DNA of 64,000 bases, taken from positions 186,001-250,000 of the forward strand of contig NZ_VUOS01000002.1 in assembly GCF_009829325.1 (NCBI RefSeq), given 5' to 3'. Below, piece by piece: positions 1-64,000 of this stretch; the stretch's first letter is position 1, and the number at the start of each line of letters is the position of its first letter. The translations under genes were made by a program, and so were the position numbers. The notes beneath the pieces are model-generated. The model ran no database searches. It was not told where the DNA came from and saw only the letters and a list, made by a program, of their open reading frames with translations. The DNA is from Nocardia sp. CY41 (GTDB lineage: Bacteria > Actinomycetota > Actinomycetes > Mycobacteriales > Mycobacteriaceae).

Positions 1-1
1 G

Positions 2-322
2 GTCACCAAACAGCTCAACAAGCTGGTGAACGTCATCAAGATCGTGGAGCAGGACTCCGACAGCTCGGTGGCCCGCGAACTGATCCTGGTGAAGGTGCGC
101 GCCGACGCCAGTGTGCGCACCCAGGTGATCGAGGCCGTGGGGCTGTTCCGCGCGAAGGTGATCGACGTGTCGCCGGACGCGCTCACCGTCGAGGCGACCG
201 GCACCCGGTCCAAGCTCGACGCGCTGCTGCGCATGCTCGAGCCGTACGGCATCCGGGAGATCGTGCAGTCCGGTGTCGTCGCGGTGGGGCGTGGACCGAA
301 GTCCATCACCGCCACTCGATGA
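2..322 (+). CDS. ilvN: Acetolactate synthase small (regulatory) subunit, C-terminal part
   Basis: This is the 3' part of ilvN; its start lies before the window. The visible reading frame matches the C-terminal half of the acetolactate synthase regulatory subunit, with the LVNVIKI and VARELILVKV segments and the closing GIREIVQSG-type stretch seen in actinobacterial IlvN. The subunit binds the catalytic IlvB subunit in the cytoplasm and confers valine feedback inhibition on the first common step of branched-chain amino acid synthesis. The next gene downstream is ilvC on the same strand, so an ilvBNC arrangement is expected, although ilvB is outside the window. The stop codon is TGA at the end of the feature. 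Confidence 0.93.
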   Translation, partial: VTKQLNKLVNVIKIVEQDSDSSVARELILVKVRADASVRTQVIEAVGLFRAKVIDVSPDALTVEATGTRSKLDALLRMLEPYGIREIVQSGVVAVGRGPKSITATR

Positions 323-375
323 AGTAATGAGCGGCGGCCACACGCTAGTCTTTCTGCGATCGACGGTTGGCGTGC

Positions 376-1524
<1,149 letters not shown>

Positions 1525-1543
1525 TACAGAGGTCTATTCGCGC

Positions 1544-1576
1544 GGTGGCCCGCTCCGGATTCCGGAGCGGGCCACC
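1544..1576. terminator. Bidirectional terminator hairpin between ilvC and the converging small gene
   Basis: A near-perfect 16-bp inverted repeat (GGTGGCCCGCTCCGGA and its complement, one-base centre) lies between the convergent ilvC and secreted-protein genes. There is no T-tract, as is common for actinobacterial terminators. Confidence 0.75.
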
Positions 1577-1593
1577 GGCGTCTGCGCGGACTT

Positions 1594-1896
1594 CTAACTG
1601 CTGCCGAACGAGCCTGTGCCCCAGCCCTGCCCCCATCCCTGGTCAGGACCGCGGCCATAGGGCGGACTGCCGTAGTGGCCACCACCGAACAAGGGGTTGT
1701 TGTTACAACTCCAGTTCGGGAATGGGCCGAAGTCGCACCGGTTGTTGTAATACGGGTCGTACCGAGCCTGGGTGACCCCGGGTGTGCTCGGGGTGGCGGA
1801 CGCGGGCATCGCCAGGGCGGTCAACGGGATCGCGGCGATGGCACCGGCGACGGCCACGCGGGCCACGGTACGGCGTGCGCTGGTTGTGGAGAACAA
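1594..1896 (-). CDS. Small secreted Gly/Pro/Asn-rich protein
   Basis: I do not recognise a named family. From a TTG start the product has about 100 residues. A typical Sec signal peptide is visible: a basic N-terminus (SARR), a hydrophobic core rich in Val/Ala/Ile, and a probable cleavage site after ALAMPASA. The mature part is short and rich in Pro, Asn, Gly, Tyr and Trp, with two cysteines (RCDFGPFPNWSC) that could form a disulfide, and a Gly-rich C-terminus ending SFGSS. The TTG is chosen because GAAAGGA lies 6 nt upstream; in-frame GTG and ATG codons further upstream lack a comparable ribosome binding site. It converges on ilvC and shares the hairpin terminator. Confidence 0.7.
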   Translation of the reverse strand: MFSTTSARRTVARVAVAGAIAAIPLTALAMPASATPSTPGVTQARYDPYYNNRCDFGPFPNWSCNNNPLFGGGHYGSPPYGRGPDQGWGQGWGTGSFGSS

Positions 1897-2293
1897 CGTA
1901 AATCCTTTCACTCTGCGGCGAGCGTCTCCGCGCGCCATCCCCCGTCGGGGTCTGCCCACGGCCTACCCCCGCAGACAGATCTGGATCTACGGTCACTGCT
2001 TCGCGGTCGCGCTTACCGACGGGGCAGCGACTGCACGACTTCACTCTTGCGCACTTGCCGCGAAACGTCACGGGTGTTTTCTCCCCTGCGGACCAAATCG
2101 AACCGTGATATTAGGGGCACCCCCTATCGGCGTTGCTCATCGATCGCGGAAAAGTGCGAACCGCGCGGCCCGGTGTAGTCGACCCGCCTCCTTGTCGGCT
2201 CGTTACTCGCTCGTACCGACGCCGGGGCCTAAGGTTCTCCCGGACAACGGGGTCAGGTAGCCGAAAATTCTCTGCCCGAACGGATGGTGGACC
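1897..2293. other. Intergenic, divergent promoter region
   Basis: This stretch separates the divergent secreted-protein and thioesterase genes. It presumably contains both promoters. I see no convincing coding frame, RNA gene or strong repeat in it. Confidence 0.5.
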
Positions 2294-3337
2294 TTGACCA
2301 ACTCGACCGACAGCGAACCGACCGTGTGCGCACCGGCTACGGCAGGCCGGCGCGCCGAGGCGATCCACCGCTTCCTCGTCCAGCCCGCCGACGCGGGCAT
2401 CGTGGGCTCGGTCGACGGCGGCAAACTCCTCGAATGGATCGACAAAGTCGCCTACGCGGCGGCGGCCCAGTGGAGCGGCCGCTACTGCGTCACGGCCTAC
2501 GTCGGCAACATCCATCTCGATCGCCCGATCTCGGTCGGCGAGCTGGTCGAATTGCACGCCGACCTGGTGCACACCGGGCGCACCAGCATGCACATCCTGG
2601 TGACGGTCTATTCGACCGATCCCACCCGGGTGAAGCCGGTGCAGTCGGCGCAGTGCCTGACGATCTTCGTCGCGGTGGACGACGACCGCCGCACCGTCGA
2701 AGTGCCGCAATGGAGTCCGACGACGCTGCTGGAGTCGCAGCGGCACCGGCAGGCCCGCGCCCGGATCGCGGTGCGCAAGCACATCGAGGAGGCGATGGCC
2801 GCCCAGCGGTACACCTCCGCGGGCACCGCGCCGAGCGCGACTCTGCGGTTCCTGGCGGCGCCCTCGGACATCAACTGGGGTGGCAAGGTGCACGGCGGCC
2901 GGACGATGCGGTGGATCGATGAGGCGGCGTACGTCTGCGGCGCGGACTGGGCCGGTCAGCGAGTCATCACTTCCTACTTCGGCGGCATCCGTTTCTACCG
3001 CCCGATCGTGATCGGTCACGTCGTGGAGGTCACCGCGCGACTGATCCACACCGGTCCGCGCAGCATGCATGTGAGCGTGCACGTGACGTCCACCGACGCG
3101 CACTCCGACGAACCCGCGCTGGCGGCGCACGGCCTCGCCGTGGTCGTCGCGGTGGACGACGAGATGAAGGCGCGCGCCGTGCGGCAATGGCAGCCGGTCT
3201 CGGAGGAGGATCGGGCGCTGGACGCGCACGCCAAGCACCTGATCGAACTGCGGTCGCTGGTCGAGCCGTTCACCATGGCGAGCGCCGTGCCCTCGGATGC
3301 CGAGCCGAGTCATTTCCGCGTGCCTGCGCCGAGTTGA
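2294..3337 (+). CDS. Acyl-CoA thioesterase, double hotdog (BACH/ACOT type)
   Basis: The 347-residue product holds two consecutive hotdog-fold thioesterase domains, at roughly residues 25-150 and 185-320. Each has the GG-x-(L/M)-x-W-(I/M)-D helix signature (DGGKLLEWIDKVAYAAA and HGGRTMRWIDEAAYVCG) followed by a central strand with VHTGRTSMHI or IHTGPRSMHV. Members of this family hydrolyse acyl-CoA to free fatty acid and CoA in the cytoplasm, and the two domains normally make one active site at their interface. The annotated start is TTG with only a weak upstream GGTGG, and there is no other start before the first conserved block. It is probably monocistronic, because the next gene begins 31 nt downstream with a different function. 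Confidence 0.88.
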   Translation: MTNSTDSEPTVCAPATAGRRAEAIHRFLVQPADAGIVGSVDGGKLLEWIDKVAYAAAAQWSGRYCVTAYVGNIHLDRPISVGELVELHADLVHTGRTSMHILVTVYSTDPTRVKPVQSAQCLTIFVAVDDDRRTVEVPQWSPTTLLESQRHRQARARIAVRKHIEEAMAAQRYTSAGTAPSATLRFLAAPSDINWGGKVHGGRTMRWIDEAAYVCGADWAGQRVITSYFGGIRFYRPIVIGHVVEVTARLIHTGPRSMHVSVHVTSTDAHSDEPALAAHGLAVVVAVDDEMKARAVRQWQPVSEEDRALDAHAKHLIELRSLVEPFTMASAVPSDAEPSHFRVPAPS

Positions 3338-3368
3338 GCCGGAGGCGTCCGGTCTAGACTAGTTACCG

Positions 3369-4253
3369 ATGAGTAAGTTCTTTGCGTCGGTGGACGAGGT
3401 GACCGGGCGCCTCACCGAGGCCGGGTACCTCCCCTCCCTCGATATCGCCACCGCCGTGTTCCTCGCGGGCCACCTCGGCAAGCCGCTGCTGATCGAGGGC
3501 CCCGCTGGCGTCGGCAAAACCGAGCTGGCCAAGGCCGTAGCCGCCGCGACCACATCCGACCTGGTGCGCCTGCAGTGCTACGAGGGCATCGACGAGGCGC
3601 GCGCCCTCTACGAGTGGAACCACGCCAAGCAGCTGCTGCGCATCACGGCCACCGGTGACGAAGGCTGGGACAGCACCCGCGACCACGTCTTCACCGAAGA
3701 GTTCCTTCTCGCGCGCCCGCTGCTGGCCGCCATCCGCAACCCGCGTGCCACGGTGCTGCTCATCGACGAACTCGACAAGGCCGACGTGGAGCTGGAAGGG
3801 CTGCTGCTCGAGGTGCTCGGCGACTACCAGGTGAGCATCCCCGAACTCGGCACCGTCACCGCGGTGCGCAAGCCGTTCGTCATCGTGACCTCCAACGCCA
3901 ACCGCGAGCTGTCCGAAGCGCTGAAGCGGCGCTGCCTGTATCTGCACATCGATTACCCGACGGCGGAACTGGAACGGGCGATCGTGCGGATGAAGGTTCC
4001 GGAACTGGACGAGGCGCTGGGGGAGCCGGTGGTCCGGGTGGTCGGAGCCCTGCGTCAACTCTCGTTGCGCAAGGCCCCGTCGATCGCCGAAACCGTCGAT
4101 TGGGCGAAGACATTGGTCGCCCTCGGTGCGCGCAACCTGAGCGGAAGCGTCGTCCGCTCGACGCTCGGGGTGCTCTTGAAGTACCAATCGGACCACCGCC
4201 TGGCGATCGAGCGGCTCGGGCTCGACTTGGATGCCCAGCAGGAAGGGCGGTGA
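3369..4253 (+). CDS. MoxR-family AAA+ ATPase
   Basis: This is a 294-residue MoxR-type AAA+ ATPase. Walker A is GPAGVGKT at residues 44-51 and Walker B is VLLIDELDKAD at about 129-138. The sensor-1 stretch VTSNANRELSEALKRRC follows, with its arginine finger region. MoxR ATPases act as chaperone-like partners of von Willebrand factor A (VWA) proteins, helping to assemble or insert cofactors into enzymes; the CoxD/CoxE pair of carbon monoxide dehydrogenase clusters is the best-known example. The next gene encodes a CoxE-type VWA protein and starts one base after this stop codon, so the two are almost certainly co-transcribed. No dehydrogenase genes lie nearby, so the client is unknown. Confidence 0.93.
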   Translation: MSKFFASVDEVTGRLTEAGYLPSLDIATAVFLAGHLGKPLLIEGPAGVGKTELAKAVAAATTSDLVRLQCYEGIDEARALYEWNHAKQLLRITATGDEGWDSTRDHVFTEEFLLARPLLAAIRNPRATVLLIDELDKADVELEGLLLEVLGDYQVSIPELGTVTAVRKPFVIVTSNANRELSEALKRRCLYLHIDYPTAELERAIVRMKVPELDEALGEPVVRVVGALRQLSLRKAPSIAETVDWAKTLVALGARNLSGSVVRSTLGVLLKYQSDHRLAIERLGLDLDAQQEGR

Positions 4254-4254
4254 G

Positions 4255-5673
4255 GTGAAGTCCGAACCTCGCACGGTCGAGGCGGGGCGCCCAGCCGCCG
4301 AATCGTTGACCGATCGGCTCGTCGCGTTCGTCGGGCTCCTGCGTGATCACGGCATCAACGCGGGGCCGAGCGAAACCATCGATGCTGCGGAGGCGATGGT
4401 TGCCCTCGGAATCCATGATCGCGATCGCCTGCGCTCCGGCATGGCCGCCTGCCTGCTGCGGCGCAATGGTCAGCGCGCCGTCTTCGATCAGCTCTTCGAC
4501 CTCTACTTCCTGACCGCCCAGCAGCCGCAGCAGGTCGATCAGTCGACACCCGAGTCCGTCGAAGCCCTGCGCGATCGCCTCGTCTCCGCACTGGCACAGG
4601 ATGATTCGGACTCGGTCGCCGAACTGGCCCGCCAGGCGCTCACCGAACTCGGCGGTTACGGCGGCGCGGGCGCCGGGCAGCCCGCGCCGGTCACCACCGC
4701 GTCCGGCGCAGGCTGGTCCTCCTACCTGACCATGAAAGCCCTACGCCCGGAAGAACTCATCGATCGGATCGTCGCGGGCATGAACGGCACTTCTCGACTC
4801 GACACCACCGTCCACACGATCGAAGCCAACCGCCGCCTCGCCGCCTTCCGCACCGCTGTCCAGACCGAGGCGCGCCTGCGCTCGGCGCAATTGCGCGGCA
4901 CCGAATACATCGCCCGCCGCGGCGTCGAAACCAGTACCGACCGCATCGATTTCCTCGGCGCCCGCGAACAGGACCTCGCCGAAATGCGCCGCCTGGTTCA
5001 CCCGTTGGCCCGCAAACTCGCCACCCGCCTCGCCGTCCGCCGCCGCAAATCCGTTCGCGGCCAGATCGACCTACGCCGTACCCTGCGTCGTTCCATGTCC
5101 ACCGGCGGCGTTCCCATCGACCCTGTCCTGCGCGCTCGCAAACACGGCCGCCCCGAGCTCGTCGTCCTCGCCGACATCTCCGGCTCGGTCACCGGCTTCG
5201 CCGAATTCACCCTCCAGCTTATCCAGGCCCTGCAGGACCAGTTCAGCAAGGTGCGCAGCTTCGGTTTCGTCGACACCTGCGACGAGATCACCCACTTCTT
5301 CACCCCCGGCGAGCCCCCGACCCCCGGCACCGCCGCCCGGATCATCCGCTCCACCAAGGTCGCGCGCTTCGGCAGCTCCAACTATGGCGAAGCCTTCCAA
5401 GGCTTCCTCGACAACTACGCCGACGCCCTCGGTCCCCGCACCTCTGTTCTGATCCTCGGCGACGGGCGGACCAACCGCACGGATCCGAACCTCGCTGCGG
5501 TGCAGACGATTATCGACCGGGCCAAGCACGCCTACTGGCTGAATCCCGAGCCGTCTCGGTCGTGGACGACGGGGGACTCCGCGGCCCACGTCTACGCGGA
5601 GCAGGTGACGATGCACGAATGCCGCAATGTCCGACAATTGACCGAGGTCATCGCGCGGCTACTGCCTGCATAG
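4255..5673 (+). CDS. VWA domain-containing CoxE-like protein
   Basis: This is a CoxE-like protein of about 472 residues. The C-terminal third is a von Willebrand factor A domain with the metal-ion-dependent adhesion site motif DISGS near residues 306-310 and a downstream GDGRTNRTDPN segment. The long N-terminal half is helical and basic, as in other CoxE homologues. It is expected to work with the MoxR ATPase encoded immediately upstream. GTG at 4255 is preferred because GGAAGG precedes it; an in-frame ATG at 4231 would overlap moxR by 23 nt. The substrate complex cannot be told from this context. Confidence 0.88.
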   Translation: MKSEPRTVEAGRPAAESLTDRLVAFVGLLRDHGINAGPSETIDAAEAMVALGIHDRDRLRSGMAACLLRRNGQRAVFDQLFDLYFLTAQQPQQVDQSTPESVEALRDRLVSALAQDDSDSVAELARQALTELGGYGGAGAGQPAPVTTASGAGWSSYLTMKALRPEELIDRIVAGMNGTSRLDTTVHTIEANRRLAAFRTAVQTEARLRSAQLRGTEYIARRGVETSTDRIDFLGAREQDLAEMRRLVHPLARKLATRLAVRRRKSVRGQIDLRRTLRRSMSTGGVPIDPVLRARKHGRPELVVLADISGSVTGFAEFTLQLIQALQDQFSKVRSFGFVDTCDEITHFFTPGEPPTPGTAARIIRSTKVARFGSSNYGEAFQGFLDNYADALGPRTSVLILGDGRTNRTDPNLAAVQTIIDRAKHAYWLNPEPSRSWTTGDSAAHVYAEQVTMHECRNVRQLTEVIARLLPA

Positions 5674-5838
5674 TGCCCGCTGTGGTGCCAGATGCTCCGC
5701 GCTCTTACCGCCACTGTTGTCATACGTCCGAATGTGATGAATTCCGGCCATGAAATGTGACACAGATCATTGCTCGGAAGGACGCGGTTGGGCATCGTCG
5801 TCACTTCGATTTCGGAAAACCTTGTTGGAGATGCCTGA

Positions 5839-6069
5839 ATGGCCGACCACAATTTTGCTTACGACCTCACGCTGGACGAAGTAAGGCGGCGCAGCGCCGT
5901 CGTCGCGGCGCTCGGGGACGACTGGGACCCGGTCGCGGTGCTCGCCGAGGAAGAATTGGCGTACGACATGCTGTACTCGAATCTCGACGACGAGCAGCAG
6001 CGGATCTACGAGGAACTCGTCCTGGCCGGGGTCCTGCCGGATCGGGCGACGCGCCAGATCGCCGACTGA
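5839..6069 (+). CDS. Small acidic actinobacterial protein (DUF6400-like)
   Basis: The 76-residue acidic protein is mostly helical by composition. It begins MADHNFAYDLT and has the stretches AALGDDWDPVAVL and LDDEQQRIYEELVLAGVLP. This pattern reminds me of the small DUF6400 family found in Nocardia and Streptomyces, but I assign that from memory only. GGAG lies 8 nt before the ATG. It has no signal peptide or cysteines, so it is probably cytoplasmic. Its function is unknown. Confidence 0.7.
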   Translation: MADHNFAYDLTLDEVRRRSAVVAALGDDWDPVAVLAEEELAYDMLYSNLDDEQQRIYEELVLAGVLPDRATRQIAD

Positions 6070-6284
6070 TCCCACCGCCGAGCATCCAAGGACGGGTGTC
6101 CGGCGTGTTGCCCCCGGTGAATAGTCTGGCGGTTCCGGCTCTCCGCCGAGTTTCGTCGGCGGTGGATGCGCGGTCTTGCCGCCGAGGGCGATTCGGATGG
6201 CAGCGGAGCCGACGAGATGGTTGAAGAGCGAAACCCACGGCGCGATAATCCGCCGTGGGTTTCGTCGTCCTGCGCGCTGGGCGC

Positions 6285-6473
6285 TCAGAAGCAGTAAGGC
6301 CGCCAGATCGTGCCGCAGAACCAATGGTTCAGATCGGCCGAGCCGCTGGAAATCCCACTGTTGTCGATCGCCTGAGGCTCGGCCGGGGCCTCGGCCTGCG
6401 CGGGAGCGGCGGACATCAGCACCGCACCGGCCAGCAGTGCACCCGCGACGATGTGGCGATTGACTCGAATCAT
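6285..6473 (-). CDS. Small secreted peptide with two cysteines
   Basis: The 62-residue product starts with a basic stretch (MIRVNRH) and a hydrophobic core (IVAGALLAGAVLMSAA), with a probable signal peptidase site after APAQA. The mature peptide would be only about 36 residues, with two cysteines near the C-terminus (HWFCGTIWRPYCF), enough for one disulfide loop. AGGAAG lies about 13 nt upstream of the ATG. I do not recognise the family. Similar very small exported proteins are common in Nocardia and mycobacteria, and several occur elsewhere in this window. Confidence 0.65.
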   Translation of the reverse strand: MIRVNRHIVAGALLAGAVLMSAAPAQAEAPAEPQAIDNSGISSGSADLNHWFCGTIWRPYCF

Positions 6474-6565
6474 CTCGAAACCGTTCTTCCTGAGTCACTT
6501 TCGGCCACGAACATGACCTCGGTGACTGCATCGAGCGCCGTGTCCCGACCGTTACAAACCCTGGG

Positions 6566-6853
6566 TCACCACATCCATCCCTGCGTCGCCATGACATGTT
6601 CGGCGAGATCCTCGATCGTCATCATCTCGGGATGGCTGTAGTACATCAGCTCGAACTTGCGTTTGCGCCAGTGCGTCGGATCCATGCGGCCTTCATGGCT
6701 GGTGTCGCACAGCGATTCGAGCCGCCCGAGATCGAAGGGTTCCTTGCCGCGCGCATGGGAATCCGCTTTCACGGCCGCCAGGCGCTCGGACGCCGTCATA
6801 TCTTCTCGCCGCCATATCGCTGCGGCGTAGCGGCGTGCGTCTTCGATGTCCAC
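6566..6853 (-). CDS. Hypothetical protein
   Basis: The product is a 95-residue soluble protein from a GTG start with AGGA directly upstream. It is charged, with an N-terminal helix-rich half (DARRYAAAIWRREDMTASERLAAVK) and a C-terminal part rich in His, Met and Trp (THWRKRKFELMYYSHPEMMTI). No signal peptide, membrane segment or known motif is visible. Codon usage looks like that of the neighbouring genes and the frame is clean, which supports a real gene. I cannot assign a function. Confidence 0.55.
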   Translation of the reverse strand: MDIEDARRYAAAIWRREDMTASERLAAVKADSHARGKEPFDLGRLESLCDTSHEGRMDPTHWRKRKFELMYYSHPEMMTIEDLAEHVMATQGWMW

Positions 6854-7015
6854 TCCTGCGCTCCTGCATGTACGAGTCGTGACGGCGATACCCAGCAGAG
6901 ATTGCGTCGACGACGTGATTACCCGGCGCGGACGCGACTATTACAAGGCGTTTCCGCACGGCTCGACCCGGAGCCCTTCTCACTCGTAACCGACCGGAAT
7001 TGCGGCGCGTGCGTA

Positions 7016-7567
7016 CTACGATCCGACGCCGCCGATGTCGGGGCGGCCCTGGCCGAGCACGCCGCGCTGGACCGTGCCGCCACTGGTCGGAACGCCTCGG
7101 TCGTGGACCGCGGTTCCGCTCGGGCGCAGGAAGGTCCCGGCGGCCAGGACCACCGCGGCGCCGACCGCCGGGTAGATCAGGGTGTCGGCGTGCCGGTACC
7201 AAAAGGTGGCGTAGCGGCTGTCGGTGGTGTCGCACAGGTCATCGATCACCCGGGTGTTCGTTGTCTGGTCGACACAGATCCCGACGTGAATCGGCTGCGC
7301 GGTGTCGGTGGTCGGCGTGGTCGAGGTGATCCGAGAAGTGGTCGTCGGCGGTGGGGTAGTGGTGGTCACCGGCGGAGTCGTGCGGGCCGGGGGCTTCGAG
7401 GTGGTGGTATAGATCGTGGTGACGATCGGGCGGGGAGCGGCGGTGCCGCCAGCCCCGCATCCACTCGACACCAGCGCCATAGCCACGAGAGCGGGCAAGG
7501 TGTACGAGACACGGCGCGACGCCATGACCCGCTTCTTCCGACGATCGCCGTCCGATCCGCCGCTCAT
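7016..7567 (-). CDS. Putative lipoprotein with Thr/Pro-rich linker and C-terminal membrane segment
   Basis: The 183-residue product has an N-terminal export signal ending in a lipobox (VSSGC), so it is probably a lipoprotein anchored at Cys-37. A Thr/Pro-rich spacer of about 45 residues (residues 45-90, TTTTPPPTTT-like) follows. Next comes a short segment with two cysteines (GICVDQTTNTRVIDDLCD) and a hydrophobic stretch (LIYPAVGAAVVLAAGTFL) that could be a membrane helix. GAAGGGGG lies upstream of the ATG. I do not recognise the family; a cell-envelope location is inferred. The Thr/Pro spacer is typical of a wall-spanning linker. Confidence 0.65.
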   Translation of the reverse strand: MSGGSDGDRRKKRVMASRRVSYTLPALVAMALVSSGCGAGGTAAPRPIVTTIYTTTSKPPARTTPPVTTTTPPPTTTSRITSTTPTTDTAQPIHVGICVDQTTNTRVIDDLCDTTDSRYATFWYRHADTLIYPAVGAAVVLAAGTFLRPSGTAVHDRGVPTSGGTVQRGVLGQGRPDIGGVGS

Positions 7568-7737
7568 GTATTCCCCCTTCGTAGAAACCCCTGTTACGAA
7601 CCGCCCGATGCTAGCAACGCGTCAGCGGGCGCACGACCGATCAGTCCTTGGTGAAATGCCAATTGCCAGAATGTTTTCCTCCCGGTCGGCCCCGAGGGAT
7701 CGTCTCTACGCCGATGTACGCCACGGTCCACGTGAAG

Positions 7738-8322
7738 CTACTGAAGAGCACGCATCAGAACATCGAACTGTGGAGCATCGGGCCAATCCGGTCGGAGAGT
7801 GCCGACGCGGTACCACCCCCACCGGCGATATCTGTCGTACGCCCGGCGATTGTCCAGGCGCACCAGCAGCGTTGCCCGCTGCTCCGGCCGACCCGCGAGC
7901 AATTCGTCGTGCAGGGCACGAGCAACTCCCTTGCACGTGAACTGTTTGCGCACCATGATCTCGCTGAACGCGAATGTGCGTGAGCCGTTCTCAGCCGTGA
8001 ACGCCGCATGGTCGTCGTCATCGAGCCGCAGCCCGTCCCACCACGCGGTCTTAGCGGTGAGCGGCCAACCCCACGCCTGCCCGCAGAGTTCGCCATCGAG
8101 ACGGGCGATCACCAACTCGAACGCACCGGCGCGGGCCGGATCGGTGTAAGCGTCGAAGCGGCGCATGAATGCTTCGGGCGATTCGAACTCCTCACCGGAC
8201 TCGATCGCATCGACGTAGGAGTCCCGGAAGATGCGTTCGACGTCATCGCGCAATTCGCGGGCCTGGTCGGCTGTGTAGTGCTGGAAATCGAGGTCTGACA
8301 TCGCGGAATGCTCTGAGGTCAT
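7738..8322 (-). CDS. GNAT-family N-acetyltransferase
   Basis: The 194-residue protein has the GNAT acetyl-CoA-binding region. There is a strand with FAFSEIMVRKQFTCKGVARALHDELL (the R/Q-x-x-G-x-A loop, here CKGVAR) at about residues 115-140, then TLLVRLDNRRAYDRYRRWGWYRVG near the C-terminus. The substrate is unknown; GNAT enzymes acetylate amines of antibiotics, proteins or small metabolites. The gene overlaps the upstream regulator gene by 4 nt (ATGA), so the two are probably translationally coupled. GNAT enzymes are often paired with helix-turn-helix regulators of this type in actinobacteria. Confidence 0.82.
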   Translation of the reverse strand: MTSEHSAMSDLDFQHYTADQARELRDDVERIFRDSYVDAIESGEEFESPEAFMRRFDAYTDPARAGAFELVIARLDGELCGQAWGWPLTAKTAWWDGLRLDDDDHAAFTAENGSRTFAFSEIMVRKQFTCKGVARALHDELLAGRPEQRATLLVRLDNRRAYDRYRRWGWYRVGTLRPDWPDAPQFDVLMRALQ

Positions 8323-9653
8323 ACGGTAGTCGTCCTTCCTGCCAGCTCATCGAATCGTGTCGAGAATTCTTCGGACCGGCCTTCCGTTGCTACCCGTACT
8401 GGTTCGAGCAGACGCAGTGTGCGAGTGGAGTACACGGAGTTCTCCAAGTCGGCGAGAACCGACATGCCTTCCTCCACCGCAGCGCCGATGTCGCCCAGAT
8501 CAGCCAGCGCCGCCGCAGAACCCGCGCGATAGTTCGCAGAGTTACGGGCACTGGCGCTATCCACGGCCAAACCAGAGCACAGGTCTGCCGACTTTGCGTG
8601 GTCACCCAGGTGGCCGAAGCCGCGGGCTTCATGGCTTCTGATCTCGGTGGCATTGACGAACCGCAACCATGGTGGACAGTCCTCGCGTGACTCATGGTCG
8701 AGCGCGAAATCGAGCTCCCGCCAGGCGGTGGCCATGGCCTTACCGAAGGCCATGCGGTCGCAGAGGATTCCGTACGCCTGCGCCTCGCGGGTCGCGATCA
8801 GGGCATGGACTCGACCCGGTGCGTGGCCGCGTGTGAGCGCCCGAGCGCGGTCGGCGAGAGCGAGGGCGCGATGCGGATTCGCTTCGCCTGTGCGCTGCCG
8901 TGACAGCGCCATCTGTGCGGCGTTGAGACAGACATGCACAGTGAGTTCGTCATCGCCGGCTTGGCTGGCCAGCGCGAATGCATCGGCGTAGCAACTACGG
9001 GCAAGAGAATACATATCGGCGTCATAGGCAAGCCAACCCGCGATAGTCGCGAGTTCCCCTGCGGCACTGGTGAAAGCGCGGCCAGCTTCCTCAGAGAATG
9101 CGCAGGTATCCAAGAGGTGTTTCGCTGCCTCGAGTCCTTGAACTGCGTCGCTCACAAGGGCAGCGCCACCGACGACTTGCTCGCGGCGTCCGAACTCGGC
9201 CGCAAGCGCGTCGATCCTGTGCGCGTCGGCGATCCCGATCCGAGCCGGAGCTCGATCACCACCTGCCGCGAAGAACGCGGCACTTAGTAGCATTCCGAAT
9301 TCGCGTCGCTTCACAATATCCTCGACTCCCGGCGCACTATTTTGACCATCCGAGACCAGGCTAGCGCTTGGTATGTCGGCGAAGCGCGGGTAAACAAGCG
9401 GGACCGTAGCCTCGTGTACGGAGTTGATCTCGGCGCGGAAACGAGCGCGTTGTTCGTCGGTGAGTCGAGCGAGCTCGGTGTCCAACGCTTCAGCTGACTC
9501 ATTCCGAACCGGCTTCTCGCGGGTTGCCTGCTCCCACTTACGAATCGTCGCCGTTGTGAAGCCCACCCTCTCGGCGAACTGCTCCTGCGTCAGCCGTAGG
9601 GCTGCCAAGCGAAGCGCTTTGACCTCCACCTTCGTCCACTTGCTGACGATCAT
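8319..9653 (-). CDS. XRE-family regulator with C-terminal TPR-like domain
   Basis: The product is a regulator of about 444 residues. The N-terminal helix-turn-helix (residues 8-45) has LRLTQEQFAERVGFTTATIRKWEQ, a classic XRE/Cro pattern. The rest is helical, with TPR-like repeats (ELATIAGWLAYDADMYSLARSCYADAFALA and related stretches). Actinobacteria contain many such XRE-TPR proteins, some linked to development and secondary metabolism, and the TPR part may bind a peptide or another protein. ATG at 9653 is preferred over GTG at 9659 because AGGGGG lies 6 nt before it. The gene is divergent from a set of three small genes and co-directional with the GNAT gene, with which it overlaps. Confidence 0.85.
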   Translation of the reverse strand: MIVSKWTKVEVKALRLAALRLTQEQFAERVGFTTATIRKWEQATREKPVRNESAEALDTELARLTDEQRARFRAEINSVHEATVPLVYPRFADIPSASLVSDGQNSAPGVEDIVKRREFGMLLSAAFFAAGGDRAPARIGIADAHRIDALAAEFGRREQVVGGAALVSDAVQGLEAAKHLLDTCAFSEEAGRAFTSAAGELATIAGWLAYDADMYSLARSCYADAFALASQAGDDELTVHVCLNAAQMALSRQRTGEANPHRALALADRARALTRGHAPGRVHALIATREAQAYGILCDRMAFGKAMATAWRELDFALDHESREDCPPWLRFVNATEIRSHEARGFGHLGDHAKSADLCSGLAVDSASARNSANYRAGSAAALADLGDIGAAVEEGMSVLADLENSVYSTRTLRLLEPVRVATEGRSEEFSTRFDELAGRTTTV

Positions 9654-9844
9654 GCTCACCCCCTGTTTGCCCCTCCAATGCCTGCTGGCGCAAGCGTATT
9701 ACTTCTGTATAAGTCCCGTGTCTGGGATCGCGGGTCTGATCTGGCGAAGCTGAAAGCAGCCCCGCCGCCGGGTTGAGCTCGGGCCTCCACCGACTCCCCG
9801 GCGGCGGGTGTCGACCACGTTGAACCAGGCGGAGGGACACCCGA

Positions 9845-10339
9845 ATGAGTTCGCCGAACGACATCAAGGACACGCCGTTGTCGGTGTGCCACTTCTACCG
9901 AAATGTGTGTGGCCTGCCCGCGGAGGTAGATCCGCCGCATACCGGCCGGATTGTGATCCGCACCGGGGCCGTCTGCGGATTGATGATGCCGGCATTCATA
10001 GGTTCAGAGGTGAAGGCGCGGTTGGAGCACCACGGCCCGGAGACGGGCCCGATTCTGACTCATCCGCGTTCGCAGCGGTGGACATTCCTGGCAGGCGCGG
10101 ACCTTCCGGACGGGATAGCGCTGTTCGCGGAGATGTCGCGCTTGCAGGTATCCATCATCCGTGGCGGAGGGATCATCGCTCTACCTGGCCCAGGCCAGCG
10201 ACCAGGTCTGTTCCGTGCATGGATCCAGCCGCCGCGCGACTCGTTCCGGCCGTCCGGGCGCGCCGTGGTCAATGCGATTCGGGAAAGTGTCGTCCAGCAT
10301 GCGAGCAAGCGGAGGGGACTGGTACACCATGCCCGATAA
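9845..10339 (+). CDS. Hypothetical protein, first of three overlapping small genes
   Basis: The product has 164 residues. It starts MSSPNDIKDTPLSVCHFYRN, has a hydrophobic central strand pattern (TFLAGADLPDGIALFAEMSRL and SIIRGGGIIALPGPG), and ends in a basic tail. The GGxIALPxPG stretch is faintly reminiscent of the N-terminal region of actinobacterial primase-polymerase-like proteins, but the match is too weak to assign. Its 3' end overlaps the next gene by 11 nt, so it is the first gene of a small operon. It is divergent from the XRE-TPR regulator, which suggests control by that regulator. Confidence 0.6.
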   Translation: MSSPNDIKDTPLSVCHFYRNVCGLPAEVDPPHTGRIVIRTGAVCGLMMPAFIGSEVKARLEHHGPETGPILTHPRSQRWTFLAGADLPDGIALFAEMSRLQVSIIRGGGIIALPGPGQRPGLFRAWIQPPRDSFRPSGRAVVNAIRESVVQHASKRRGLVHHAR

Positions 10340-10646
10340 CGCGCACGGGTGCGGCCCGGAATGCGAACCATGGATCACCGCGACGCATTGCGGCGTGGCG
10401 AAGTTCGATCACGCGACGGGCGAAGTCCTAGCGGTGCGCTGTCCATCCAACGCCTGCGTCGAGCTCGTTGTGCCGCTTGTCGTGGGCCGGATCGCGCCAC
10501 ATGTCACCACGACAGGAGCGACCCGCAGTCGGTGCCCATGGACCGGAACTCGCGTGGTCGATGACCGCGCACCGGTTCAATGCGGGATCGTTGAACCACG
10601 CTCGACTGATGCGCTCAGTCCGAACGACAGGTGTTCCGGGGCATGA
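10329..10646 (+). CDS. Hypothetical cysteine-containing protein
   Basis: The 105-residue protein starts at an ATG inside the end of the preceding gene, with GGAGGGG about 10 nt upstream. It carries several cysteines and histidines (HGCGPECEPW, THCGVAKF, RCPSNACVEL), including a C-x3-C pair, so metal binding is possible but unproven. No signal peptide is visible. It overlaps the next gene in an ATGA arrangement, which supports translational coupling. I do not recognise the family. Confidence 0.58.
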   Translation: MPDNAHGCGPECEPWITATHCGVAKFDHATGEVLAVRCPSNACVELVVPLVVGRIAPHVTTTGATRSRCPWTGTRVVDDRAPVQCGIVEPRSTDALSPNDRCSGA

Positions 10647-10885
10647 ACTATGACGTCCAAGCTGAAGCGGAAATTGACGTGCTCACGGACGTGCTGGCCA
10701 CGCTCGACAAGGCCGCCAAGACAGCGATCGACCGCGGACTCGGCGACGCCGCTCGCCTGCGCTTGTTCGCCGTGGTGCTGTACGAGTTGATCGTCAGTGC
10801 ACGCAGTGTCGCCGGCCCGGACGCCGGACGGTTGTACGCGGCACCGATCCTCGACCCCGATTATCGAAGGTCTTGCGGTCGCTGA
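10643..10885 (+). CDS. Hypothetical small helical protein
   Basis: The 80-residue product starts at an ATG that overlaps the preceding stop codon (ATGA). It is predicted to be helical, with IDVLTDVLATLDKAAKTAIDRGLGDAARLRLFAVVLYELIVSARS in the middle, and has no cysteines or signal peptide. It closes the three-gene set that is divergent from the XRE-TPR regulator and ends about 140 nt before the end of the minus-strand restriction-like island. Function unknown. Confidence 0.55.
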   Translation: MNYDVQAEAEIDVLTDVLATLDKAAKTAIDRGLGDAARLRLFAVVLYELIVSARSVAGPDAGRLYAAPILDPDYRRSCGR

Positions 10886-11024
10886 CGAGGTAACAGCGAT
10901 GGACTTGATGATCTCAGCGCTGCTGCACCTCCAGGCACCGCCTTGACAGCAGCCGCGGCGAACCTGCCTGCAGAACCTCGGTGTCTCTGCGACTCATGCA
11001 CACTCGATCTGGAGGCCGTCGGGA

Positions 11025-11855
11025 CTATGGGGCAGGTGATCGTGAACCACCGAATACGCGCGCCGCGTGGATCGCTGCTTCTTCGACCGATATCTGCCCG
11101 CCTGCCGACAGCACGCCGACGACCGTTTCTTTCGCGATCTCTACGAGCTCTTCATCCAGAGCAGATTCGTCCAGCGCTTCGAAGACGACGAACGGAGCCA
11201 GGCGGAGCAATCGCTTGAGGAAGTCTCGCAATATGTCCCGCTCCGTCATCCCCTTCAGGTCCATGCGCCGCCATACTCGCAGGATCGACTTGATCAAGTG
11301 CGGACTGCCACCCAGGGCGGCGCGTCGCGCGTAGATCTGGTCGAATGCCGCTTCGCCGAGGACATGCAGCGCCGCATACGGTTCGGAATCGGCCGGGGAA
11401 TACACCAGATGTGCTCGCCACCACATCCGGCCGAGCACATGACGAGTGAGATCGGAACCCAGGACGCGGTCGGCCGGCGGTCTCGGATAGCGCCAGTGAG
11501 CGACGTCGGGGAGAACGATCAAGGCCAGAAACGCCCAGACGTCGCCGGCGGCAGCTTCTGCGGGGGCGATGCGCATTTCCTTGTGCAACGCAACGGCGAG
11601 GTTGAGATCGAAGGTAACCTTCTGGCGCGAATCAGGTGGCTCCGGGAAGCCGGACTCCTTGGCCAGGTCGATGACGATGTCGCGAAGGAACTGTAATTTG
11701 TCGCGATCGACACGGGTACCGCCGGTCGCGACGAACACCGCGGATTCGTCGGCGAGGGCCCAACGGTTGTGCAGGTCGAGCGGATTGAGCTCCTTGTATT
11801 CGGCCGCCAGTATTTTGGCACGGTGGCGGAGCAACCGAGGGTACAGAAGTGTCAC
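11025..11855 (-). CDS. DUF6339-like protein, last gene of the defence-type operon
   Basis: The 276-residue protein starts at a GTG overlapping the previous stop (GTGA). I recall proteins beginning like this one (LYPRLLRHRAK...) in the DUF6339 family, encoded next to Z1 and PD-(D/E)XK genes; this is from memory and not checked. It is mostly helical, with WRYPRPPADRVLGSDLTRHVLGRMWWRAH in the middle. No nuclease, ATPase or methylase motif is visible. Its position at the end of a tightly overlapping operon argues that it is a structural or adaptor subunit of that system. The end of the gene converges on the small plus-strand genes to the left. Confidence 0.72.
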   Translation of the reverse strand: MTLLYPRLLRHRAKILAAEYKELNPLDLHNRWALADESAVFVATGGTRVDRDKLQFLRDIVIDLAKESGFPEPPDSRQKVTFDLNLAVALHKEMRIAPAEAAAGDVWAFLALIVLPDVAHWRYPRPPADRVLGSDLTRHVLGRMWWRAHLVYSPADSEPYAALHVLGEAAFDQIYARRAALGGSPHLIKSILRVWRRMDLKGMTERDILRDFLKRLLRLAPFVVFEALDESALDEELVEIAKETVVGVLSAGGQISVEEAAIHAARVFGGSRSPAP

Positions 11856-12748
11856 GCGACCCCCTCGAAGATTTTCACGGCCGCCTGCAGTTCTGAGGCG
11901 AACAAGTTCGGGGATTCCTGTGCCGCCAGTCTGACGTCCGTGATGGACCGACCCGGGAACAGCCGTCCGAACAGTTCCTGCAGCGTGGCACCCAAGGTTT
12001 CATCGATGTAGTGCGAGTCGTCATCGAAGTCGTTCAGGCGCACGGCGTGATCCACCATGGTGCGAGCCACGTCGGCATAGAGAGCCGACAGTGCGATCTT
12101 GTCTTCGATGCGGGGACTGCTCGCGCGTTGGAGGGCTTCGGTGACGACGGTCTTCTTCTCATTGACGAGCAGGAGGAGAGAGCCCATCGTCGCCGCGTCG
12201 AGGTTCGTGCCGATCTCCAAGTGCCACGCAGCGTCGCCGGGATAGTTGGTTCGGTCGAAATCGACTATCGCGATTGGAAATTGCGGAGCGTCACCTTGAA
12301 GGCGAATTTGACTCCGATCACTCCACAGGACCGAACCACCACGGCGAGGCACCACCGGTCGGTCACTGCCGTGTCGGCGTCGCGCAAGTACCAGGGCGGT
12401 GTCCAGGAGAACGACACCACCGAGGTCTGCGCCCGGAAGATCGGCACGTAATTCGACTTCGCCGTTCTCGGGAACCATCGTTCGCATCACTGTTCCCCTG
12501 AGTTTCGACCCCGTCGATGTCCAGATCGCGGCCAGACTGAGTTCGGTATTCGGGTCCAGTGTCGATTCCGCGAGGGCGCGATGCAGATCGACCTTGATAG
12601 TGCGGCGCAGACTCAGTGTCGTCTGATAGTCCCAGTGGGGATAGGACTCCGGCAGTGGCATTTCGTTGCCGTCGACCGACAGCAACCACTCACCTGCCTG
12701 TACGGCGGCCGGCGATGGCTTCTTGTACGGAAGGACGCGATGGGCCAT
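11852..12748 (-). CDS. Uncharacterised protein of the defence-type operon
   Basis: The 298-residue product starts MAHRVLPYKKPSPAAVQAG, with the ATG overlapping the previous TGA (TGATG) and the end overlapping the next gene by 4 nt. It looks mainly like beta structure in the first half (DYQTTLSLRRTIKVDLHRAL, LSLAAIWTSTGSKLRGTV) and helical in the second half. No catalytic motif is recognisable. Being wedged between the GHKL ATPase and the DUF6339-like gene with overlaps on both sides, it is probably an obligate component of the same complex. I know of no function for it. Confidence 0.68.
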   Translation of the reverse strand: MAHRVLPYKKPSPAAVQAGEWLLSVDGNEMPLPESYPHWDYQTTLSLRRTIKVDLHRALAESTLDPNTELSLAAIWTSTGSKLRGTVMRTMVPENGEVELRADLPGADLGGVVLLDTALVLARRRHGSDRPVVPRRGGSVLWSDRSQIRLQGDAPQFPIAIVDFDRTNYPGDAAWHLEIGTNLDAATMGSLLLLVNEKKTVVTEALQRASSPRIEDKIALSALYADVARTMVDHAVRLNDFDDDSHYIDETLGATLQELFGRLFPGRSITDVRLAAQESPNLFASELQAAVKIFEGVA

Positions 12749-14742
12749 CAGCCGACCGCCTCTGTGTAGAGCACGATGTCGGTCATGGTGTCGGCGGCAG
12801 GTTTCACCACGGCCTTCCAGATCTGGCCGTCGCCGCCTTCGATGACGTACGACGGAACCTGATGGATCTCGCCGTGCGGATCCTGCCAACCGACGAGGCC
12901 TGGCATATCGGCGCCGGCAGGCGGATCCATCTCCAGGCCGCCGTCACTGTTCAGGGCAACGGCGAGATCGACGGTGATACGTTGCGGAATGCCGACCGGC
13001 ACACGGAAGCGCTGCACCACTACGGCATTCCCCCACAGTTCCTCCGGCTCCGGATCACCGATGTATTCGATCTTCGGGCGTCGTCGTCGCTGTCTGACAG
13101 GCTTCGCGGCCTCGGCATACGGATCCGTGTCGGGAGAGTTCGTGTTCTGCTCGTAGCCATGCGGGCCAGAAGGCTCGTGTTCCGCGATGCTCGCAGTGTC
13201 GAGAGTTCCCCCTTCTTCGATTTCATTGACATCCTGTCGTCGACCACTCGGGCGACGTCCAGGTGTCGGCCGAGCAGGCGGCGCGGTGTCGCCTGGTTTG
13301 CCGTAGTCGGTGGCCGCACCGATACCCCACGCGCCGCCCACGAGAGGCGAGAGACGTTCGCTAGCTGCCCCGAGCGACACTTGTGCGACCTCGACCCCAC
13401 TGCTGCCACGCGGGCCGAATATCCGTTCGATGGCCTCTTTCATGCGTACGAAGGTCATCTTCACAAAGGAGTAGTCAGGATAATCCAGCGACTGGTAGTT
13501 CCAATTGTCGTGGGTCGGCGGCTCAGCCGCCGCATACGCTTCGTCCATGGCGGTATCGGCTCGGAAGACACCTGCATAGGCGGAGTACTCGCTCGCGGGT
13601 TTGGGTCCGAGCCAATACGTCACCACGAGTTCGGCTGGGCGCATAAGGCAGACGTGATGCACCATCCCATTCTCGAACCCAGCCATACGTTCGGCGTCGG
13701 TGGGCTCGAACCGCTGCGCCATCGACTGGTGCAGCGCGAATCGCCCGAGTAGCTTCTTCGGCCTGCGGCAGTGTAGTTCTTGCGCCTCGCTGCCCACCAT
13801 TTTGCGGTAGGCAGAGACGAACAAGCGTAGGGACTTCATCTCGGCGGGTTGCGGCACCTTGTACTCGATACCGTCGCAGGTTACGGAAAACCGCATCGGA
13901 ACAACGCCGTTGCCGTCTGGCATCATCTTCGGCCACAACTGGCATGTAATCGTCTCGGCGAGATATGTGGCTACCGAGGCAGGCTCGGCGCCCTCCAAAT
14001 CGGGGTCGAGAATGACAATCGTCGTCCCCGTTTCAGTGTCTTCGAACGGTCGCAGTCCGAGTTTCCGCGCCATCGCGTCGGCCTCGGCGCCGACGAGCGG
14101 CTCGATCACGTCCCCAGAAGTGTCTCCCCACCAATGCCTGCCGGTATAGCGGCGATCGCGGCCGGACTCTCTCGCGTCATAGCTTTTCCACAGCGCCGCC
14201 CCCATCAATCGGGTCTCGTAGCGACCCTCGTACTGGCAGCGGGTATGAACCAGAATCGTTCCCGGTCTCGAGGCAAGGTAAAGGATCCCTTTGCCGAAAC
14301 CGTAGGTGCCGCCGCCCAGTGCCTGGTCACGTGGTTCACCGATATTGCGGAGGAAAGCAACGAAGTCGCGGCGATCATCGGTGACCGCATCGGCTCGGGT
14401 CGGTCCACCCAGCCCCCGCGTTCCCCGATCCGAGATCGACAACACCCGGATGGTGGGCTGCTGCAATGAGTCACGAAGGGGAAGAACCTGCTTGGCAGGA
14501 GCCCGACGCAGCAGATTGTCCCTCCAGGCCGGCGCGTCGGCGGCGCTGACTGTCTGTAGATCGATGCGGTAGTCCACCGAGACGCCGTCACTGCGACGAG
14601 CATCCCAGCTGTTCTGCGCCGATTCGCGGACCAGGATGGTCAGATGATCGAGTTGGGGCTTGCCGAGTTGATTTCTTATGCCCTCCGCAGCGCTGGCGCC
14701 TTCCGGAGGAAAGGGCTGGGAAACCCAGGCAGGCAGGGTCAC
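12748..14742 (-). CDS. GHKL (HATPase_c) ATPase, MutL/MORC-like
   Basis: The 664-residue protein has the ATP-binding GHKL fold at its N-terminus. The N-box is VRESAQNSWDA with Glu-40 and Asn-44, the G1 box is ISDRGTRGLGG at about 103-113 (the D-x-G-x-G type), and the G2 box is GGGTYGFGKG at 143-152. These are the features of gyrase/Hsp90/MutL-type ATPases. Iyer, Abhiman and Aravind described such MutL/MORC-like ATPases in restriction-type operons with Z1 ATPases and PD-(D/E)XK nucleases, which matches the neighbours here. The GTG start overlaps the upstream nuclease stop by 4 nt. It probably senses or clamps DNA and couples ATP binding to nuclease activity. Confidence 0.88.
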   Translation of the reverse strand: MTLPAWVSQPFPPEGASAAEGIRNQLGKPQLDHLTILVRESAQNSWDARRSDGVSVDYRIDLQTVSAADAPAWRDNLLRRAPAKQVLPLRDSLQQPTIRVLSISDRGTRGLGGPTRADAVTDDRRDFVAFLRNIGEPRDQALGGGTYGFGKGILYLASRPGTILVHTRCQYEGRYETRLMGAALWKSYDARESGRDRRYTGRHWWGDTSGDVIEPLVGAEADAMARKLGLRPFEDTETGTTIVILDPDLEGAEPASVATYLAETITCQLWPKMMPDGNGVVPMRFSVTCDGIEYKVPQPAEMKSLRLFVSAYRKMVGSEAQELHCRRPKKLLGRFALHQSMAQRFEPTDAERMAGFENGMVHHVCLMRPAELVVTYWLGPKPASEYSAYAGVFRADTAMDEAYAAAEPPTHDNWNYQSLDYPDYSFVKMTFVRMKEAIERIFGPRGSSGVEVAQVSLGAASERLSPLVGGAWGIGAATDYGKPGDTAPPARPTPGRRPSGRRQDVNEIEEGGTLDTASIAEHEPSGPHGYEQNTNSPDTDPYAEAAKPVRQRRRRPKIEYIGDPEPEELWGNAVVVQRFRVPVGIPQRITVDLAVALNSDGGLEMDPPAGADMPGLVGWQDPHGEIHQVPSYVIEGGDGQIWKAVVKPAADTMTDIVLYTEAVG

Positions 14743-15755
14743 ACATGCTCCTCGATCATCACTCGGATATGTCGTTCCACTTGACTGTTCTCCATCGGGC
14801 TTGGCGTGTCTCCCGACAGGTCGATCGTGTAGTCGACATCGCGCACGTTAGAGGAGATCGCGGCCGCTGCAAGGTCGACGGTGGTCAGTCGTGGAAACGC
14901 GACATCGACGTTGTACCAGCGCTGTTCGTCGATTGCATAGCGTGCGTGGCGGTAATGGTCGTCGTCGGCTTTGCGGTAGCCGATCGATGCCAGTTTGTTG
15001 AGTACGGCCGTCTCGTCGTCCGATAGTTCGAGTACGCGATCGATCAGGTCGAGAAAGCCGATGCCCTCACGCACGGTAGGTTCCAGGCGAAGCCAGACCA
15101 GACCCAAGAAGCCGTTGATCGGCGGCTCCAACTGGTCGAGGCCGTGGATGCGAATCTGGCGCCCGTTAGGATTGGTCGAGGTTTTCACCTCGAGAGCTCC
15201 CGCGTCGGTCGCGAAATCATGACGATGGCCTGACGGGCCTCGCCACAACAGGTGAGCGCTGCTGTCCTGCTCGAGTAGCCGCGCCAATATGATCAGTTCA
15301 CCGAACAATCCAGCTCGTTGCTCCGGGCCCAAGGGCGGACCCGGATTCTGAAACAGCGCCTTCCACCGATCGAGCACCCGGTTGAGAACCTTCAGCGGAT
15401 TCTCGGGCGCCGCCTCGGTCGCGATCAGGACATCAGCGCACAGCGTCGTGAAGATATCGCTGAGATCGGATCGCAGACAGACGAGATCGGCGTAATCGTG
15501 CCTTGTCGTGTCGTCGTCAAGGGTCCGCTTGTGCAACATCAGGACCGGTCCGTTGAGCCCTTTGCGAACATTCTGATGCGCTGCGACCGGCACGAGCAGG
15601 TGCCGGTTGCATGCGCTGTCAATCGCGGCTGCCAGCGATCCAATCGGCGTAGGCACGGGTAGCTGCGATACGGCAACGACCGACGACATCGACGGTGGGC
15701 GATGTTCGAGGCGTCGCCAGTGATCGTCGATAACCTCTCTGATCTCTGCCGGCAT
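14739..15755 (-). CDS. PD-(D/E)XK nuclease (DUF4420 type)
   Basis: The 338-residue protein has a PD-(D/E)XK-like core in the HRHDFATDAGALEVKTS segment: Asp-180, Glu-189 and Lys-191, with a further acidic residue at Glu-153 (FGELIIL). This matches the Z1-associated restriction endonuclease family (PF14390/DUF4420). It is expected to be the DNA-cutting subunit of the system. The ATG at 15755 shares a base with the preceding TGA, and the gene overlaps the following GTG by 4 nt. An upstream in-frame ATG at 15842 would lie inside the Z1 gene and is unlikely. Confidence 0.87.
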   Translation of the reverse strand: MPAEIREVIDDHWRRLEHRPPSMSSVVAVSQLPVPTPIGSLAAAIDSACNRHLLVPVAAHQNVRKGLNGPVLMLHKRTLDDDTTRHDYADLVCLRSDLSDIFTTLCADVLIATEAAPENPLKVLNRVLDRWKALFQNPGPPLGPEQRAGLFGELIILARLLEQDSSAHLLWRGPSGHRHDFATDAGALEVKTSTNPNGRQIRIHGLDQLEPPINGFLGLVWLRLEPTVREGIGFLDLIDRVLELSDDETAVLNKLASIGYRKADDDHYRHARYAIDEQRWYNVDVAFPRLTTVDLAAAAISSNVRDVDYTIDLSGDTPSPMENSQVERHIRVMIEEHV

Positions 15756-18325
15756 CAGATGTCCTCTGCCTCGAGGGCGCTGAAGTCCTCCTCCTCGATC
15801 TCGACGCCGGACAGGTCTGCCGAGATGTAGTTGGCTTCCCACGCGACGGTGCTGTCGTCGTCTTTGGGCTTCGGGAACACCAGACCCACACCGATGACAT
15901 GCTCCGGTGCGTTCAGTGGTTGACGCTTGTCTTTCGAGGGCTCGGGCTCCGAAATTTTGTCGATCGGATACAGCACCAACAGTCCGGCCTCGGGTTGTTG
16001 TGCAGCACGAGCCTTCTGGATTTCTCCTTCGGTCGTGCTGGTCGTGACTCCTTCGAGGTCTAGACCTGCGTCACGACGGCTCATCAGCGTCTTGATGTCC
16101 GAATAGTCTGAGCCAGAGGAGAATTGTGATCGTACGATTGTTCCGACGCGAACCCCTGGTGCGAAGTCGAACTGCTCTGGACTGTTCTCGGCTGGTTTCC
16201 CGACCACCGCGATGTTCCACCGCCGCAGCGTTCCTGCGTTTCGGATGCGCTTCTCGATGTATCCTGCCATCAGTTTCGCGTCGCACTCCTGCGACCGTTC
16301 ATGGAACTGGTAGTTCCTCAGGAACTCCAGTACGGCATCGCTGGACACATCTCTAATGAGATAGCGTCCATCCGTGAAACTCCCCTCGACACTGCCGATC
16401 CGGACGGCCTCGCTCACGAGCTTGCGTGCTGCCGATTGATTCTGCCGCAGCCACTCGGATTCCAGGCGGAAGTATCTGGTCTGGACACGTTGTCCGCCAT
16501 AGGACGACGACGCCGACACCGCGTCCTTCATTTTCGCGGCTGCCGTCACGCGCAGTGCCGGGTGGGTCCGCAGACGCACCGCGAAGTTCATCGGTGTCTT
16601 GCCCTCGGTCATGTAGACGTCGATGTCGCGCCGCATCTCGGTCTCGACCGTCGCCAAGTGGCGGAACCAGTCCTCGAGTTCCTTGGTCATCCAGATTCGC
16701 GGCAGGTCCGCGTAGCCCTTGCGGTAGCCGAACCAGCGGCCCATCTGTAGCAATGTGTCATACGTCGAGACCGAGCGCACGAAGTAACTGACAGACAGAC
16801 CCTCGAGCGTCAGACCGCGCGAGAGCGTGTTGCCGCCCACCGCGATCGCGACCACCGGACCATTCTCGTAATCGAGGCGGTCGGTGCTCTCCGAGTTGTC
16901 CATCACCACGCGGCAATCACGCAGTACGCCTGGCATTTCTGCCTCGAGTTCCTCGAAGGAGACGAACTCCTCGCGGAACTCGGCAGCAGGCACGCGAGAC
17001 GTCTCCTCGTCCCACAGCGCACGCAACTCGCTCTGTATCGTGGGATCCTCCAGGTTGCGTCGCACCTTGGCCCGTAAAGCCAGCAGAGGATCCCGAAAAC
17101 TGTTGTGCACGGCGGTGCGAACGCTGGTGTGGATCAGCATCGTACAGTGCGGGTTACCCCCGCCGCGCACGCGACGCGCAGCGGTCGTCAGCCAGAAGTA
17201 CAGCACCGCGCGACGCAAGGTGTCCGTAATAGTCGGACAGAACCCTTCTGCGTCCGCCCTGGTCTTCGGTCGAACGAGTTCCACATCGTCGTCGGGGACA
17301 GTGCGGATCATGTCGTAACCGTCATCGACGTCATTAGGATCTTCGCCATCCAACGCGTACCGGCCGAACAGCACTTCGGTACCGAAATGGCCTTGTGGTT
17401 GAGGAAGATTCACGATGAAGTGTTCGGGATACAGATCCTCAGCGGCAGGGTTGATCAGCAGGTTCGCGAACGGTGAGGCCGTATAGCCGACATAGGCCGA
17501 CTTCGGCAGTGTGTTGAGGATCTGGCGGATCAATGGGTTGATCGACTTCGTCGCGACCGTCGCTTGGTCGGCCTCGTCATCGATGATCAACGCCGGGCAA
17601 TCCGCCAAGTACTCCGAAGCGTCGCCGAGCCACTTCACCAGTTTGCGCAGCACGGTGGCGTTCTTCTTGACGACACAGAGGACGTGGGTCTTGTTCGACT
17701 TGCCGAAGAAGCTGGCGGGGTTCGCGGTCGGGCGGAAATCATGATCCAGGTCCGTGATCTGGGACCACAGCGTAGGGTTCGGCTCCACGAGCTGCTGAAC
17801 CAAGCGGGCTTGAGTCTGTCTGCGGAGGCCGTTGTGAATCCCCGCGAGGACGATGAACAGCTTGTAGCCGCGATCGGCCGCCTTGGCCATCACGGCGGTG
17901 AAATTGGTGGTCTTGCCGGACTGCACGTAACCGACGACGAGGCCACGCGTGGAGAAGGCGCTCTGCCTCGGATGCTGGAGGAGTGAGACGACTCGCGTCG
18001 AGGACCCGTCCAAGCTATCGATGGACGTCTGCGGCCATCCATCCTTGGCCAGCCCGGCGGTAATGGCCGACCACAACTTGTCATCCGGATGCGGCCCGGC
18101 ATACCAGGTCTCGTAGTTGTCGATCACGACAGACGGTGGCTCTCGCATCTCTGCGATGCGCACGACTTCCCGCTCGTGACGGTCCACAATTCGCTTGATG
18201 ACAGCATCGGGCGTGGAAAACAGCCGGAGCTTCTTGATCGCCTCCGCCGGAGTGTAGGTATCGAGCAACAACCTGAATACATCGAACAGTTCGTCTTGCT
18301 CGTCAATCACATCGCTCACCGGCAT
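15755..18325 (-). CDS. Z1 domain (PF10593) superfamily 2-like ATPase
   Basis: This large 856-residue ATPase has the Walker A motif GYVQSGKTT at residues 132-140, the DDEAD Walker B box (IIDDEAD, 247-253) and a C-terminal motif VI-like QMGRWFGYRKGY at roughly 525-536. These are the hallmarks of the Z1 family of helicase-like proteins from restriction-type operons. It probably translocates on or remodels DNA for the nuclease. ATG at 18325 has GGGAG immediately before it with no spacing; a GTG at 18319, 6 nt after GGGAG, is the more likely true start and would remove two residues. The end overlaps the nuclease gene by one base. Confidence 0.92.
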   Translation of the reverse strand: MPVSDVIDEQDELFDVFRLLLDTYTPAEAIKKLRLFSTPDAVIKRIVDRHEREVVRIAEMREPPSVVIDNYETWYAGPHPDDKLWSAITAGLAKDGWPQTSIDSLDGSSTRVVSLLQHPRQSAFSTRGLVVGYVQSGKTTNFTAVMAKAADRGYKLFIVLAGIHNGLRRQTQARLVQQLVEPNPTLWSQITDLDHDFRPTANPASFFGKSNKTHVLCVVKKNATVLRKLVKWLGDASEYLADCPALIIDDEADQATVATKSINPLIRQILNTLPKSAYVGYTASPFANLLINPAAEDLYPEHFIVNLPQPQGHFGTEVLFGRYALDGEDPNDVDDGYDMIRTVPDDDVELVRPKTRADAEGFCPTITDTLRRAVLYFWLTTAARRVRGGGNPHCTMLIHTSVRTAVHNSFRDPLLALRAKVRRNLEDPTIQSELRALWDEETSRVPAAEFREEFVSFEELEAEMPGVLRDCRVVMDNSESTDRLDYENGPVVAIAVGGNTLSRGLTLEGLSVSYFVRSVSTYDTLLQMGRWFGYRKGYADLPRIWMTKELEDWFRHLATVETEMRRDIDVYMTEGKTPMNFAVRLRTHPALRVTAAAKMKDAVSASSSYGGQRVQTRYFRLESEWLRQNQSAARKLVSEAVRIGSVEGSFTDGRYLIRDVSSDAVLEFLRNYQFHERSQECDAKLMAGYIEKRIRNAGTLRRWNIAVVGKPAENSPEQFDFAPGVRVGTIVRSQFSSGSDYSDIKTLMSRRDAGLDLEGVTTSTTEGEIQKARAAQQPEAGLLVLYPIDKISEPEPSKDKRQPLNAPEHVIGVGLVFPKPKDDDSTVAWEANYISADLSGVEIEEEDFSALEAEDI

Positions 18326-18547
18326 CTCCCACTGCGCGTTACCCCTACGTCGACGATGGGAGGTTTGGCTCCCCCGCGTTGCGGGTAACTGTATCGGCTC
18401 GATCCGATGACCTTCGGCTAACTGGACGAAGTGTTACCCCGCTGATGTGAGGATCGGTCGCCGACGCGGGTTCGCTACAGGAGCGCGGCGGACTCGACGG
18501 GGTCTGCGCAGGGATGTGAGCCAATGCCCATCCACTTGGGAGAACCG
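18326..18547. other. Gap splitting the modification and ATPase/nuclease parts of the operon
   Basis: This 222-nt stretch is the only real gap in an otherwise overlapping seven-gene operon. It separates the two methyltransferase-like genes from the Z1/nuclease/GHKL genes. No gene is visible; it may hold an internal promoter or control site. Confidence 0.5.
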
Positions 18548-19705
18548 TCAGACGAAAAGCTGGCCGACTCGTGCGAAATGGTCCAGCGGGGCTGAGTCGC
18601 GGGTGTCGATCCACGGACGATCGACAACCTTCCGCGCATCCTCGTGACTCACTTGCTTCCCCAGGGCAGCCGACAAGACGTGCAGAGCCAGCACGGGCGG
18701 GATCGCATTACCGATCTGCTGGGCGATGTCGTTGCCCGACCAGGGATAGTCGAGGGGAAACGTCTGCAGTCGTCCTGCCTCAGCCAGGCTGAACCGTGGA
18801 GTCTCGATACCCGCACCGTCGACGACCTTGTTCCGAGACACCTTGCCGGTGATCGTGGCCGACGGCTCTCGAGAATGGCGACGACCTCGCAACTTGGGGT
18901 TGCCACCTGTACCGTAGTTCGAGACGACGTAGAAGTCGTATCCGCGATCGAGCGCAGCGGCCATCGTTTCCCAGGGCAGGAGATCGGGCTTACCGGCTGT
19001 GCGTTCGACACCTTTGCGGTAAGGCCGATGGGTGGCTTCTGGAAGCTTGCGCTCACCTTCGAGGCTGGCGATCAAAATGGCTCGCCTGCGAGTCTGTGGA
19101 ACGCCGAACTGCTCGGTGCGCAGTACATCGCAGGCGACGTGATACCCGATCTTCTCCAGAACGGTGCCCATCGCTTGCCAGATAGGCAGTACCGCCGGAA
19201 CCTGTTCCAGCACAATGACCTTGTAAGGATCGTCGTTGCTGTGCGCAGCCAATGCCCATCGCAAGGGTTCCAGGACGAGGCCGGTCCGCTCGTCCTTCAA
19301 GGTTTCCAGGTCGGCAACCACGTCCTCACCGTCACCCATTCGGACGACGTAGCTCAGAACCTCATCGAGTGCCTTGCGGCCTGCTCCCGAACCGGCGACG
19401 GTGAACGTCTGGCAGGGCGGCCCGCCGGCGAGTATCCAGGCGCTCGGCGCGGTCTCGGGGCCGAAGTCGCGTACGTCGTGCGGGCGATCGTTGAGACCGG
19501 CGGCGGATCTTGTCGCGCATGCATTTCGGTCCCACTCGAATCCGTAAACGCTCAGCCCCAACCACCGCGCCGCCACATCGAGCCCCCCGGGTCCCGCAAA
19601 CAGGTCGATCATGTCCACCTGATGGGGTCGAGGTTGCTCGTGTGGATCGAAGGGCATGACTCGCGATCTTAGCGGTGTGGCGCGGCTTGGCTGGGTCGCG
19701 TTCAA
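18548..19705 (-). CDS. DNA (cytosine-5) methyltransferase, with catalytic Cys
   Basis: This 385-residue C5-methyltransferase has motif I DLFAGPGG (about 34-41), motif IV GGPPCQTF with the catalytic Cys-98, motif VIII QTRRRAILIA (204-213) and motif X QIGNAIPP. The usual motif VI ENV is EQV here (E167-Q168-V169); the protonating Glu is kept. It should methylate cytosine C5 in the site protected from the associated nuclease. The TTG start overlaps the preceding gene by 4 nt; an in-frame ATG at 19657 is an alternative. Possible division of labour with the preceding methylase-like gene is discussed under findings. Confidence 0.9.
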   Translation of the reverse strand: MNATQPSRATPLRSRVMPFDPHEQPRPHQVDMIDLFAGPGGLDVAARWLGLSVYGFEWDRNACATRSAAGLNDRPHDVRDFGPETAPSAWILAGGPPCQTFTVAGSGAGRKALDEVLSYVVRMGDGEDVVADLETLKDERTGLVLEPLRWALAAHSNDDPYKVIVLEQVPAVLPIWQAMGTVLEKIGYHVACDVLRTEQFGVPQTRRRAILIASLEGERKLPEATHRPYRKGVERTAGKPDLLPWETMAAALDRGYDFYVVSNYGTGGNPKLRGRRHSREPSATITGKVSRNKVVDGAGIETPRFSLAEAGRLQTFPLDYPWSGNDIAQQIGNAIPPVLALHVLSAALGKQVSHEDARKVVDRPWIDTRDSAPLDHFARVGQLFV

Positions 19706-20730
19706 GAGGTGGTCAACACAGCCCTCAGAGCGCTCCCGACCGCGAATGCAGCCGGTGGCGGTGTCGCGTTTCCCACCTGGCGATATCGGGCCGTTTTGCC
19801 GCCTTCGATGCGCCAGTACGGGGGGAACCCCTGCAATATGGCGACCTGCTCGATGGTGAGTTTCAGCATATGCTCGGGGCCGAGTGTCGGATCCCAGACG
19901 AAGTCGGCGGCTGGTAGTTCGTCACCGATCGAACGAGCGTTGACCCCGATCTTCGCCCAGGCTCGAACAGACCCTTGCGGCCCGAGGTCCCCGCCACCGC
20001 GGTCCCACGAGCCACCGACGATGGTGGGTGCAATTACGTGCGCCTGGGCCGCCCACTCCTCGACCTGCAGCCAGCCGCGCGCACTCATGGATGGGCGCAA
20101 CACGGTGCCGACTGTAAGGTTCAGGCTCGGCGGCGGAGCTGTGAGGGTTCTCTCGAAGCGGTCGACGCCTCCATCGCGCAGGGCGACCAGCATGCCCAGC
20201 AGTCGGTGCTGCGGTACCCCGAAGTCTCGCGCGTCGATCACCAGCCACCGGTACTCGTAACCAGCAGAGTCGAGGTACTTCTCGACGCAGGAACGGTTTT
20301 CACGGTAGTCCGGGCGGGTGACCATGTCGGGTACATTCTCGACCAGCAAGGAACGCGGTCGCAGTTCCGAGGCCAATCGGCCTGTTGTCTCGAGTAACTC
20401 CAATTCCCAGCCGCTGCCGCGTTGTCTCGACGCCGTTGCCGCAGATTTCACTCTCGGAAGGCCTGCGGCTAAAAGATCGATATCGATCGATCTCGGTAGA
20501 TCCAACCGGGGTTCGAACTTCAGCAGGTCTGCGTTGAGCACATTCCAGTGAGGCCGATTCGTCCGCAGTGTCGCGCACGCGACGTCGCGATTGTCGAGAA
20601 GCAGAATAGGGTCGAATCCCGCCTGCTCGAGGCCGAGAGCGAGTCCCCCCGCACCTGCGCAGCACTCCACCGAACGCATTCGCCGACCCGTGGGCACCAG
20701 CCGAACGTGGGTATGGTCTGTCCGGGGCAA
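19702..20730 (-). CDS. C5-methyltransferase homologue lacking the catalytic Cys
   Basis: The 342-residue product has the C5-methyltransferase fold. Motif I is CAGAGGLALGLEQAGF (about 24-39), motif VI is ENV (131-133), motif VIII is FGVPQHRLLG, motif IX is LQGFPPYW, and motif X is QVGNATPPPAA. However, the PCQ motif IV is replaced by GLPRVKSA (about 90-97), so the nucleophilic Cys is absent. It is therefore probably catalytically inactive alone, and may be a specificity or stabilising partner of the downstream active methyltransferase, with which it overlaps by 4 nt. The TTG start is supported by GGGGAGG 7 nt upstream. The frame is intact, so this is not a decayed gene by frameshift. Confidence 0.88.
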   Translation of the reverse strand: MPRTDHTHVRLVPTGRRMRSVECCAGAGGLALGLEQAGFDPILLLDNRDVACATLRTNRPHWNVLNADLLKFEPRLDLPRSIDIDLLAAGLPRVKSAATASRQRGSGWELELLETTGRLASELRPRSLLVENVPDMVTRPDYRENRSCVEKYLDSAGYEYRWLVIDARDFGVPQHRLLGMLVALRDGGVDRFERTLTAPPPSLNLTVGTVLRPSMSARGWLQVEEWAAQAHVIAPTIVGGSWDRGGGDLGPQGSVRAWAKIGVNARSIGDELPAADFVWDPTLGPEHMLKLTIEQVAILQGFPPYWRIEGGKTARYRQVGNATPPPAAFAVGSALRAVLTTS

Positions 20731-20906
20731 TGCCTACCTCCCCACCGGTAGATGTTCTAGCTCAGGATAGTGCTCGCCCTGCTGAGGCTCGCATACCCAC
20801 CACCTTGCCGGAAGTCGGCTGTAGTGGAGAGTTACAGCACCGAAGTTCTGCGCCGGTTCTCGGTGACCTCCGCCGCTCGCCCCTCCCGCATGGAGCCCGC
20901 AACCGG

Positions 20907-21245
20907 TCAGCCACCGGATGATGTCGAAGCGGCCCGCAATGCCGCCGCGATCTGGACGAGGCCCAGGTCGACGACGACCTCATCACCATCCCAGACCCCG
21001 CGCGTGGTGATTGCGAGGCCGATCAAAGCCAGCTCGTTGGCGTCGTCACGAAGTTCGTCCTCTTCACGGGTCTCGTTCTCGATCTCGCCCGTTTCGTCGC
21101 GGTCCCAGGCGGCAACCGCGGACTCAGCCGCGGACCTCGGCAACCGCACGCTGATCCGAGTGATCTGGGGATCGAGATGGGTCCCGATCGTCGCCAGCAC
21201 CTCCCGGTCCTGCTGGTACCGCACATATTGGCCACGATCTTTCAC
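20907..21245 (-). CDS. Small acidic hypothetical protein
   Basis: The 112-residue product from a GTG start is acidic, with a run of Glu/Asp in the middle (DETGEIENETREEDELRDDANE). It begins RGQYVRYQQDREVLATIGTHL and ends in a hydrophobic helix (VVVDLGLVQIAAALRAAS). No known motif is visible. It precedes the methyltransferase genes on the same strand with a gap of about 176 nt, so it may be the first gene of the island or an independent neighbour. No strong ribosome binding site is visible. Function unknown. Confidence 0.5.
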   Translation of the reverse strand: MKDRGQYVRYQQDREVLATIGTHLDPQITRISVRLPRSAAESAVAAWDRDETGEIENETREEDELRDDANELALIGLAITTRGVWDGDEVVVDLGLVQIAAALRAASTSSGG

Positions 21246-21275
21246 GAACTGAGTGTACTTCGGACCAGCGTCAGG

Positions 21276-22295
21276 TCAGCGTCGAATTTCGGCAACCTCC
21301 ACGGCTCGGTTCTCCCGCCGCGAGAGTTCGCACGCTTCGGCGACGTAGAACGCCTCCAGCGCGTCGACGGGAGGGCAGGGATTGTCGAGCTGCCCGGTTG
21401 CGACCTCGATGAAGGCCGCCAGTTCATCGGCATACGCCGGACGGAACCGTTCCATGAACCCCGCATAGGGAGGGTACGGGGAGGGGTTGTGGTCGGGCTC
21501 GACGGAAGTGAGGGGCGCGCGGTCGTCCAACCCGACGATCGCATTCCCCTTGGAGCCCAACGCTTCTAGCCGCACGTCGTACCCGGCCCCGTTGTATCGG
21601 GTCAGCGACACGGTGGCGACGGTTCCGTCGTCCAGGCGCAGCAGCACCGCGGCTGTGTCGACGTCGTCGGCCTCGGCGAAGAACGGCGCGCCCCGGTTGG
21701 CTCCGAGGGCGTAGACGGAGGTGATCTCGCGCCCGGTCACCCACCGGATGATGTCGAAATCGTGCACCCCGCAGTCGCGGAAGATGCCCCCGGAGCGCGC
21801 GATGTACTCGGCGGGCGGGGGAGCCGGGTCGAGGGTCGTCGCGCGCAACGTGTGCAGCCAGCCCAGCCGTCCGGAGCGAATCGCTTCGCGCGCCGCGCGG
21901 TAGCCGGCGTCGAAGCGGCGTTGGAAGCCGATCTGGACGGGGACGGCGGAGGTGCGGAGGCGGTCGATGACGGCCAGGGTGCCGGTGAGGTCGGCGGCGA
22001 CGGGCTTTTCGCAGAAGACGGGGATGCCCGCGTCGACGGCGCGGATGATGAGTTCGGGGTGGGAGTCGGTGGCGGTGGTGATGATCAGGCCGTCGAGGTC
22101 GGCGGCGAAGAGGGTGCCGAGATCGGGGGCGAATTCGACGCCGAGGTCGGTGGCGGTGGTGCGGGCGCGGGTGGCGTCGGCGTCGGCGACCAGGACGCCT
22201 GCCACGTTCGGGAGTTTCCTCAGGGTCTCGGCGTGCGCGGTCCCGATGCGGCCGGTTCCGGCGAGGCCCAGCGTGACGGCTCGGTGCGAGGACAT
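21276..22295 (-). CDS. iolG: Gfo/Idh/MocA oxidoreductase, inositol 2-dehydrogenase-like
   Basis: The 339-residue NAD(P)-dependent oxidoreductase has an N-terminal Rossmann fold (GLAGTGRIGTAHAETL, residues 9-24), the family motif FCEKPVAADL near residue 95, and the C-terminal GFO/IDH/MocA domain with GGIFRDCGVHDFDIIRWV, which holds the catalytic Asp/His. IolG oxidises myo-inositol to scyllo-inosose, the first step of inositol catabolism, and the neighbouring genes supply the later steps. It lies 58 nt downstream of the LacI-type regulator gene, so the two are probably one transcription unit. AAGGAG precedes the ATG. Related dehydrogenases act on other cyclitols, so the exact substrate is inferred from context. 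Confidence 0.85.
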   Translation of the reverse strand: MSSHRAVTLGLAGTGRIGTAHAETLRKLPNVAGVLVADADATRARTTATDLGVEFAPDLGTLFAADLDGLIITTATDSHPELIIRAVDAGIPVFCEKPVAADLTGTLAVIDRLRTSAVPVQIGFQRRFDAGYRAAREAIRSGRLGWLHTLRATTLDPAPPPAEYIARSGGIFRDCGVHDFDIIRWVTGREITSVYALGANRGAPFFAEADDVDTAAVLLRLDDGTVATVSLTRYNGAGYDVRLEALGSKGNAIVGLDDRAPLTSVEPDHNPSPYPPYAGFMERFRPAYADELAAFIEVATGQLDNPCPPVDALEAFYVAEACELSRRENRAVEVAEIRR

Positions 22296-22353
22296 CGGCT
22301 CTCCTTATATATGTGGAATCGCGACGTGCAGTGGCGGGCTGCGGGCCCGGTGG

Positions 22354-23355
22354 TCAGCGTGGAGCGGTCGTGGTGGAGCGGACTACGAGCGAAGGTTCAA
22401 CCCGGCGGCGGACCGGGGCGGTGCGGCCGTCGTGGATGCGTTCGGCGAGCGCCTCGATCGCCAGGCGGCCCATCTGGATGCGCGGCTGGTCGATGGTGGT
22501 CAGCGCGACGTGGCGCAGGGCGGCCAGGGAGGTGTTGTCGTAGCCGACCACGGAGACGTCCTCGGGCACCCGCAGGCCCGCCTCCTCGAGCGCGGACATG
22601 GCCCCGACGGCGTTGAAATCGTTGCCACAGACGAGTGCGGTGGGGAAGTTGTCGCGGGAGAACAGGTTCAGCAGTTTGCGGACCGCGGCCAGCCCCGCGG
22701 CGTCGGTGTGCTCGCTCGGCACGACCATCGGCTCCAGGCCGTGGCGCCGCATGGCGGCGCGGTAGCCCTTGCGACGCGGGGCGGAGGTGAAGGCGCCGCC
22801 GCCGTCGAGGTGCACGATGCGCCGATGTCCGAGGGAGACGAGGTGATCGACGGCCAGGCCCACACCGATCTCGCCGTCGTCGTTGACCGTGTCGACATCG
22901 GCGACGGTGGAGGTGCGGGATACCAGCACCAGCGGAGCTTGCTGCGCCGCTTCGCGAATGGCGGCGGCGGGCAGGACCGGCGACAGCAGGATGACGCCAC
23001 CCGGCCGGAAGGAGAGCAGGCTCTCCAGCGCGGCGCGCTCGCGGGCGGCGGTGCGCCGGCCGGTGTTGAGGATGAGTTCCAGGCCGCGGGTCTGGGCGGC
23101 GGCGTCCATGCCCTCGACGACGTCGGCGAAGAAGGCGTTGCGCAGATCGGAGACCATCACGCCGACGATGCTGGAGGTCCGGCTGGCGAGGGAGCGGGCC
23201 AAGATGTGCGGTTGATAGCCGAGGTCTTTCGCCGCGTCCAGCACGGCGCGGCGGCGGTGCTCGCTGACCTTCGGGGAGTTGCGCATGACCAGCGAGACGA
23301 GGGCGCGCGAGACGCCCGCGCGGGCGGCGACGTCTTCCATGGTCGGTCGTGCCAT
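22354..23355 (-). CDS. LacI-family transcriptional regulator of the inositol locus
   Basis: The 333-residue regulator starts MARPTMEDVAARAGVSRALVSLVMRN, the LacI helix-turn-helix with its hinge helix (LASRTSSIVGVMVSDL). A periplasmic-binding-protein-like effector domain follows (VVGYDNTSLAALRHVALTTIDQPR). GGAGG is 4 nt before the ATG; an upstream in-frame ATG lacks such a site. It is divergent from the inositol operon and co-directional with iolG. Two palindromic sites with the core GAGCGCTC lie between the divergent promoters, so it is the likely repressor of both units. The inducer would be an inositol pathway compound. Confidence 0.92.
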   Translation of the reverse strand: MARPTMEDVAARAGVSRALVSLVMRNSPKVSEHRRRAVLDAAKDLGYQPHILARSLASRTSSIVGVMVSDLRNAFFADVVEGMDAAAQTRGLELILNTGRRTAARERAALESLLSFRPGGVILLSPVLPAAAIREAAQQAPLVLVSRTSTVADVDTVNDDGEIGVGLAVDHLVSLGHRRIVHLDGGGAFTSAPRRKGYRAAMRRHGLEPMVVPSEHTDAAGLAAVRKLLNLFSRDNFPTALVCGNDFNAVGAMSALEEAGLRVPEDVSVVGYDNTSLAALRHVALTTIDQPRIQMGRLAIEALAERIHDGRTAPVRRRVEPSLVVRSTTTAPR

Positions 23356-23423
23356 GACGCCTCCGTTCCGCCTCCGTGGGCCTTTTCGGCTCGGACGATA
23401 CAAGCTCCGGGTAGGCGAGGCAA

Positions 23424-23435
23424 TAGAGCGCTCTA
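23424..23435. promoter_or_regulatory. LacI-type operator near the regulator gene
   Basis: This is a perfect 12-bp palindrome, TAGAGCGCTCTA, with a central CpG as in LacI-family operators. It lies 69 nt upstream of the lacI start codon. The second copy is at 23556-23569. Confidence 0.75.
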
Positions 23436-23527
23436 ATCGGAAATCCCCGGCGGCAAACCGACTTCGGCGACGGCGCGAGCGCGGAAATTGCCTGGTAATG
23501 GCACTTCGGTCGACGCGCTGACGACTC

Positions 23528-23556
23528 TTGACACGCTATGACCCGCGTTACATAGT
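23528..23556 (+). promoter_or_regulatory. Promoter of the inositol operon
   Basis: TTGACA at 23528-23533 and CATAGT at 23551-23556 with a 17-nt spacer fit a sigma-70-type promoter. The operator at 23556-23569 overlaps its downstream edge, so repressor binding would block it. Confidence 0.65.
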
Positions 23557-23569
23557 TGGAGCGCTCCAA
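23556..23569. promoter_or_regulatory. LacI-type operator of the inositol operon
   Basis: This is a perfect 14-bp palindrome, TTGGAGCGCTCCAA, next to the -10 element and 41 nt before the first gene of the operon. It shares the GAGCGCTC core with the site at 23424-23435. Confidence 0.8.
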
Positions 23570-23609
23570 TCGAGCGGTGAACCTCGACGTCGAAGGTCGG
23601 AGAGTGCCG

Positions 23610-24506
23610 ATGACCGAAACCCTCTACCCACTGCGCGTCGCGGCCGCGCCGATCTCCTGGGGAGTCTGCGAGGTCCCCGGTTGGGGTCACGTGCTCGACG
23701 CGCGGACCGTTCTGGGGGAGATGGCCGCGCTCGGCCTGACCGCGACGGAACTGGGTCCTCCCGGCTATCTGCCGGATGATCCGGTCAAGCTGCGCCGGTT
23801 GCTGAAGACTTTCGGGCTCACCGCCGTCGGCGGATTCCTCGCCGTCGTGCTGCATCGGGACCGGCAGGACGCCGTCGCCCGCGCGGAGGAGACCGCCGCC
23901 CTGCTGGCCGCCGCCGGCGCGGACGTCCTCGTGCTCGCCGCCGCGACCGGGTTCGGCGGGTACGACGCGCGCACACAGCTCGACGGCTCCCAGTGGAGCG
24001 CCTTGGTCGACACGGCCGCCGCGATCCGCGACGTCGCCGCCGCGCACGGGCTGCGCACGGTGCTGCACCCGCACGTCGGCACCCATGTGGAGAGCGAGGC
24101 CGAGGTCGAGCGGTTCCTCGCCGATTCCGACCTCGACATCTGTCTGGACACCGGCCATCTGCTCATCGGCGGCACGGATCCGGTGCGGCTCGCGGCGCGG
24201 CACGCCGAGCGGATCGGGCACGTCCATCTCAAGGATGTCCGCGGCGCGCTCGCCGACCGGATCCGCGGGGGAAAGCTGGAGTACGGCCAGGCCGTGCGCC
24301 GCGGGCTGTATGTCCCGCTGGGAGCGGGCGACGTCGATATCGCGGCACTCGTGCACAGCATGCGGGCGGCGGGCTACCGGGGTTGGTACGTGCTGGAGCA
24401 GGATGCCGTGCTGCGGCCGGGCGACTCGGCGCGACAAGCCTGCCACGACACCGGGCGCAGCCTGCGCCATTTGGCCGACATCGCGCTCGCCGCGGCGGGA
24501 ATCTAG
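23610..24506 (+). CDS. iolE: Sugar phosphate isomerase/epimerase, probable inosose dehydratase
   Basis: The 298-residue TIM-barrel protein belongs to the AP endonuclease 2/xylose isomerase-like superfamily. It starts with PISWGVCEVPGWG and later has DICLDTGHLLIGGTDP and HVHLKDV, which carry the metal-binding Asp/His/Glu residues. Context points to 2-keto-myo-inositol (inosose) dehydratase, the second step of the pathway. ATG at 23610 has GGAGAG upstream; earlier in-frame codons would include the operator. It is the first gene of the operon and lies directly behind the promoter and operator. An isomerase of the IolI/IolH kind is an alternative. Confidence 0.78.
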   Translation: MTETLYPLRVAAAPISWGVCEVPGWGHVLDARTVLGEMAALGLTATELGPPGYLPDDPVKLRRLLKTFGLTAVGGFLAVVLHRDRQDAVARAEETAALLAAAGADVLVLAAATGFGGYDARTQLDGSQWSALVDTAAAIRDVAAAHGLRTVLHPHVGTHVESEAEVERFLADSDLDICLDTGHLLIGGTDPVRLAARHAERIGHVHLKDVRGALADRIRGGKLEYGQAVRRGLYVPLGAGDVDIAALVHSMRAAGYRGWYVLEQDAVLRPGDSARQACHDTGRSLRHLADIALAAAGI

Positions 24507-24523
24507 AGGGAGCGACGACAACG

Positions 24524-25519
24524 ATGTCCGCGAGACGACAGCGCGGCGTGACCGCCCGATGGCGGCTGCTGCCGTGGATCGCCACGGCCGGAGTGCTGGC
24601 CGCGTGCAGCGGCCCCGGGGCCGACGCGCCCGCACCCTCGCAGACGCCGATCGCCGCCGGGACGGTGGAATCCGTCGCGGTGGTGACCCACGGCAGTCCC
24701 GGCGACGCGTTCTGGAACGTCGTCAAGAACGGCGCGGAGGCCGCGGGCAAGGAACTCGGAATCCAGGTGACCTACAACGCATCCGGTGATCCGGGCCAGC
24801 AGGCGAAGCTGATCGACAACGCGGTGGCGCAGGGTGTCGACGGGCTCGTCGTCTCGATGGCCAATCCCGAGGCGCTGCGGCCGTCCGTGGAAAAGGCTGT
24901 CGCCGCGGGCATTCCGGTGGTGACCATCAATTCGGGGGAGTCGGAGAGCGTGAAGTTCGGCGCGTTCGTCCATGTGGGCCAGAGCGAATCGCTGGCCGGA
25001 CGAGCCGCGGGCAGGCGGCTCGCCGAGGCGCGGCGCACGAAGATGCTCTGCGTCGTCCACGAGGCGGGCAATATCGGCGCGAACGAGCGCTGCGGTGGCG
25101 CGACCGAGGCGTTCGGCAACGCGACCACGCTGCAGGTGGACATCAACAATCCCACCGACGCGCAATCGAGGATCAAAGGCGCGCTGGAAGCCGACCGATC
25201 CATCGACGCGGTGCTGACGTTGAACTCGCAGGTCGCCGCGCGGGCCGTGGACGCGGTCCGGGAGGCGGCGTCCGGCGCGACCGTCGCGACCTTCGATCTG
25301 AATTCCGATGTGGTGGATGCCATCCGCGCCGGAAAGCTGTTGTTCGCGGTCGATCAGCAACAGTACGAGCAGGGTTATCTGCCGATCGTGCTGCTGAAGC
25401 TGTACCGGACGAACCTGAACACCGTCGGAGGCGGCGCGCCGGTGCAGACCGGTCCCGGCTTCGTCGAGAAGAGCAATGTGGACGCCGTCGCGGCGCTCGT
25501 CGCGCAGGGCACGCGCTGA
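24524..25519 (+). CDS. ABC sugar transporter substrate-binding lipoprotein
   Basis: The 331-residue product has a lipoprotein signal peptide ending in the lipobox LAAC. A type I periplasmic binding protein domain (Peripla_BP_4, as in RbsB) follows, with VAVVTHGSPGDAFWNVVKNGAEAA and VDGLVVSMANP. In the operon it is followed by a permease and an ATPase, so it is the extracellular receptor of a carbohydrate importer. Inositol is the likely ligand because of the flanking catabolic genes. GAGGGAG precedes the ATG. Confidence 0.9.
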   Translation: MSARRQRGVTARWRLLPWIATAGVLAACSGPGADAPAPSQTPIAAGTVESVAVVTHGSPGDAFWNVVKNGAEAAGKELGIQVTYNASGDPGQQAKLIDNAVAQGVDGLVVSMANPEALRPSVEKAVAAGIPVVTINSGESESVKFGAFVHVGQSESLAGRAAGRRLAEARRTKMLCVVHEAGNIGANERCGGATEAFGNATTLQVDINNPTDAQSRIKGALEADRSIDAVLTLNSQVAARAVDAVREAASGATVATFDLNSDVVDAIRAGKLLFAVDQQQYEQGYLPIVLLKLYRTNLNTVGGGAPVQTGPGFVEKSNVDAVAALVAQGTR

Positions 25520-25529
25520 GGTGGATGAC

Positions 25530-26576
25530 ATGACCGTTGCCACGAAGACATCCGACCCGGCGCGGGACCGGCCGGGCCTCTCCCCGCTGCAACGCCTGGC
25601 CGTGCGGCCGGAGATCGGCGCGGCGCTGGGCGCACTGCTGGTGTTCGCGTTCTTCTCGCTCGTCACCGATCGGTTCCTCAGCCCGCTCGGCGTCGCGACC
25701 TGGCTGGACGACGCATCCACGCTGGGCATCATGGCGGTGGCCGTGGCGCTGCTGATGATCGGCGGTGAGTTCGATCTGTCGGCGGGCGTGATGACGGCGT
25801 CCACCGCGCTGGTCACCGCCCTGCTCGCGGTGCATGCCGGGTGGAACGTGTGGTTCGCGCTGCTCGCCTCGCTCGCGTTCGCGCTGGCCGTCGGCGCGTT
25901 CAACGGCTGGGTGGTGATGCGCACCGGCCTGCCGAGCTTCATCGTCACGCTGGGCACGTTCCTCGCGCTGCAAGGACTGAACCTCGGCGTGACGCGGCTG
26001 ATCACCGACACGGTGCAGGTATCGGGCGTGCGGAGCGCGGACGGCTACCAATCGGCGGGCTGGGTGTTCGCCTCGACTCTGGACATCGGTGAGGCGCATC
26101 TGCAGGCCTCGGTGGTCTGGTGGATCGTGCTGACCGCGATCGCCGCGACGATCCTGGTGCGCACCCGGTTCGGCAACTGGATCTTCGCCGTCGGCGGTGC
26201 GCTGCAGAGCGCCCGTGCGGTCGGCGTGCCCGCCGACCGCACCAAGATTCTGCTGTTCATGGGCACCGCGTTCGCGGCCTGGGTAGTGGGTTCCTGCAAC
26301 ATCCTGCGGTTCGCCAGCGTGCAGGCCAACCAGGGCGTCGGGCTCGAACTGCACTACATCATCGCCGCCGTGGTGGGCGGCTGCCTGCTCACCGGCGGCT
26401 TCGGCTCGGCGGTCGGCGCCGCGATCGGGGCGCTGATCTTCGGTATGGCGCGCCAGGGCATCGTGTTCGCCCGCTGGGACAGCGACTGGTTCATGCTTTT
26501 CCTCGGCGTGCTGCTACTGGCGGCGGTCCTGGTCAACAACAGATTCCAGAAACGAGCCGAAAGGGTGCGCCGATGA
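25530..26576 (+). CDS. ABC sugar transporter permease (RbsC-like)
   Basis: The 348-residue membrane protein has about eight to ten hydrophobic segments, starting with [21 protein letters not shown]. It includes the branched-chain/ribose permease family stretch [18 protein letters not shown] and the cytoplasmic loop [14 protein letters not shown], the family's ATPase-contact region. It forms the channel of the importer encoded by the preceding and following genes. ATG at 25530 follows GAGGTGG. Its stop overlaps the ATPase start (ATGA). Confidence 0.92.
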
Positions 26577-27355
26577 CTTCCCTCATCGAGGCCGTGGACC
26601 TCGGCAAGAGCTATGGCGGCGTCGTCGCCCTTCGGGATGTGTCCACGGTGGTGAACGCGGGCGAGGTGACCTGCGTGCTCGGAGACAACGGCGCGGGCAA
26701 ATCGACCCTGATCAAGATCCTCGCCGGGGTGCACCAGCACGACCGCGGCGACCTGCGCGTGGCAGGCGAATCGGTCCGGTTCGCCTCGCCGCGTGCGGCT
26801 CTGGATCGCGGCATCGCCACGGTCTATCAGGATCTCGCGGTGGTCCCGCTGATGAGCGTGTGGCGGAATTTCGTACTCGGCTCCGAGCCCACCTTCGGTT
26901 ACGGCCCCTTCCGGCTGCTGGACCGCGAGAAGGGCTGCGAGATCGCACGAACCGCTCTGGCGGACATGGGTATCGAGATCCGCGATATGGAACAGCCGGT
27001 CGGCACGCTGTCCGGCGGCCAGCGGCAATGCGTCGCGATCGCACGGGCCGTGCACTACGGGGCGAAGGTGCTGATCCTCGACGAGCCGACCGCGGCGCTC
27101 GGCGTCAAACAGGCCGGGGTGGTGCTGAAATACGTCGTGCAGGCGCGCGACCGCGGACTCGGGGTCGTACTGATCACGCACAACCCGCACCACGCCTATC
27201 CGGTTGGCGACCGGTTCTTGTTGCTGAAACGGGGCGCGGTGCTCGGCTCCTACGAGAAGTCCGAGATCGACCTGCCCGAACTGACCCGCCAGATGGCGGG
27301 CGGGGCCGAACTGGAGGCGCTGCAGCACGAATTGCAGCGCGTGGTGACGCCGTGA
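26573..27355 (+). CDS. ABC sugar transporter ATP-binding protein, single domain
   Basis: The 260-residue ATPase has Walker [10 protein letters not shown] (about 39-47), the Q-loop in [13 protein letters not shown], the signature LSGGQRQ and Walker [13 protein letters not shown]. Unlike RbsA or MglA, which are duplicated proteins of about 500 residues, it has only one nucleotide-binding domain, as in the fructose importer FrcA; it should work as a homodimer. It overlaps the permease gene upstream (ATGA) and the kinase gene downstream by 4 nt (GTGA), so all are co-translated. Confidence 0.94.
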
Positions 27356-28296
27356 ACGCGGGCGCGCTGGAGGCGCTGACCATCGGCCGCGTCGGAGTGG
27401 ACCTCTATCCCGAACAGAGCGGCGTCGCCTTGGCGCAGGTGCGCAGTTTCGCGAAGTCCCTGGGCGGCACCGCCACGAACGTCGCCGTGGCCGCCGCCCG
27501 GCTCGGCCGTCGTTCGGCCGTGCTGACCAAAGTGGGCCCCGACGGCTTCGGCGACTTCGTGCGCACGGCGCTGGAGGATTTCGGCGTCTCGTCCCGGTAT
27601 GTGACGACCGCGCCGGACCTGCAGACGCCCGTCGTCTTCTGCGAGCTGACGCCGCCGTCGGATCCGCCGCTGTTGTTCTACCGCGCGCCGATCGCGCCGG
27701 ACCTGACCATCACCCCGGACGAAGTGCCCTGGGCAGTGGTGGACGCCGTGCCGCTGCTGTGGGTCACGGGCACCGGAGTGAGCGCCGAGCCGGGGCGCGG
27801 CACCCAGCGCGAGATCTTGCTGCGGCGCGCACGACGTGGGCACACGGTGCTCGATCTGGACTATCGGCCGATGTTCTGGCCCGACGTGGACACCGCGCGG
27901 GCGGAGATCGGCTGGATGGTCGACCACGTGAACGTGGTGGTCGGCAACCGCACGGAGGTCGAGGTGGCGGTGGGCACCGCCGACCCGGACGCGGCGGCCG
28001 ACCGGCTGCTCGCCCGAGGGGTGCGTCTCGCCGTGATCAAACAAGGCGGCGACGGGGTGCTGGCGGCCACCGCCGAGGAACGCTGGACGGTGCCGCCGTG
28101 CCGCGTGGACGTGGTGTGCGGGCTCGGCGCGGGCGATGGTTTCGGCGGCGCGTTGATCCACGGCCTGCTCTCGGACTGGGATCCACGGCGCGTCGCCACC
28201 TACGCCAACGCGGCGGGCGCGCTGGTCGCCGCGCGCCTGGCCTGCGCGGACGCGATGCCCACCAGCGCTGAGATCGAGGAACTGCTGTGCGGGTGA
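27352..28296 (+). CDS. iolC: 5-dehydro-2-deoxygluconokinase (PfkB family)
   Basis: The 314-residue PfkB-family sugar kinase has an N-terminal glycine-rich segment ([17 protein letters not shown]) and the C-terminal anion-hole motif [13 protein letters not shown], in which Asp is the catalytic base. IolC phosphorylates 5-dehydro-2-deoxygluconate before aldol cleavage, the fifth step of inositol catabolism. GTG at 27352 overlaps the ATPase stop. The sequence after its stop codon contains degenerate copies of its last codons (see the repeat entry). Confidence 0.88.
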
Positions 28297-28745
28297 ACCG
28301 GCGCGGGGGTCGAGGAACTGCGCGGCGGCCGAGTCGGCGCGGAGCTGGAGGAGGTGCTGATCGGCCGGACCGGCGCGCAGCAGGCGGAGTAGCGGAGCGC
28401 GGGTCAGGAAAGCTTCGCGCGGTTGACTCAGGGCGGAGCAACCGCTGTGCGGTTGAACCATGACGATGGGAAGCTGCCGGGTGGTCGACTGGGTCGGAGC
28501 TCGTCGAACTGCGGTGGCGCAACTGAGCGAAGAAGCGTCACGGTGCGACTGAACCAGAAACCGACGGGTAGAACCGCTGTGCGGGTGAACCATGAGCGCG
28601 GGACGATGGAGTGCTGCCAGGTGATCGAGCTGGATCGGAGCTCGATGAATGGTGGTGCTGCGGCTGAACGGTCCGGAGGAGTCGCGGTGCGGCGGGGCTG
28701 GATGCGGAAAGGAACCGCGGTGCCGCTGTGGCATCAGCGCGGGAC
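28274..28745 (+). repeat. Degenerate direct repeats after iolC
   Basis: The 461-nt gap between iolC and the aldolase gene holds no gene. It contains degenerate repeats. GAACTGCTGTGCGGGTGAACC (end of iolC), ACCGCTGTGCGGTTGAACCATGA (28441-28463) and ACCGCTGTGCGGGTGAACCATGA (28573-28595) are the clearest copies. Weaker relatives occur near 28310, 28502 and 28712. They look like duplications of the iolC 3' end. Confidence 0.6.
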
Positions 28746-28757
28746 GGAGGAGGTGCC

Positions 28758-29651
28758 ATGCATCTGACCGACGAACGCCGGCGCGAGCTGCTGCACCTGC
28801 GCGCGACGGACCCCGCCGCAGTCGAGCGGGCCTACGCGAAGCGGATGCGCCGCGCCGACCTGCTGGCGGGCAAGCAAACCTTGTTCCTGGTCGCCGCGGA
28901 TCACCCGGCGCGCGGTGCGCTCGGCGTCGGCGAGGATCGCACGGCCATGGCGGATCGGCGCACGCTGCTGGAACGGTTGCTCATCGCGCTGGCCGACCCG
29001 GATGTCGACGGCGTACTCGGCTCGCCGGACGTGGTCGAGGAACTGCTGCTGCTGGACGCCCTGGACGACAAGGTCGTGATCGGCTCGATGAACCGCGGCG
29101 GGCTGGCGGGCGCGGAGTGGGAGATCGACGACCGCTTCACCGGGTACGACGCGGATTCCCTCGCGCGCTTCCGGCTCGACGGCGGCAAAATGCTGCTGCG
29201 CCTGGTCGATTCCGACGCGGGCACCGTCCCGACGCTGCAAGCCTGCGCGCGGGCGGTCTCCGCGCTGGCCGCGCACCAGCTGATGGCGATGGTCGAACCG
29301 CTGCCGTATCACCGGGACGATTCCGGGGCGCTGGTGATGAGCAAGGACGCGCTGTCGCTGTCGCGGGCGATCACGGTGGCCTCCGGTCTCGGCGTCACCT
29401 CGGCCTATACCTGGCTGAAAATCCCTGCGCCGCAAGATATCTCGGTGCTGGACGCGACCACCCTGCCGGTGCTCGTGCTCGGCGGTGCGCCGTCCGGGGA
29501 CCCGGCGGTGGATCGCGCGCTGTGGGGCGGGGCGCTCGGCCACGACGTGGTTCGAGGTCTCGTCGTGGGACGCGCCCTGCTGTACCCGCCGGACGGTGAC
29601 GTCGCCAAGGCGGTCGCGACCGCCGCCCGCCTGTTGAAGGAAGCCCGATGA
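28758..29651 (+). CDS. Cgl0158-family (beta/alpha)8 aldolase
   Basis: The 297-residue protein is a TIM-barrel of the deoxyribose-phosphate aldolase-like Cgl0158 family, which often sits in actinobacterial inositol clusters. It has LFLVAADHPARGALGVG near the N-terminus and VTSAYTWLKIPAP, where the Lys may form the Schiff base. In this operon it most likely does the IolJ step, cleaving 5-dehydro-2-deoxygluconate-6-phosphate to dihydroxyacetone phosphate and malonic semialdehyde. ATG is preceded by GGAGGAGG. The catalytic Lys is an inference. Confidence 0.8.
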   Translation: MHLTDERRRELLHLRATDPAAVERAYAKRMRRADLLAGKQTLFLVAADHPARGALGVGEDRTAMADRRTLLERLLIALADPDVDGVLGSPDVVEELLLLDALDDKVVIGSMNRGGLAGAEWEIDDRFTGYDADSLARFRLDGGKMLLRLVDSDAGTVPTLQACARAVSALAAHQLMAMVEPLPYHRDDSGALVMSKDALSLSRAITVASGLGVTSAYTWLKIPAPQDISVLDATTLPVLVLGGAPSGDPAVDRALWGGALGHDVVRGLVVGRALLYPPDGDVAKAVATAARLLKEAR

Positions 29652-29852
29652 GGCTGCCGATCGCCGCGTCACTTGCCGGAAGACCGGCAGGGCAGGACTG
29701 TCGGGCGAACGCTCGAGGCCCGGCTGTCGCGTTCGTGGTCTGGTCGCTCGGCGACGCGCCGAGCGCATTCCCGTCTGCTCCACCGGTCGCCTTCTCCGGA
29801 CGTCGCGGTCGAGTCCGGCCGTCCCGCGGAGCGAGCCGGTCGCCGGTATTCC

Positions 29853-29888
29853 CGGAACGCGCACAGAGGACGGAACGCGTACAGAGGA
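29853..29888 (+). repeat. Tandem 18-bp repeat at the iolB ribosome binding site
   Basis: Two copies of CGGAACGCG(C/T)ACAGAGGA lie head to tail, differing at one base. The second copy supplies the GAGGA part of the iolB ribosome binding site. Confidence 0.75.
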
Positions 29889-29895
29889 GGTGGTG

Positions 29896-30792
29896 ATGAC
29901 ACTGCATCGTCCCCGTGGAACGCTGTGCCACGACGGTGATCCGATCCTGCTGACACCCGACGCCGCCGGATGGACCTACGCCGGGCTGCGGGTGCTGCGG
30001 ATCGGTGCGGACCGATCGCGGGTCCTGCGGACGGGCGAGTTCGAGGCGTTCGTCCTGCCCCTGGCCGGAGCCTGCACGGTACGCGTGGACGGCGAGACAT
30101 TCGCGCTGACCGGACGGGGATCGGTGTTCACCCGCGTGACGGATTTCGCCTACATCCCGCGCGACGCCGAGGTGGAACTGACCGCCGAGGGCGGTGACCT
30201 GGAGGTGGCGTTACCGATGGCCCGCTGCGGGACACGGTTGCAACCCCGATACGGCCCCGCGGAGGAGGTGCCGGTCGAAATCCGGGGCGCGGGACACGCG
30301 ACCCGTCAGGTCACCAACTTCGGGGTACCCGGCGTGTGGGAGCACGCGGACAAACTCAACGCCTGCGAGCTGATCACCCCGGACGGCAACTGGTCGTCCT
30401 ATCCACCGCACAAGCACGACCGAGTGAGCGACTGCGAAGTCGTCAACGAGGAGATCTACTACTTCCGTATCGCCGGACGCGACGGCATCACGCCGTCGCC
30501 CGAAGGATTCGGCCTGCACCGCACCTACACGGCCGACGGGACGGTGAACGAGAACGTCGCGGTGCGCGACGGCGACGTCTTCCTGATCCCGCACGGCTAT
30601 CACGGCCCCTGCGTCGCGGCGCCCGGCTACCCCATGTATTACCTCAACGTGCTGGCCGGCCCGGCGCCCGAGCGATCGATGGCGTTCTGCGACGACCCGG
30701 CCCACAGCTGGGTGCGGGCGCGCTGGGACGCCGAGCCGCTCGACCCGCGCTGCCCGGTCACCTCCCACGAAGGACGGATCGGATGCGACTGA
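29896..30792 (+). CDS. iolB: 5-deoxy-glucuronate isomerase
   Basis: The 298-residue bicupin protein isomerises 5-deoxy-glucuronate to 5-dehydro-2-deoxygluconate in inositol catabolism. It has the family stretch NWSSYPPHKHD with two metal-binding His, EEIYYFR (the metal-binding Glu), and GYHGPCVAAPGYPMYYLNV near the C-terminus. ATG at 29896 follows GAGGAGG by 5 nt; adjacent in-frame GTG codons at 29890 and 29893 are less likely. It overlaps iolD by 10 nt. Confidence 0.95.
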   Translation: MTLHRPRGTLCHDGDPILLTPDAAGWTYAGLRVLRIGADRSRVLRTGEFEAFVLPLAGACTVRVDGETFALTGRGSVFTRVTDFAYIPRDAEVELTAEGGDLEVALPMARCGTRLQPRYGPAEEVPVEIRGAGHATRQVTNFGVPGVWEHADKLNACELITPDGNWSSYPPHKHDRVSDCEVVNEEIYYFRIAGRDGITPSPEGFGLHRTYTADGTVNENVAVRDGDVFLIPHGYHGPCVAAPGYPMYYLNVLAGPAPERSMAFCDDPAHSWVRARWDAEPLDPRCPVTSHEGRIGCD

Positions 30793-32624
30793 CCACAGCG
30801 CAGGCACTGGTGGCCTGGTTGATCGCCCAGCGTTCCGAGACGCTCGACGGCCGCGACGTGCCGCTGTTCCCGGCCGTCTTCGCGATCTTCGGCCACGGCA
30901 ATGTGCTCGGCCTCGGCACCGCGTTGCACGAGCGGCGTGCCGAACTGCCGGTCTGGCGCGGGCACACCGAAGAGGGCATGGCGCTCGCGGCCGTCGGCTA
31001 TGCGAAGGCCACCCACCGGCGTCAGGTCGGTGTCGCGACCTCGTCGATCGGTCCCGGCGCGCTCAACATGGTGACGGCGGCGGGTGTCGCGCACGCGAAT
31101 CGCCTTCCGCTTCTGTTGCTTCCGGGCGACACGTTCACCGGACGGGCGCCGGATCCGGTGTTGCAGCAGGTCGAGCACTTCGGCGACCCGACCGTCACGG
31201 TGAACGACGCGTTCCGCGCGGTGAGCCGGTATTTCGACCGCGTCACCCGCCCGGAACAACTGCTCGCCACCTTGCCCCAGGTGGTGGGCGTGCTGACCGA
31301 TCCGGCCGCGGCCGGTCCGGTCGTCCTGGCGCTACCCCAGGACGTTCAAGCCGAGACCTATGACTTCCCCGCCGCGCTTTTCGAGCCGGTGACGCACCGT
31401 CTCACGCGACCCCGGCCCGACCAGCGAGCCATTTCCGACGCTGTCGCCGAATTGCGCGCCGCGCGCCGCCCGCTGCTGGTGCTCGGGGGCGGCGTCCGTT
31501 ACTCGGGAGCGGGGCCGACTGTGCTGCGCTTCGCGGAGCGTCATGGCCTTCCGGTCGTGGAGACCACCGCGGGTCGCTCCCTCGTGCCGCACGACCATCC
31601 GCTGTTCGCTGGACCGCTCGGCATCACCGGCTCGGCGTCGGCGAACGCGATGGCGGCCGAAGCCGATCTCGTCCTCGCGATCGGGACCCGGTTACAAGAC
31701 TTCACCACCGCGTCCTGGACGGTCTTCGCACCGGAAGTCCGGCTGGTCACGATCAACGTGGCACGGTTCGACGCCGTCAAACACGGCGCCGGCGCGGTAA
31801 TCGGCGACGCCGAGGCCACCGTGTGCGAGCTGGCCGGGCTGACGGGGGACTGGTCGGTCGATTCGAGGTGGACCGCACGGGCTGCCGCACTCCGCGGCAC
31901 GTGGGACGCGTATATCGATGGACTGCGCGCGCCGACCCCGGGCCCGCCGAGCTACGCCCAGGTGGTGGGTGTCGTGAACGACCTGAGCGGGCCGGGCGAC
32001 TACGTGATGACAGCCTCCGGTGGCTTGCCCGGTGAACTGATCGGCGGCTGGCGGGCGATCGGCGGCGGGCCGGCCATGGACGTGGAGTACGGCTTCTCCT
32101 GCATGGGCTACGAGCTCGCGGGCGCGTGGGGCGCGGCCATGGCCCGCGCCGACGGAGTGGTGACCACCCTGCTCGGGGACGGGTCGTATCTGATGCTGAA
32201 CTCGGAACTGTTCTCGGCGGCGTTCGCGGGGCATCCGTTCGTCGCGGTGGTCTGCGACAACGATGGCTATGCCGTGATCGCGCGGCTGCAGGAGGGGCAG
32301 GGCGGCGCGGCGTTCAACAACTTCTACGCCGATTGCCGCAGCACGCGCGAGCATCCGCCCCGGGTCGATTTCGCCGCTCATGCCGCCGCCTTGGGCTGCG
32401 CCGTCTTCTCCGTCGCCGATCTGAACGAATTCCGTGACACATACGAGCGGGCGCGCGCGGCGGCACTGGCCGAGCGTCGTCCTGCGGTGCTCGTCGTCCG
32501 GACGCAGCCGTCGGCGTGGACCGACGCGGGCGCGTGGTGGGAGGTCGGTGTGCCGGAACATCTGGCGGGCCGAGCCGCCTACGACGAGACCAAACCGCGT
32601 CAGGTGCGCTATCTCGGCTCCTGA
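30783..32624 (+). CDS. iolD: 3D-(3,5/4)-trihydroxycyclohexane-1,2-dione acylhydrolase (ThDP-dependent)
   Basis: The 613-residue thiamine-diphosphate enzyme hydrolyses the cyclic diketone to 5-deoxy-glucuronate, opening the inositol ring. It has the three-domain layout of the acetolactate synthase family: an N-terminal PYR domain with GHGNVLGLG and HTEEGMALAAVGYAK (with the cofactor-activating Glu), a central domain, and the C-terminal PP domain with the ThDP motif GDGSYLMLNSE and DNDGYAVI. ATG is preceded by GAAGGA and lies within the end of iolB. It is the last gene of the operon. Confidence 0.95.
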   Translation: MRLTTAQALVAWLIAQRSETLDGRDVPLFPAVFAIFGHGNVLGLGTALHERRAELPVWRGHTEEGMALAAVGYAKATHRRQVGVATSSIGPGALNMVTAAGVAHANRLPLLLLPGDTFTGRAPDPVLQQVEHFGDPTVTVNDAFRAVSRYFDRVTRPEQLLATLPQVVGVLTDPAAAGPVVLALPQDVQAETYDFPAALFEPVTHRLTRPRPDQRAISDAVAELRAARRPLLVLGGGVRYSGAGPTVLRFAERHGLPVVETTAGRSLVPHDHPLFAGPLGITGSASANAMAAEADLVLAIGTRLQDFTTASWTVFAPEVRLVTINVARFDAVKHGAGAVIGDAEATVCELAGLTGDWSVDSRWTARAAALRGTWDAYIDGLRAPTPGPPSYAQVVGVVNDLSGPGDYVMTASGGLPGELIGGWRAIGGGPAMDVEYGFSCMGYELAGAWGAAMARADGVVTTLLGDGSYLMLNSELFSAAFAGHPFVAVVCDNDGYAVIARLQEGQGGAAFNNFYADCRSTREHPPRVDFAAHAAALGCAVFSVADLNEFRDTYERARAAALAERRPAVLVVRTQPSAWTDAGAWWEVGVPEHLAGRAAYDETKPRQVRYLGS

Positions 32625-33102
32625 ACAGAACTTAACGAACGGTGCGCCCGGGGATCCACCGGCCTAGGCTGGAGTGGGGGTCTGCCCGTGGTACGCTGAA
32701 AGGCGTTGCGGCACAACATAATTGGTAGCGAATGCACATCGCCGCCGAGTCGTGCCGAGGCAGAAGTCCCCTGCCGTCCGGCGTGGTAGCCCGGGTCCGG
32801 CCGGGGTGTGCTCGCCGGGGGAGGCGGCGAGTGTTATCCGGCGAAAAGTGCGGGTATCCGACGAGTGGGCCCGACGATGTGGCGCGATCGGGACCCGTCC
32901 GAGCGTTGGAGGTGAAAGACCAGGCCGCCCCTGAGCGAGCGTCGCGAGTGCACTCGCGCACGACGGCGCCGAGCACCGTCGTGAGCGTTAGCTCACAGTT
33001 GGTGGTGCGGAACGTGAGTAATTCGTCGGATCATGGCATCGTTGATCTACGAGACCAGGGCATCTCATAACACCTACCTGGCTCGTCTACAGAAAGTATG
33101 AA
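32625..33102 (+). promoter_or_regulatory. Long structured region upstream of cspA
   Basis: This 478-nt stretch between iolD and the cold-shock gene contains no convincing gene. Near its 3' end three adjacent hairpins are visible: CGCGAGTG/CACTCGCG (32943-32958), CGACGG/CCGTCG (32961-32981) and GTGAGC/GCTCAC (32981-32996). They may be part of a long untranslated leader of cspA, as is known for cold-shock genes. The promoter is not obvious. Confidence 0.5.
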
Positions 33103-33306
33103 ATGGCTCAAGGCATTGTGAAGTGGTTCAACAGCGAGAAGGGCTTCGGCTTCATCGCACAGGACGGCGGGGGGCCCGACGTCTTCGTGCATTACTCGGC
33201 TGTGAGCGGCTCGGGTTTCCGGTCCCTCGATGAGGGGCAGCGCGTGGAGTTCGAGATCGGCCAGGGACAGAAGGGTCCGCAGGCCCAGGACGTCCGCGTT
33301 CTCTGA
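33103..33306 (+). CDS. cspA: Cold-shock protein
   Basis: The 67-residue single OB-fold domain has the two RNA-binding motifs KGFGFI and VFVHY at residues 13-18 and 27-31, with the surface aromatics Trp, Phe and Phe in place. The protein binds single-stranded RNA and DNA as a chaperone. It has a long structured upstream region and is followed 17 nt later by a strong terminator. Confidence 0.97.
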
Positions 33307-33323
33307 TCGCGACTTAGCTTCCG

Positions 33324-33356
33324 AAAGGCCCCGCACCGGGATGGTGCGGGGCCTTT
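33324..33356 (+). terminator. Terminator of cspA
   Basis: A perfect 14-bp stem, AAAGGCCCCGCACC/GGTGCGGGGCCTTT, with a GGGAT loop lies right after the cspA stop. Confidence 0.9.
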
Positions 33357-33396
33357 CCCCTGTTCAGAGGGTATTACTTCCTCGTCTTCGAGCCGC

Positions 33397-34203
33397 TCAG
33401 CCCGCCAGCGCTTCGTCGCGGAAGAACTCCGCGGTGATCGCGCGGGCACGGGTGAGATCGCGATGACCGGACCGGCGGAACACCTCGGCCGCGCGGGTGA
33501 ATTCGGCGGCGATGAACGCGGTGATCGGCGCCGGCGCCGAACCGCTGCCCATCTCGCGAGTCCGCGACTTCAGCTCGGTCAGTTCGGTCACCGCCGCCGA
33601 CAGCTCGGCGGGCAGCTCGCACTGCGCCAACAGCGTCGGCAGATGCATCGGCGCCACCGCCGCCGCGGGATGCTCGCGCAGCCACCGCAGCGCCATCGCC
33701 GGACGCAGCGCGTAGAACACCTTCTTCAATGAGCCGGTGCGCTCGAACAGCACCCACTGCTTGGCTCCGAGATGCAGATAGTGGCGAGCGATCCTGTCGC
33801 GGTCGGCGACCTCGTGGGCCACCGCGCGCAACCGATCGCGGAACTGCGTGTCGCCGCGATACACGATCGGCGACATCAGCCACTCGATGAGCACGGCGTT
33901 GCCCTGCACCAGCAGCCGCAGCGCCTTGGCCAGATCCCAGCCGTTCACGTCGAGCAGGTCCGTGAGCGGTGTCTCCACCACGTCGCGGGTGCGCCACGGG
34001 GACAGGTAGGTCTCCAGCGCCGCGACGTAGACGAACCGGCAGTCGTAGTCCGAATCGGGAGACGGAAATCCCCAAGCACGGCTGCCGCTCTCGATCGCCA
34101 GCCGGATCGACACCCGGTGCTCCCGCTCCACCCGATCCAGCTCACCATCGATGGCCCCGACCACCGTCGGGTCCATCGAAGCCGGTATCGCGCGCAGAGA
34201 CAT
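33397..34203 (-). CDS. Predicted nucleotidyltransferase (RlaP/PF10127-like)
   Basis: The 268-residue protein has the nucleotidyltransferase signature SGSRAWGFPSPDSDYDCRFVY: the GS motif plus the D-x-D metal-binding pair. This form resembles the RlaP (RNA ligase-associated) family. The rest is helical, with YLHLGAKQWVLFERTGSLKKVFYALRPAMALRWL. Its substrate is unknown. Two in-frame ATG codons (34203 and 34176) are possible starts and neither has a good ribosome binding site. It converges on cspA and lies just downstream of the MFS gene on the same strand. Confidence 0.8.
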   Translation of the reverse strand: MSLRAIPASMDPTVVGAIDGELDRVEREHRVSIRLAIESGSRAWGFPSPDSDYDCRFVYVAALETYLSPWRTRDVVETPLTDLLDVNGWDLAKALRLLVQGNAVLIEWLMSPIVYRGDTQFRDRLRAVAHEVADRDRIARHYLHLGAKQWVLFERTGSLKKVFYALRPAMALRWLREHPAAAVAPMHLPTLLAQCELPAELSAAVTELTELKSRTREMGSGSAPAPITAFIAAEFTRAAEVFRRSGHRDLTRARAITAEFFRDEALAG

Positions 34204-34255
34204 GGACGCGATGGTAGGTGCCTGACCAATGCTGCCGCAGCTGCTTTTTCGTCGT

Positions 34256-35314
34256 TCAGCAGCGCCACACACCCTTCCCGAGCGCGGCGATGAGCACGGC
34301 TACGACCGCGAGCGTCCCGCCCAGCCACATGGCGGCGGCGACGCCGATCTCGTCGGCGGCTACGCCGCCGGTCAGCGATCCCAGCGCGATGGCGGCATTG
34401 AAGACCCCGGCGAACAGGGCGGAGGCGCCTTCCTTCGCCTGCGGCGAGGCGGCGAAGACCCAGCTTTGCGTGCTCACCGAGACACCACCGTAGGACACGC
34501 CCCACACGATCATCAGCACCACGACCTGGGTGAGCGAAGCGCCCGGCGCGGGCAAGGCGATCGCGGCCGCGGCCAGGATCGAGCCGATCGCGACCAGAGT
34601 GCCGCGCGGTGTCCGCGCCGCCACCGCTCCCGCCGCGAAATTGCCCGCCACACCGGCGACTCCGTAGACCAGCAGCAGTGTTCCGATCGTCGCCGCGTCG
34701 ACCCCGCTCACCTCCTCTAGCACCGGCCGCACATAGGTGTAGGCGGCGAAATGGCCGGTGACCAGGAACGCCACCACGAGCAGCGCGACGCGCAAGCCCG
34801 GCTGCCGGGTCAGCCGCAATACGTCACGCAACGGCAGTGCTTCCGTCGCGGGCAGCCGCGGCAGCAAGGCCGCCATGGCCACCAGCACCGCGAGCGCGAG
34901 GCAGGCCGCGGCCACGAACACCATGCGCCATCCGGCGAGCGCACCGAGGAAGCCGACGCCGACCAGCACCCGCGCTCCGATCAGCACACTGAAGCCGGGC
35001 GCGCAGGCCGTCCCGAGGTTGCCCAGCGCCAGCACCGCCATCAACCCGCACAGCACCAGCCTGCGCTCGACGCGACGCAGCATCGCGGTGACCAAGGGCG
35101 CCGACAACGCGGCGATCGATCCCGTCACCGTCAACGCGAGACCGGCACGGCCCTCGGTCACCCGCAGCGCCGCGCCGATCGGAGTGAGCAGGCCCACCGG
35201 CAGCATCTCCGAGGTCACCACCGTGAACGTGCCCGCTGTCACCGCGGCGACGCCGAGCGCGCCGCGAAGCGCCGAAATCTGCCGTCTCGCAACGACTTCC
35301 TCAACCTGTGTCAT
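34256..35314 (-). CDS. MFS drug/sugar transporter with an apparent internal deletion
   Basis: The 352-residue protein is an MFS transporter of the AraJ/YdhP type (TAGTFTVVTSEMLPVGLL at the start). Typical members have about 395-400 residues and 12 membrane helices. Here the end of helix 3 (IGARVLVGVG) runs straight into the start of helix 6 (FLGALAGWRMVF), so the equivalents of helices 4 and 5, about 50 residues, are missing in frame. Only about ten helices remain. The gene is otherwise clean. It is divergent from a LysR-type regulator. It may be inactive or have altered topology, and the deletion could also be an assembly error. Confidence 0.82.
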   Translation of the reverse strand: MTQVEEVVARRQISALRGALGVAAVTAGTFTVVTSEMLPVGLLTPIGAALRVTEGRAGLALTVTGSIAALSAPLVTAMLRRVERRLVLCGLMAVLALGNLGTACAPGFSVLIGARVLVGVGFLGALAGWRMVFVAAACLALAVLVAMAALLPRLPATEALPLRDVLRLTRQPGLRVALLVVAFLVTGHFAAYTYVRPVLEEVSGVDAATIGTLLLVYGVAGVAGNFAAGAVAARTPRGTLVAIGSILAAAAIALPAPGASLTQVVVLMIVWGVSYGGVSVSTQSWVFAASPQAKEGASALFAGVFNAAIALGSLTGGVAADEIGVAAAMWLGGTLAVVAVLIAALGKGVWRC

Positions 35315-35406
35315 GTCCACCAGGCAAACGCTCGCGACGAAGGGAAACAACGGCGAAGGTCTCATAGTTCTATGAGCTGGACTCATCGACCGTGGAAGGG
35401 AAGCTG

Positions 35407-36333
35407 ATGAGTGGGCTGGAGGTCCGTGAGTTGGAGGCGTTTCTCGCGCTCGCCGAGGAACTGCATTTCGGGCGGGCGGGCGAGCGGTTGTACGTATCGC
35501 AGAGCCGGGTGAGCCAGCTGCTGCGTGCGCTGGAGCGGCGCATCGGGGGACAGCTGGTGGAACGGACCAGCCGCAGCGTCCGGCTGACCCCGCTCGGCGC
35601 GGACTTCCTCGCCGAACTGCGGCCCGCCTATGCCGCGCTGCGCGCGACGGTCGACGGCGCCCGCGCCGCGGCCAGAGGCATGGACGGCATCCTGCGCATC
35701 GGGTTCCAGGGCGCGGGCAACGATCATCTGATGGCCGCGGTCGAGTTGTTCCATCGGTGGCATCCGGACTGCTCGGCCGAGCTGGTCGAGATCCCGCTCG
35801 CCGATCCGTTCGGGCCGGTGCGGCGTGCTGAGGTCGACGCCGCGGTCGTGCTGCTGCCGATGGGCGAGCATGATCTGGTGCTCGGAGCGGTGTTCGCGGG
35901 GCAGCGGCAGACGCTGGCGGTGGCGAGCTCCCATCCGGTAGCCGGACGCGCCGCGCTGTCGGTGGAGGAAGTCGCCGAGTTTCCCTTGATCGGGGTGCGC
36001 GCTCCGGCGCCGGAGTACTGGCGGCGTGCGCAGAAGCTGGATGTGACGCCGGAGGGGAGGACGGTGCGCCCGGGTCCGGAGGTCGGCACGCTCGAGGAGG
36101 GTCTCGCGGCTGTGACGGCCGGTCGCGGCGCGATGCTGCTGTGTCAACCCACCGCGGAATCCCACCGCAGACGACCGGTGTCCTTCGTCCCGGTGACGGG
36201 AATCGCCGAATCCCGGCTCGGACTGGTGTGGCCCCGCCACCGCGAGACCTCGCGGGTGCGTGCGTTCTCCCGCGCGGTGGCCGCCACGAGGGAGATCGAG
36301 AACGTGTGGTCGGTCACCGCGGAGGCATCCTGA
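35407..36333 (+). CDS. LysR-family transcriptional regulator
   Basis: The 308-residue regulator has an N-terminal winged helix-turn-helix (LEAFLALAEELHFGRAGERLYVSQSRVSQLLRALERRIG) and a C-terminal effector domain (ILRIGFQGAGNDHLMAAVELF). GGAAGG precedes the ATG at 35407; an in-frame GTG at 35392 is less well placed. It is divergent from the MFS transporter gene, with under 100 nt between the starts, so it most likely controls that gene. The effector is unknown. Confidence 0.92.
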   Translation: MSGLEVRELEAFLALAEELHFGRAGERLYVSQSRVSQLLRALERRIGGQLVERTSRSVRLTPLGADFLAELRPAYAALRATVDGARAAARGMDGILRIGFQGAGNDHLMAAVELFHRWHPDCSAELVEIPLADPFGPVRRAEVDAAVVLLPMGEHDLVLGAVFAGQRQTLAVASSHPVAGRAALSVEEVAEFPLIGVRAPAPEYWRRAQKLDVTPEGRTVRPGPEVGTLEEGLAAVTAGRGAMLLCQPTAESHRRRPVSFVPVTGIAESRLGLVWPRHRETSRVRAFSRAVAATREIENVWSVTAEAS

Positions 36334-36705
36334 CCGACTCCGCCCTCCGGATGGCTCGGGTGTCCGAATATCGCGCCCGACATGGCGTTGCGGATTTTCC
36401 GGAGCCGCCGCGTGAGCGATGAAGAATTATTTGCCTTATCTATCGCGCGACCTCGTCGGCTTTTTTTCGGCCATTCGGCGAGTCTATTAGCGAAGATAAC
36501 TATCGATACGAATCCGCGCTTCGACCTGGACGTTTGACTAGATTGCCAGCTCAAACCCACTATCCGCCGTGGCCTGACTCACTATCGATAATCGACTGTG
36601 GTCTGCGTCTCCATATTATCGAATTCCGTAACCGTCGCCGATGGGTCGCCGATGTCCTCTCTGTCAGCCAGTTCGACTGGATAAGTTCGAGGAAGAGGTA
36701 TTTCC
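36334..36705. other. A/T-richer intergenic region
   Basis: This 372-nt stretch after the LysR gene is visibly richer in A and T than its surroundings, with runs such as TTTTTTT. It probably holds the promoter of the small peptide gene at 36706. I see no other gene in it. Confidence 0.5.
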
Positions 36706-36825
36706 ATGATCCCCGTTATCATCGACACCGGCAGTGCCGCTCTGAACGGTCTTTTCGATACGCTCGGCGCTGCTCTGCACGGCCTTGTCGACACCCTGTG
36801 GACGGGTTCCTTCGGCGGCCGCTGA
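36706..36825 (+). CDS. Very small amphipathic peptide (39 residues)
   Basis: This short gene encodes a 39-residue peptide starting MIPVIIDTGSAALNGL and ending in Gly-Gly-Arg. It holds two similar halves, ALNGLFDTLG and ALHGLVDTLW, which would form an amphipathic helix. GAGGAAGAGG lies 7 nt before the ATG, and a strong terminator follows about 58 nt after the stop, so the unit looks complete. There is no classic signal peptide. I know no named family; a membrane-active or secreted peptide is possible. The codon bias and ribosome binding site support a real gene, but proof is lacking. Confidence 0.6.
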   Translation: MIPVIIDTGSAALNGLFDTLGAALHGLVDTLWTGSFGGR

Positions 36826-36882
36826 CCGACGTGACGGTCGAGGCACTCGACCGGGTCCCACGCCGATCCGAGGCGTGATCGA

Positions 36883-36916
36883 GCGGGCCCCCGCACCGGA
36901 TGGTGTGGGGGCCCGC
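36883..36916 (+). terminator. Terminator after the small peptide gene
   Basis: A 15-bp stem, GCGGGCCCCCGCACC paired with GGTGTGGGGGCCCGC (one G-T pair) around a GGAT loop, lies between the peptide gene and the end of the converging fusion gene. Confidence 0.85.
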
Positions 36917-36974
36917 CGCTGTGTGGGTCGGCTTCATCGCGGAAAGATCTGCGGGGCCGCCCGTGTGGGTGAGC

Positions 36975-38684
36975 TCAGTTGCGCATCCCCACGGCGGAGA
37001 GTCGGGTGAGTTCGGCCGCGAGTCGCGCGGGATGGGTCAGCTGCGGGTAGTGGCCCGCACCCTCGATCGACATCGCCTCGCGGGTGGTGGGGACGGTGAG
37101 CGGATCGGTGGAACCGGTGACGATCCGAACGGGCACCTCGAGGCGTGCGAGCAGAGTTCGCAACTCCTCGCGCCGTGCCGGGGCGCTCGCCCGGCGCAAT
37201 GCGGCGACGGTACGGGCGGCGACGCGGGGCCTGCGCAGGTTGGCCGTCGCGCTCGCGATCGCGGCGCTCTCCGGCACGCCGAGCCGACGCGCGAGGTCGC
37301 CGGCCGACGTCCGGCGCAGCGCCGCCGCGGTCAGCGGTGAGCGCAGCAGCAAGCCGGACCGTGGCTGGAGGAACGCGGGAGCCACCAGCACCACCCCGGA
37401 GATCCGCTCCGGATGCTGTGCCGCGTACCGCAGCACCGGACCGCAGCCGAGTGAGTGGCCGACCAGCACGGGGCGGGTACGGACCGAAGCGAGCAGACCC
37501 GGCAGTAGCGCATCGGCATCGCCGGGCGCCGAGCGTCCCAGACCGGGCAGGTCCACGACCAGGCTCGGCCCGTCCAGCTCCGCGCGCACGTCGTTCCACG
37601 ATTCGCCGTCGAGCGGAAGTCCGTGTAGCAGAACGTAGTCCGGGCGCAGGCGTTCGCCGTTCACCCAGACGCCGTCGGCGAAACCCGCGGTCGGATCGTC
37701 GGCCACCGCGCCGAACCGGCCGGCCACGAGATGGTCGGCCCATGCGAGCAGCGTCGCCTCGGTCGGCGGCATGGTGAGCCCGGCGCGGCGGGCCACGTCC
37801 TGCGCCGCCGATGTGTCGTAACGGTCGTCGGCGATGAACGTCAGCGTCTCCGGATCGGCGCCGGTCAGCGCGCGAGGGAGCTTGGAGATGACCCCGACCG
37901 GAATGGAGAACCGCGGCGCGGGGACCCCGAGGTGCCCGGCCAGCAGCCGGATCAGCTTCGGCAACACCGGAGTGCGCTCGTCGAGCACCGTGTAGGAGCG
38001 GCCCGCGGTGTCGGGCAGCGTGGGCAGGCTGATCAGGAAATCGGTGAAGTAGTCCAGGTCGACGATCGGCACGAAGGTCTCGGGTCCGCCGGGGAGGGCC
38101 GGTAGCCGCCCGTTCCACAGGTCCTCGACGACGGTGGCCAGTCCGATGTACTGGCCGGGGCCGATCACGCTGCTCGGGTTCGCGACGGTCAGCGCGACGC
38201 CGAGTTCCGCGGCCCGCTTGCGCAGCAGCGGATCCGATTCGAACTTCGACGCGCCGTACGCGCCGTTCTCGTAGTGCTGTTCCTCCGACTCCTCCACGGT
38301 GATCCGATAACCCGTGATGTGCACGACCCGGCGCAGTTCGGGAAGGGCGGCGGACCAGTCGAGCACGCGCAGCGCACCGGTGACGTTGACCGCGTACGCG
38401 TCGTCGGCCGCGAGCCCGAACGAAAAGCGAGCCGCGCAGTTGTACACGTCGCGGATGCCCGAGCCGTCGAACCCGGCGGGCAAGCCCAGATCGGGGGCGG
38501 TGACGTCACACGTGACGATTTCCAACCCGCTCGCGTCCACCCCCCGCCGTCGCAGCCAGCTGGTGAGCCGCTCCTCGCTGCCCGGCCGCAAGGCGGCGGC
38601 GACGGAATGCCCCTGCTCGAGTAAGCGGACGACCGCGTTGCGGCCGAGGAACCCCGCGGCTCCGAAGACGATGCTGTCGGACAT
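36975..38684 (-). CDS. NAD-dependent epimerase/SDR fused to an alpha/beta hydrolase
   Basis: The 569-residue protein joins two domains. Residues 1-335 are an extended SDR/epimerase: the nucleotide-binding GAAGFLGRNAV starts at residue 8, and Tyr-x3-Lys occurs in GAYGASK. Residues 345-569 are an alpha/beta hydrolase, with LLHGLPLDGESWNDV, the nucleophile elbow GHSLGCG and a C-terminal GAGHYPQLTHP containing the catalytic His. It may act on a steroid or lipid-type alcohol or ester, but the substrate is unknown. A TAGACCGGTCTA palindrome lies just before it, shared with the divergently regulated TetR gene, so the regulator probably represses it. Confidence 0.85.
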   Translation of the reverse strand: MSDSIVFGAAGFLGRNAVVRLLEQGHSVAAALRPGSEERLTSWLRRRGVDASGLEIVTCDVTAPDLGLPAGFDGSGIRDVYNCAARFSFGLAADDAYAVNVTGALRVLDWSAALPELRRVVHITGYRITVEESEEQHYENGAYGASKFESDPLLRKRAAELGVALTVANPSSVIGPGQYIGLATVVEDLWNGRLPALPGGPETFVPIVDLDYFTDFLISLPTLPDTAGRSYTVLDERTPVLPKLIRLLAGHLGVPAPRFSIPVGVISKLPRALTGADPETLTFIADDRYDTSAAQDVARRAGLTMPPTEATLLAWADHLVAGRFGAVADDPTAGFADGVWVNGERLRPDYVLLHGLPLDGESWNDVRAELDGPSLVVDLPGLGRSAPGDADALLPGLLASVRTRPVLVGHSLGCGPVLRYAAQHPERISGVVLVAPAFLQPRSGLLLRSPLTAAALRRTSAGDLARRLGVPESAAIASATANLRRPRVAARTVAALRRASAPARREELRTLLARLEVPVRIVTGSTDPLTVPTTREAMSIEGAGHYPQLTHPARLAAELTRLSAVGMRN

Positions 38685-38697
38685 GACTACTCCTTTT

Positions 38698-38709
38698 TAG
38701 ACCGGTCTA
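38698..38709. promoter_or_regulatory. TetR operator upstream of the fusion gene
   Basis: TAGACCGGTCTA is a perfect 12-bp palindrome followed by CATATTTT, located 14 nt before the fusion gene. The same sequence with one mismatch recurs upstream of the TetR gene at 39318-39329. Confidence 0.82.
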
Positions 38710-38752
38710 CATATTTTGATGACATGCGAGAACGCCGGCGCGGCATCCGCGC

Positions 38753-39307
38753 TCAGAGCAGGGAGTGCAGAGCCCGTTCGACGCGTTCCAAGGGTTCGCG
38801 ACTGCGTTGCGCCCGTGCCAGCAGCAGCGCGCCCTCGACCATCGCCAGCATCGCGGCGGCCAAGTCCTCCGCGTCCTGACGGCCGTCGGCGCGCAGTCGC
38901 AGTCGCAGCGCCTGTTCCCAAGCGGCGTACGCGGCGGCGCATTCGGCCTGGATCGGATCGTTCGCGGCAGCGACATCCAAGGCCACCGTGGCGACCGGGC
39001 AGCCCTGTTGCCAGCCCGACGCTTCCAGCCGATCGCCGAACGCGCGCAGCAGCCTGCTCGCGGCCCCCGCGGCGTCGCCGGGCTCGATCGCGTCGATCAG
39101 CGCCGCGATCTCCTTGCCCGCTCGAGCGATCGCCGCGGCGACCAACTCGTCCTTGCCGCCGGGGAAGTGGAAGTACAAAGACCCGCGCGGCGCTCCGCTG
39201 GCCGCCAGGATCTGGTTGAGCCCGGCGCCGTAGTAGCCGTGCCGCTCGACCAGGGTGCGCGCGGCGTCGACGAGTTTGCCGCGAGTCTCAGTGCCTTTGA
39301 CGCCCAT
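38753..39307 (-). CDS. TetR/AcrR-family transcriptional regulator
   Basis: The 184-residue regulator begins MGVKGTETRGKLVDAARTLVERHGYYGAGLNQILAASGAPRGSLYFHFPGG, the TetR helix-turn-helix. The rest is the helical ligand-binding domain (CPVATVALDVAAANDPIQAECA). It lies upstream of the SDR-hydrolase fusion on the same strand with a gap of about 68 nt. Two near-identical palindromes (38698 and 39318) flank its gene, so it probably regulates itself and the fusion gene. The inducer is unknown. Confidence 0.92.
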   Translation of the reverse strand: MGVKGTETRGKLVDAARTLVERHGYYGAGLNQILAASGAPRGSLYFHFPGGKDELVAAAIARAGKEIAALIDAIEPGDAAGAASRLLRAFGDRLEASGWQQGCPVATVALDVAAANDPIQAECAAAYAAWEQALRLRLRADGRQDAEDLAAAMLAMVEGALLLARAQRSREPLERVERALHSLL

Positions 39308-39317
39308 GCCCTGACTG

Positions 39318-39329
39318 TAGACCGGTCTT
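39318..39329. promoter_or_regulatory. TetR operator upstream of the regulator gene
   Basis: TAGACCGGTCTT followed by CATATTTTT is a near copy of the site at 38698-38709. It lies 11 nt before the regulator start. Confidence 0.8.
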
Positions 39330-39451
39330 CATATTTTTGCCAGAGCCGCGACTGACGACGGCCGCCTACCAGGTGGTAGCCCGGCCGGAAATCGCGCGCA
39401 CTAAGCTGGTCGGCGGTAATTGCCGCCCCCCATTCCCCAGGAGTACTCCAC

Positions 39452-41050
39452 GTGAGCCAAGCAGGCCGTCCTGTAGTTCTGATCGCCGACAAGCTCGCCC
39501 AGTCGACCGTCGACGCGCTCGGTGACGGTGTCGAGGTCCGGTGGGTCGACGGACCGGACCGCCCGGCCCTGCTGGCCGCGGTGCCCGAGGCCGACGCGTT
39601 GCTGGTGCGGTCGGCGACCACGGTCGACGCCGAGGTCCTGGAAGCCGGGAAGAACCTGAAGATCGTCGCCCGCGCCGGCGTCGGCCTGGACAACGTCGAC
39701 GTGCCCGCCGCCACCGAGCGCGGCGTCATGGTCGTGAACGCGCCCACCTCGAATATCCACACCGCCGCCGAGCACGCGGTCACCCTGCTGCTGTCGGCCG
39801 CCCGCCAGATCCCCGCCGCGGACGCCACCCTGCGCGAGCGCACCTGGCAGCGCAGCAAGTTCAACGGTGTCGAGATCTTCGACAAGACCGTCGGCGTCAT
39901 CGGTCTCGGCCGCATCGGCCAGCTGTTCGCCGCGCGCCTGGCCGCCTTCGAGACCAAGATCGTCGCCTACGACCCCTACGTGTCGCCCGCGCGCGCCGCG
40001 CAGCTGGGCATCGAGCTGCTGACCCTCGACGAGCTGCTCGAGCGCGCCGACCTGATCTCGATCCACCTGCCGAAGACCCCGGAGACCAAGGGCCTCATCG
40101 GCAAGGAGGCCATCGCCAAGACCAAGCCGGGCGTGATCATCGTCAACGCCGCCCGCGGTGGCCTGGTCGACGAGGCCGCCCTCGCGGATGCGATCAAGTC
40201 CGGCCACGTGCGCGCCGCGGGCCTGGACGTGTTCGAGACCGAGCCGTGCACCGACAGCCCGCTGTTCGACCTGCCGCAGGTCGTCGTCACCCCGCACCTG
40301 GGCGCGTCCACCTCCGAGGCCCAGGACCGCGCGGGCACCGACGTCGCCAAGTCGGTGCTGCTGGCCCTGGCCGGTGAATTCGTGCCCGGCGCGGTGAACG
40401 TCACCGGTGGCGCCGTCGGCGAAGAGGTCGCCCCCTGGCTGGACATCGTCCGCAAGCAGGGCGCCCTGCTCGGCGCGCTGTCCAACGAGCTGCCGGTCAG
40501 CGTCGAGGTCCAGGTGCGCGGCGAGCTGGCCGCGCAGGAGGTCGCCGTGCTGGAGCTGTCCGCGCTGCGTGGCATCTTCTCCGCGCTGGTCGAGGACCAG
40601 GTCACCTTCGTCAACGCGCCCGCCCTGGCCAAGGACCGCGGCATCACCGCCGAGGTCACCACGGCCTCGGAGAGCCCGAGCCACCGCAGCGTCGTCGACC
40701 TGCGCGCCGTGTTCGGCGACGGCAGCACCCTGAACGTCGCGGGCACGCTGACCGAGCCGCAGTTGGTGGAGAAGATCGTCAACATCAACGGCCGCAACTA
40801 CGACATGCGCGCCGAGGGCCTGAACCTGGCCATCCTGAACTACGAGGACCGTCCGGGCGCGCTGGGCAAGATCGGCACCAAGCTCGGCGAGGCCGAGGTC
40901 GACATCCTGGCCGCGCAGCTGACCCAGGACGTCGACAAGGAAGGCGCCACGGTCGTGCTGCGGGTCGCCCGCGAGGTGCCCGCCGAGGTGCAGGCCGCGA
41001 TCGCCGAGTCCGTCGGCGCGGCCAAGGTCGTGCAGGTCGACCTGTCCTGA
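39452..41050 (+). CDS. serA: D-3-phosphoglycerate dehydrogenase
   Basis: The 532-residue protein is the long actinobacterial type of SerA, which oxidises 3-phosphoglycerate to 3-phosphohydroxypyruvate, the first step of serine synthesis. It has the NAD-binding GVIGLGRIGQLFAARL (about 150-165), the catalytic RGGLVDEAAL and HLGASTSEAQ segments, an intervening ASB domain and a C-terminal ACT domain (LAILNYEDRPGALGKIG) that binds serine for feedback control. GTG is preceded by AGGAG. A strong hairpin follows. Confidence 0.97.
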   Translation: MSQAGRPVVLIADKLAQSTVDALGDGVEVRWVDGPDRPALLAAVPEADALLVRSATTVDAEVLEAGKNLKIVARAGVGLDNVDVPAATERGVMVVNAPTSNIHTAAEHAVTLLLSAARQIPAADATLRERTWQRSKFNGVEIFDKTVGVIGLGRIGQLFAARLAAFETKIVAYDPYVSPARAAQLGIELLTLDELLERADLISIHLPKTPETKGLIGKEAIAKTKPGVIIVNAARGGLVDEAALADAIKSGHVRAAGLDVFETEPCTDSPLFDLPQVVVTPHLGASTSEAQDRAGTDVAKSVLLALAGEFVPGAVNVTGGAVGEEVAPWLDIVRKQGALLGALSNELPVSVEVQVRGELAAQEVAVLELSALRGIFSALVEDQVTFVNAPALAKDRGITAEVTTASESPSHRSVVDLRAVFGDGSTLNVAGTLTEPQLVEKIVNINGRNYDMRAEGLNLAILNYEDRPGALGKIGTKLGEAEVDILAAQLTQDVDKEGATVVLRVAREVPAEVQAAIAESVGAAKVVQVDLS

Positions 41051-41087
41051 TCCGCTCGGGGCGCACCGCCCCGGCGAATGCTGAATC

Positions 41088-41119
41088 GGCGCCGCGCACG
41101 AAGCATCGTGCGCGGCGCC
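41088..41119 (+). terminator. Terminator of serA
   Basis: A perfect 14-bp stem, GGCGCCGCGCACGA and its complement around an AGCA loop, with no T-tract, lies 37 nt after the serA stop. Confidence 0.82.
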
Positions 41120-41326
41120 GGCTTCTGCGTCCGCGCGCAACCGGCGTGCGGACCGGCGCGAGTGGCGCGGTGCCGCGCCGCGCGCCCGGTGCTCGGCGAT
41201 CCGGCCGCGCCGAGTACCGTGGCGGTGCTGCGGTCACCCGGCCGGAATATCGTGCGCACCCCGGCGGTCGCGTGTGGGCCGCGGTTGTGGCGGCCGCGAC
41301 CGGCAGAATCGAACGGAGCATTTCTC

Positions 41327-42334
41327 ATGAAACTTGCTGTCATCCCGGGCGACGGGATCGGGCCCGAGGTCATCGCCGAGGCGCTCAAGGTGCTCGACGT
41401 GGTCGTGCCCGGCGTCGAGAAGACCGAGTACGACCTCGGTGCGCGCCGCTACCACGCGACCGGCGAGATCCTGCCGGACTCGGTGCTGCCCGAGCTGCAG
41501 CAGCACGACGCGATCCTGCTCGGCGCGATCGGCGACCCGTCGGTGCCCAGCGGCGTGCTCGAACGCGGCCTGTTGCTGCGCACCCGGTTCGCGCTGGACC
41601 ACCACGTGAACCTGCGGCCGTCCAAGTTGTTCCCCGGCGTGACCAGCCCGCTGGCGGACAACCCCGACATCGACTTCGTCGTCGTGCGCGAGGGCACCGA
41701 GGGCCCGTATACCGGCACCGGCGGTGCGATCCGCGTCGGCACCCCGCACGAGGTGGCCACCGAGGTCAGCACCAATACCCGCTTCGGCATCGAGCGTGTG
41801 GTGCGCTATGCCTTCGCCAAGGCGCAGGCCCGCCGCAAGCACTTGACGTTGGTGCACAAGAACAACGTGCTCACCTTCGCCGGCTCGCTCTGGCAGCGCA
41901 CGGTGGACGCGGTCGCGGCCGAGTTCCCCGAGGTCAGCACGGCTTACCAGCACATCGATGCCGCCACCATCCACATGGTCAACGACCCCGGCCGGTTCGA
42001 CGTGATCGTCACCGACAACCTCTTCGGCGACATCATCACCGACCTCGCCGCCGCCGTGAGCGGTGGCATCGGCTTGGCCGCCAGCGGCAACATCGACGCG
42101 TCCGGGACGAACCCCAGCATGTTCGAGCCGGTGCACGGCAGCGCCCCGGACATCGCCGGCCAGTCCAAGGCCGACCCCACCGCGGCGATCCTCTCGGTCT
42201 CCCTGCTGCTCAATCATCTGGGCGACAGCGAGGCGGCCGCGCGCATCGAGTCGGCGGTCGCCAAGGACCTCGAGTCGCGCTCCGGCGCCGCGTCGACCGT
42301 GGAAATCGGCGACCGCATCGCCGCCACGGTCTGA
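41327..42334 (+). CDS. leuB: 3-isopropylmalate dehydrogenase
   Basis: The 335-residue NAD-dependent decarboxylating dehydrogenase starts [20 protein letters not shown]. It has the family motifs [12 protein letters not shown] (catalytic Lys), [24 protein letters not shown] (metal-binding Asp residues) and [13 protein letters not shown] near the C-terminus. LeuB makes 2-oxoisocaproate in leucine synthesis. CGGAG precedes the ATG. A terminator follows after 12 nt. Confidence 0.97.
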
Positions 42335-42346
42335 CCCTTCCCCGCA

Positions 42347-42377
42347 AAGGTCCCGTTCCCCCGAGGAACGGGACCTT
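42347..42377 (+). terminator. Terminator of leuB
   Basis: A perfect 13-bp stem, AAGGTCCCGTTCC/GGAACGGGACCTT, with a 5-nt loop follows leuB. It may serve both strands. Confidence 0.85.
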
Positions 42378-42462
42378 CCTGCACACAGCCTCTGCACGGA
42401 TCCCGCGCCCGACCGCTGTCTCGCGTATCAGCGCCGTCTGCGTAGGACTTCGGGGCGCGGGT

Positions 42463-43644
42463 CTAGTCGGCGTCGCGGGGGACGAGGGGGATTGCCGCGA
42501 CAGCCGTGACGGCGGCCAGAAGGAACGCGGCGGGGAAGCCGCTCGCGGTGATCAGCGCGCCGAACACCGGCGGGACGGCGGCCATGGCCAGATTCTGACC
42601 GGTGTTCTGGACGCCGAGGCCCCGGCCGCTCCAGTAAGGGCCGGCGATTTCGGCGACCGCGGTGAAGGCCAAACCATTGTCGGAGACGGTGATCACGGAC
42701 GCGGCGATCAGCAGCGGGATGGCGGCCCACCACCAGTGCGTCCACGCGGTCAGCGCCAGCCCCGCCATCGAGAGCACGGCGGCGACGGCGACCGTGCGCA
42801 GCGGTCCCATCCGGCTGCCCACGCGATCCGACCACGCGCCCGCGCCGATCCGGCCCAGCGCGCCGAGGATCTGTGTGACGGTCACCAGCGCCCCCGCGGC
42901 GGCCAGCGACCAGCCGATGTCGCGATGCAGCCACAGCAGCGCGAAGGTCCACACCGTGCCCTGCGGAACGACCAGCAGCACCGAGACCAGATGGATGCGC
43001 CACAGTGTCGCGTCGTCGCGATAGGGATTGGCCCGCAAGGCGGGATCGGCGTCCGACCGGGCGGGGCGCGGCGGGTCGACGATGCCGGCCAGACAGCCCA
43101 CGGCCGCCACGCCGGCCATCAGCGCGGGAACCAGAATCGCCGCAGGCACCCCGTGTGCGGCGGCGACGGCCGGAATCGCCAGCGCGCCGACGCCAACGCC
43201 CAGCGGCTGCGCGGTCTGCCGGATGCCCATCGCCAGCCCGCGCCGATGCGGCGGGAACCAGCCGACGATCACGCGGCCGCTCGCGCCGTTCGTGCTGGCC
43301 GCCCCGACGCCGCCGAGGAACAGCAGCGCGCCCAGGGCGAGGTCACTCGTCGTGGCCGCCGCGGCGCAGCCGGCCGCCAGCATCAGCAGCGGGCCGCCGA
43401 CCAGCACCTTGCGTTCGCCGATCCGGTCGACCAGATAACCCCACGCGATCAGGGTGCACACCAGGCCGACGGTGGGCATGGCCACCAGCAGGCCGGCCGT
43501 CGCCAGCGCCATGCCGCGATCGGTCAGCGCGGGCAGCAGGAACGGGACGCCGTGGATGAAGACCGCGCTGGAAGCCTGGGCGAACACACCGAGACCGAGC
43601 ATGGACCAGCGCCGAACCTCGTCGATCTGCGTCACGGTCGCCAT
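42463..43644 (-). CDS. MFS transporter
   Basis: The 393-residue protein has 12 hydrophobic segments and the typical MFS loop GYLVDRIGERKVLVGG after helix 2. It starts with MATVTQIDEVRRWSMLGLGVFAQASSAVFIHG. It belongs to the monocarboxylate/OFA-like group by general look; the substrate is unknown. It ends near the leuB terminator and is divergent from the fumarylacetoacetate hydrolase-family gene. A palindrome, TGGGAA-AGAG-TTCCCA (43671-43686), lies before its start and may be an operator. Confidence 0.88.
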   Translation of the reverse strand: MATVTQIDEVRRWSMLGLGVFAQASSAVFIHGVPFLLPALTDRGMALATAGLLVAMPTVGLVCTLIAWGYLVDRIGERKVLVGGPLLMLAAGCAAAATTSDLALGALLFLGGVGAASTNGASGRVIVGWFPPHRRGLAMGIRQTAQPLGVGVGALAIPAVAAAHGVPAAILVPALMAGVAAVGCLAGIVDPPRPARSDADPALRANPYRDDATLWRIHLVSVLLVVPQGTVWTFALLWLHRDIGWSLAAAGALVTVTQILGALGRIGAGAWSDRVGSRMGPLRTVAVAAVLSMAGLALTAWTHWWWAAIPLLIAASVITVSDNGLAFTAVAEIAGPYWSGRGLGVQNTGQNLAMAAVPPVFGALITASGFPAAFLLAAVTAVAAIPLVPRDAD

Positions 43645-43670
43645 CGGCTACTCCTCGTGATCTCATATTT

Positions 43671-43686
43671 TGGGAAAGAGTTCCCA
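43671..43686. promoter_or_regulatory. Inverted repeat before the MFS gene
   Basis: TGGGAA-AGAG-TTCCCA is a short inverted repeat 27 nt upstream of the MFS start codon. It could be a regulator binding site. No regulator gene is next to it. Confidence 0.45.
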
Positions 43687-43847
43687 CTTTGTGAACTATC
43701 CTGCTCACCGTACACCCGCGTGGCCCCGCCGTTCGACGGCTGCGGCTGTCGAACTCCTCACAGCCCGGCGGGAGCCACGGCGTGCCGGTTCGGACCACTC
43801 GGTCGGGCGCGTTCGGGCAGGTGACGGCGGGTCGATAGACTCCGGGC

Positions 43848-44621
43848 ATGCGTCTAGGTCGAGTTGCCAGTCCCGATGGGGTCGCCTTCGTCAGCATCGA
43901 AGGCGACGGAAGCGACAGCGTGGCCAAGGAGATCGCGGAACATCCGTTCGGCACACCGACGTTCACCGGACAGAGCTGGCCGCTGGCCGACGTGCGGCTG
44001 CTCGCGCCGATCCTGGCCAGCAAGGTGGTCTGCGTCGGCAAGAACTACGCCGCCCATGCCGCCGAGATGGGCGGTCCCGCCCCTGCCGACCCGGTGATCT
44101 TCCTGAAACCGAACACCGCGATCGTGGGGCCGAATGCCCCGATCATCCTGCCGCCCAGTTCGTCTCAGGTCGACTACGAAGGGGAGCTGGCGATCGTCAT
44201 CGGCCGCCCCTGCAAGGACGTGCCCGCCGCCCGCGCGCTGGACGTGGTGCTGGGATACACCGCCGCCAACGACGTGACCGCCCGTGACCAGCAGCGCCAC
44301 GACGGTCAGTGGACCAGGGGCAAGGGCTACGACACGTTCTGCCCGCTGGGTCCGTGGATCGAAACGTCCCTGGACCCTTCGGATCTGGAGGTCGTCACCG
44401 AGCTCGACGGCGAAGTTCGCCAGCGCAGCCGCACTTCGCTTCTCCTGCACGACATTCCGAAGCTCATCGAGTGGATCACCACCGTGATGACGCTGCTGCC
44501 CGGCGATGTCATCCTCACCGGCACCCCTGAGGGTGTCGGCCCGATGCGCGAGGGCCAGCAGGTCTCGGTGACCGTCGAGGGCATCGGCACCCTTACCAAT
44601 CCCGTTGCCGCCAAACGCTGA
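43848..44621 (+). CDS. Fumarylacetoacetate hydrolase-family protein
   Basis: The 257-residue protein has the FAH fold, with [40 protein letters not shown] (metal-binding Glu residues) and [18 protein letters not shown]. Members cleave or decarboxylate oxo-acids and related compounds. It is 13 nt before gltX on the same strand, as in many actinobacteria, so it is co-transcribed with it. The physiological substrate is unknown. Confidence 0.92.
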
Positions 44622-44634
44622 TCGAAAGAGAGCC

Positions 44635-46125
44635 ATGACTGAAGTACGGGTCCGATTCTGCCCGTCACCGACCGGAACGCCGCATGTCGGCCTGATCCGG
44701 ACGGCGCTGTTCAACTGGGCCTACGCCCGCCACCACGGTGGCGCATTCGTCTTTCGTATCGAAGACACCGACGCCGCACGGGATTCCGAGGAATCCTACC
44801 GGGCGATTATCGATGCGCTGCGCTGGCTCGGGCTCACCTGGGACGAGGGGCCGGAGGTCGGCGGCCCTTACGAACCATATCGTCAGTCGCAGCGAAAAGA
44901 TCTGCACCTGGACGTCGTTCGGCGTTTGCTGGAGGCCGGTGAGGCGTATGAATCGTTCTCCACGCCGGAGGAAGTCGAGGCCCGCCATCGCGCCGCGGGA
45001 CGCGATCCGAAGCTCGGGTACGACAACTACGATCGCGACCTGACGCCCGAGCAGATCGAGGCGTACCGCGCCGAGGGCCGTCCCGCCGTAATCCGGCTGC
45101 GGATGCCCGGCGAAGACCTGTCCTGGAACGATCTGGTGCGCGGCGAGACCACCTTCAAGGCGGGCAGCGTCCCGGACTTCGCGCTCACCCGTGGCAACGG
45201 CGATCCGCTGTACACGCTGGTCAACCCGGTCGACGACGCGCTGATGCGGATCACCCACGTGCTGCGCGGCGAGGACTTGCTCTCCTCCACGCCGCGACAG
45301 CTCGCGCTGTACGCCGCGCTGCGCCGGATCGGGGTCGCCGATTTCACGCCGGAGTTCGGTCACCTGCCGTTCGTCATGGGCCAGGGCAACAAGAAGTTGT
45401 CCAAGCGTGATCCGGAGTCCAATCTGTTCGCCCACCGCGACCGGGGCTTCATTCCTGAGGGTTTGCTGAATTATCTCGCGCTCCTCGGTTGGGGACTGTC
45501 GGAAGACCGCGACGTGTTCTCCATGGCGGAGATGGTCGAAGCCTTCGACATTTCGAAAGTAAATTCGAATCCGGCCCGTTTCGACCAGAAGAAGGCGGAC
45601 GCGCTCAACGCCGAGCACATTCGATTGCTGGCGCCGGGTGATTTCGCTCACCGGCTGCGGGAGTATCTCACCGAACACGGCCTTGTTGGCGCCGAAATCG
45701 ATGAGAAGGTGTTCGCCGCGGCGGCGGAACTCGTGCAGACCAGGATTGTCGTGCTGGCCGACGCCTGGGAGCTGTTGCGTTTCTTGTTCGCGCCGGCCGA
45801 AGAGTTCGCGATCGACCCCGCGGCGGGAGCCAAGAATCTCGGCTCCGACGCGACCGAGGTATTGCAGGCCGCTATTGCCGCGGTGGAGCCGTTGGCCGAG
45901 TGGACCACCGAGGCGATCGAGGAAGCGCTGAAAAAGGCGCTGATCGATGATCTCGGGCTCAAACCGCGCAAAGCCTTCGCGCCGGTGCGGGTCGCGGTCA
46001 CCGGATCGCATATCAGCCCGCCGCTGTACGAATCGCTGGAACTGCTCGGCCGCGACGTCACCCTGGACCGGTTGCGCTCCGCGCTGGACTGGAAGGAGAC
46101 CGGCCAGGCCGCGCCGCAGGGCTGA
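44635..46125 (+). CDS. gltX: Glutamyl-tRNA synthetase
   Basis: The 496-residue class I synthetase charges tRNA-Glu with glutamate. It has the HIGH-type motif [18 protein letters not shown] near the start and the KMSKS-type motif KLSKR at about residues 254-258. The C-terminal half is the helical anticodon-binding region ([18 protein letters not shown]). ATG at 44635 is preceded by GAAAGAGAG. Two tRNA genes follow, including a tRNA-Glu. Confidence 0.97.
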
Positions 46126-46240
46126 AAATAGGGCTTTGACCAGGCGATTTGTAGTTAACCCGTAGCCGTTTGGTACTCTTCTTCTCGGCCCGGAACGCGG
46201 TCTCGAGTCACCCAGACTTGCAGATGAACGACCTGGTCAT

Positions 46241-46312
46241 TGGGGTATGGTGTAATTGGCAACACAGCTGATTCTGGTTCAGCCATTCTAGGTTCGAGTC
46301 CTGGTACCCCAG
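46241..46312 (+). tRNA. tRNA-Gln (CTG)
   Basis: This 72-nt cloverleaf has acceptor strands TGGGGTA and TACCCCA, an anticodon arm GCTGA-TTCTGGT-TCAGC with CTG at 46274-46276, and a T-arm with GGTTCGAGTCC. The 3' CCA is not encoded. Confidence 0.95.
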
Positions 46313-46457
46313 CGGAGTGTGTTGAAAGACTTCGGTTCGCGGCCGAAATCCCTCAGCACCTGGCGATTTGGTCGCCGGGCCTCGGCCGGATAAGCTAGCC
46401 GAGCCTCCTGATCGAAAGATCACCACGGCGCTCCTCGCGACAGTGAGAAGCAGTCCT

Positions 46458-46530
46458 GGCCCCGTCGTCTAGCGGCCTAGGACGCCGCCCTCTCAAGGCG
46501 GTAGCGCGGGTTCGAATCCCGTCGGGGCTA
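46458..46530 (+). tRNA. tRNA-Glu (CTC)
   Basis: This 73-nt cloverleaf has an acceptor stem starting GGCCCCG, the anticodon stem CCGCC/GGCGG with CTC at 46492-46494, and a T-arm GGGTTCGAATCCC. The 3' CCA is not encoded. Confidence 0.95.
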
Positions 46531-46539
46531 CGCGAGTGG

Positions 46540-46570
46540 AAGGCCCATGCTCATGGAGCATGGGCCTTTT
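46540..46570 (+). terminator. Intrinsic terminator after tRNA-Glu
   Basis: A perfect stem, AAGGCCCATGCTC/GAGCATGGGCCTT, around a 3-nt loop is followed by T residues. Confidence 0.92.
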
Positions 46571-47208
46571 CTCGTTTCGCTATGTCTTGTGGGGGTGCCC
46601 CCCACACCCCGCCCGGAGGGCTTCGCCCCCGGACCCCCGGCGAGGACTTCGCCCCGCCTGGATTGTGGTGGGTTCTGTACCGGGGTGAGCTGCGGTTTCG
46701 GTCTCGGGTGTGGCCGGAAGGGCGCAGTGGTTGGTCCGGTTCGGCTGGCTGCCGGTGCTGTCGACGGTTCGCCGACTGTGTCTGATCTGTCTGCTGGGCA
46801 ATCCGATGCTCGGATAGTTCGTGAGCACGGTGGCCGACGGTCGCGATCGCGCTACCTGCCATTGATACGACACGCATGCGGCTGTGCCCTGTGAGGCTGC
46901 GCATCGGTGATGCGCAAGCGCACTGTAGTGCCGTGCCGCGACGGCGTAGGGATGTCCCTGATGACGCAGCTGTGAAGCGGCCGTCACCGGATGCGCGCTG
47001 CCGCCATCTGTGCCGGCCCACGGACATGCCAGACGGGCGCATCGCACCCTCGGCGGAACCCGACTCGCTCGGTGGGTTGCGGTGTCCGGTGCCGGGATGC
47101 CACGCCCAGGTGTGGTGACGCGGGTCCCCTCGATGCGTCCGGCGCGAGCCTGCGCAAAAGAAAGGCCCTCCAGCGATCTTGCTGGAGGGCCTTCGCCGTC
47201 TGTGCGGA
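46571..47208. other. Long intergenic region after the tRNA genes
   Basis: This 638-nt stretch has no gene I can support. It contains G/C-rich imperfect inverted repeats at about 46590-46640 (GGGGGTGCCCCCC and GAGGGCTTCGCCCCC) and, at its right end, the terminator of the small DUF5302-like gene. Confidence 0.5.
47162..47193 (-). terminator. Terminator of the DUF5302-like gene
   Basis: A perfect 13-bp stem, AAGGCCCTCCAGC/GCTGGAGGGCCTT, with a GATCTT loop lies 15 nt beyond the stop codon of the small minus-strand gene. Confidence 0.85.
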
Positions 47209-47388
47209 CTAGCCGCTCTTGCGCCGGAATTCCCGCTTGTGGCCGACCGCGGCGTGCGCCCCGGACGCCTTCGACCGGCCGTCGAGGTGATCGGCCGCGC
47301 GGGCGTTCTGCTGGTTCTTGCGCTCCAGTGCTTCCCGGAACTTGCGCTTCACCTCGTCGGCGCCAGTGGCCTTACCCGAATCCGCCAT
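47209..47388 (-). CDS. Small basic DUF5302 protein
   Basis: The 59-residue protein starts MADSGKATGADEVKRKFREALERK and ends KREFRRKSG. It is very basic, helical and soluble. The N-terminal EVKRKFREALERK segment and the length match the actinobacterial DUF5302 family as I remember it. GAGGAG precedes the ATG, and a terminator follows the stop. Such a small basic protein might bind nucleic acid, but its function is unknown. It is easily missed because of its size. Confidence 0.8.
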   Translation of the reverse strand: MADSGKATGADEVKRKFREALERKNQQNARAADHLDGRSKASGAHAAVGHKREFRRKSG

Positions 47389-47536
47389 CGCTGCTCCTCG
47401 TCGTCGCGGCCGCGCAGCGCGTCCTCGCGGGCGGCGGTGCCCGGCCGATTCCTGTCGAACACCCCGACGCTAGCCCGTGCGAGGTGGTTGTGTCAGTTGG
47501 ATTTCGGGCGCGTCGCGCGGCCCGATCGCGCCCGGA

Positions 47537-48037
47537 TCAGTCCAGTGCCTGCGCAGTGCTGCCGCCGAGGGGCATCGCGGGGAGACCGAGCTTGCGGTGA
47601 TCCCAACTGCGCGTGCGCTCGGGCACCACGCGCACGGCGACCCGCTTGTTCAGCATGGCCTCCACCATCGGCCGCATCTCCTCGCTGTAGGGGCCGGTAT
47701 AGCGTTCCCACACGCTCACGCCGACGGCGAAGAGTTTCCCGGCGTCGTCGATGATCTCGGCGCGGCCCTCGATCGAGACGCCCCTGAGCTGGTCGTAGGT
47801 GTCGCCCGCCTCGATCATGCAGGTGACCCGGGGATCGCGGCGCAGGTTCACCGCCTTCTGCGACTTGGCCTTGGTCTCGAACCAGATCTCGCCGTCGATC
47901 AGCGCGTACCACATCGCGGTCAGGTGCGGCGTGCCCTTCGGGCCGATGGTCGCCAGGGTCGCGATCCGGCTGCGCTGCAGGAACTCGGTGATCTCGGTGT
48001 CGGACATCACGATCTGTGCCCGTTGGTTGACTCCCAT
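47537..48037 (-). CDS. PPOX-class flavin/F420-dependent protein
   Basis: The 166-residue protein has the split-barrel fold of the pyridoxamine phosphate oxidase family: IATLATIGPKGTPHLTAMWYALIDGEIWFETKAKSQKAVNLRRDPRVTCMIEAG is collapsed here into its key blocks LATIGPKG, WYALIDG and KSQKAVNL. Mycolata have many members using F420 or FMN, and this one resembles the F420-linked group. The window also encodes an F420 biosynthesis enzyme (fbiD). The substrate is unknown. It lies just downstream of the IclR-family gene on the same strand. Confidence 0.85.
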   Translation of the reverse strand: MGVNQRAQIVMSDTEITEFLQRSRIATLATIGPKGTPHLTAMWYALIDGEIWFETKAKSQKAVNLRRDPRVTCMIEAGDTYDQLRGVSIEGRAEIIDDAGKLFAVGVSVWERYTGPYSEEMRPMVEAMLNKRVAVRVVPERTRSWDHRKLGLPAMPLGGSTAQALD

Positions 48038-48070
48038 GGGCCAACTGTAGAGAGTCCGGACTGAAACGTG

Positions 48071-48772
48071 TTACAGACGCTTGTGCAGAGCCTCGGCCGC
48101 CGCGACCAGATCCGCCGCCCACCGGGCGCCCGGTCTGCGGCCCATCCGATCGATCGGTCCGGACACCGAGACCGCCGCGACCACGCTGCCTCCGGCATCG
48201 CGCACCGGCGCGGACACGCTGGCCACACCTGCCGCGCGCTCGGCGGCGCTCTGCGCCCACCCGCGCTTGCGCACCTCGGCGAGCGCGCGCTCGCCGAACA
48301 CCGCGTCGGCCAGAATGGTGCGCTGCAGCTCCGGGTCGGCCCACGCCAGCAGCACTTTGGCCGCCGATCCGGCGGTGAGCGGCAGCCGCGCGCCGATCGG
48401 CACGGTGTCACGCAGTCCGACGGGGGGTTCCAGCGCCGCGACGCAGACGCGGGCGTTGCCGTCGCGGCAGTAGAGCTGGACGCTCTCCCCGGTGATCTCG
48501 CGCAGCCGGGGCAGAATGGCCGACGCGGCCTCGAGCAGCGGATCGCTGGCGCTGGTCGCGAGCTCGGCGAGGGCCGGGCCCGGCCGCCAGGTGCCGTTGC
48601 TGTCGCGAGCGAGCAGGCGGTGCACTTCCAACCCGACGGCGAGCCGGTGCGCGGTGGCGCGCGGCAGCCCGGTGCGCGCGCACAGCTCGTTGAGACCCGA
48701 CGGATGCTCGGCAACGGCGTACAGGACCGCCACTGCTTTGTCGAGGACGCCGATGCCGCTATGCTGTCTCAT
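48071..48772 (-). CDS. IclR-family regulator (NdgR-like) next to leuCD
   Basis: The 233-residue regulator has an N-terminal winged helix-turn-helix (LDKAVAVLYAVAEHPSGLNELCARTGLPRATAHRLAVGLE) and the IclR effector domain. It is divergent from leuC, the same arrangement as the Streptomyces ndgR and mycobacterial equivalents, where this regulator controls leucine and other amino acid genes. It is therefore the likely regulator of leuCD and perhaps of itself. About 155 nt separate the two starts. Confidence 0.9.
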   Translation of the reverse strand: MRQHSGIGVLDKAVAVLYAVAEHPSGLNELCARTGLPRATAHRLAVGLEVHRLLARDSNGTWRPGPALAELATSASDPLLEAASAILPRLREITGESVQLYCRDGNARVCVAALEPPVGLRDTVPIGARLPLTAGSAAKVLLAWADPELQRTILADAVFGERALAEVRKRGWAQSAAERAAGVASVSAPVRDAGGSVVAAVSVSGPIDRMGRRPGARWAADLVAAAEALHKRL

Positions 48773-48927
48773 AGAACGATACTAGCGTCTCGGATGTTGA
48801 GAAATCCACCTTCACGGATTTCGCCCCTCAGCGTCCGGACCAGGCGCAGCTATCCCAATTCGTGCAACCGTCGCCGCGGCGGAGTCCAGATCGCGGAACG
48901 GCTGCTTCGTCCGAAAGGTGATCGACC

Positions 48928-50349
48928 ATGGCCGAACCGCGCACGCTGGCCGAGAAGGTGTGGGACCAGCACGTCGTCGCTCGCGGGGAGGGCGAGAGTG
49001 CCTCGCGCGAACCGGACCTGATCTACATCGACCTGCATCTGGTCCACGAGGTGACCAGCCCGCAGGCCTTCGACGGCCTGCGGGCCGCGGGCCGGCCGGT
49101 GCGACGACCGGATCTCACGATCGCGACCGAGGATCACAACGTCCCGACCGTCGATATCGACAAGCCGATCGCCGACCCGGTTTCGCGCACCCAGGTGGAG
49201 ACGCTGCGGCGCAACTGCGCGGAATTCGGTGTGCGGCTGCACCCGATGGGCGACCTGGACCAGGGCATCGTGCACGTGGTGGGGCCGCAGCTGGGCCTGA
49301 CCCAGCCGGGCATGACCGTGGTCTGCGGCGACAGCCACACCTCGACGCACGGCGCGTTCGGCGCGCTGGCGATGGGCATCGGCACCTCCGAGGTCGAGCA
49401 TGTGCTTGCCACCCAGACCCTCTCGCTGCGCCCGTTCAAGACGATGGCGATCACGGTGGACGGCGTCATGCCCGCGGGCGTGACGAGCAAGGACCTGATC
49501 CTGGCCGTCATCGCGAAGATCGGCACGGGCGGCGGCCAGGGCTACGTCCTCGAGTACCGCGGGGAGGCCATCCGGGCCATGTCGATGGAGGCCCGAATGA
49601 CGATCTGCAACATGTCCATCGAGGCGGGCGCGCGGGCCGGGATGATCGCGCCGGACGAGACGACCTACGAATTCCTCCAAGGACGGCCGCACGCGCCGCA
49701 GGGAGCCGACTGGGACGCCGCCGTGGCGGCCTGGGAGGCGCTGAAGACCGACGAGGGCGCCGTTTTCGACGCCGAGGTGCACATCGACGCGTCCGAGCTG
49801 ACTCCGTTCGTCACCTGGGGCACCAACCCGGGCCAAGGCGCCCCGCTGGGCGAGGCGGTGCCCGACCCCGCCGCCTTCGCCGACGAGGTGGCCCGTGAGT
49901 CCGCGGAGAAAGCTCTGCGTTACATGGACTTGGAGCCGGGTACTCCGCTTCGACAAGTACCGATCGACACCGTATTCGTCGGTTCGTGCACCAACGGACG
50001 CATTGAGGATTTGCGTGCGGTGGCCGGGATTTTGAAGGGACGTCATGTCGCCGACGGCGTGCGAATGTTGGTTGTACCGGGGTCGATGCGGGTTCGCGCC
50101 CAGGCGGAAAAAGAAGGACTCGGCGAGATTTTCACCGCGGCCGGCGCCGAATGGCGGCAGGCGGGCTGCTCAATGTGCCTGGGAATGAATCCGGACCAGC
50201 TCGAGCCCGGCCAGCGTTGCGCGTCCACCTCGAACCGCAACTTCGAGGGCAGGCAGGGCAAAGGCGGCCGTACGCACCTCGTTTCTCCCCTCGTAGCGGC
50301 CGCGACGGCGGTCCGCGGAACACTGTCGTCGCCTGCGGATCTGGACTGA
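48928..50349 (+). CDS. leuC: 3-isopropylmalate dehydratase large subunit
   Basis: The 473-residue aconitase-family subunit carries the [4Fe-4S] cluster: the three ligands Cys-354 (VGSCTNG), Cys-414 and Cys-417 (AGCSMCLGM) are in place. It also has [28 protein letters not shown]. With LeuD it isomerises 2-isopropylmalate to 3-isopropylmalate in leucine synthesis. AAAGG precedes the ATG. leuD starts 39 nt downstream, so the two form an operon. Confidence 0.98.
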
Positions 50350-50388
50350 CCGGCCCCGATTCCCTCAAACAAACCCAGGAGATTCGTA

Positions 50389-50997
50389 ATGGAAGCCTTC
50401 ACCGTGCACAAGGGCATCGGGGTGCCGCTGCGCCGCTCCAATGTCGATACCGATCAGATCATCCCGGCCGTCTACCTCAAGCGGGTGACGCGGACCGGAT
50501 TCGAGGACGGGTTGTTCGCCGCATGGCGGACCGATCCCGACTTCATTCTGAACATCGCGCCTTACAACAGGGGTAGTGTGCTGGTGGCGGGCCCGGATTT
50601 CGGTACCGGATCGTCACGTGAGCACGCTGTTTGGGCGCTGTCTGACTACGGCTTTCGGGTGGTCATCTCATCGCGGTTCGCCGACATCTTCCGCGGCAAT
50701 GCGGGCAAGGGTGGTCTGCTCGCCGCTCAGATGTCACAGAACGATGTCGAAATGCTCTGGAAGTTGCTCGAGGAACAGCCCGGCTTGGAATTGGTTGTGG
50801 GCCTCGAGGCGCGCACGGTGACGGCCGGAACCGTCGTGTTGCCGTTCGATATTGATGACTACACCAGGTGGCGTCTGCTGGAGGGATTGGATGACATCGG
50901 GCTGACGCTGCGCCGGGAGGACGCGATCGCCCGGTTCGAAAAGGCAAGGCCAACATGGAAACCGACGACCCTGCCGGTACATATTTCGCAGACGTAA
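50389..50997 (+). CDS. leuD: 3-isopropylmalate dehydratase small subunit
   Basis: The 202-residue swivel-domain subunit has [22 protein letters not shown] at the start and [41 protein letters not shown], kept here in short blocks as [10 protein letters not shown] and [11 protein letters not shown]. It completes the active site of LeuCD. The ATG follows AGGAG. It lies directly after leuC; hupB follows after a promoter-sized gap. Confidence 0.98.
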
Positions 50998-51153
50998 TCA
51001 CCCTCGCCGGTTAGCTGGACGGCCGGAGTTGCGGTAGCTGGACGTGTGCTAAACCACATGAATTTTGGCGTGGCACATAGACTCTTGCCCAAAGTGGGTT
51101 TACCGTGGTACCTAGTCGGTCCGACGACGGGCCATTAGTCTGCGGAGGATTCA

Positions 51154-51801
51154 ATGAACAAGGCGGAACTGATCGACGTTCTGACCGAAAAGTTGGGTAC
51201 GGACAGGCGCACGGCCACCGCGGCAGTCGAGCATGTGGTCGACACCATCGTGCGCGCGGTGCACAAGGGTCAGAGCGTCACAATCACCGGATTCGGTGTG
51301 TTCGAACAGCGTAAGCGGGCGGCTCGCGTCGCCCGGAACCCGCGTACCGGCGAAACCGTGAAGGTCAAGCCCACTTCGGTACCCGCGTTCCGTCCCGGCG
51401 CCCAGTTCAAGGCGGTGATCGCGGGCAAGCAGAAACTGGCCGCGACCGGGCCCGCTGTGAAGCGCGGGGTGAATGCGCCGGTGGCCGCGAAGAAGGCGGC
51501 GGCGAAGAAGACGGCGGCCAAGAAGACCGCCGCCAAGAAATCGACGCCGACCAAGGCGCCCGCCAAGACCACGGCCAAGAAGGCCGCCGCCAAGGCCCCG
51601 GCCAAGACCACCGCCCGCAAGACGACCGCTACGAAGACCGCTGCGAAGAAGGCGCCCGCGAAGAAGACCGCGGTCGCGAAGAAGGCTCCGGCCAAGAAGA
51701 CGGCCACCAAGGCCACGGCGGCCAAGAAGACCACCGCCGCCAAGAAGGCCCCTGCGAAGAAGACCGCGGCCAAGAAGGCCCCGGCTCGTGGAACCCGCTG
51801 A
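51154..51801 (+). CDS. hupB: HU-type nucleoid protein with Lys/Ala-rich tail
   Basis: The 215-residue protein starts with the HU fold ([15 protein letters not shown], then the DNA-binding arm [12 protein letters not shown]). A long low-complexity tail of PAKK and TAAKK-type repeats occupies residues 105-215. This is the mycobacterial/nocardial HupB layout, an abundant DNA-binding protein whose tail resembles histone H1. The GC-rich repeat DNA in the tail gives open frames on several strands that are not genes. GGAGG precedes the ATG, and a terminator follows. Confidence 0.96.
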
Positions 51802-51871
51802 TCTCGAGCCACCGCCGGATCGGCGCTGAATGCGCGGCCCCACGACTGGGCCCATTCGCCTCAACGTCGAG

Positions 51872-51902
51872 ACGGCCCCGGGAGACACCCGGGGCCGTTT
51901 TC
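51872..51902 (+). terminator. Terminator downstream of hupB
   Basis: The stem ACGGCCCCGGG/CCCGGGGCCGT with an AGACA loop is followed by TTTT. It is about 70 nt after the hupB stop and could also face the converging mutT1 gene. Confidence 0.88.
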
Positions 51903-51997
51903 GGCTGTCCGCCTACCGTGACGTCACCCTCGCGGCGGGCCGTGCTCGTCGACCGGCGCCTGCCGACCCGCGCGGTGACGACGGAGTTGCCGTCGTA

Positions 51998-52960
51998 TCA
52001 GGACTGCCCGTCGTAGGCTGACAGCGATCGATCCAGATGGTCGGCGGCCACCAAGCGATGGCCGACGAACGACAGCACCCACACACTGCCCTTGCGATTG
52101 CGCGCAGACGGCAGCACGAGTCCGTCGCGTTCGGCCAGCCGGCCCAGCAGATCTGGGATCACCTTGCCCTGACTGCAGACGACGCGAACCGCTTTGTCCG
52201 ACACCAGGGCTCGAAACCGTTCCTCGGCCTCGTCCGGGCGCTCGGCGTACCCGTCTTCGGAAAACAATGGCTCCTCGACGATTTCGACGCCGAGCTTGTC
52301 CGCCAACGGCGCCACGGTCCGCACGCAGCGCAGGGGAGGAGCCGAATAGAACTGAGATGCGCCGAACGCCAAGAGATTCGGCGTGAGCGCCCGCGCCTGC
52401 GTGTCGCCATCGCGGTCGAGCGGGCGCTGGTCGTCGGGACCGTTGAAGCGGTTCCTACGGCCGGCTTTGGCATGCCGGACCAACAGCAGGGTGTCGGTAC
52501 GCGCGGGCAATCGGGTGAAGGCGCGCACCACCTGCCGGTCCATCGGATACGACAACTGGTCCATCACCCGGTCCAGCGGGTGCCAGCTGAGCACGTCCAC
52601 CTCGGAGTTGGCCGTGAACTCCCCGCTCATCAGTTCCGCGGCCCAGTAGTCGACCCGCTTGAGCTTGCGGTGGCCCGGAATCGGGTAGGTCACGTGCCCG
52701 AGGTAGCGGCCGAGCCTGCACTCCAGCCCGGTCTCCTCGCGGACTTCGCGGACCGCGGCCAGCACCGGGGTCTCACCCGGGTCGAGCTTGCCCTTCGGCA
52801 GCGACCAGTCCTCGTACTTGGGGCGGTGCACGATCGCGATCTCGATCGCCCCGGTGGACGACTCGCGCCACAGCACCGCTCCGGCGGCGTAGATGTTGGC
52901 GGTGACGCGGGGATCCCAGAACGGGCCCCCCTCCTGTTCGAACCCCGTGGTGGCGTTCAC
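51998..52960 (-). CDS. mutT1: MutT1-type NUDIX hydrolase with C-terminal histidine phosphatase domain
   Basis: The 320-residue protein has an N-terminal NUDIX domain with the box [25 protein letters not shown] (short form: G-x5-E-x7-REVREETG) and a C-terminal histidine phosphatase domain starting [12 protein letters not shown]. This two-domain layout is that of mycobacterial MutT1, which removes oxidised guanine nucleotides such as 8-oxo-dGTP and diadenosine polyphosphates. GTG at 52960 overlaps the ppk stop by 4 nt, so the two genes are coupled, the same order as in mycobacteria. Confidence 0.92.
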
Positions 52961-55128
52961 TGCTGATCTGGCCTCCGCAGCCGCATCAGGAATTCCTGAT
53001 GGTCTCTGATCTTGTCCCCGTCGCCGGAGGTCCCCGGCGACGCCCGCCAGGTGCCGTCCGGTTGCAGCACCCAGCAGCGTGTGGTCGGCGAGAGGGCCGA
53101 TTCGAACACCTCGCAGAGTTGTTCGGTCAACCGCGGGTCCTTCACCTGCGCCATCACCTCGACCCGGCGGTCCAGGTTGCGGTGCATCATGTCGGCGCTG
53201 CCGATCCAGTACTCGTCCTGCGCCTGGAAGTGCAGGATGCGGGAATGCTCCAGGAACCGGCCGAGGATGGAGCGGACCTCGATGTTCTCGCTCATGCCCA
53301 GCACACCGGGGCGCAGACCGCAGATGCCGCGCACCACGATCTGCACCGGGACGCCCGCCTGCGAGGCCCGGTACAGCGCGTCGATGATCTCCTCGTCGAC
53401 TATCGCATTGGCCTTCAGCCTGATTCGGGCGTCCTCGCCGCGGCCGGCCAGTTCGATCTCGCGCTGGATGCGCTCGATGATGCCGGAGCGCACGCTGTGC
53501 GGTGCGACGAGCAGGTTGCGGTAGTTCTCCTTGCGCGAGTAACCGGTCAGCGAATTGAACAGGTCGGTCAGGTCGGCGCCTATTTCCGGTGCCGCGGTGA
53601 GCAACCCGACGTCCTCGTAGAGACGCGCGGTCTTCGGGTTGTAGTTGCCGGTCCCGATGTGGCAATAGCGCCGGATGGTAGCGCCCTCCCGACGCACCAC
53701 CAGGCAGGTCTTGCAATGGGTTTTCAGGCCGATGAGGCCGTACACCACGTGCACTCCGGCCTGTTCCAGCGCGCGGGCCCACTTGATGTTGGCCTGCTCG
53801 TCGAAGCGCGCCTTGATCTCCACCAGGGCGACCACCTGCTTGCCGGCTTCGGCGGCGTCGATGAGCGCGTTGACGATGGGGGAATCGCCGGAGGTGCGGT
53901 AGAGCGTCTGCTTGATGGCCAGCACCTGGGGGTCGGCGGCGGCCTGTTCGATGAATCGCTGCACGCTGGTGGAGAAGGAGTCGTACGGATGGTGCACGAG
54001 CACGTCGCCCTCGCGCAGCGCGGCGAAGACGTTGCGCGGCGTCTCCCGTTCGCCGAAAGCGGGCGGTGTCGCGGGGACGTAGGGAGTGTCCTTGAGATTC
54101 GGCCGGTCCACCCCGTACACCTGCCAGAGGCAGGACAGGTCGAGCAGGCCGGGCACCTGGATGACGTCGCCGGGGTCGACGTCCAGCTCCCGCAGGAGCA
54201 GATCGAGCATGTGCTCGGTCATGTCGTCGGACACCTCCAGGCGCACCGGCGAACCGAACCGCCGCCGGGCCAGCTCCCGTTCCAGGGCCTGGAGCAAATC
54301 CTCGTCGCGATCCTCGTCGACCTCGAAATCCGCGTTGCGGGTGATCCGGAACGAGTGGTGCTCGACCACGTCCATGCCGGGGAACAGCAGATCCAGGTGC
54401 GCGGCGATGAGCGCTTCCATCGGCAGGAAAGCGGCGATCGGGGAGCCGGGTTCGGTGCGGCGCACGCGGACGAACCGGTCGACGTTGTCGGGCACCTTGA
54501 CGCGAGCGAAGTGCTCACCGCCGGTAGCGGAATCCTTGACCGTCACCGCGAGGTTGAGACTCAGTCCGCTGATGTAGGGGAAGGGATGCGCGGGATCCAC
54601 CGCGAGCGGGGTGAGGACCGGGAAGACCTGATCCTGGAAGTAGCCCGAAAGACGCTCGCGTTCGCTCTCGTCCAGATCGTTCCAGTCGATGATCGCGATG
54701 CCCTCGGCCGTCAGCGCGGGCAGCACGCTGTCGAGGAAGACGCGGGCATGCCGCACCGCGATCTCCTGCGTGCGCACGGCGATCAGTTCCAGCTGCTCGC
54801 TGGGAGAGCGGCCGTCGGCCGAGCGAACCAGCAACCCGGTCTCGGCGCGGCGTTTCAGCCCCGCCACCCGCACCATGTAGAACTCGTCGAGGTTCGAGGC
54901 GAAGATCGCGAGGAATTTCGCGCGCTCCAGCAACGGCAGCGACGCGTCCTCGGCGAGGGCGAGCACGCGGGCGTTGAAGTCCAGCCAGCTCAATTCACGA
55001 TTGAGGTAGCGATCGCGTGGCAACCGCGCCGCCGACGAGTCGGCGGACAGGGGTGTCGCCGCCGGGGGTGGCGTGGGAAGCAACGGCTGCTGCTTGACGG
55101 TTTCCGTATCGCTCACGCCAACGATCAT
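52957..55128 (-). CDS. ppk1: Polyphosphate kinase 1
   Basis: The 723-residue PPK1 makes long-chain polyphosphate from ATP. It has the N-terminal [17 protein letters not shown], the core [24 protein letters not shown] and [19 protein letters not shown] with the two catalytic His (about residues 470 and 490), and a C-terminal domain with [25 protein letters not shown] at 55128 is used, but an in-frame GTG at 55116 is equally plausible as GGTAAGGG sits before both. mutT1 overlaps its end. Confidence 0.97.
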
Positions 55129-55199
55129 CCCTTACCGGACAGGCCGCGCGCATCCCGCGAGCGTGATCGTCCTGTGTCTCACGCCACCATGGCGACCTG

Positions 55200-55883
55200 C
55201 TAGCACACGTGTGGAACGTGTTCGTGAACGCCGCTCGGCCACCCGATGTCGTGCAGGACAGCACGCGTCGCGTTTCCGGCCCCGAGGGCAACCGCGCGGT
55301 CCAAGTCGGCGGGGGTGTCGACGTCCAGGCGCAGGCCCGGCCAGTCCCCGGTGAGGTCTACCGCGCCCGCGTCGATATGACTGCGCGCCGAGCCGGGTCC
55401 GAAGCGGGGATCGAGCGCGGCGATCGGGTCGCGGACGACGAGCGCCGCGGTGCCGCTGCCCTCGTGATCGATCACGATCGAGCGCAGCCCGCGCGGGGCG
55501 GCGGCGAGCATGTCGGACAGTTCTTCCGGGCGCAGGGCGGGCAGATCGGCTTGGAGTGCGAGCAGATCGACCGGGCCGTGCGCATCGCGCAACGCGGCGG
55601 CGGTGGCGGCCAGCGCGGTGTTCAGCCCCTCGGCCTGCGATTGGCGCGGTTCCGGATGAACGTCGGCGCCGAGCGTGCGGGCCATATCCGCGACGGCGGG
55701 GTCGGGCGTGACCACGGTGACCGAGACGACTTCGGCGACCGCCGCGGTGGCGGTCACGGTGTCGGCGAGCATGGCCAGCACCAGCCGGGCCCGGTGCTCC
55801 GGGCGCAACCGGTCGGCCAGTCGGCTCTTGGCCCGATCGAGGCTCTTGACCGCGATCACGGCATGCACGGCGTGCGGGCGCAT
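55200..55883 (-). CDS. fbiD: Phosphoenolpyruvate/2-phospholactate guanylyltransferase (F420 synthesis)
   Basis: The 227-residue nucleotidyltransferase starts [24 protein letters not shown], the CofC/FbiD signature, and later has [14 protein letters not shown] and [18 protein letters not shown]. In mycobacteria FbiD uses GTP and phosphoenolpyruvate for the first step of the coenzyme F420 side chain; CofC in archaea uses 2-phospholactate. GGAAGGA lies 7 nt before the ATG. It is divergent from gpsA with only a 31-nt gap and lies just downstream of the ppk1 start region. Confidence 0.9.
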
Positions 55884-55914
55884 GCGAGCAATCCTTCCAT
55901 GGCATATTGGGCTG

Positions 55915-56910
55915 ATGACGAGGGCGGCAGTGCTGGGCGCGGGATCGTGGGGCACCGCGTTCGCGAAGGTGTTGGCGGACGCGGGAACCGAGGTCACCAT
56001 CTGGGCCCGGCGGCCAGAGGTCGCCGCGACGCTGGCCTCCGAACATCGCAATCCCGATTACCTGTCGGATATTCCGCTGCCGCCGATCGCGGCGACCTCC
56101 GACCCGGCGGTGGCGCTGGACGGAGCGGACCTCGTCGTGCTGGCGGTGCCGTCGCAGTCGCTGCGCGCGAACCTCGCGGAGTGGAAGGGGCTGATCTCGG
56201 ACGACGCCACCTTGCTGAGCCTGGCGAAGGGCATCGAGACCGGGACGCTGCTGCGGATGAGCCAGGTGATCGCGGAGGTCACCGGAGCCGACCCGAGCCG
56301 GGTCGCGGTGCTGTCCGGACCGAACCTGGCGCGCGAGATCGCGTTGTGCCAGCCGGCCGCGACCGTGGTCGCCTGCTCGGACGAAGACCGCGCGGTCGCG
56401 GTGCAGCACGCTTGCGCGACCGGATACTTCCGGCCCTACACCAACACCGACGTGGTGGGCTGCGAGATCGGCGGCGCTTGCAAGAACGTCATCGCGCTGG
56501 CCTGCGGCATCGCGTCGGGAATGGGTCTGGGCGACAATTCGATCGCCAGTCTGATCACTCGTGGCCTGGCCGAGATCATCCGGCTCGGGGTGGCCCTCGG
56601 GGCGGAACCGGTGACGCTGGCCGGCCTGGCCGGAGTCGGGGACCTGGTCGCCACCTGCGCGTCACCGTTGTCGCGCAACCGGTCGTTCGGTCACGTGCTC
56701 GGCGCGGGCGGATCCATGGAGGCCGCCCAGTCGGCGACTCATGGCCAAGTCGCGGAGGGTGTGAAGTCCTGCACATCGGTGCGCGCGCTGGCCGAACGGC
56801 ACGGCGTCGAGATGCCGCTGACCACCGCCGTGCACCAGGTCTGTCACGAAGGCCTCTCCGTGCGCGAAGCCGTCGGCAACCTGCTCGGGCGGCGGATGAA
56901 GCCGGAGTGA
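55915..56910 (+). CDS. gpsA: Glycerol-3-phosphate dehydrogenase [NAD(P)+]
   Basis: The 331-residue enzyme reduces dihydroxyacetone phosphate to glycerol-3-phosphate for phospholipid synthesis. It begins with the Rossmann motif [17 protein letters not shown] and has [42 protein letters not shown] (catalytic Lys) and [23 protein letters not shown], here cited by key blocks KNVIALACG and GDLVATC. The ATG lies 12 nt after a GGC-rich stretch with a weak ribosome binding site. ddl follows after about 86 nt. Confidence 0.97.
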
Positions 56911-56996
56911 TCCGGGCCGCTCCACGAGGGCGGCGGCCGGAGTGTCCGAGACGGTCAGCGGTGGGAGCGCGCACCGAAACGGGTACGGTTCGGGGC

Positions 56997-58100
56997 ATGA
57001 CGAACCGGATCAGGGTGGCTGTGGTGTTCGGCGGGCGCAGCAACGAGCACGCCGTGTCCTGCGTATCGGCCGGCAGCGTGCTGCGTCACCTGGATCCGGA
57101 GAAGTACGAGGTCGTGCCGATCGGCATCACCGCCGAGGGTCGCTGGGTGCTCGGCGGTTCGGACGTGGCGGAGCTCGGCATCCACGATCGCGCCTTGCCG
57201 TCGGTCGACGCCACCGGCACGGCCCTGACCCTCGCCGCGGACCCGAGCCGCTCGGGGGCGCTGATCGCGCTCGACGATCCGACCGCCGCGCTCGGCACGG
57301 TCGACGTGGTCTTCCCGATCCTGCACGGACCGTTCGGCGAGGACGGCACGCTGCAAGGAATGCTGGAACTCGCCGGAATTCCGTACGTCGGCCCCGGAGT
57401 GCTGGCCAGCGCGGCGGGCATGGACAAGGAATTCACCAAGAAACTGCTCGCGGCGGAGGGATTGCCGATCGGTACCCAGGTGGTGCTGCGGCCCGGCACC
57501 GCGACGGTCACCGAGGCGGACCGGCTGCTCCTGGGCTTGCCGGTGTTCGTCAAACCCGCCCGCGGCGGTTCGTCGATCGGCATCACCCGCGTCACGGACT
57601 GGGAGGAGCTGGACGCCGCCATCGCGGCGGCGCGCGCGCACGATCCGAAGGTGATCGTCGAAGCGGGCATCGTCGGACGCGAAGTGGAATGCGGCGTCCT
57701 GGAATTCCCGGACGGCCGGGTCGCGGCGAGCGTGGTCGCGGAGATCCGCATGCCGGAGACCGGCACCACCGCCGAGAGTCCCGCGTTCTACGACTTCGAC
57801 ACCAAGTACCTCGACGACGTCTGCGAATTCGACGTGCCCGCCAAGCTGGACGACGAGGTCTCCGAGCAGATCAGGGAACTGGCCGTGCGTGCCTTCCAGG
57901 CCCTCGACTGCCAGGGATTGGCGCGGGTCGACTTCTTCGTCACCGAACAGGGACCGGTGATCAACGAGATCAACACGATGCCAGGATTCACCGCCATCTC
58001 GATGTATCCGCGCATGTGGGAGGCCACCGGCGTCGATTACGCCGCACTGATCTCGACGCTCATCGAAACCGCGCTCGTCCGCGGCACCGGCCTGCGGTAG
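56997..58100 (+). CDS. ddl: D-alanine-D-alanine ligase
   Basis: The 367-residue ATP-grasp enzyme joins two D-Ala for peptidoglycan synthesis. It has [14 protein letters not shown] at the start, [42 protein letters not shown] (ATP-binding loop) and the C-terminal metal-binding block [18 protein letters not shown], here as EINTMPGFT. It lies downstream of gpsA on the same strand, the mycobacterial order. The ATG has a weak upstream GGGG. Confidence 0.97.
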
Positions 58101-58383
58101 GGCTCTGGTTCGCGGTTGAGCCGATCCGCCGAGCCGGGGGTTACCTGCCGAGAGTTCGATGACGGTCAGGCGTGTCACCGCATTTCCGCCCAGCCGGTCG
58201 AACAGATCGGGCCCGGGGCAACCGGGCGTCGGAACCGGATCCGGTGTCGCCAGGCTTCCATCGTCCTCCTGTACCGCTCATCCGGACCGGGCCGCAGCGC
58301 ATCGCGCGCCCGGGACTCGGCGAGTACGCCTCGGCCAGTCGCACGCCGACTGCTTCTCCGGATCAGCGCGTGGTCGCGTGGCG

Positions 58384-59139
58384 TCAGTTGGGCAGCGGCC
58401 CCGGGTCGATCGGCTGGGCCGGGAGCTGGGCGGTGATGGTGTCGGAGACTTCTTGCAGCGGGGTCGGACCGGAGCCGTCGGGGACGGTGAGGGCGACGTA
58501 GGCGCCCCGGTCGACGGCGAACCAGGTGCTCGCCCCGGCGGCCTGGTCACGGACCTCGAACCACTGCACGCCGTTCACGATCTGCAGGGGTGAGGCGCGG
58601 TTGAATTCCAGCGGGCGATCCAACCCGCAGCGCAGGACGATCGCGGTGCCGCCATCGGGACGCTGCCACGCGCGCGTGGCGGGCGGAGCCGGCTCCACCA
58701 GTGTCGACTTGGTGAACTCACCCAGGTTCGCCGGCAGCGCGGGCAGCAGGGCGGCGCAGGCCGGACCCTCCGCCGCCGGGGCCGGGACGGGACCGAGCAC
58801 CAGCGGTTCGCGTTCGACCGGCGCGCGGCGCGCGAGCACGGCGGCCACGAGCACCGCGACGACCAGCACGACCGGAAGGGCCACGGCTGTGGCGATGAGG
58901 GCGGGCGAGTACTGGTGTGGCGGGGCCGATGCGGGCGGGCCGTCCGGCTCGTCTGCTGCGGCCGCGTCTTCGACGTCGCTCCGGCCGGCTGCCGCGGCGT
59001 CGTCCGGTGCCGCGGCAGCCGACGCAACGGCGTCGGCGCTGTCCGCGTCCTTCGTGCCCTCGGGCTTCGGGGATCCGGTCGCGGCTTCGGGGTGTTCGTC
59101 CCGCTCCGCCGAATCGCGGTCCGGCGAATCCGCCGCCAT
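58384..59139 (-). CDS. DUF3515 membrane protein
   Basis: The 251-residue protein has an acidic, Ala-rich N-terminal region of about 75 residues, one membrane helix (LIATAVALPVVLVVAVLVAAVLA), and an external C-terminal domain with CAALLPALP and CGLDRPLEFN, holding two Cys that may bond. This matches the DUF3515 family that lies between ddl and thiL in mycolata. Function unknown. ATG at 59139 and GTG at 59145 are both possible starts after AAAGGA. It is convergent with ddl and divergent from thiL. Confidence 0.85.
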   Translation of the reverse strand: MAADSPDRDSAERDEHPEAATGSPKPEGTKDADSADAVASAAAAPDDAAAAGRSDVEDAAAADEPDGPPASAPPHQYSPALIATAVALPVVLVVAVLVAAVLARRAPVEREPLVLGPVPAPAAEGPACAALLPALPANLGEFTKSTLVEPAPPATRAWQRPDGGTAIVLRCGLDRPLEFNRASPLQIVNGVQWFEVRDQAAGASTWFAVDRGAYVALTVPDGSGPTPLQEVSDTITAQLPAQPIDPGPLPN

Positions 59140-59304
59140 GGTCACCGATCCTTTCTGCTGCGCGTCGCCCCCGGTCGGCAGCCGCGCAGCGGCGGACCGG
59201 GCCGGTGGTACTCGAGTGCCTCCGAAAGGGTACCGTCGGGCTCGTTCCAGCAAGCAGCGCGCCGGAAAGGATCGGTCATCAGCGCCAGCAGGGCCCCGAA
59301 GACA

Positions 59305-60495
59305 GTGCGTGAACTGGGAGAGTTCGCGCTGATCGACCGCATCAACGCGGGCCGGGTGCAGTCGCCGGGTGTGCTGCTGGGCCCCGGTGACGACGCCGCG
59401 CTCGTCGCGGCGCCGGACGGCCGGTTCGTGGTGACCACCGACATGCTCGTGCAAGACCGGCATTTCCGGCTGGACTGGTCCAGCCCCGAGGACATCGGCC
59501 GCAAGGCGATCGCGCAGAACGCCGCCGACGTGGTGGCCATGGGTGCGACGCCGACCGCGTTCGTCGTCGCGCTCGGCTGCCCGGCCGACACCCCGGTCGT
59601 GGTGATCGACGGACTCGCGGACGGCATGTGGGCCGAGGCCGCCAGGGCGGGCGCGTCCATCGCGGGCGGCGATCTGGTCCGCAGCCGCGAACTGGTCGTC
59701 TCCGTCACCGCCTTCGGCGATCCGGTCGGCGCGCCGATCACCAGAGCGGGTGCGCGCGTGGGCGATGTCGTCGCGGTGGCGGGCCGGCTCGGCTGGTCGG
59801 CCGCGGGGCTGGCCGCCTTCACCGCCGGGGCGACCGGACCCGAAGTCGCGGAAGTGCTTGCCGCGCATCGCGTCCCGCAGCCGCCGTACGCCGTCGTCTT
59901 GGACGCTTTGCGCCGCGGGACGCGCGCGGGCTCGGATGTTTCTCGGCCGCACGGGATTCCGTCGCGTTCCGACATCCAATCCGATACCGGCGCCAGAGGT
60001 TCGGCGACGGTCTCCTGCCGTGCCGGAGCGTCGAGTTCGCCCCGGGCGACGGCCGAGTCGTCCGGACCAGCGCCGCTCGGCGCGTACCGGGAAGCGCAAG
60101 CCACCTCGGAAAGTACGGTCGCGGATGGCGGGACCGACCCCGGGCTGCACGCGCTGACCGACGTGTCCGACGGATTGCTCGCCGACCTCGGACACATCGC
60201 CGCGGCCTCGGGTGTGGGCATCGACCTGGCTTCGGCGGCCCTGCGCGACCCCGCGCTGGAACTCGTCGCCGCTCGGCTGGACGCCGATGCCGCCCAATGG
60301 ATTCTGACCGGGGGCGAGGACCATGCCTTCGCGGGCGCATGGTCGCCCGACCGCGCGCTACCCGCGGGATGGGTCGCGATCGGGCGCGTCGTGGCCGGTC
60401 GCGGGCTCACCGTCGACGGCGTCGCCCAGACGGGTGGCGGTGGGTGGGAATCGTTCCGTGGGGCGGACTCGTCATCCGGCGACCGGCCACGCTAA
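59305..60495 (+). CDS. thiL: Thiamine-monophosphate kinase with a low-complexity insertion
   Basis: The enzyme phosphorylates thiamine phosphate to the active diphosphate. It has the family blocks [56 protein letters not shown] and LTGGEDHAF. At about 396 residues it is longer than the usual 320-330. Between HRVPQPPY and [11 protein letters not shown] an extra stretch of about 70 residues (residues 205-278) is rich in Ser, Arg, Ala and Gly with no clear fold. GTG at 59305 is the best start in frame, though its ribosome binding site is weak; no other start fits the conserved N-terminus. Confidence 0.9.
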
Positions 60496-60506
60496 GTTGT
60501 GCGGTC

Positions 60507-61190
60507 ATGGGCGCGAAACCACTGTCGGAAATCATGGATCCGGGATGGGCGAAGGCACTCGAGCCGGTGGCGGATCGGATTTCCGCCATGGGCGAATTCC
60601 TTCGCGCCGAGAACGCCGCGGGCCGTGGTTACCTACCGTCCGGTGAGAATGTCCTGCGCGCCTTCCAGCGCCCCTTCGAGGCGGTGCGCGTCCTCGTCGT
60701 CGGCCAGGATCCCTACCCGACGCCGGGCCATCCCATGGGCCTCAGTTTCTCCGTGGCGCCGGACGTTTCGCCGATCCCGCGCAGCCTGGCGAACATCTTC
60801 GCCGAATACAGCAAGGATCTCGGTCACCCGACGCCGTCCTGCGGGGATTTGAGCCCGTGGTCGGATCAAGGTGTGCTGATGCTCAACCGAGTGCTCACCG
60901 TGTCGCCCGGCAAGCCCGCCTCGCACCGGGGCAAGGGGTGGGAGGCGGTCACCGATCAGGCGATCCGCGCCCTGGTCGCCCGGGACGAGCCGTTGGTCGC
61001 GATCCTGTGGGGTCGCGACGCGGCGACGCTGAAGCCGCAGCTGGCCGAATCCGAGGTCCCCTACATCGAGTCCGCGCATCCGTCGCCGCTGTCGGCGTCT
61101 CGTGGGTTCTTCGGTTCCCGCCCCTTCTCGCGAGTGAACGAACTACTCGACGAACTGGGGGCCGAACCGGTTGACTGGCGCCTGCCCTGA
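60507..61190 (+). CDS. ung: Uracil-DNA glycosylase
   Basis: The 227-residue family 1 glycosylase removes uracil from DNA. The water-activating loop [13 protein letters not shown] has the catalytic Asp-68, and the C-terminal loop HPSPLS has His-191. [15 protein letters not shown] is also conserved. It lies 11 nt after thiL on the same strand, so the two are probably one transcript, as in other mycolata. The start ATG has only a weak upstream site. Confidence 0.97.
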
Positions 61191-61240
61191 TCGGGCGTCT
61201 GTGTGTGATCGACCGAAGTAAACGAGTGAGGAGCTGTTCC

Positions 61241-61480
61241 ATGCACAACACCACCGTCCGCGGCGCGCTGCGCGGCACCACCGCGACCTTGGCCTTCTGC
61301 GCCGCTCTCACCAGCGGCGCCGCCGTCGCGGGTGCGGCGCCGCTGCGGCTCGAGCCCACCACGGAGACCGCGACTGCTCCGGTCGCCGAGGAGTACACCT
61401 CCAGCGGCTCCTCCACCATCTCCGCCTCGGTGAACGCCAAGATCGCGTGCCTGTTCTTCGTGGGCAATCTCGGCTGCTGA
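61241..61480 (+). CDS. Small secreted protein
   Basis: The 79-residue product starts at an ATG after GAGGAG. It has an N-terminal signal peptide (ALRGTTATLAFCAALTSGAAVAGAA) with a probable cleavage before APLRLEP, and a mature part of about 45 residues with Thr, Glu and Ser and a hydrophobic C-terminus ending ACLFFVGNLGC. Two cysteines remain after cleavage. I do not recognise the family. It may be a small envelope protein, as are two others in this window. Confidence 0.65.
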   Translation: MHNTTVRGALRGTTATLAFCAALTSGAAVAGAAPLRLEPTTETATAPVAEEYTSSGSSTISASVNAKIACLFFVGNLGC

Positions 61481-61538
61481 ATCCGCGAATCGCCGGGTTC
61501 CCCCCGGCGCGGAACGGCATTGTGCGATCCTACAGATC

Positions 61539-62402
61539 GTGAGTAATGCGAACAATCTTCTCGAACCGTCTCGGCTCCGGTTGCGCGGTTCGGGCGGACT
61601 CGAGCTGGCCGCCGATCAGTTCGGCCCCGTCGACGGCCCGCTCGTCGTCTTCCTGCACGGTGGCGGGCAGACCCGGCACTCGTGGAAGAAGACCGGCGCT
61701 CGGCTGGGGGCGTCGGGAATGCGGGTGGTCACGGTCGACGCCCGCGGTCACGGTGACAGCGAGTGGGCGCCGGATCGCGACTATCGGCGGCAGACCATGG
61801 TCGAGGACCTCCTGCTGGTGCTGGAACAGCTCGGCGCGCCGGCGGTGGTCGTCGGCGCCAGCATGGGGGGCATCACCGGGCTGCTCGCTACCGCGCAGCC
61901 CGGCGGGCGGGCGATCTCCGCGTTGGTTCTCGTCGACATCGTCACCCGGCCCGAACCGGAAGGGGTCGCCCGGGTGATCGACTTCCTCGGCAAGCATCGC
62001 GACGGCTTCGACAGCATCGAGGACGCGGCCGACGCGGTCGCCGCGTACCTGCCGCACCGCCCGCGGCCGAAGAGCGCCGAGGGCTTGCTGCGCAATCTGC
62101 GCGAGCGCGACGGCCGCTGGTACTGGCACTGGGATCCGGACATGCTGAGCGACCGGGTCGAGGACCCGTCCGCCATGATCGAGCCGATGGAGGACGCGGC
62201 GCGGGCGCTGCGCATCCCGGTGCTGCTGGTCCGCGGCATGCGCTCGGACGTCGTGAGCGCCGAAGGAGCCGAAGCGTTCCAGCGGTTGGTGCCGCACGCC
62301 CAACTGGTGGAGATCGGCGGCGCCGCGCACACCGCGGCCGGTGACGACAACGACTCGTTCACCGACGCGGTGGCGAAGTTCGTACTCGCGACGCTGGAAT
62401 GA
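61539..62402 (+). CDS. Alpha/beta hydrolase
   Basis: The 287-residue protein has the hydrolase fold: the oxyanion motif FLHGGGQTRHSWKKTG, VDARGHGDS, the nucleophile elbow GASMGG (Ser), and a C-terminal catalytic His in GGAAHTAAGDD. The substrate is unknown, though the fold and sequence fit an ester or epoxide hydrolase. GTG at 61539 is used; the upstream signal is weak. It is convergent with the enoyl-CoA hydratase gene with 7 nt between the stops. Confidence 0.88.
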   Translation: MSNANNLLEPSRLRLRGSGGLELAADQFGPVDGPLVVFLHGGGQTRHSWKKTGARLGASGMRVVTVDARGHGDSEWAPDRDYRRQTMVEDLLLVLEQLGAPAVVVGASMGGITGLLATAQPGGRAISALVLVDIVTRPEPEGVARVIDFLGKHRDGFDSIEDAADAVAAYLPHRPRPKSAEGLLRNLRERDGRWYWHWDPDMLSDRVEDPSAMIEPMEDAARALRIPVLLVRGMRSDVVSAEGAEAFQRLVPHAQLVEIGGAAHTAAGDDNDSFTDAVAKFVLATLE

Positions 62403-62409
62403 CGTCGGC

Positions 62410-63198
62410 TCAGGCGAGCGTGGCGTAATCGGGCTTGCGCTTCGCGGCGAACGCGTCCACACCCTCGCGTCCGGCGGCGGAGCTCGCGGCCACGGCGATA
62501 CCGTCGCGTTCCCTGTCGAGTTGGTCGCTCAGCGTCGCGCTCTCCGACTGCCGCAGCAGCGACTTGATGCTCGCGTAGGTCGAACGCGGTCCGGCGGCGA
62601 GGGTGCGCGCCAGCCGCTGTGCCTCCGCGGCGATCTCCCCGTCGGGGACCAGCCTGCTCAGCACACCGAGGCGCACTGCTTCGTCGGCGTCCAGGATGGC
62701 GTCGGCGAGCAGGATTTCCCGCGCCCGTGCCCGTCCGACGATGCGCGGCAGCGTCCAGGACATGCCCCCGTCAGGGCTCAGGCCGATGCCGGGATAGGCC
62801 GGGCGCAGCTTGGTGCCGGGTCCGCCGAGCGCAATATCGGCCAGGCAGACCAGGCTCATGCCCGCGCCGGCCGCCCAGCCTTGGACCGCGGCCACCACCG
62901 GGACCGTGATCGCGTCCAGCGCGCGGACGAATTCGTGCAGGTCGGTGGCCAAATCGTGAATGTGCGCCGAGCGGTCCTTCGCCGCGGCGAAACCGCGCAC
63001 GTCGCCACCCGCGCAGAAGTTGGCGCCGGTACCACGCAACAGCACCGCGCCCACGTCGGCGCCGAGCGCGTGCAGAGCCGAGGTGCCCGCCTTGATGCCC
63101 GCGAAGTCCATGGACGTGCCGTTGGCGGACGTGGCGATGGTGATCTGGAGGACGCCGTCGACGGTGGTCACGTACTCGGCTTGCTCGCTGGTGGTCAT
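62410..63198 (-). CDS. Enoyl-CoA hydratase/isomerase-family protein
   Basis: The 262-residue crotonase-fold protein has the oxyanion hole segments VLLRGTGANFCAGGDVRGFA and VQGWAAGAGMSLVCLADI (the second Gly-Gly-like turn), then the family stretch GLSPDGGMSWTLPRIVG. Residue Asp in SPDGG is at the place of a catalytic acid, but the usual two Glu of true hydratases are not obvious, so an isomerase or other crotonase activity is possible. It acts on acyl-CoA esters. It is convergent with the hydrolase gene. Confidence 0.88.
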   Translation of the reverse strand: MTTSEQAEYVTTVDGVLQITIATSANGTSMDFAGIKAGTSALHALGADVGAVLLRGTGANFCAGGDVRGFAAAKDRSAHIHDLATDLHEFVRALDAITVPVVAAVQGWAAGAGMSLVCLADIALGGPGTKLRPAYPGIGLSPDGGMSWTLPRIVGRARAREILLADAILDADEAVRLGVLSRLVPDGEIAAEAQRLARTLAAGPRSTYASIKSLLRQSESATLSDQLDRERDGIAVAASSAAGREGVDAFAAKRKPDYATLA

Positions 63199-63256
63199 GA
63201 TCTGCACCCTAGCGGGCGCAGCCGAACGCGGTCCGCGCCTGGCGCGGAGGCTGCGC

Positions 63257-63790
63257 CTAGCGAATTCCCTCCGCCGCGCGATCCGCGTGCATCGTCGGCG
63301 TGCGCACCATGCGCACCTCCATCGCGGCGGTGAACACCTCGACTTTGCGCGTGCCGTCGAGCACGAAACCATGCTTGCGATAGAACGCCTGGGCGCGCGC
63401 ATTCTGCTCGAACACCCACAGCGAGCACGGAGCGGCCGGATCGAGCGCGGCGCGGATCAGGTCGTCGGCGACCCCGCTGCCGTGCCAAGCGGAGCGCACA
63501 TAGAGGGCGTGCAGTTCGAGTGGGGTCACCGCGTCCGGGTCGACGGGCGGGCCCGCGCTGGAGAATCCGATCACGATGTCGTCGACGATCGCGACGTGCG
63601 TGCGGCCCGGATAGCGCACCCGGTCGCGCTCCCACTGTTCGGCCCGTCGCCCGACGTCGAACGCGTCGAGCACGTGGGCGGGCACGAGCCCCCGATACGC
63701 CTCGCGCCAGCAGTCGATGTGGCATTCGGCGAGGCTGTGGACGTACTCGGCGGTCAGTGGCCGGACTCGCCACGGATGGGCGGTCACCAC
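63257..63790 (-). CDS. GNAT-family N-acetyltransferase
   Basis: The 177-residue GNAT protein has the conserved start RPLTAEYVHSLAECHIDCWREAYRGLVP, the acetyl-CoA loop LHALYVRSAWHGSGVADDLIRAAL (Q/R-x-x-G-x-G/A form: WHGSGVA) and the C-terminal FYRKHGFVLDGTRK. The substrate is unknown. Two adjacent GTG codons (63790 and 63787) are possible starts. It is downstream of rpmB on the same strand. Confidence 0.85.
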   Translation of the reverse strand: MVTAHPWRVRPLTAEYVHSLAECHIDCWREAYRGLVPAHVLDAFDVGRRAEQWERDRVRYPGRTHVAIVDDIVIGFSSAGPPVDPDAVTPLELHALYVRSAWHGSGVADDLIRAALDPAAPCSLWVFEQNARAQAFYRKHGFVLDGTRKVEVFTAAMEVRMVRTPTMHADRAAEGIR

Positions 63791-63823
63791 GGCTGCGTCA
63801 GCCGGACACGGGTAGTCATGACG

Positions 63824-63858
63824 ACGCCCCGGACCACCCGATACGGGTGCCGGGGCGT
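63824..63858 (-). terminator. Terminator after rpmB
   Basis: A long hairpin, ACGCCCCGG...CCGGGGCGT with an inner stem CACCCG/CGGGTG, lies between the end of rpmB and the GNAT gene. Confidence 0.78.
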
Positions 63859-63889
63859 GTGCCGACAGTGCTGGTCAGCCGGAGGCTGA

Positions 63890-64000
63890 TCAGCCGCGGG
63901 TGACCTTGCCCGCCTTCAGGCAGGAAGTGCACACGTTCATGCGGCGGGTGTTGCCCGGGGCGACCTGCGCGCGCACGGTCTGGATGTTCGGGTTCCAACG
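63890..64000 (-). CDS. rpmB: Ribosomal protein L28, C-terminal part
   Basis: The visible 36 residues (RWNPNIQTVRAQVAPGNTRRM..., then NVCTSCLKAGKVTRG and stop) match the C-terminus of bacterial L28 of the zinc-ribbon type; one Cys-x2-Cys pair is visible and the other would be near the missing start. L28 is part of the large ribosomal subunit. The gene continues past the right edge of the window. A terminator lies about 30 nt downstream. Confidence 0.93.
   Translation of the reverse strand, partial: RWNPNIQTVRAQVAPGNTRRMNVCTSCLKAGKVTRG

Follow-up and report, generated by a model that had tools for sequence, protein, structure and literature searches.

A C5-methyltransferase homologue without its catalytic cysteine, kept beside an intact partner in actinobacteria: a candidate site reader

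The window analysed here, a stretch of 64,000 nucleotides from Nocardia sp. CY41, carries two neighbouring homologues of DNA cytosine methyltransferases, of which one (M1) lacks the catalytic cysteine and the other (M2) retains it. Judging from the alignments and trees, this nucleophile was lost repeatedly in M1 and at no locus read in the partner. Since M1 has nevertheless been kept next to an intact methyltransferase, its likely role is to read DNA sites rather than to mark them. The best explanation, with a little less than even confidence, is that M1 serves a GHKL/DUF6339 restriction-like system by reading sites without catalysis, M2 being the predicted protector of the host. This bears on how restriction-like systems with a GHKL ATPase and a helicase recognise unmethylated sites although no specificity subunit is evident in them. 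The scope is Nocardia and related actinobacteria, and the GHKL/DUF6339 system is a predicted anti-phage system.

The methyltransferase pair and its operon

Both genes are open frames on the minus strand, with the same limits as in a sequence-only reading of this DNA, and the motif coordinates of both proteins were confirmed via translation (Table 1). M1 matches PF00145 with 121.9 bits (cut-off 22 bits) and its predicted model superposes on M.HhaI, M.HaeIII and DNMT1 in a structure alignment. Its motif I reads CAGAGG, ENV is in place, motif VIII keeps its PQxR part, and motifs IX/X are LQGFP and GNATPPP; hence it has the fold and motifs of an active C5-methyltransferase of PF00145, without the catalytic cysteine. 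GLPRVKSA had been noticed in the place of PCQ, and both the translation and the alignment of homologues bear this out; the structure model shows a poorly ordered loop at motif IV. Motifs I, VI, VIII and X had all been called intact, which is correct for I, VI and X, but motif VIII is without the second arginine of QxRxR (residue 178), a residue present in 16/16 solo Cys-bearing relatives. The best PADLOC match of M1 is to the DruM models of Druantia (258.3 bits), which may reflect methyltransferase kinship alone. Upstream of M1 lies a small ORF (20907-21245, 112 aa) with no family match in three libraries.

Table 1 Positions of the methyltransferase pair, its motifs and the other operon genes in the window
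Feature	Position	Strand	Remarks
M1, Cys-less C5-methyltransferase homologue	19702..20730	-	342 aa, TTG start, GGGGAGG ahead of start
M1 motif IV place, GLPRVKSA	20440..20463	-	residues 90-97; Arg93 at catalytic Cys position
M1 motif VI ENV, retained	20332..20340	-	residues 131-133
M1 target-recognition core	19936..20031	-	residues 234-265, starts APTIVGGSWDRGGGDLGP; 32-residue window with the lowest entropy in the Cys-less group
M2, partner C5-methyltransferase, predicted active	18548..19705	-	385 aa with the TTG start, 369 aa with the ATG at 19657
M2 motif IV GGPPCQ, catalytic Cys98	19409..19426	-	
M2 motif VI EQV, subfamily signature, Glu retained	19199..19207	-	residues 167-169
Putative PD-(D/E)XK protein DUF4420, MzaD-like	14739..15842	-	PF14390
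GHKL-type ATPase-like protein	12748..14742	-	contains ESAQNSWDA and DRGTRGLGG; PDC-M33A match weak, 33.9 bits
G6 (name given here)	11852..12889	-	between GHKL and DUF6339 genes; homologues exist
DUF6339 protein, PDC-M33C-like	11025..11855	-	PF19866

M2 matches PF00145 with 100.1 bits (cut-off 22 bits) and its AF2 model has a pLDDT of 86.5. It reads GGPPCQTF and LEQV, and thus holds both the PCQ with the catalytic cysteine and the motif VI glutamate by which a C5-methyltransferase is recognised. The pair had been described as showing complementary motif loss, with EQV as the defect of M2. This part is not borne out: the catalytic glutamate is retained and EQV is invariant across the 22 M2 rows of one alignment, so that EQV is a subfamily signature and no second defect. 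The reported overlap of 4 nt between the frames holds if M2 starts at the TTG at 19705 and becomes a gap of 44 nt if it starts at the ATG at 19657; 369 aa is the length of the three nearest database relatives of M2, and one of these, when aligned, starts at a Met matching that ATG.

In the rest of the operon, the protein at 12748..14742 had no match in Pfam and is presumed to be of GHKL type from its motifs and the label of the sequence-only reading. G6 had no family match in three libraries. Downstream of the operon, at 8319-9659 of the window, an NsdA-family regulator is encoded (NF053720, 160.8 bits).

Conservation of the cysteine loss and selection on M1

In a protein search with M1, 7999 candidates were scored and 4820 relatives were obtained, and the 121 rows referred to below are the query with the best 120 of these 4820. 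The motif IV cysteine is missing in 121/121 rows, GLPR is found in 119/121, and a second alignment of 121 such rows has Arg in 120 and Gln in one at the Cys position. It had been asked whether the GLPRxK replacement is conserved in homologues, and with Arg at this position in 120/121 rows it proves to be so; chance loss in M1 is excluded, since the absence extends to all 121 rows. The core Cys-less group has Arg in 57/57 aligned rows (56 loci), seven early-branching loci have Arg (4) or Ser (3), and the solo relatives have Cys in 16/16. At L010 and L011 the aligned residue is Arg, and the fragment at L059, which was excluded from alignment and tree as too short, reads AGLPRVRSAAT.

The motif I glycines are retained in the core group (G26 and G28 in 57/57 rows, G29 in 55/57), as are Glu/Asp131, Asn132, Gln174 and Arg176, and Arg178 of QxRxR is gone. 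Asn321 of motif X, which is likely at the SAM site, is changed to His in 28/57 core rows. No other clade-specific conserved cysteine was found in M1, Cys24 and Cys52 being common to the solo Cys-bearing relatives too. The retained motif I glycines, Glu and Asn of ENV and QxR would agree with an M1 that still methylates through another nucleophile or on another substrate, but this is very improbable in view of the loss of Arg178, the frequent loss of Asn321, the disorder of the motif IV loop in the model and the lack of clade specificity of Cys24 and Cys52.

M1 is under purifying selection: the dN/dS ratios (NG86, 15 locus pairs) were 0.07-0.20 for M1 and 0.08-0.30 for M2, rough values since several dS exceed 1. 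With the conserved loss of the cysteine, the ratios for M1 agree with its earlier description as a dead but preserved methyltransferase. The catalytic loop is less constrained in the Cys-less group than in the solo relatives (column entropy 0.97 against 0.32 bits), and by the same measure no 32-residue window of the Cys-less proteins is more conserved than the recognition core (residues 234-265). Lys243, His244 and Arg253 of the solo relatives are mostly replaced there by Asp/Glu/Asn, Arg and Gly, respectively, so that the core first changed and later became fixed. These replacements may also mean that the specificity of M1 has shifted or its DNA contact has weakened, which counts against a reader.

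Pairing with an intact partner

The loci came from two sources: the genome collection, scanned by sequence pattern (53 loci), and the 394 genomes of a class sample, 14 of which have a Cys-less M1 (at least 390 bits); after removal of L064, L068 and L070, copies of L041, L045 and L048 with identical M1, 64 distinct loci remained. A partner C5-methyltransferase with intact PPC was found in 64/64, of the EQV type in 51 and of the classic ENV type in 13. The M1 and M2 frames are on the same strand and overlap or lie at most 110 bp apart in 53/64 loci, and the partner is about 17 kb off, at the other end of an island, in eight, six of these having it on the opposite strand. In L043 it is convergent at 1.2 kb, and in L047 and L060 it lies at 1.8 kb. 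A partner was also present for 17/17 further clade members, which gave 15 new loci (12 Cys-less and 3 Cys-bearing) once L216 and L218 had been dropped from the counts as copies of L053 and L054. An intact PPCQ partner was therefore found within about 20 kb in 76/76 Cys-less M1 loci examined, and the expectation that a Cys-less M1 is always paired with a PCQ-bearing neighbour stands over that range. Of the genomes with the solo Cys-bearing relative, 15/16 have no other PF00145 match on that contig within 20 kb, some contigs ending sooner; the 16th genome has a second solo-type copy.

Several arrangements were observed in addition. L043 (9905-12086, Pseudonocardiaceae) has two tandem Cys-less M1-type genes beside one convergent M2. 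In the islands of about 17-20 kb (L112-L119), M1 and M2 are at opposite ends; DrmA and DrmB lie between them in L052 (island L112), and M1 of L030 (island L113) has TmtA-like and GHKL proteins nearby. The genome G000 has two copies of a short C5-methyltransferase pair, 57 kb apart (C98:92364-94229, which is L151, and C98:149856-151721), composed of 235 aa with PPCQ and 337 aa with SPSC, with neighbours that are phage-like in look.

M2 without M1 and the link to DUF6339

When the 394 genomes were searched with the EQV-type M2, 17 matched at an E value of 1e-50 or below. The matches in G378 and G122 and one of two in G277 are weaker relatives in which EQV-type motifs were not seen. A Cys-less M1 is present in seven of the remaining 15 genomes (G000, G089, G250, G252, G261, G332, G385) and absent from eight. 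M2 is thus independent of M1, and no M1 was seen without a partner in the Cys-less loci examined. Where M1 is absent, GHKL and DUF6339 accompany M2 in G118 and G314, and also in G259 and G369, which have a short M1 remnant nearby; no GHKL or DUF6339 was found in the 20 kb read in G281, G293, G277 and G346. The loci with the M2 type and no intact Cys-less M1 are L139-L147, with no strong M1 match in those genomes. As some GHKL/DUF6339 systems are without M1, another component must read sites there.

DUF6339 lies within about 16 kb in 14/14 class-sample genomes with a Cys-less M1, and in seven loci of two separate clades DUF6339 is fused to M1 in a single open frame, a DUF6339-M2 frame being found in 0/64. 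The link is not absolute, because L011, L032, L055 and L060 have the M1/M2 pair with no DUF6339 match genome-wide, and L217, L220 and L229 have none in the stretch read. In L011 (12340-18828), two helicase genes come after M1 and M2, one TmtA-like (ResIII) and one GajB-like (UvrD). The tree distances of M1 correlate with those of DUF6339 (r 0.49) and of M2 (0.39), and partial correlation favours M2 (0.33 against 0.14 for DUF6339).

It has been suggested that M1 and M2 form an obligate heterodimer, with neither subunit alone. This is not general: the M2 type is found alone, the partner type has changed six times, and M1, not M2, is fused to DUF6339. M1 could still be a regulatory or specificity subunit in a heterodimer with M2 that stimulates or directs methylation by M2, in the manner of DNMT3L or METTL14. 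A partner with intact PPC at every Cys-less locus examined, mostly adjacent on the same strand, and the M1-M2 partial correlation agree with this. Considered unlikely, it is still the main rival of the site reader, given distance correlations that are weak and mixed and the four loci that have the pair without DUF6339.

Evolutionary history of the loss

The first tree, with 80 rows, placed all 64 Cys-less ones on one side of a branch (support 100/100), and the partner type switches six times on the M1 tree. A search with early-branching forms then gave 112 new proteins among the best 120 of 7999, with Arg (46), Ser (43), Cys (21) or Lys (2) at the Cys position, and a further locus (L229) has Ala. 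On later trees, built without the motif IV columns, four changes between Cys and non-Cys are needed. Constraining 49 non-Cys rows to a single loss cost 52.6 log-likelihood units (p-AU 0.006, somewhat optimistic because the group was chosen for testing after a tree was seen). Among the Cys-bearing clade proteins (21), 13 branch first, and the other eight share a single clade with Ser and Arg forms. The partner methyltransferase, DUF6339 and GHKL are already there in 3/3 readable Cys-bearing loci (L213-L215), and Arg178 is already missing in 12/21 Cys-bearing members. Hence, it was concluded that pairing came first, decay was stepwise and the nucleophile was lost more than once.

Repeated loss of the cysteine is also expected from relaxed constraint on a redundant active site, in which case one site of the pair drifted and M1 kept a minor structural role in the complex. 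The varied replacements after pairing (Ser, Arg, Lys, and Ala in L229) and the stepwise decay seen in Arg178 are in line with such drift. It is nonetheless improbable, given the strong purifying selection on M1, the arginine in 120/121 nearest rows (query and best 120 of 4820), the recognition core as the most conserved window and the partner cysteine retained at every locus read.

M1 as a possible site reader

The sequence-only reading had weighed an obligate heterodimer against a site-reading pseudoenzyme; a conserved Cys-less M1 beside an intact partner has held up, with the site reader favoured, and the obligate heterodimer has not, as a general rule. Any explanation has to cover a protein that retains the recognition core of a methyltransferase but has repeatedly dropped the chemistry, that needs some active methyltransferase and not a particular one, and that is mostly tied to GHKL/DUF6339; a site reader would do so. 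Beyond M1 being kept and paired, we infer the following steps. M2 would mark the host DNA, and M1 would search for unmarked sites and hand these over to the module driven by ATP. If the reader could still methylate, it would mask incoming DNA, so that loss of catalysis could be favoured. Loss of Cys or Arg alone is compatible with DNA binding, since solved structures include, by title, M.HaeIII C71S bound to DNA and M.HhaI R165N or R165A with DNA. The often-His Asn321, the loci without DUF6339 and the partial correlation toward M2 count against a site reader.

A broader and more doubtful proposal, drawn from the same comparisons, is that repeated selection in actinobacterial GHKL/DUF6339 systems disarmed M1 several times and made it the methylation-sensing specificity subunit of the effector, and that any site-matched active C5-methyltransferase might protect self. 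If true, a disarmed methyltransferase as reader would answer the question of site finding and would be a bacterial counterpart of the eukaryotic pseudo-methyltransferases. The natural series of Cys, Ser, Lys and Arg would provide a test of when a methyl writer turns reader, and, if M1 is a reader, the database name 'DNA cytosine methyltransferase' is misleading.

Comparison with known systems

The operon type is known in outline (PMC9523054, PMC2292703, PMC8011034). For a published related operon, the section that describes it has a single cytosine methyltransferase without a Cys-less twin, and says DUF4220, PF14390 here being DUF4420. In the MORC/paraMORC restriction-modification operons, GHKL ATPases are found beside superfamily II helicases, C5-methylases and predicted nucleases, a neighbourhood like that of the window operon; the main text, however, never mentions an inactive methylase, the word 'inactive' having no occurrence in it (PMC2292703). 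The ATP-dependent CglI and NgoAVII systems have a single methyltransferase active alone and a PLD nuclease with a B3-like DNA-binding domain (PMC4267653), whereas the window operon gave no PLD or B3-like family match in three libraries and carries a dead methyltransferase. DISARM resembles the M1/M2 islands L032 and L052, which carry DrmA and DrmB, but is described, in the account cited, with DrmMI and/or DrmMII and no Cys-less twin (PMC9142583). The window operon itself does not look like DISARM: among the matches listed for ten window proteins there is no DrmA or DrmB, and the Drm matches listed are cross-matches of M1 and M2 to DrmMII. Nor does it qualify as MZA (mzaABCDE), the scores for MzaC (391.4 bits) and MzaD (87.6 bits) lying far below the NCBIfam equivalog cut-offs of 1500 and 420 bits. 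The other mza genes encode a sigma factor, AIPR and MutL-like proteins.

Among openly licensed papers, mostly judged from listings, none was found that describes a methyltransferase disarmed repeatedly and yet retained. In eukaryotes, DNMT3L and METTL14 are non-catalytic proteins of the methyltransferase fold that work with an active relative as fixed partner. By analogy, M1 would resemble them as a non-catalytic fold beside an active relative, and would differ in that it switches partner type, while theirs is fixed.
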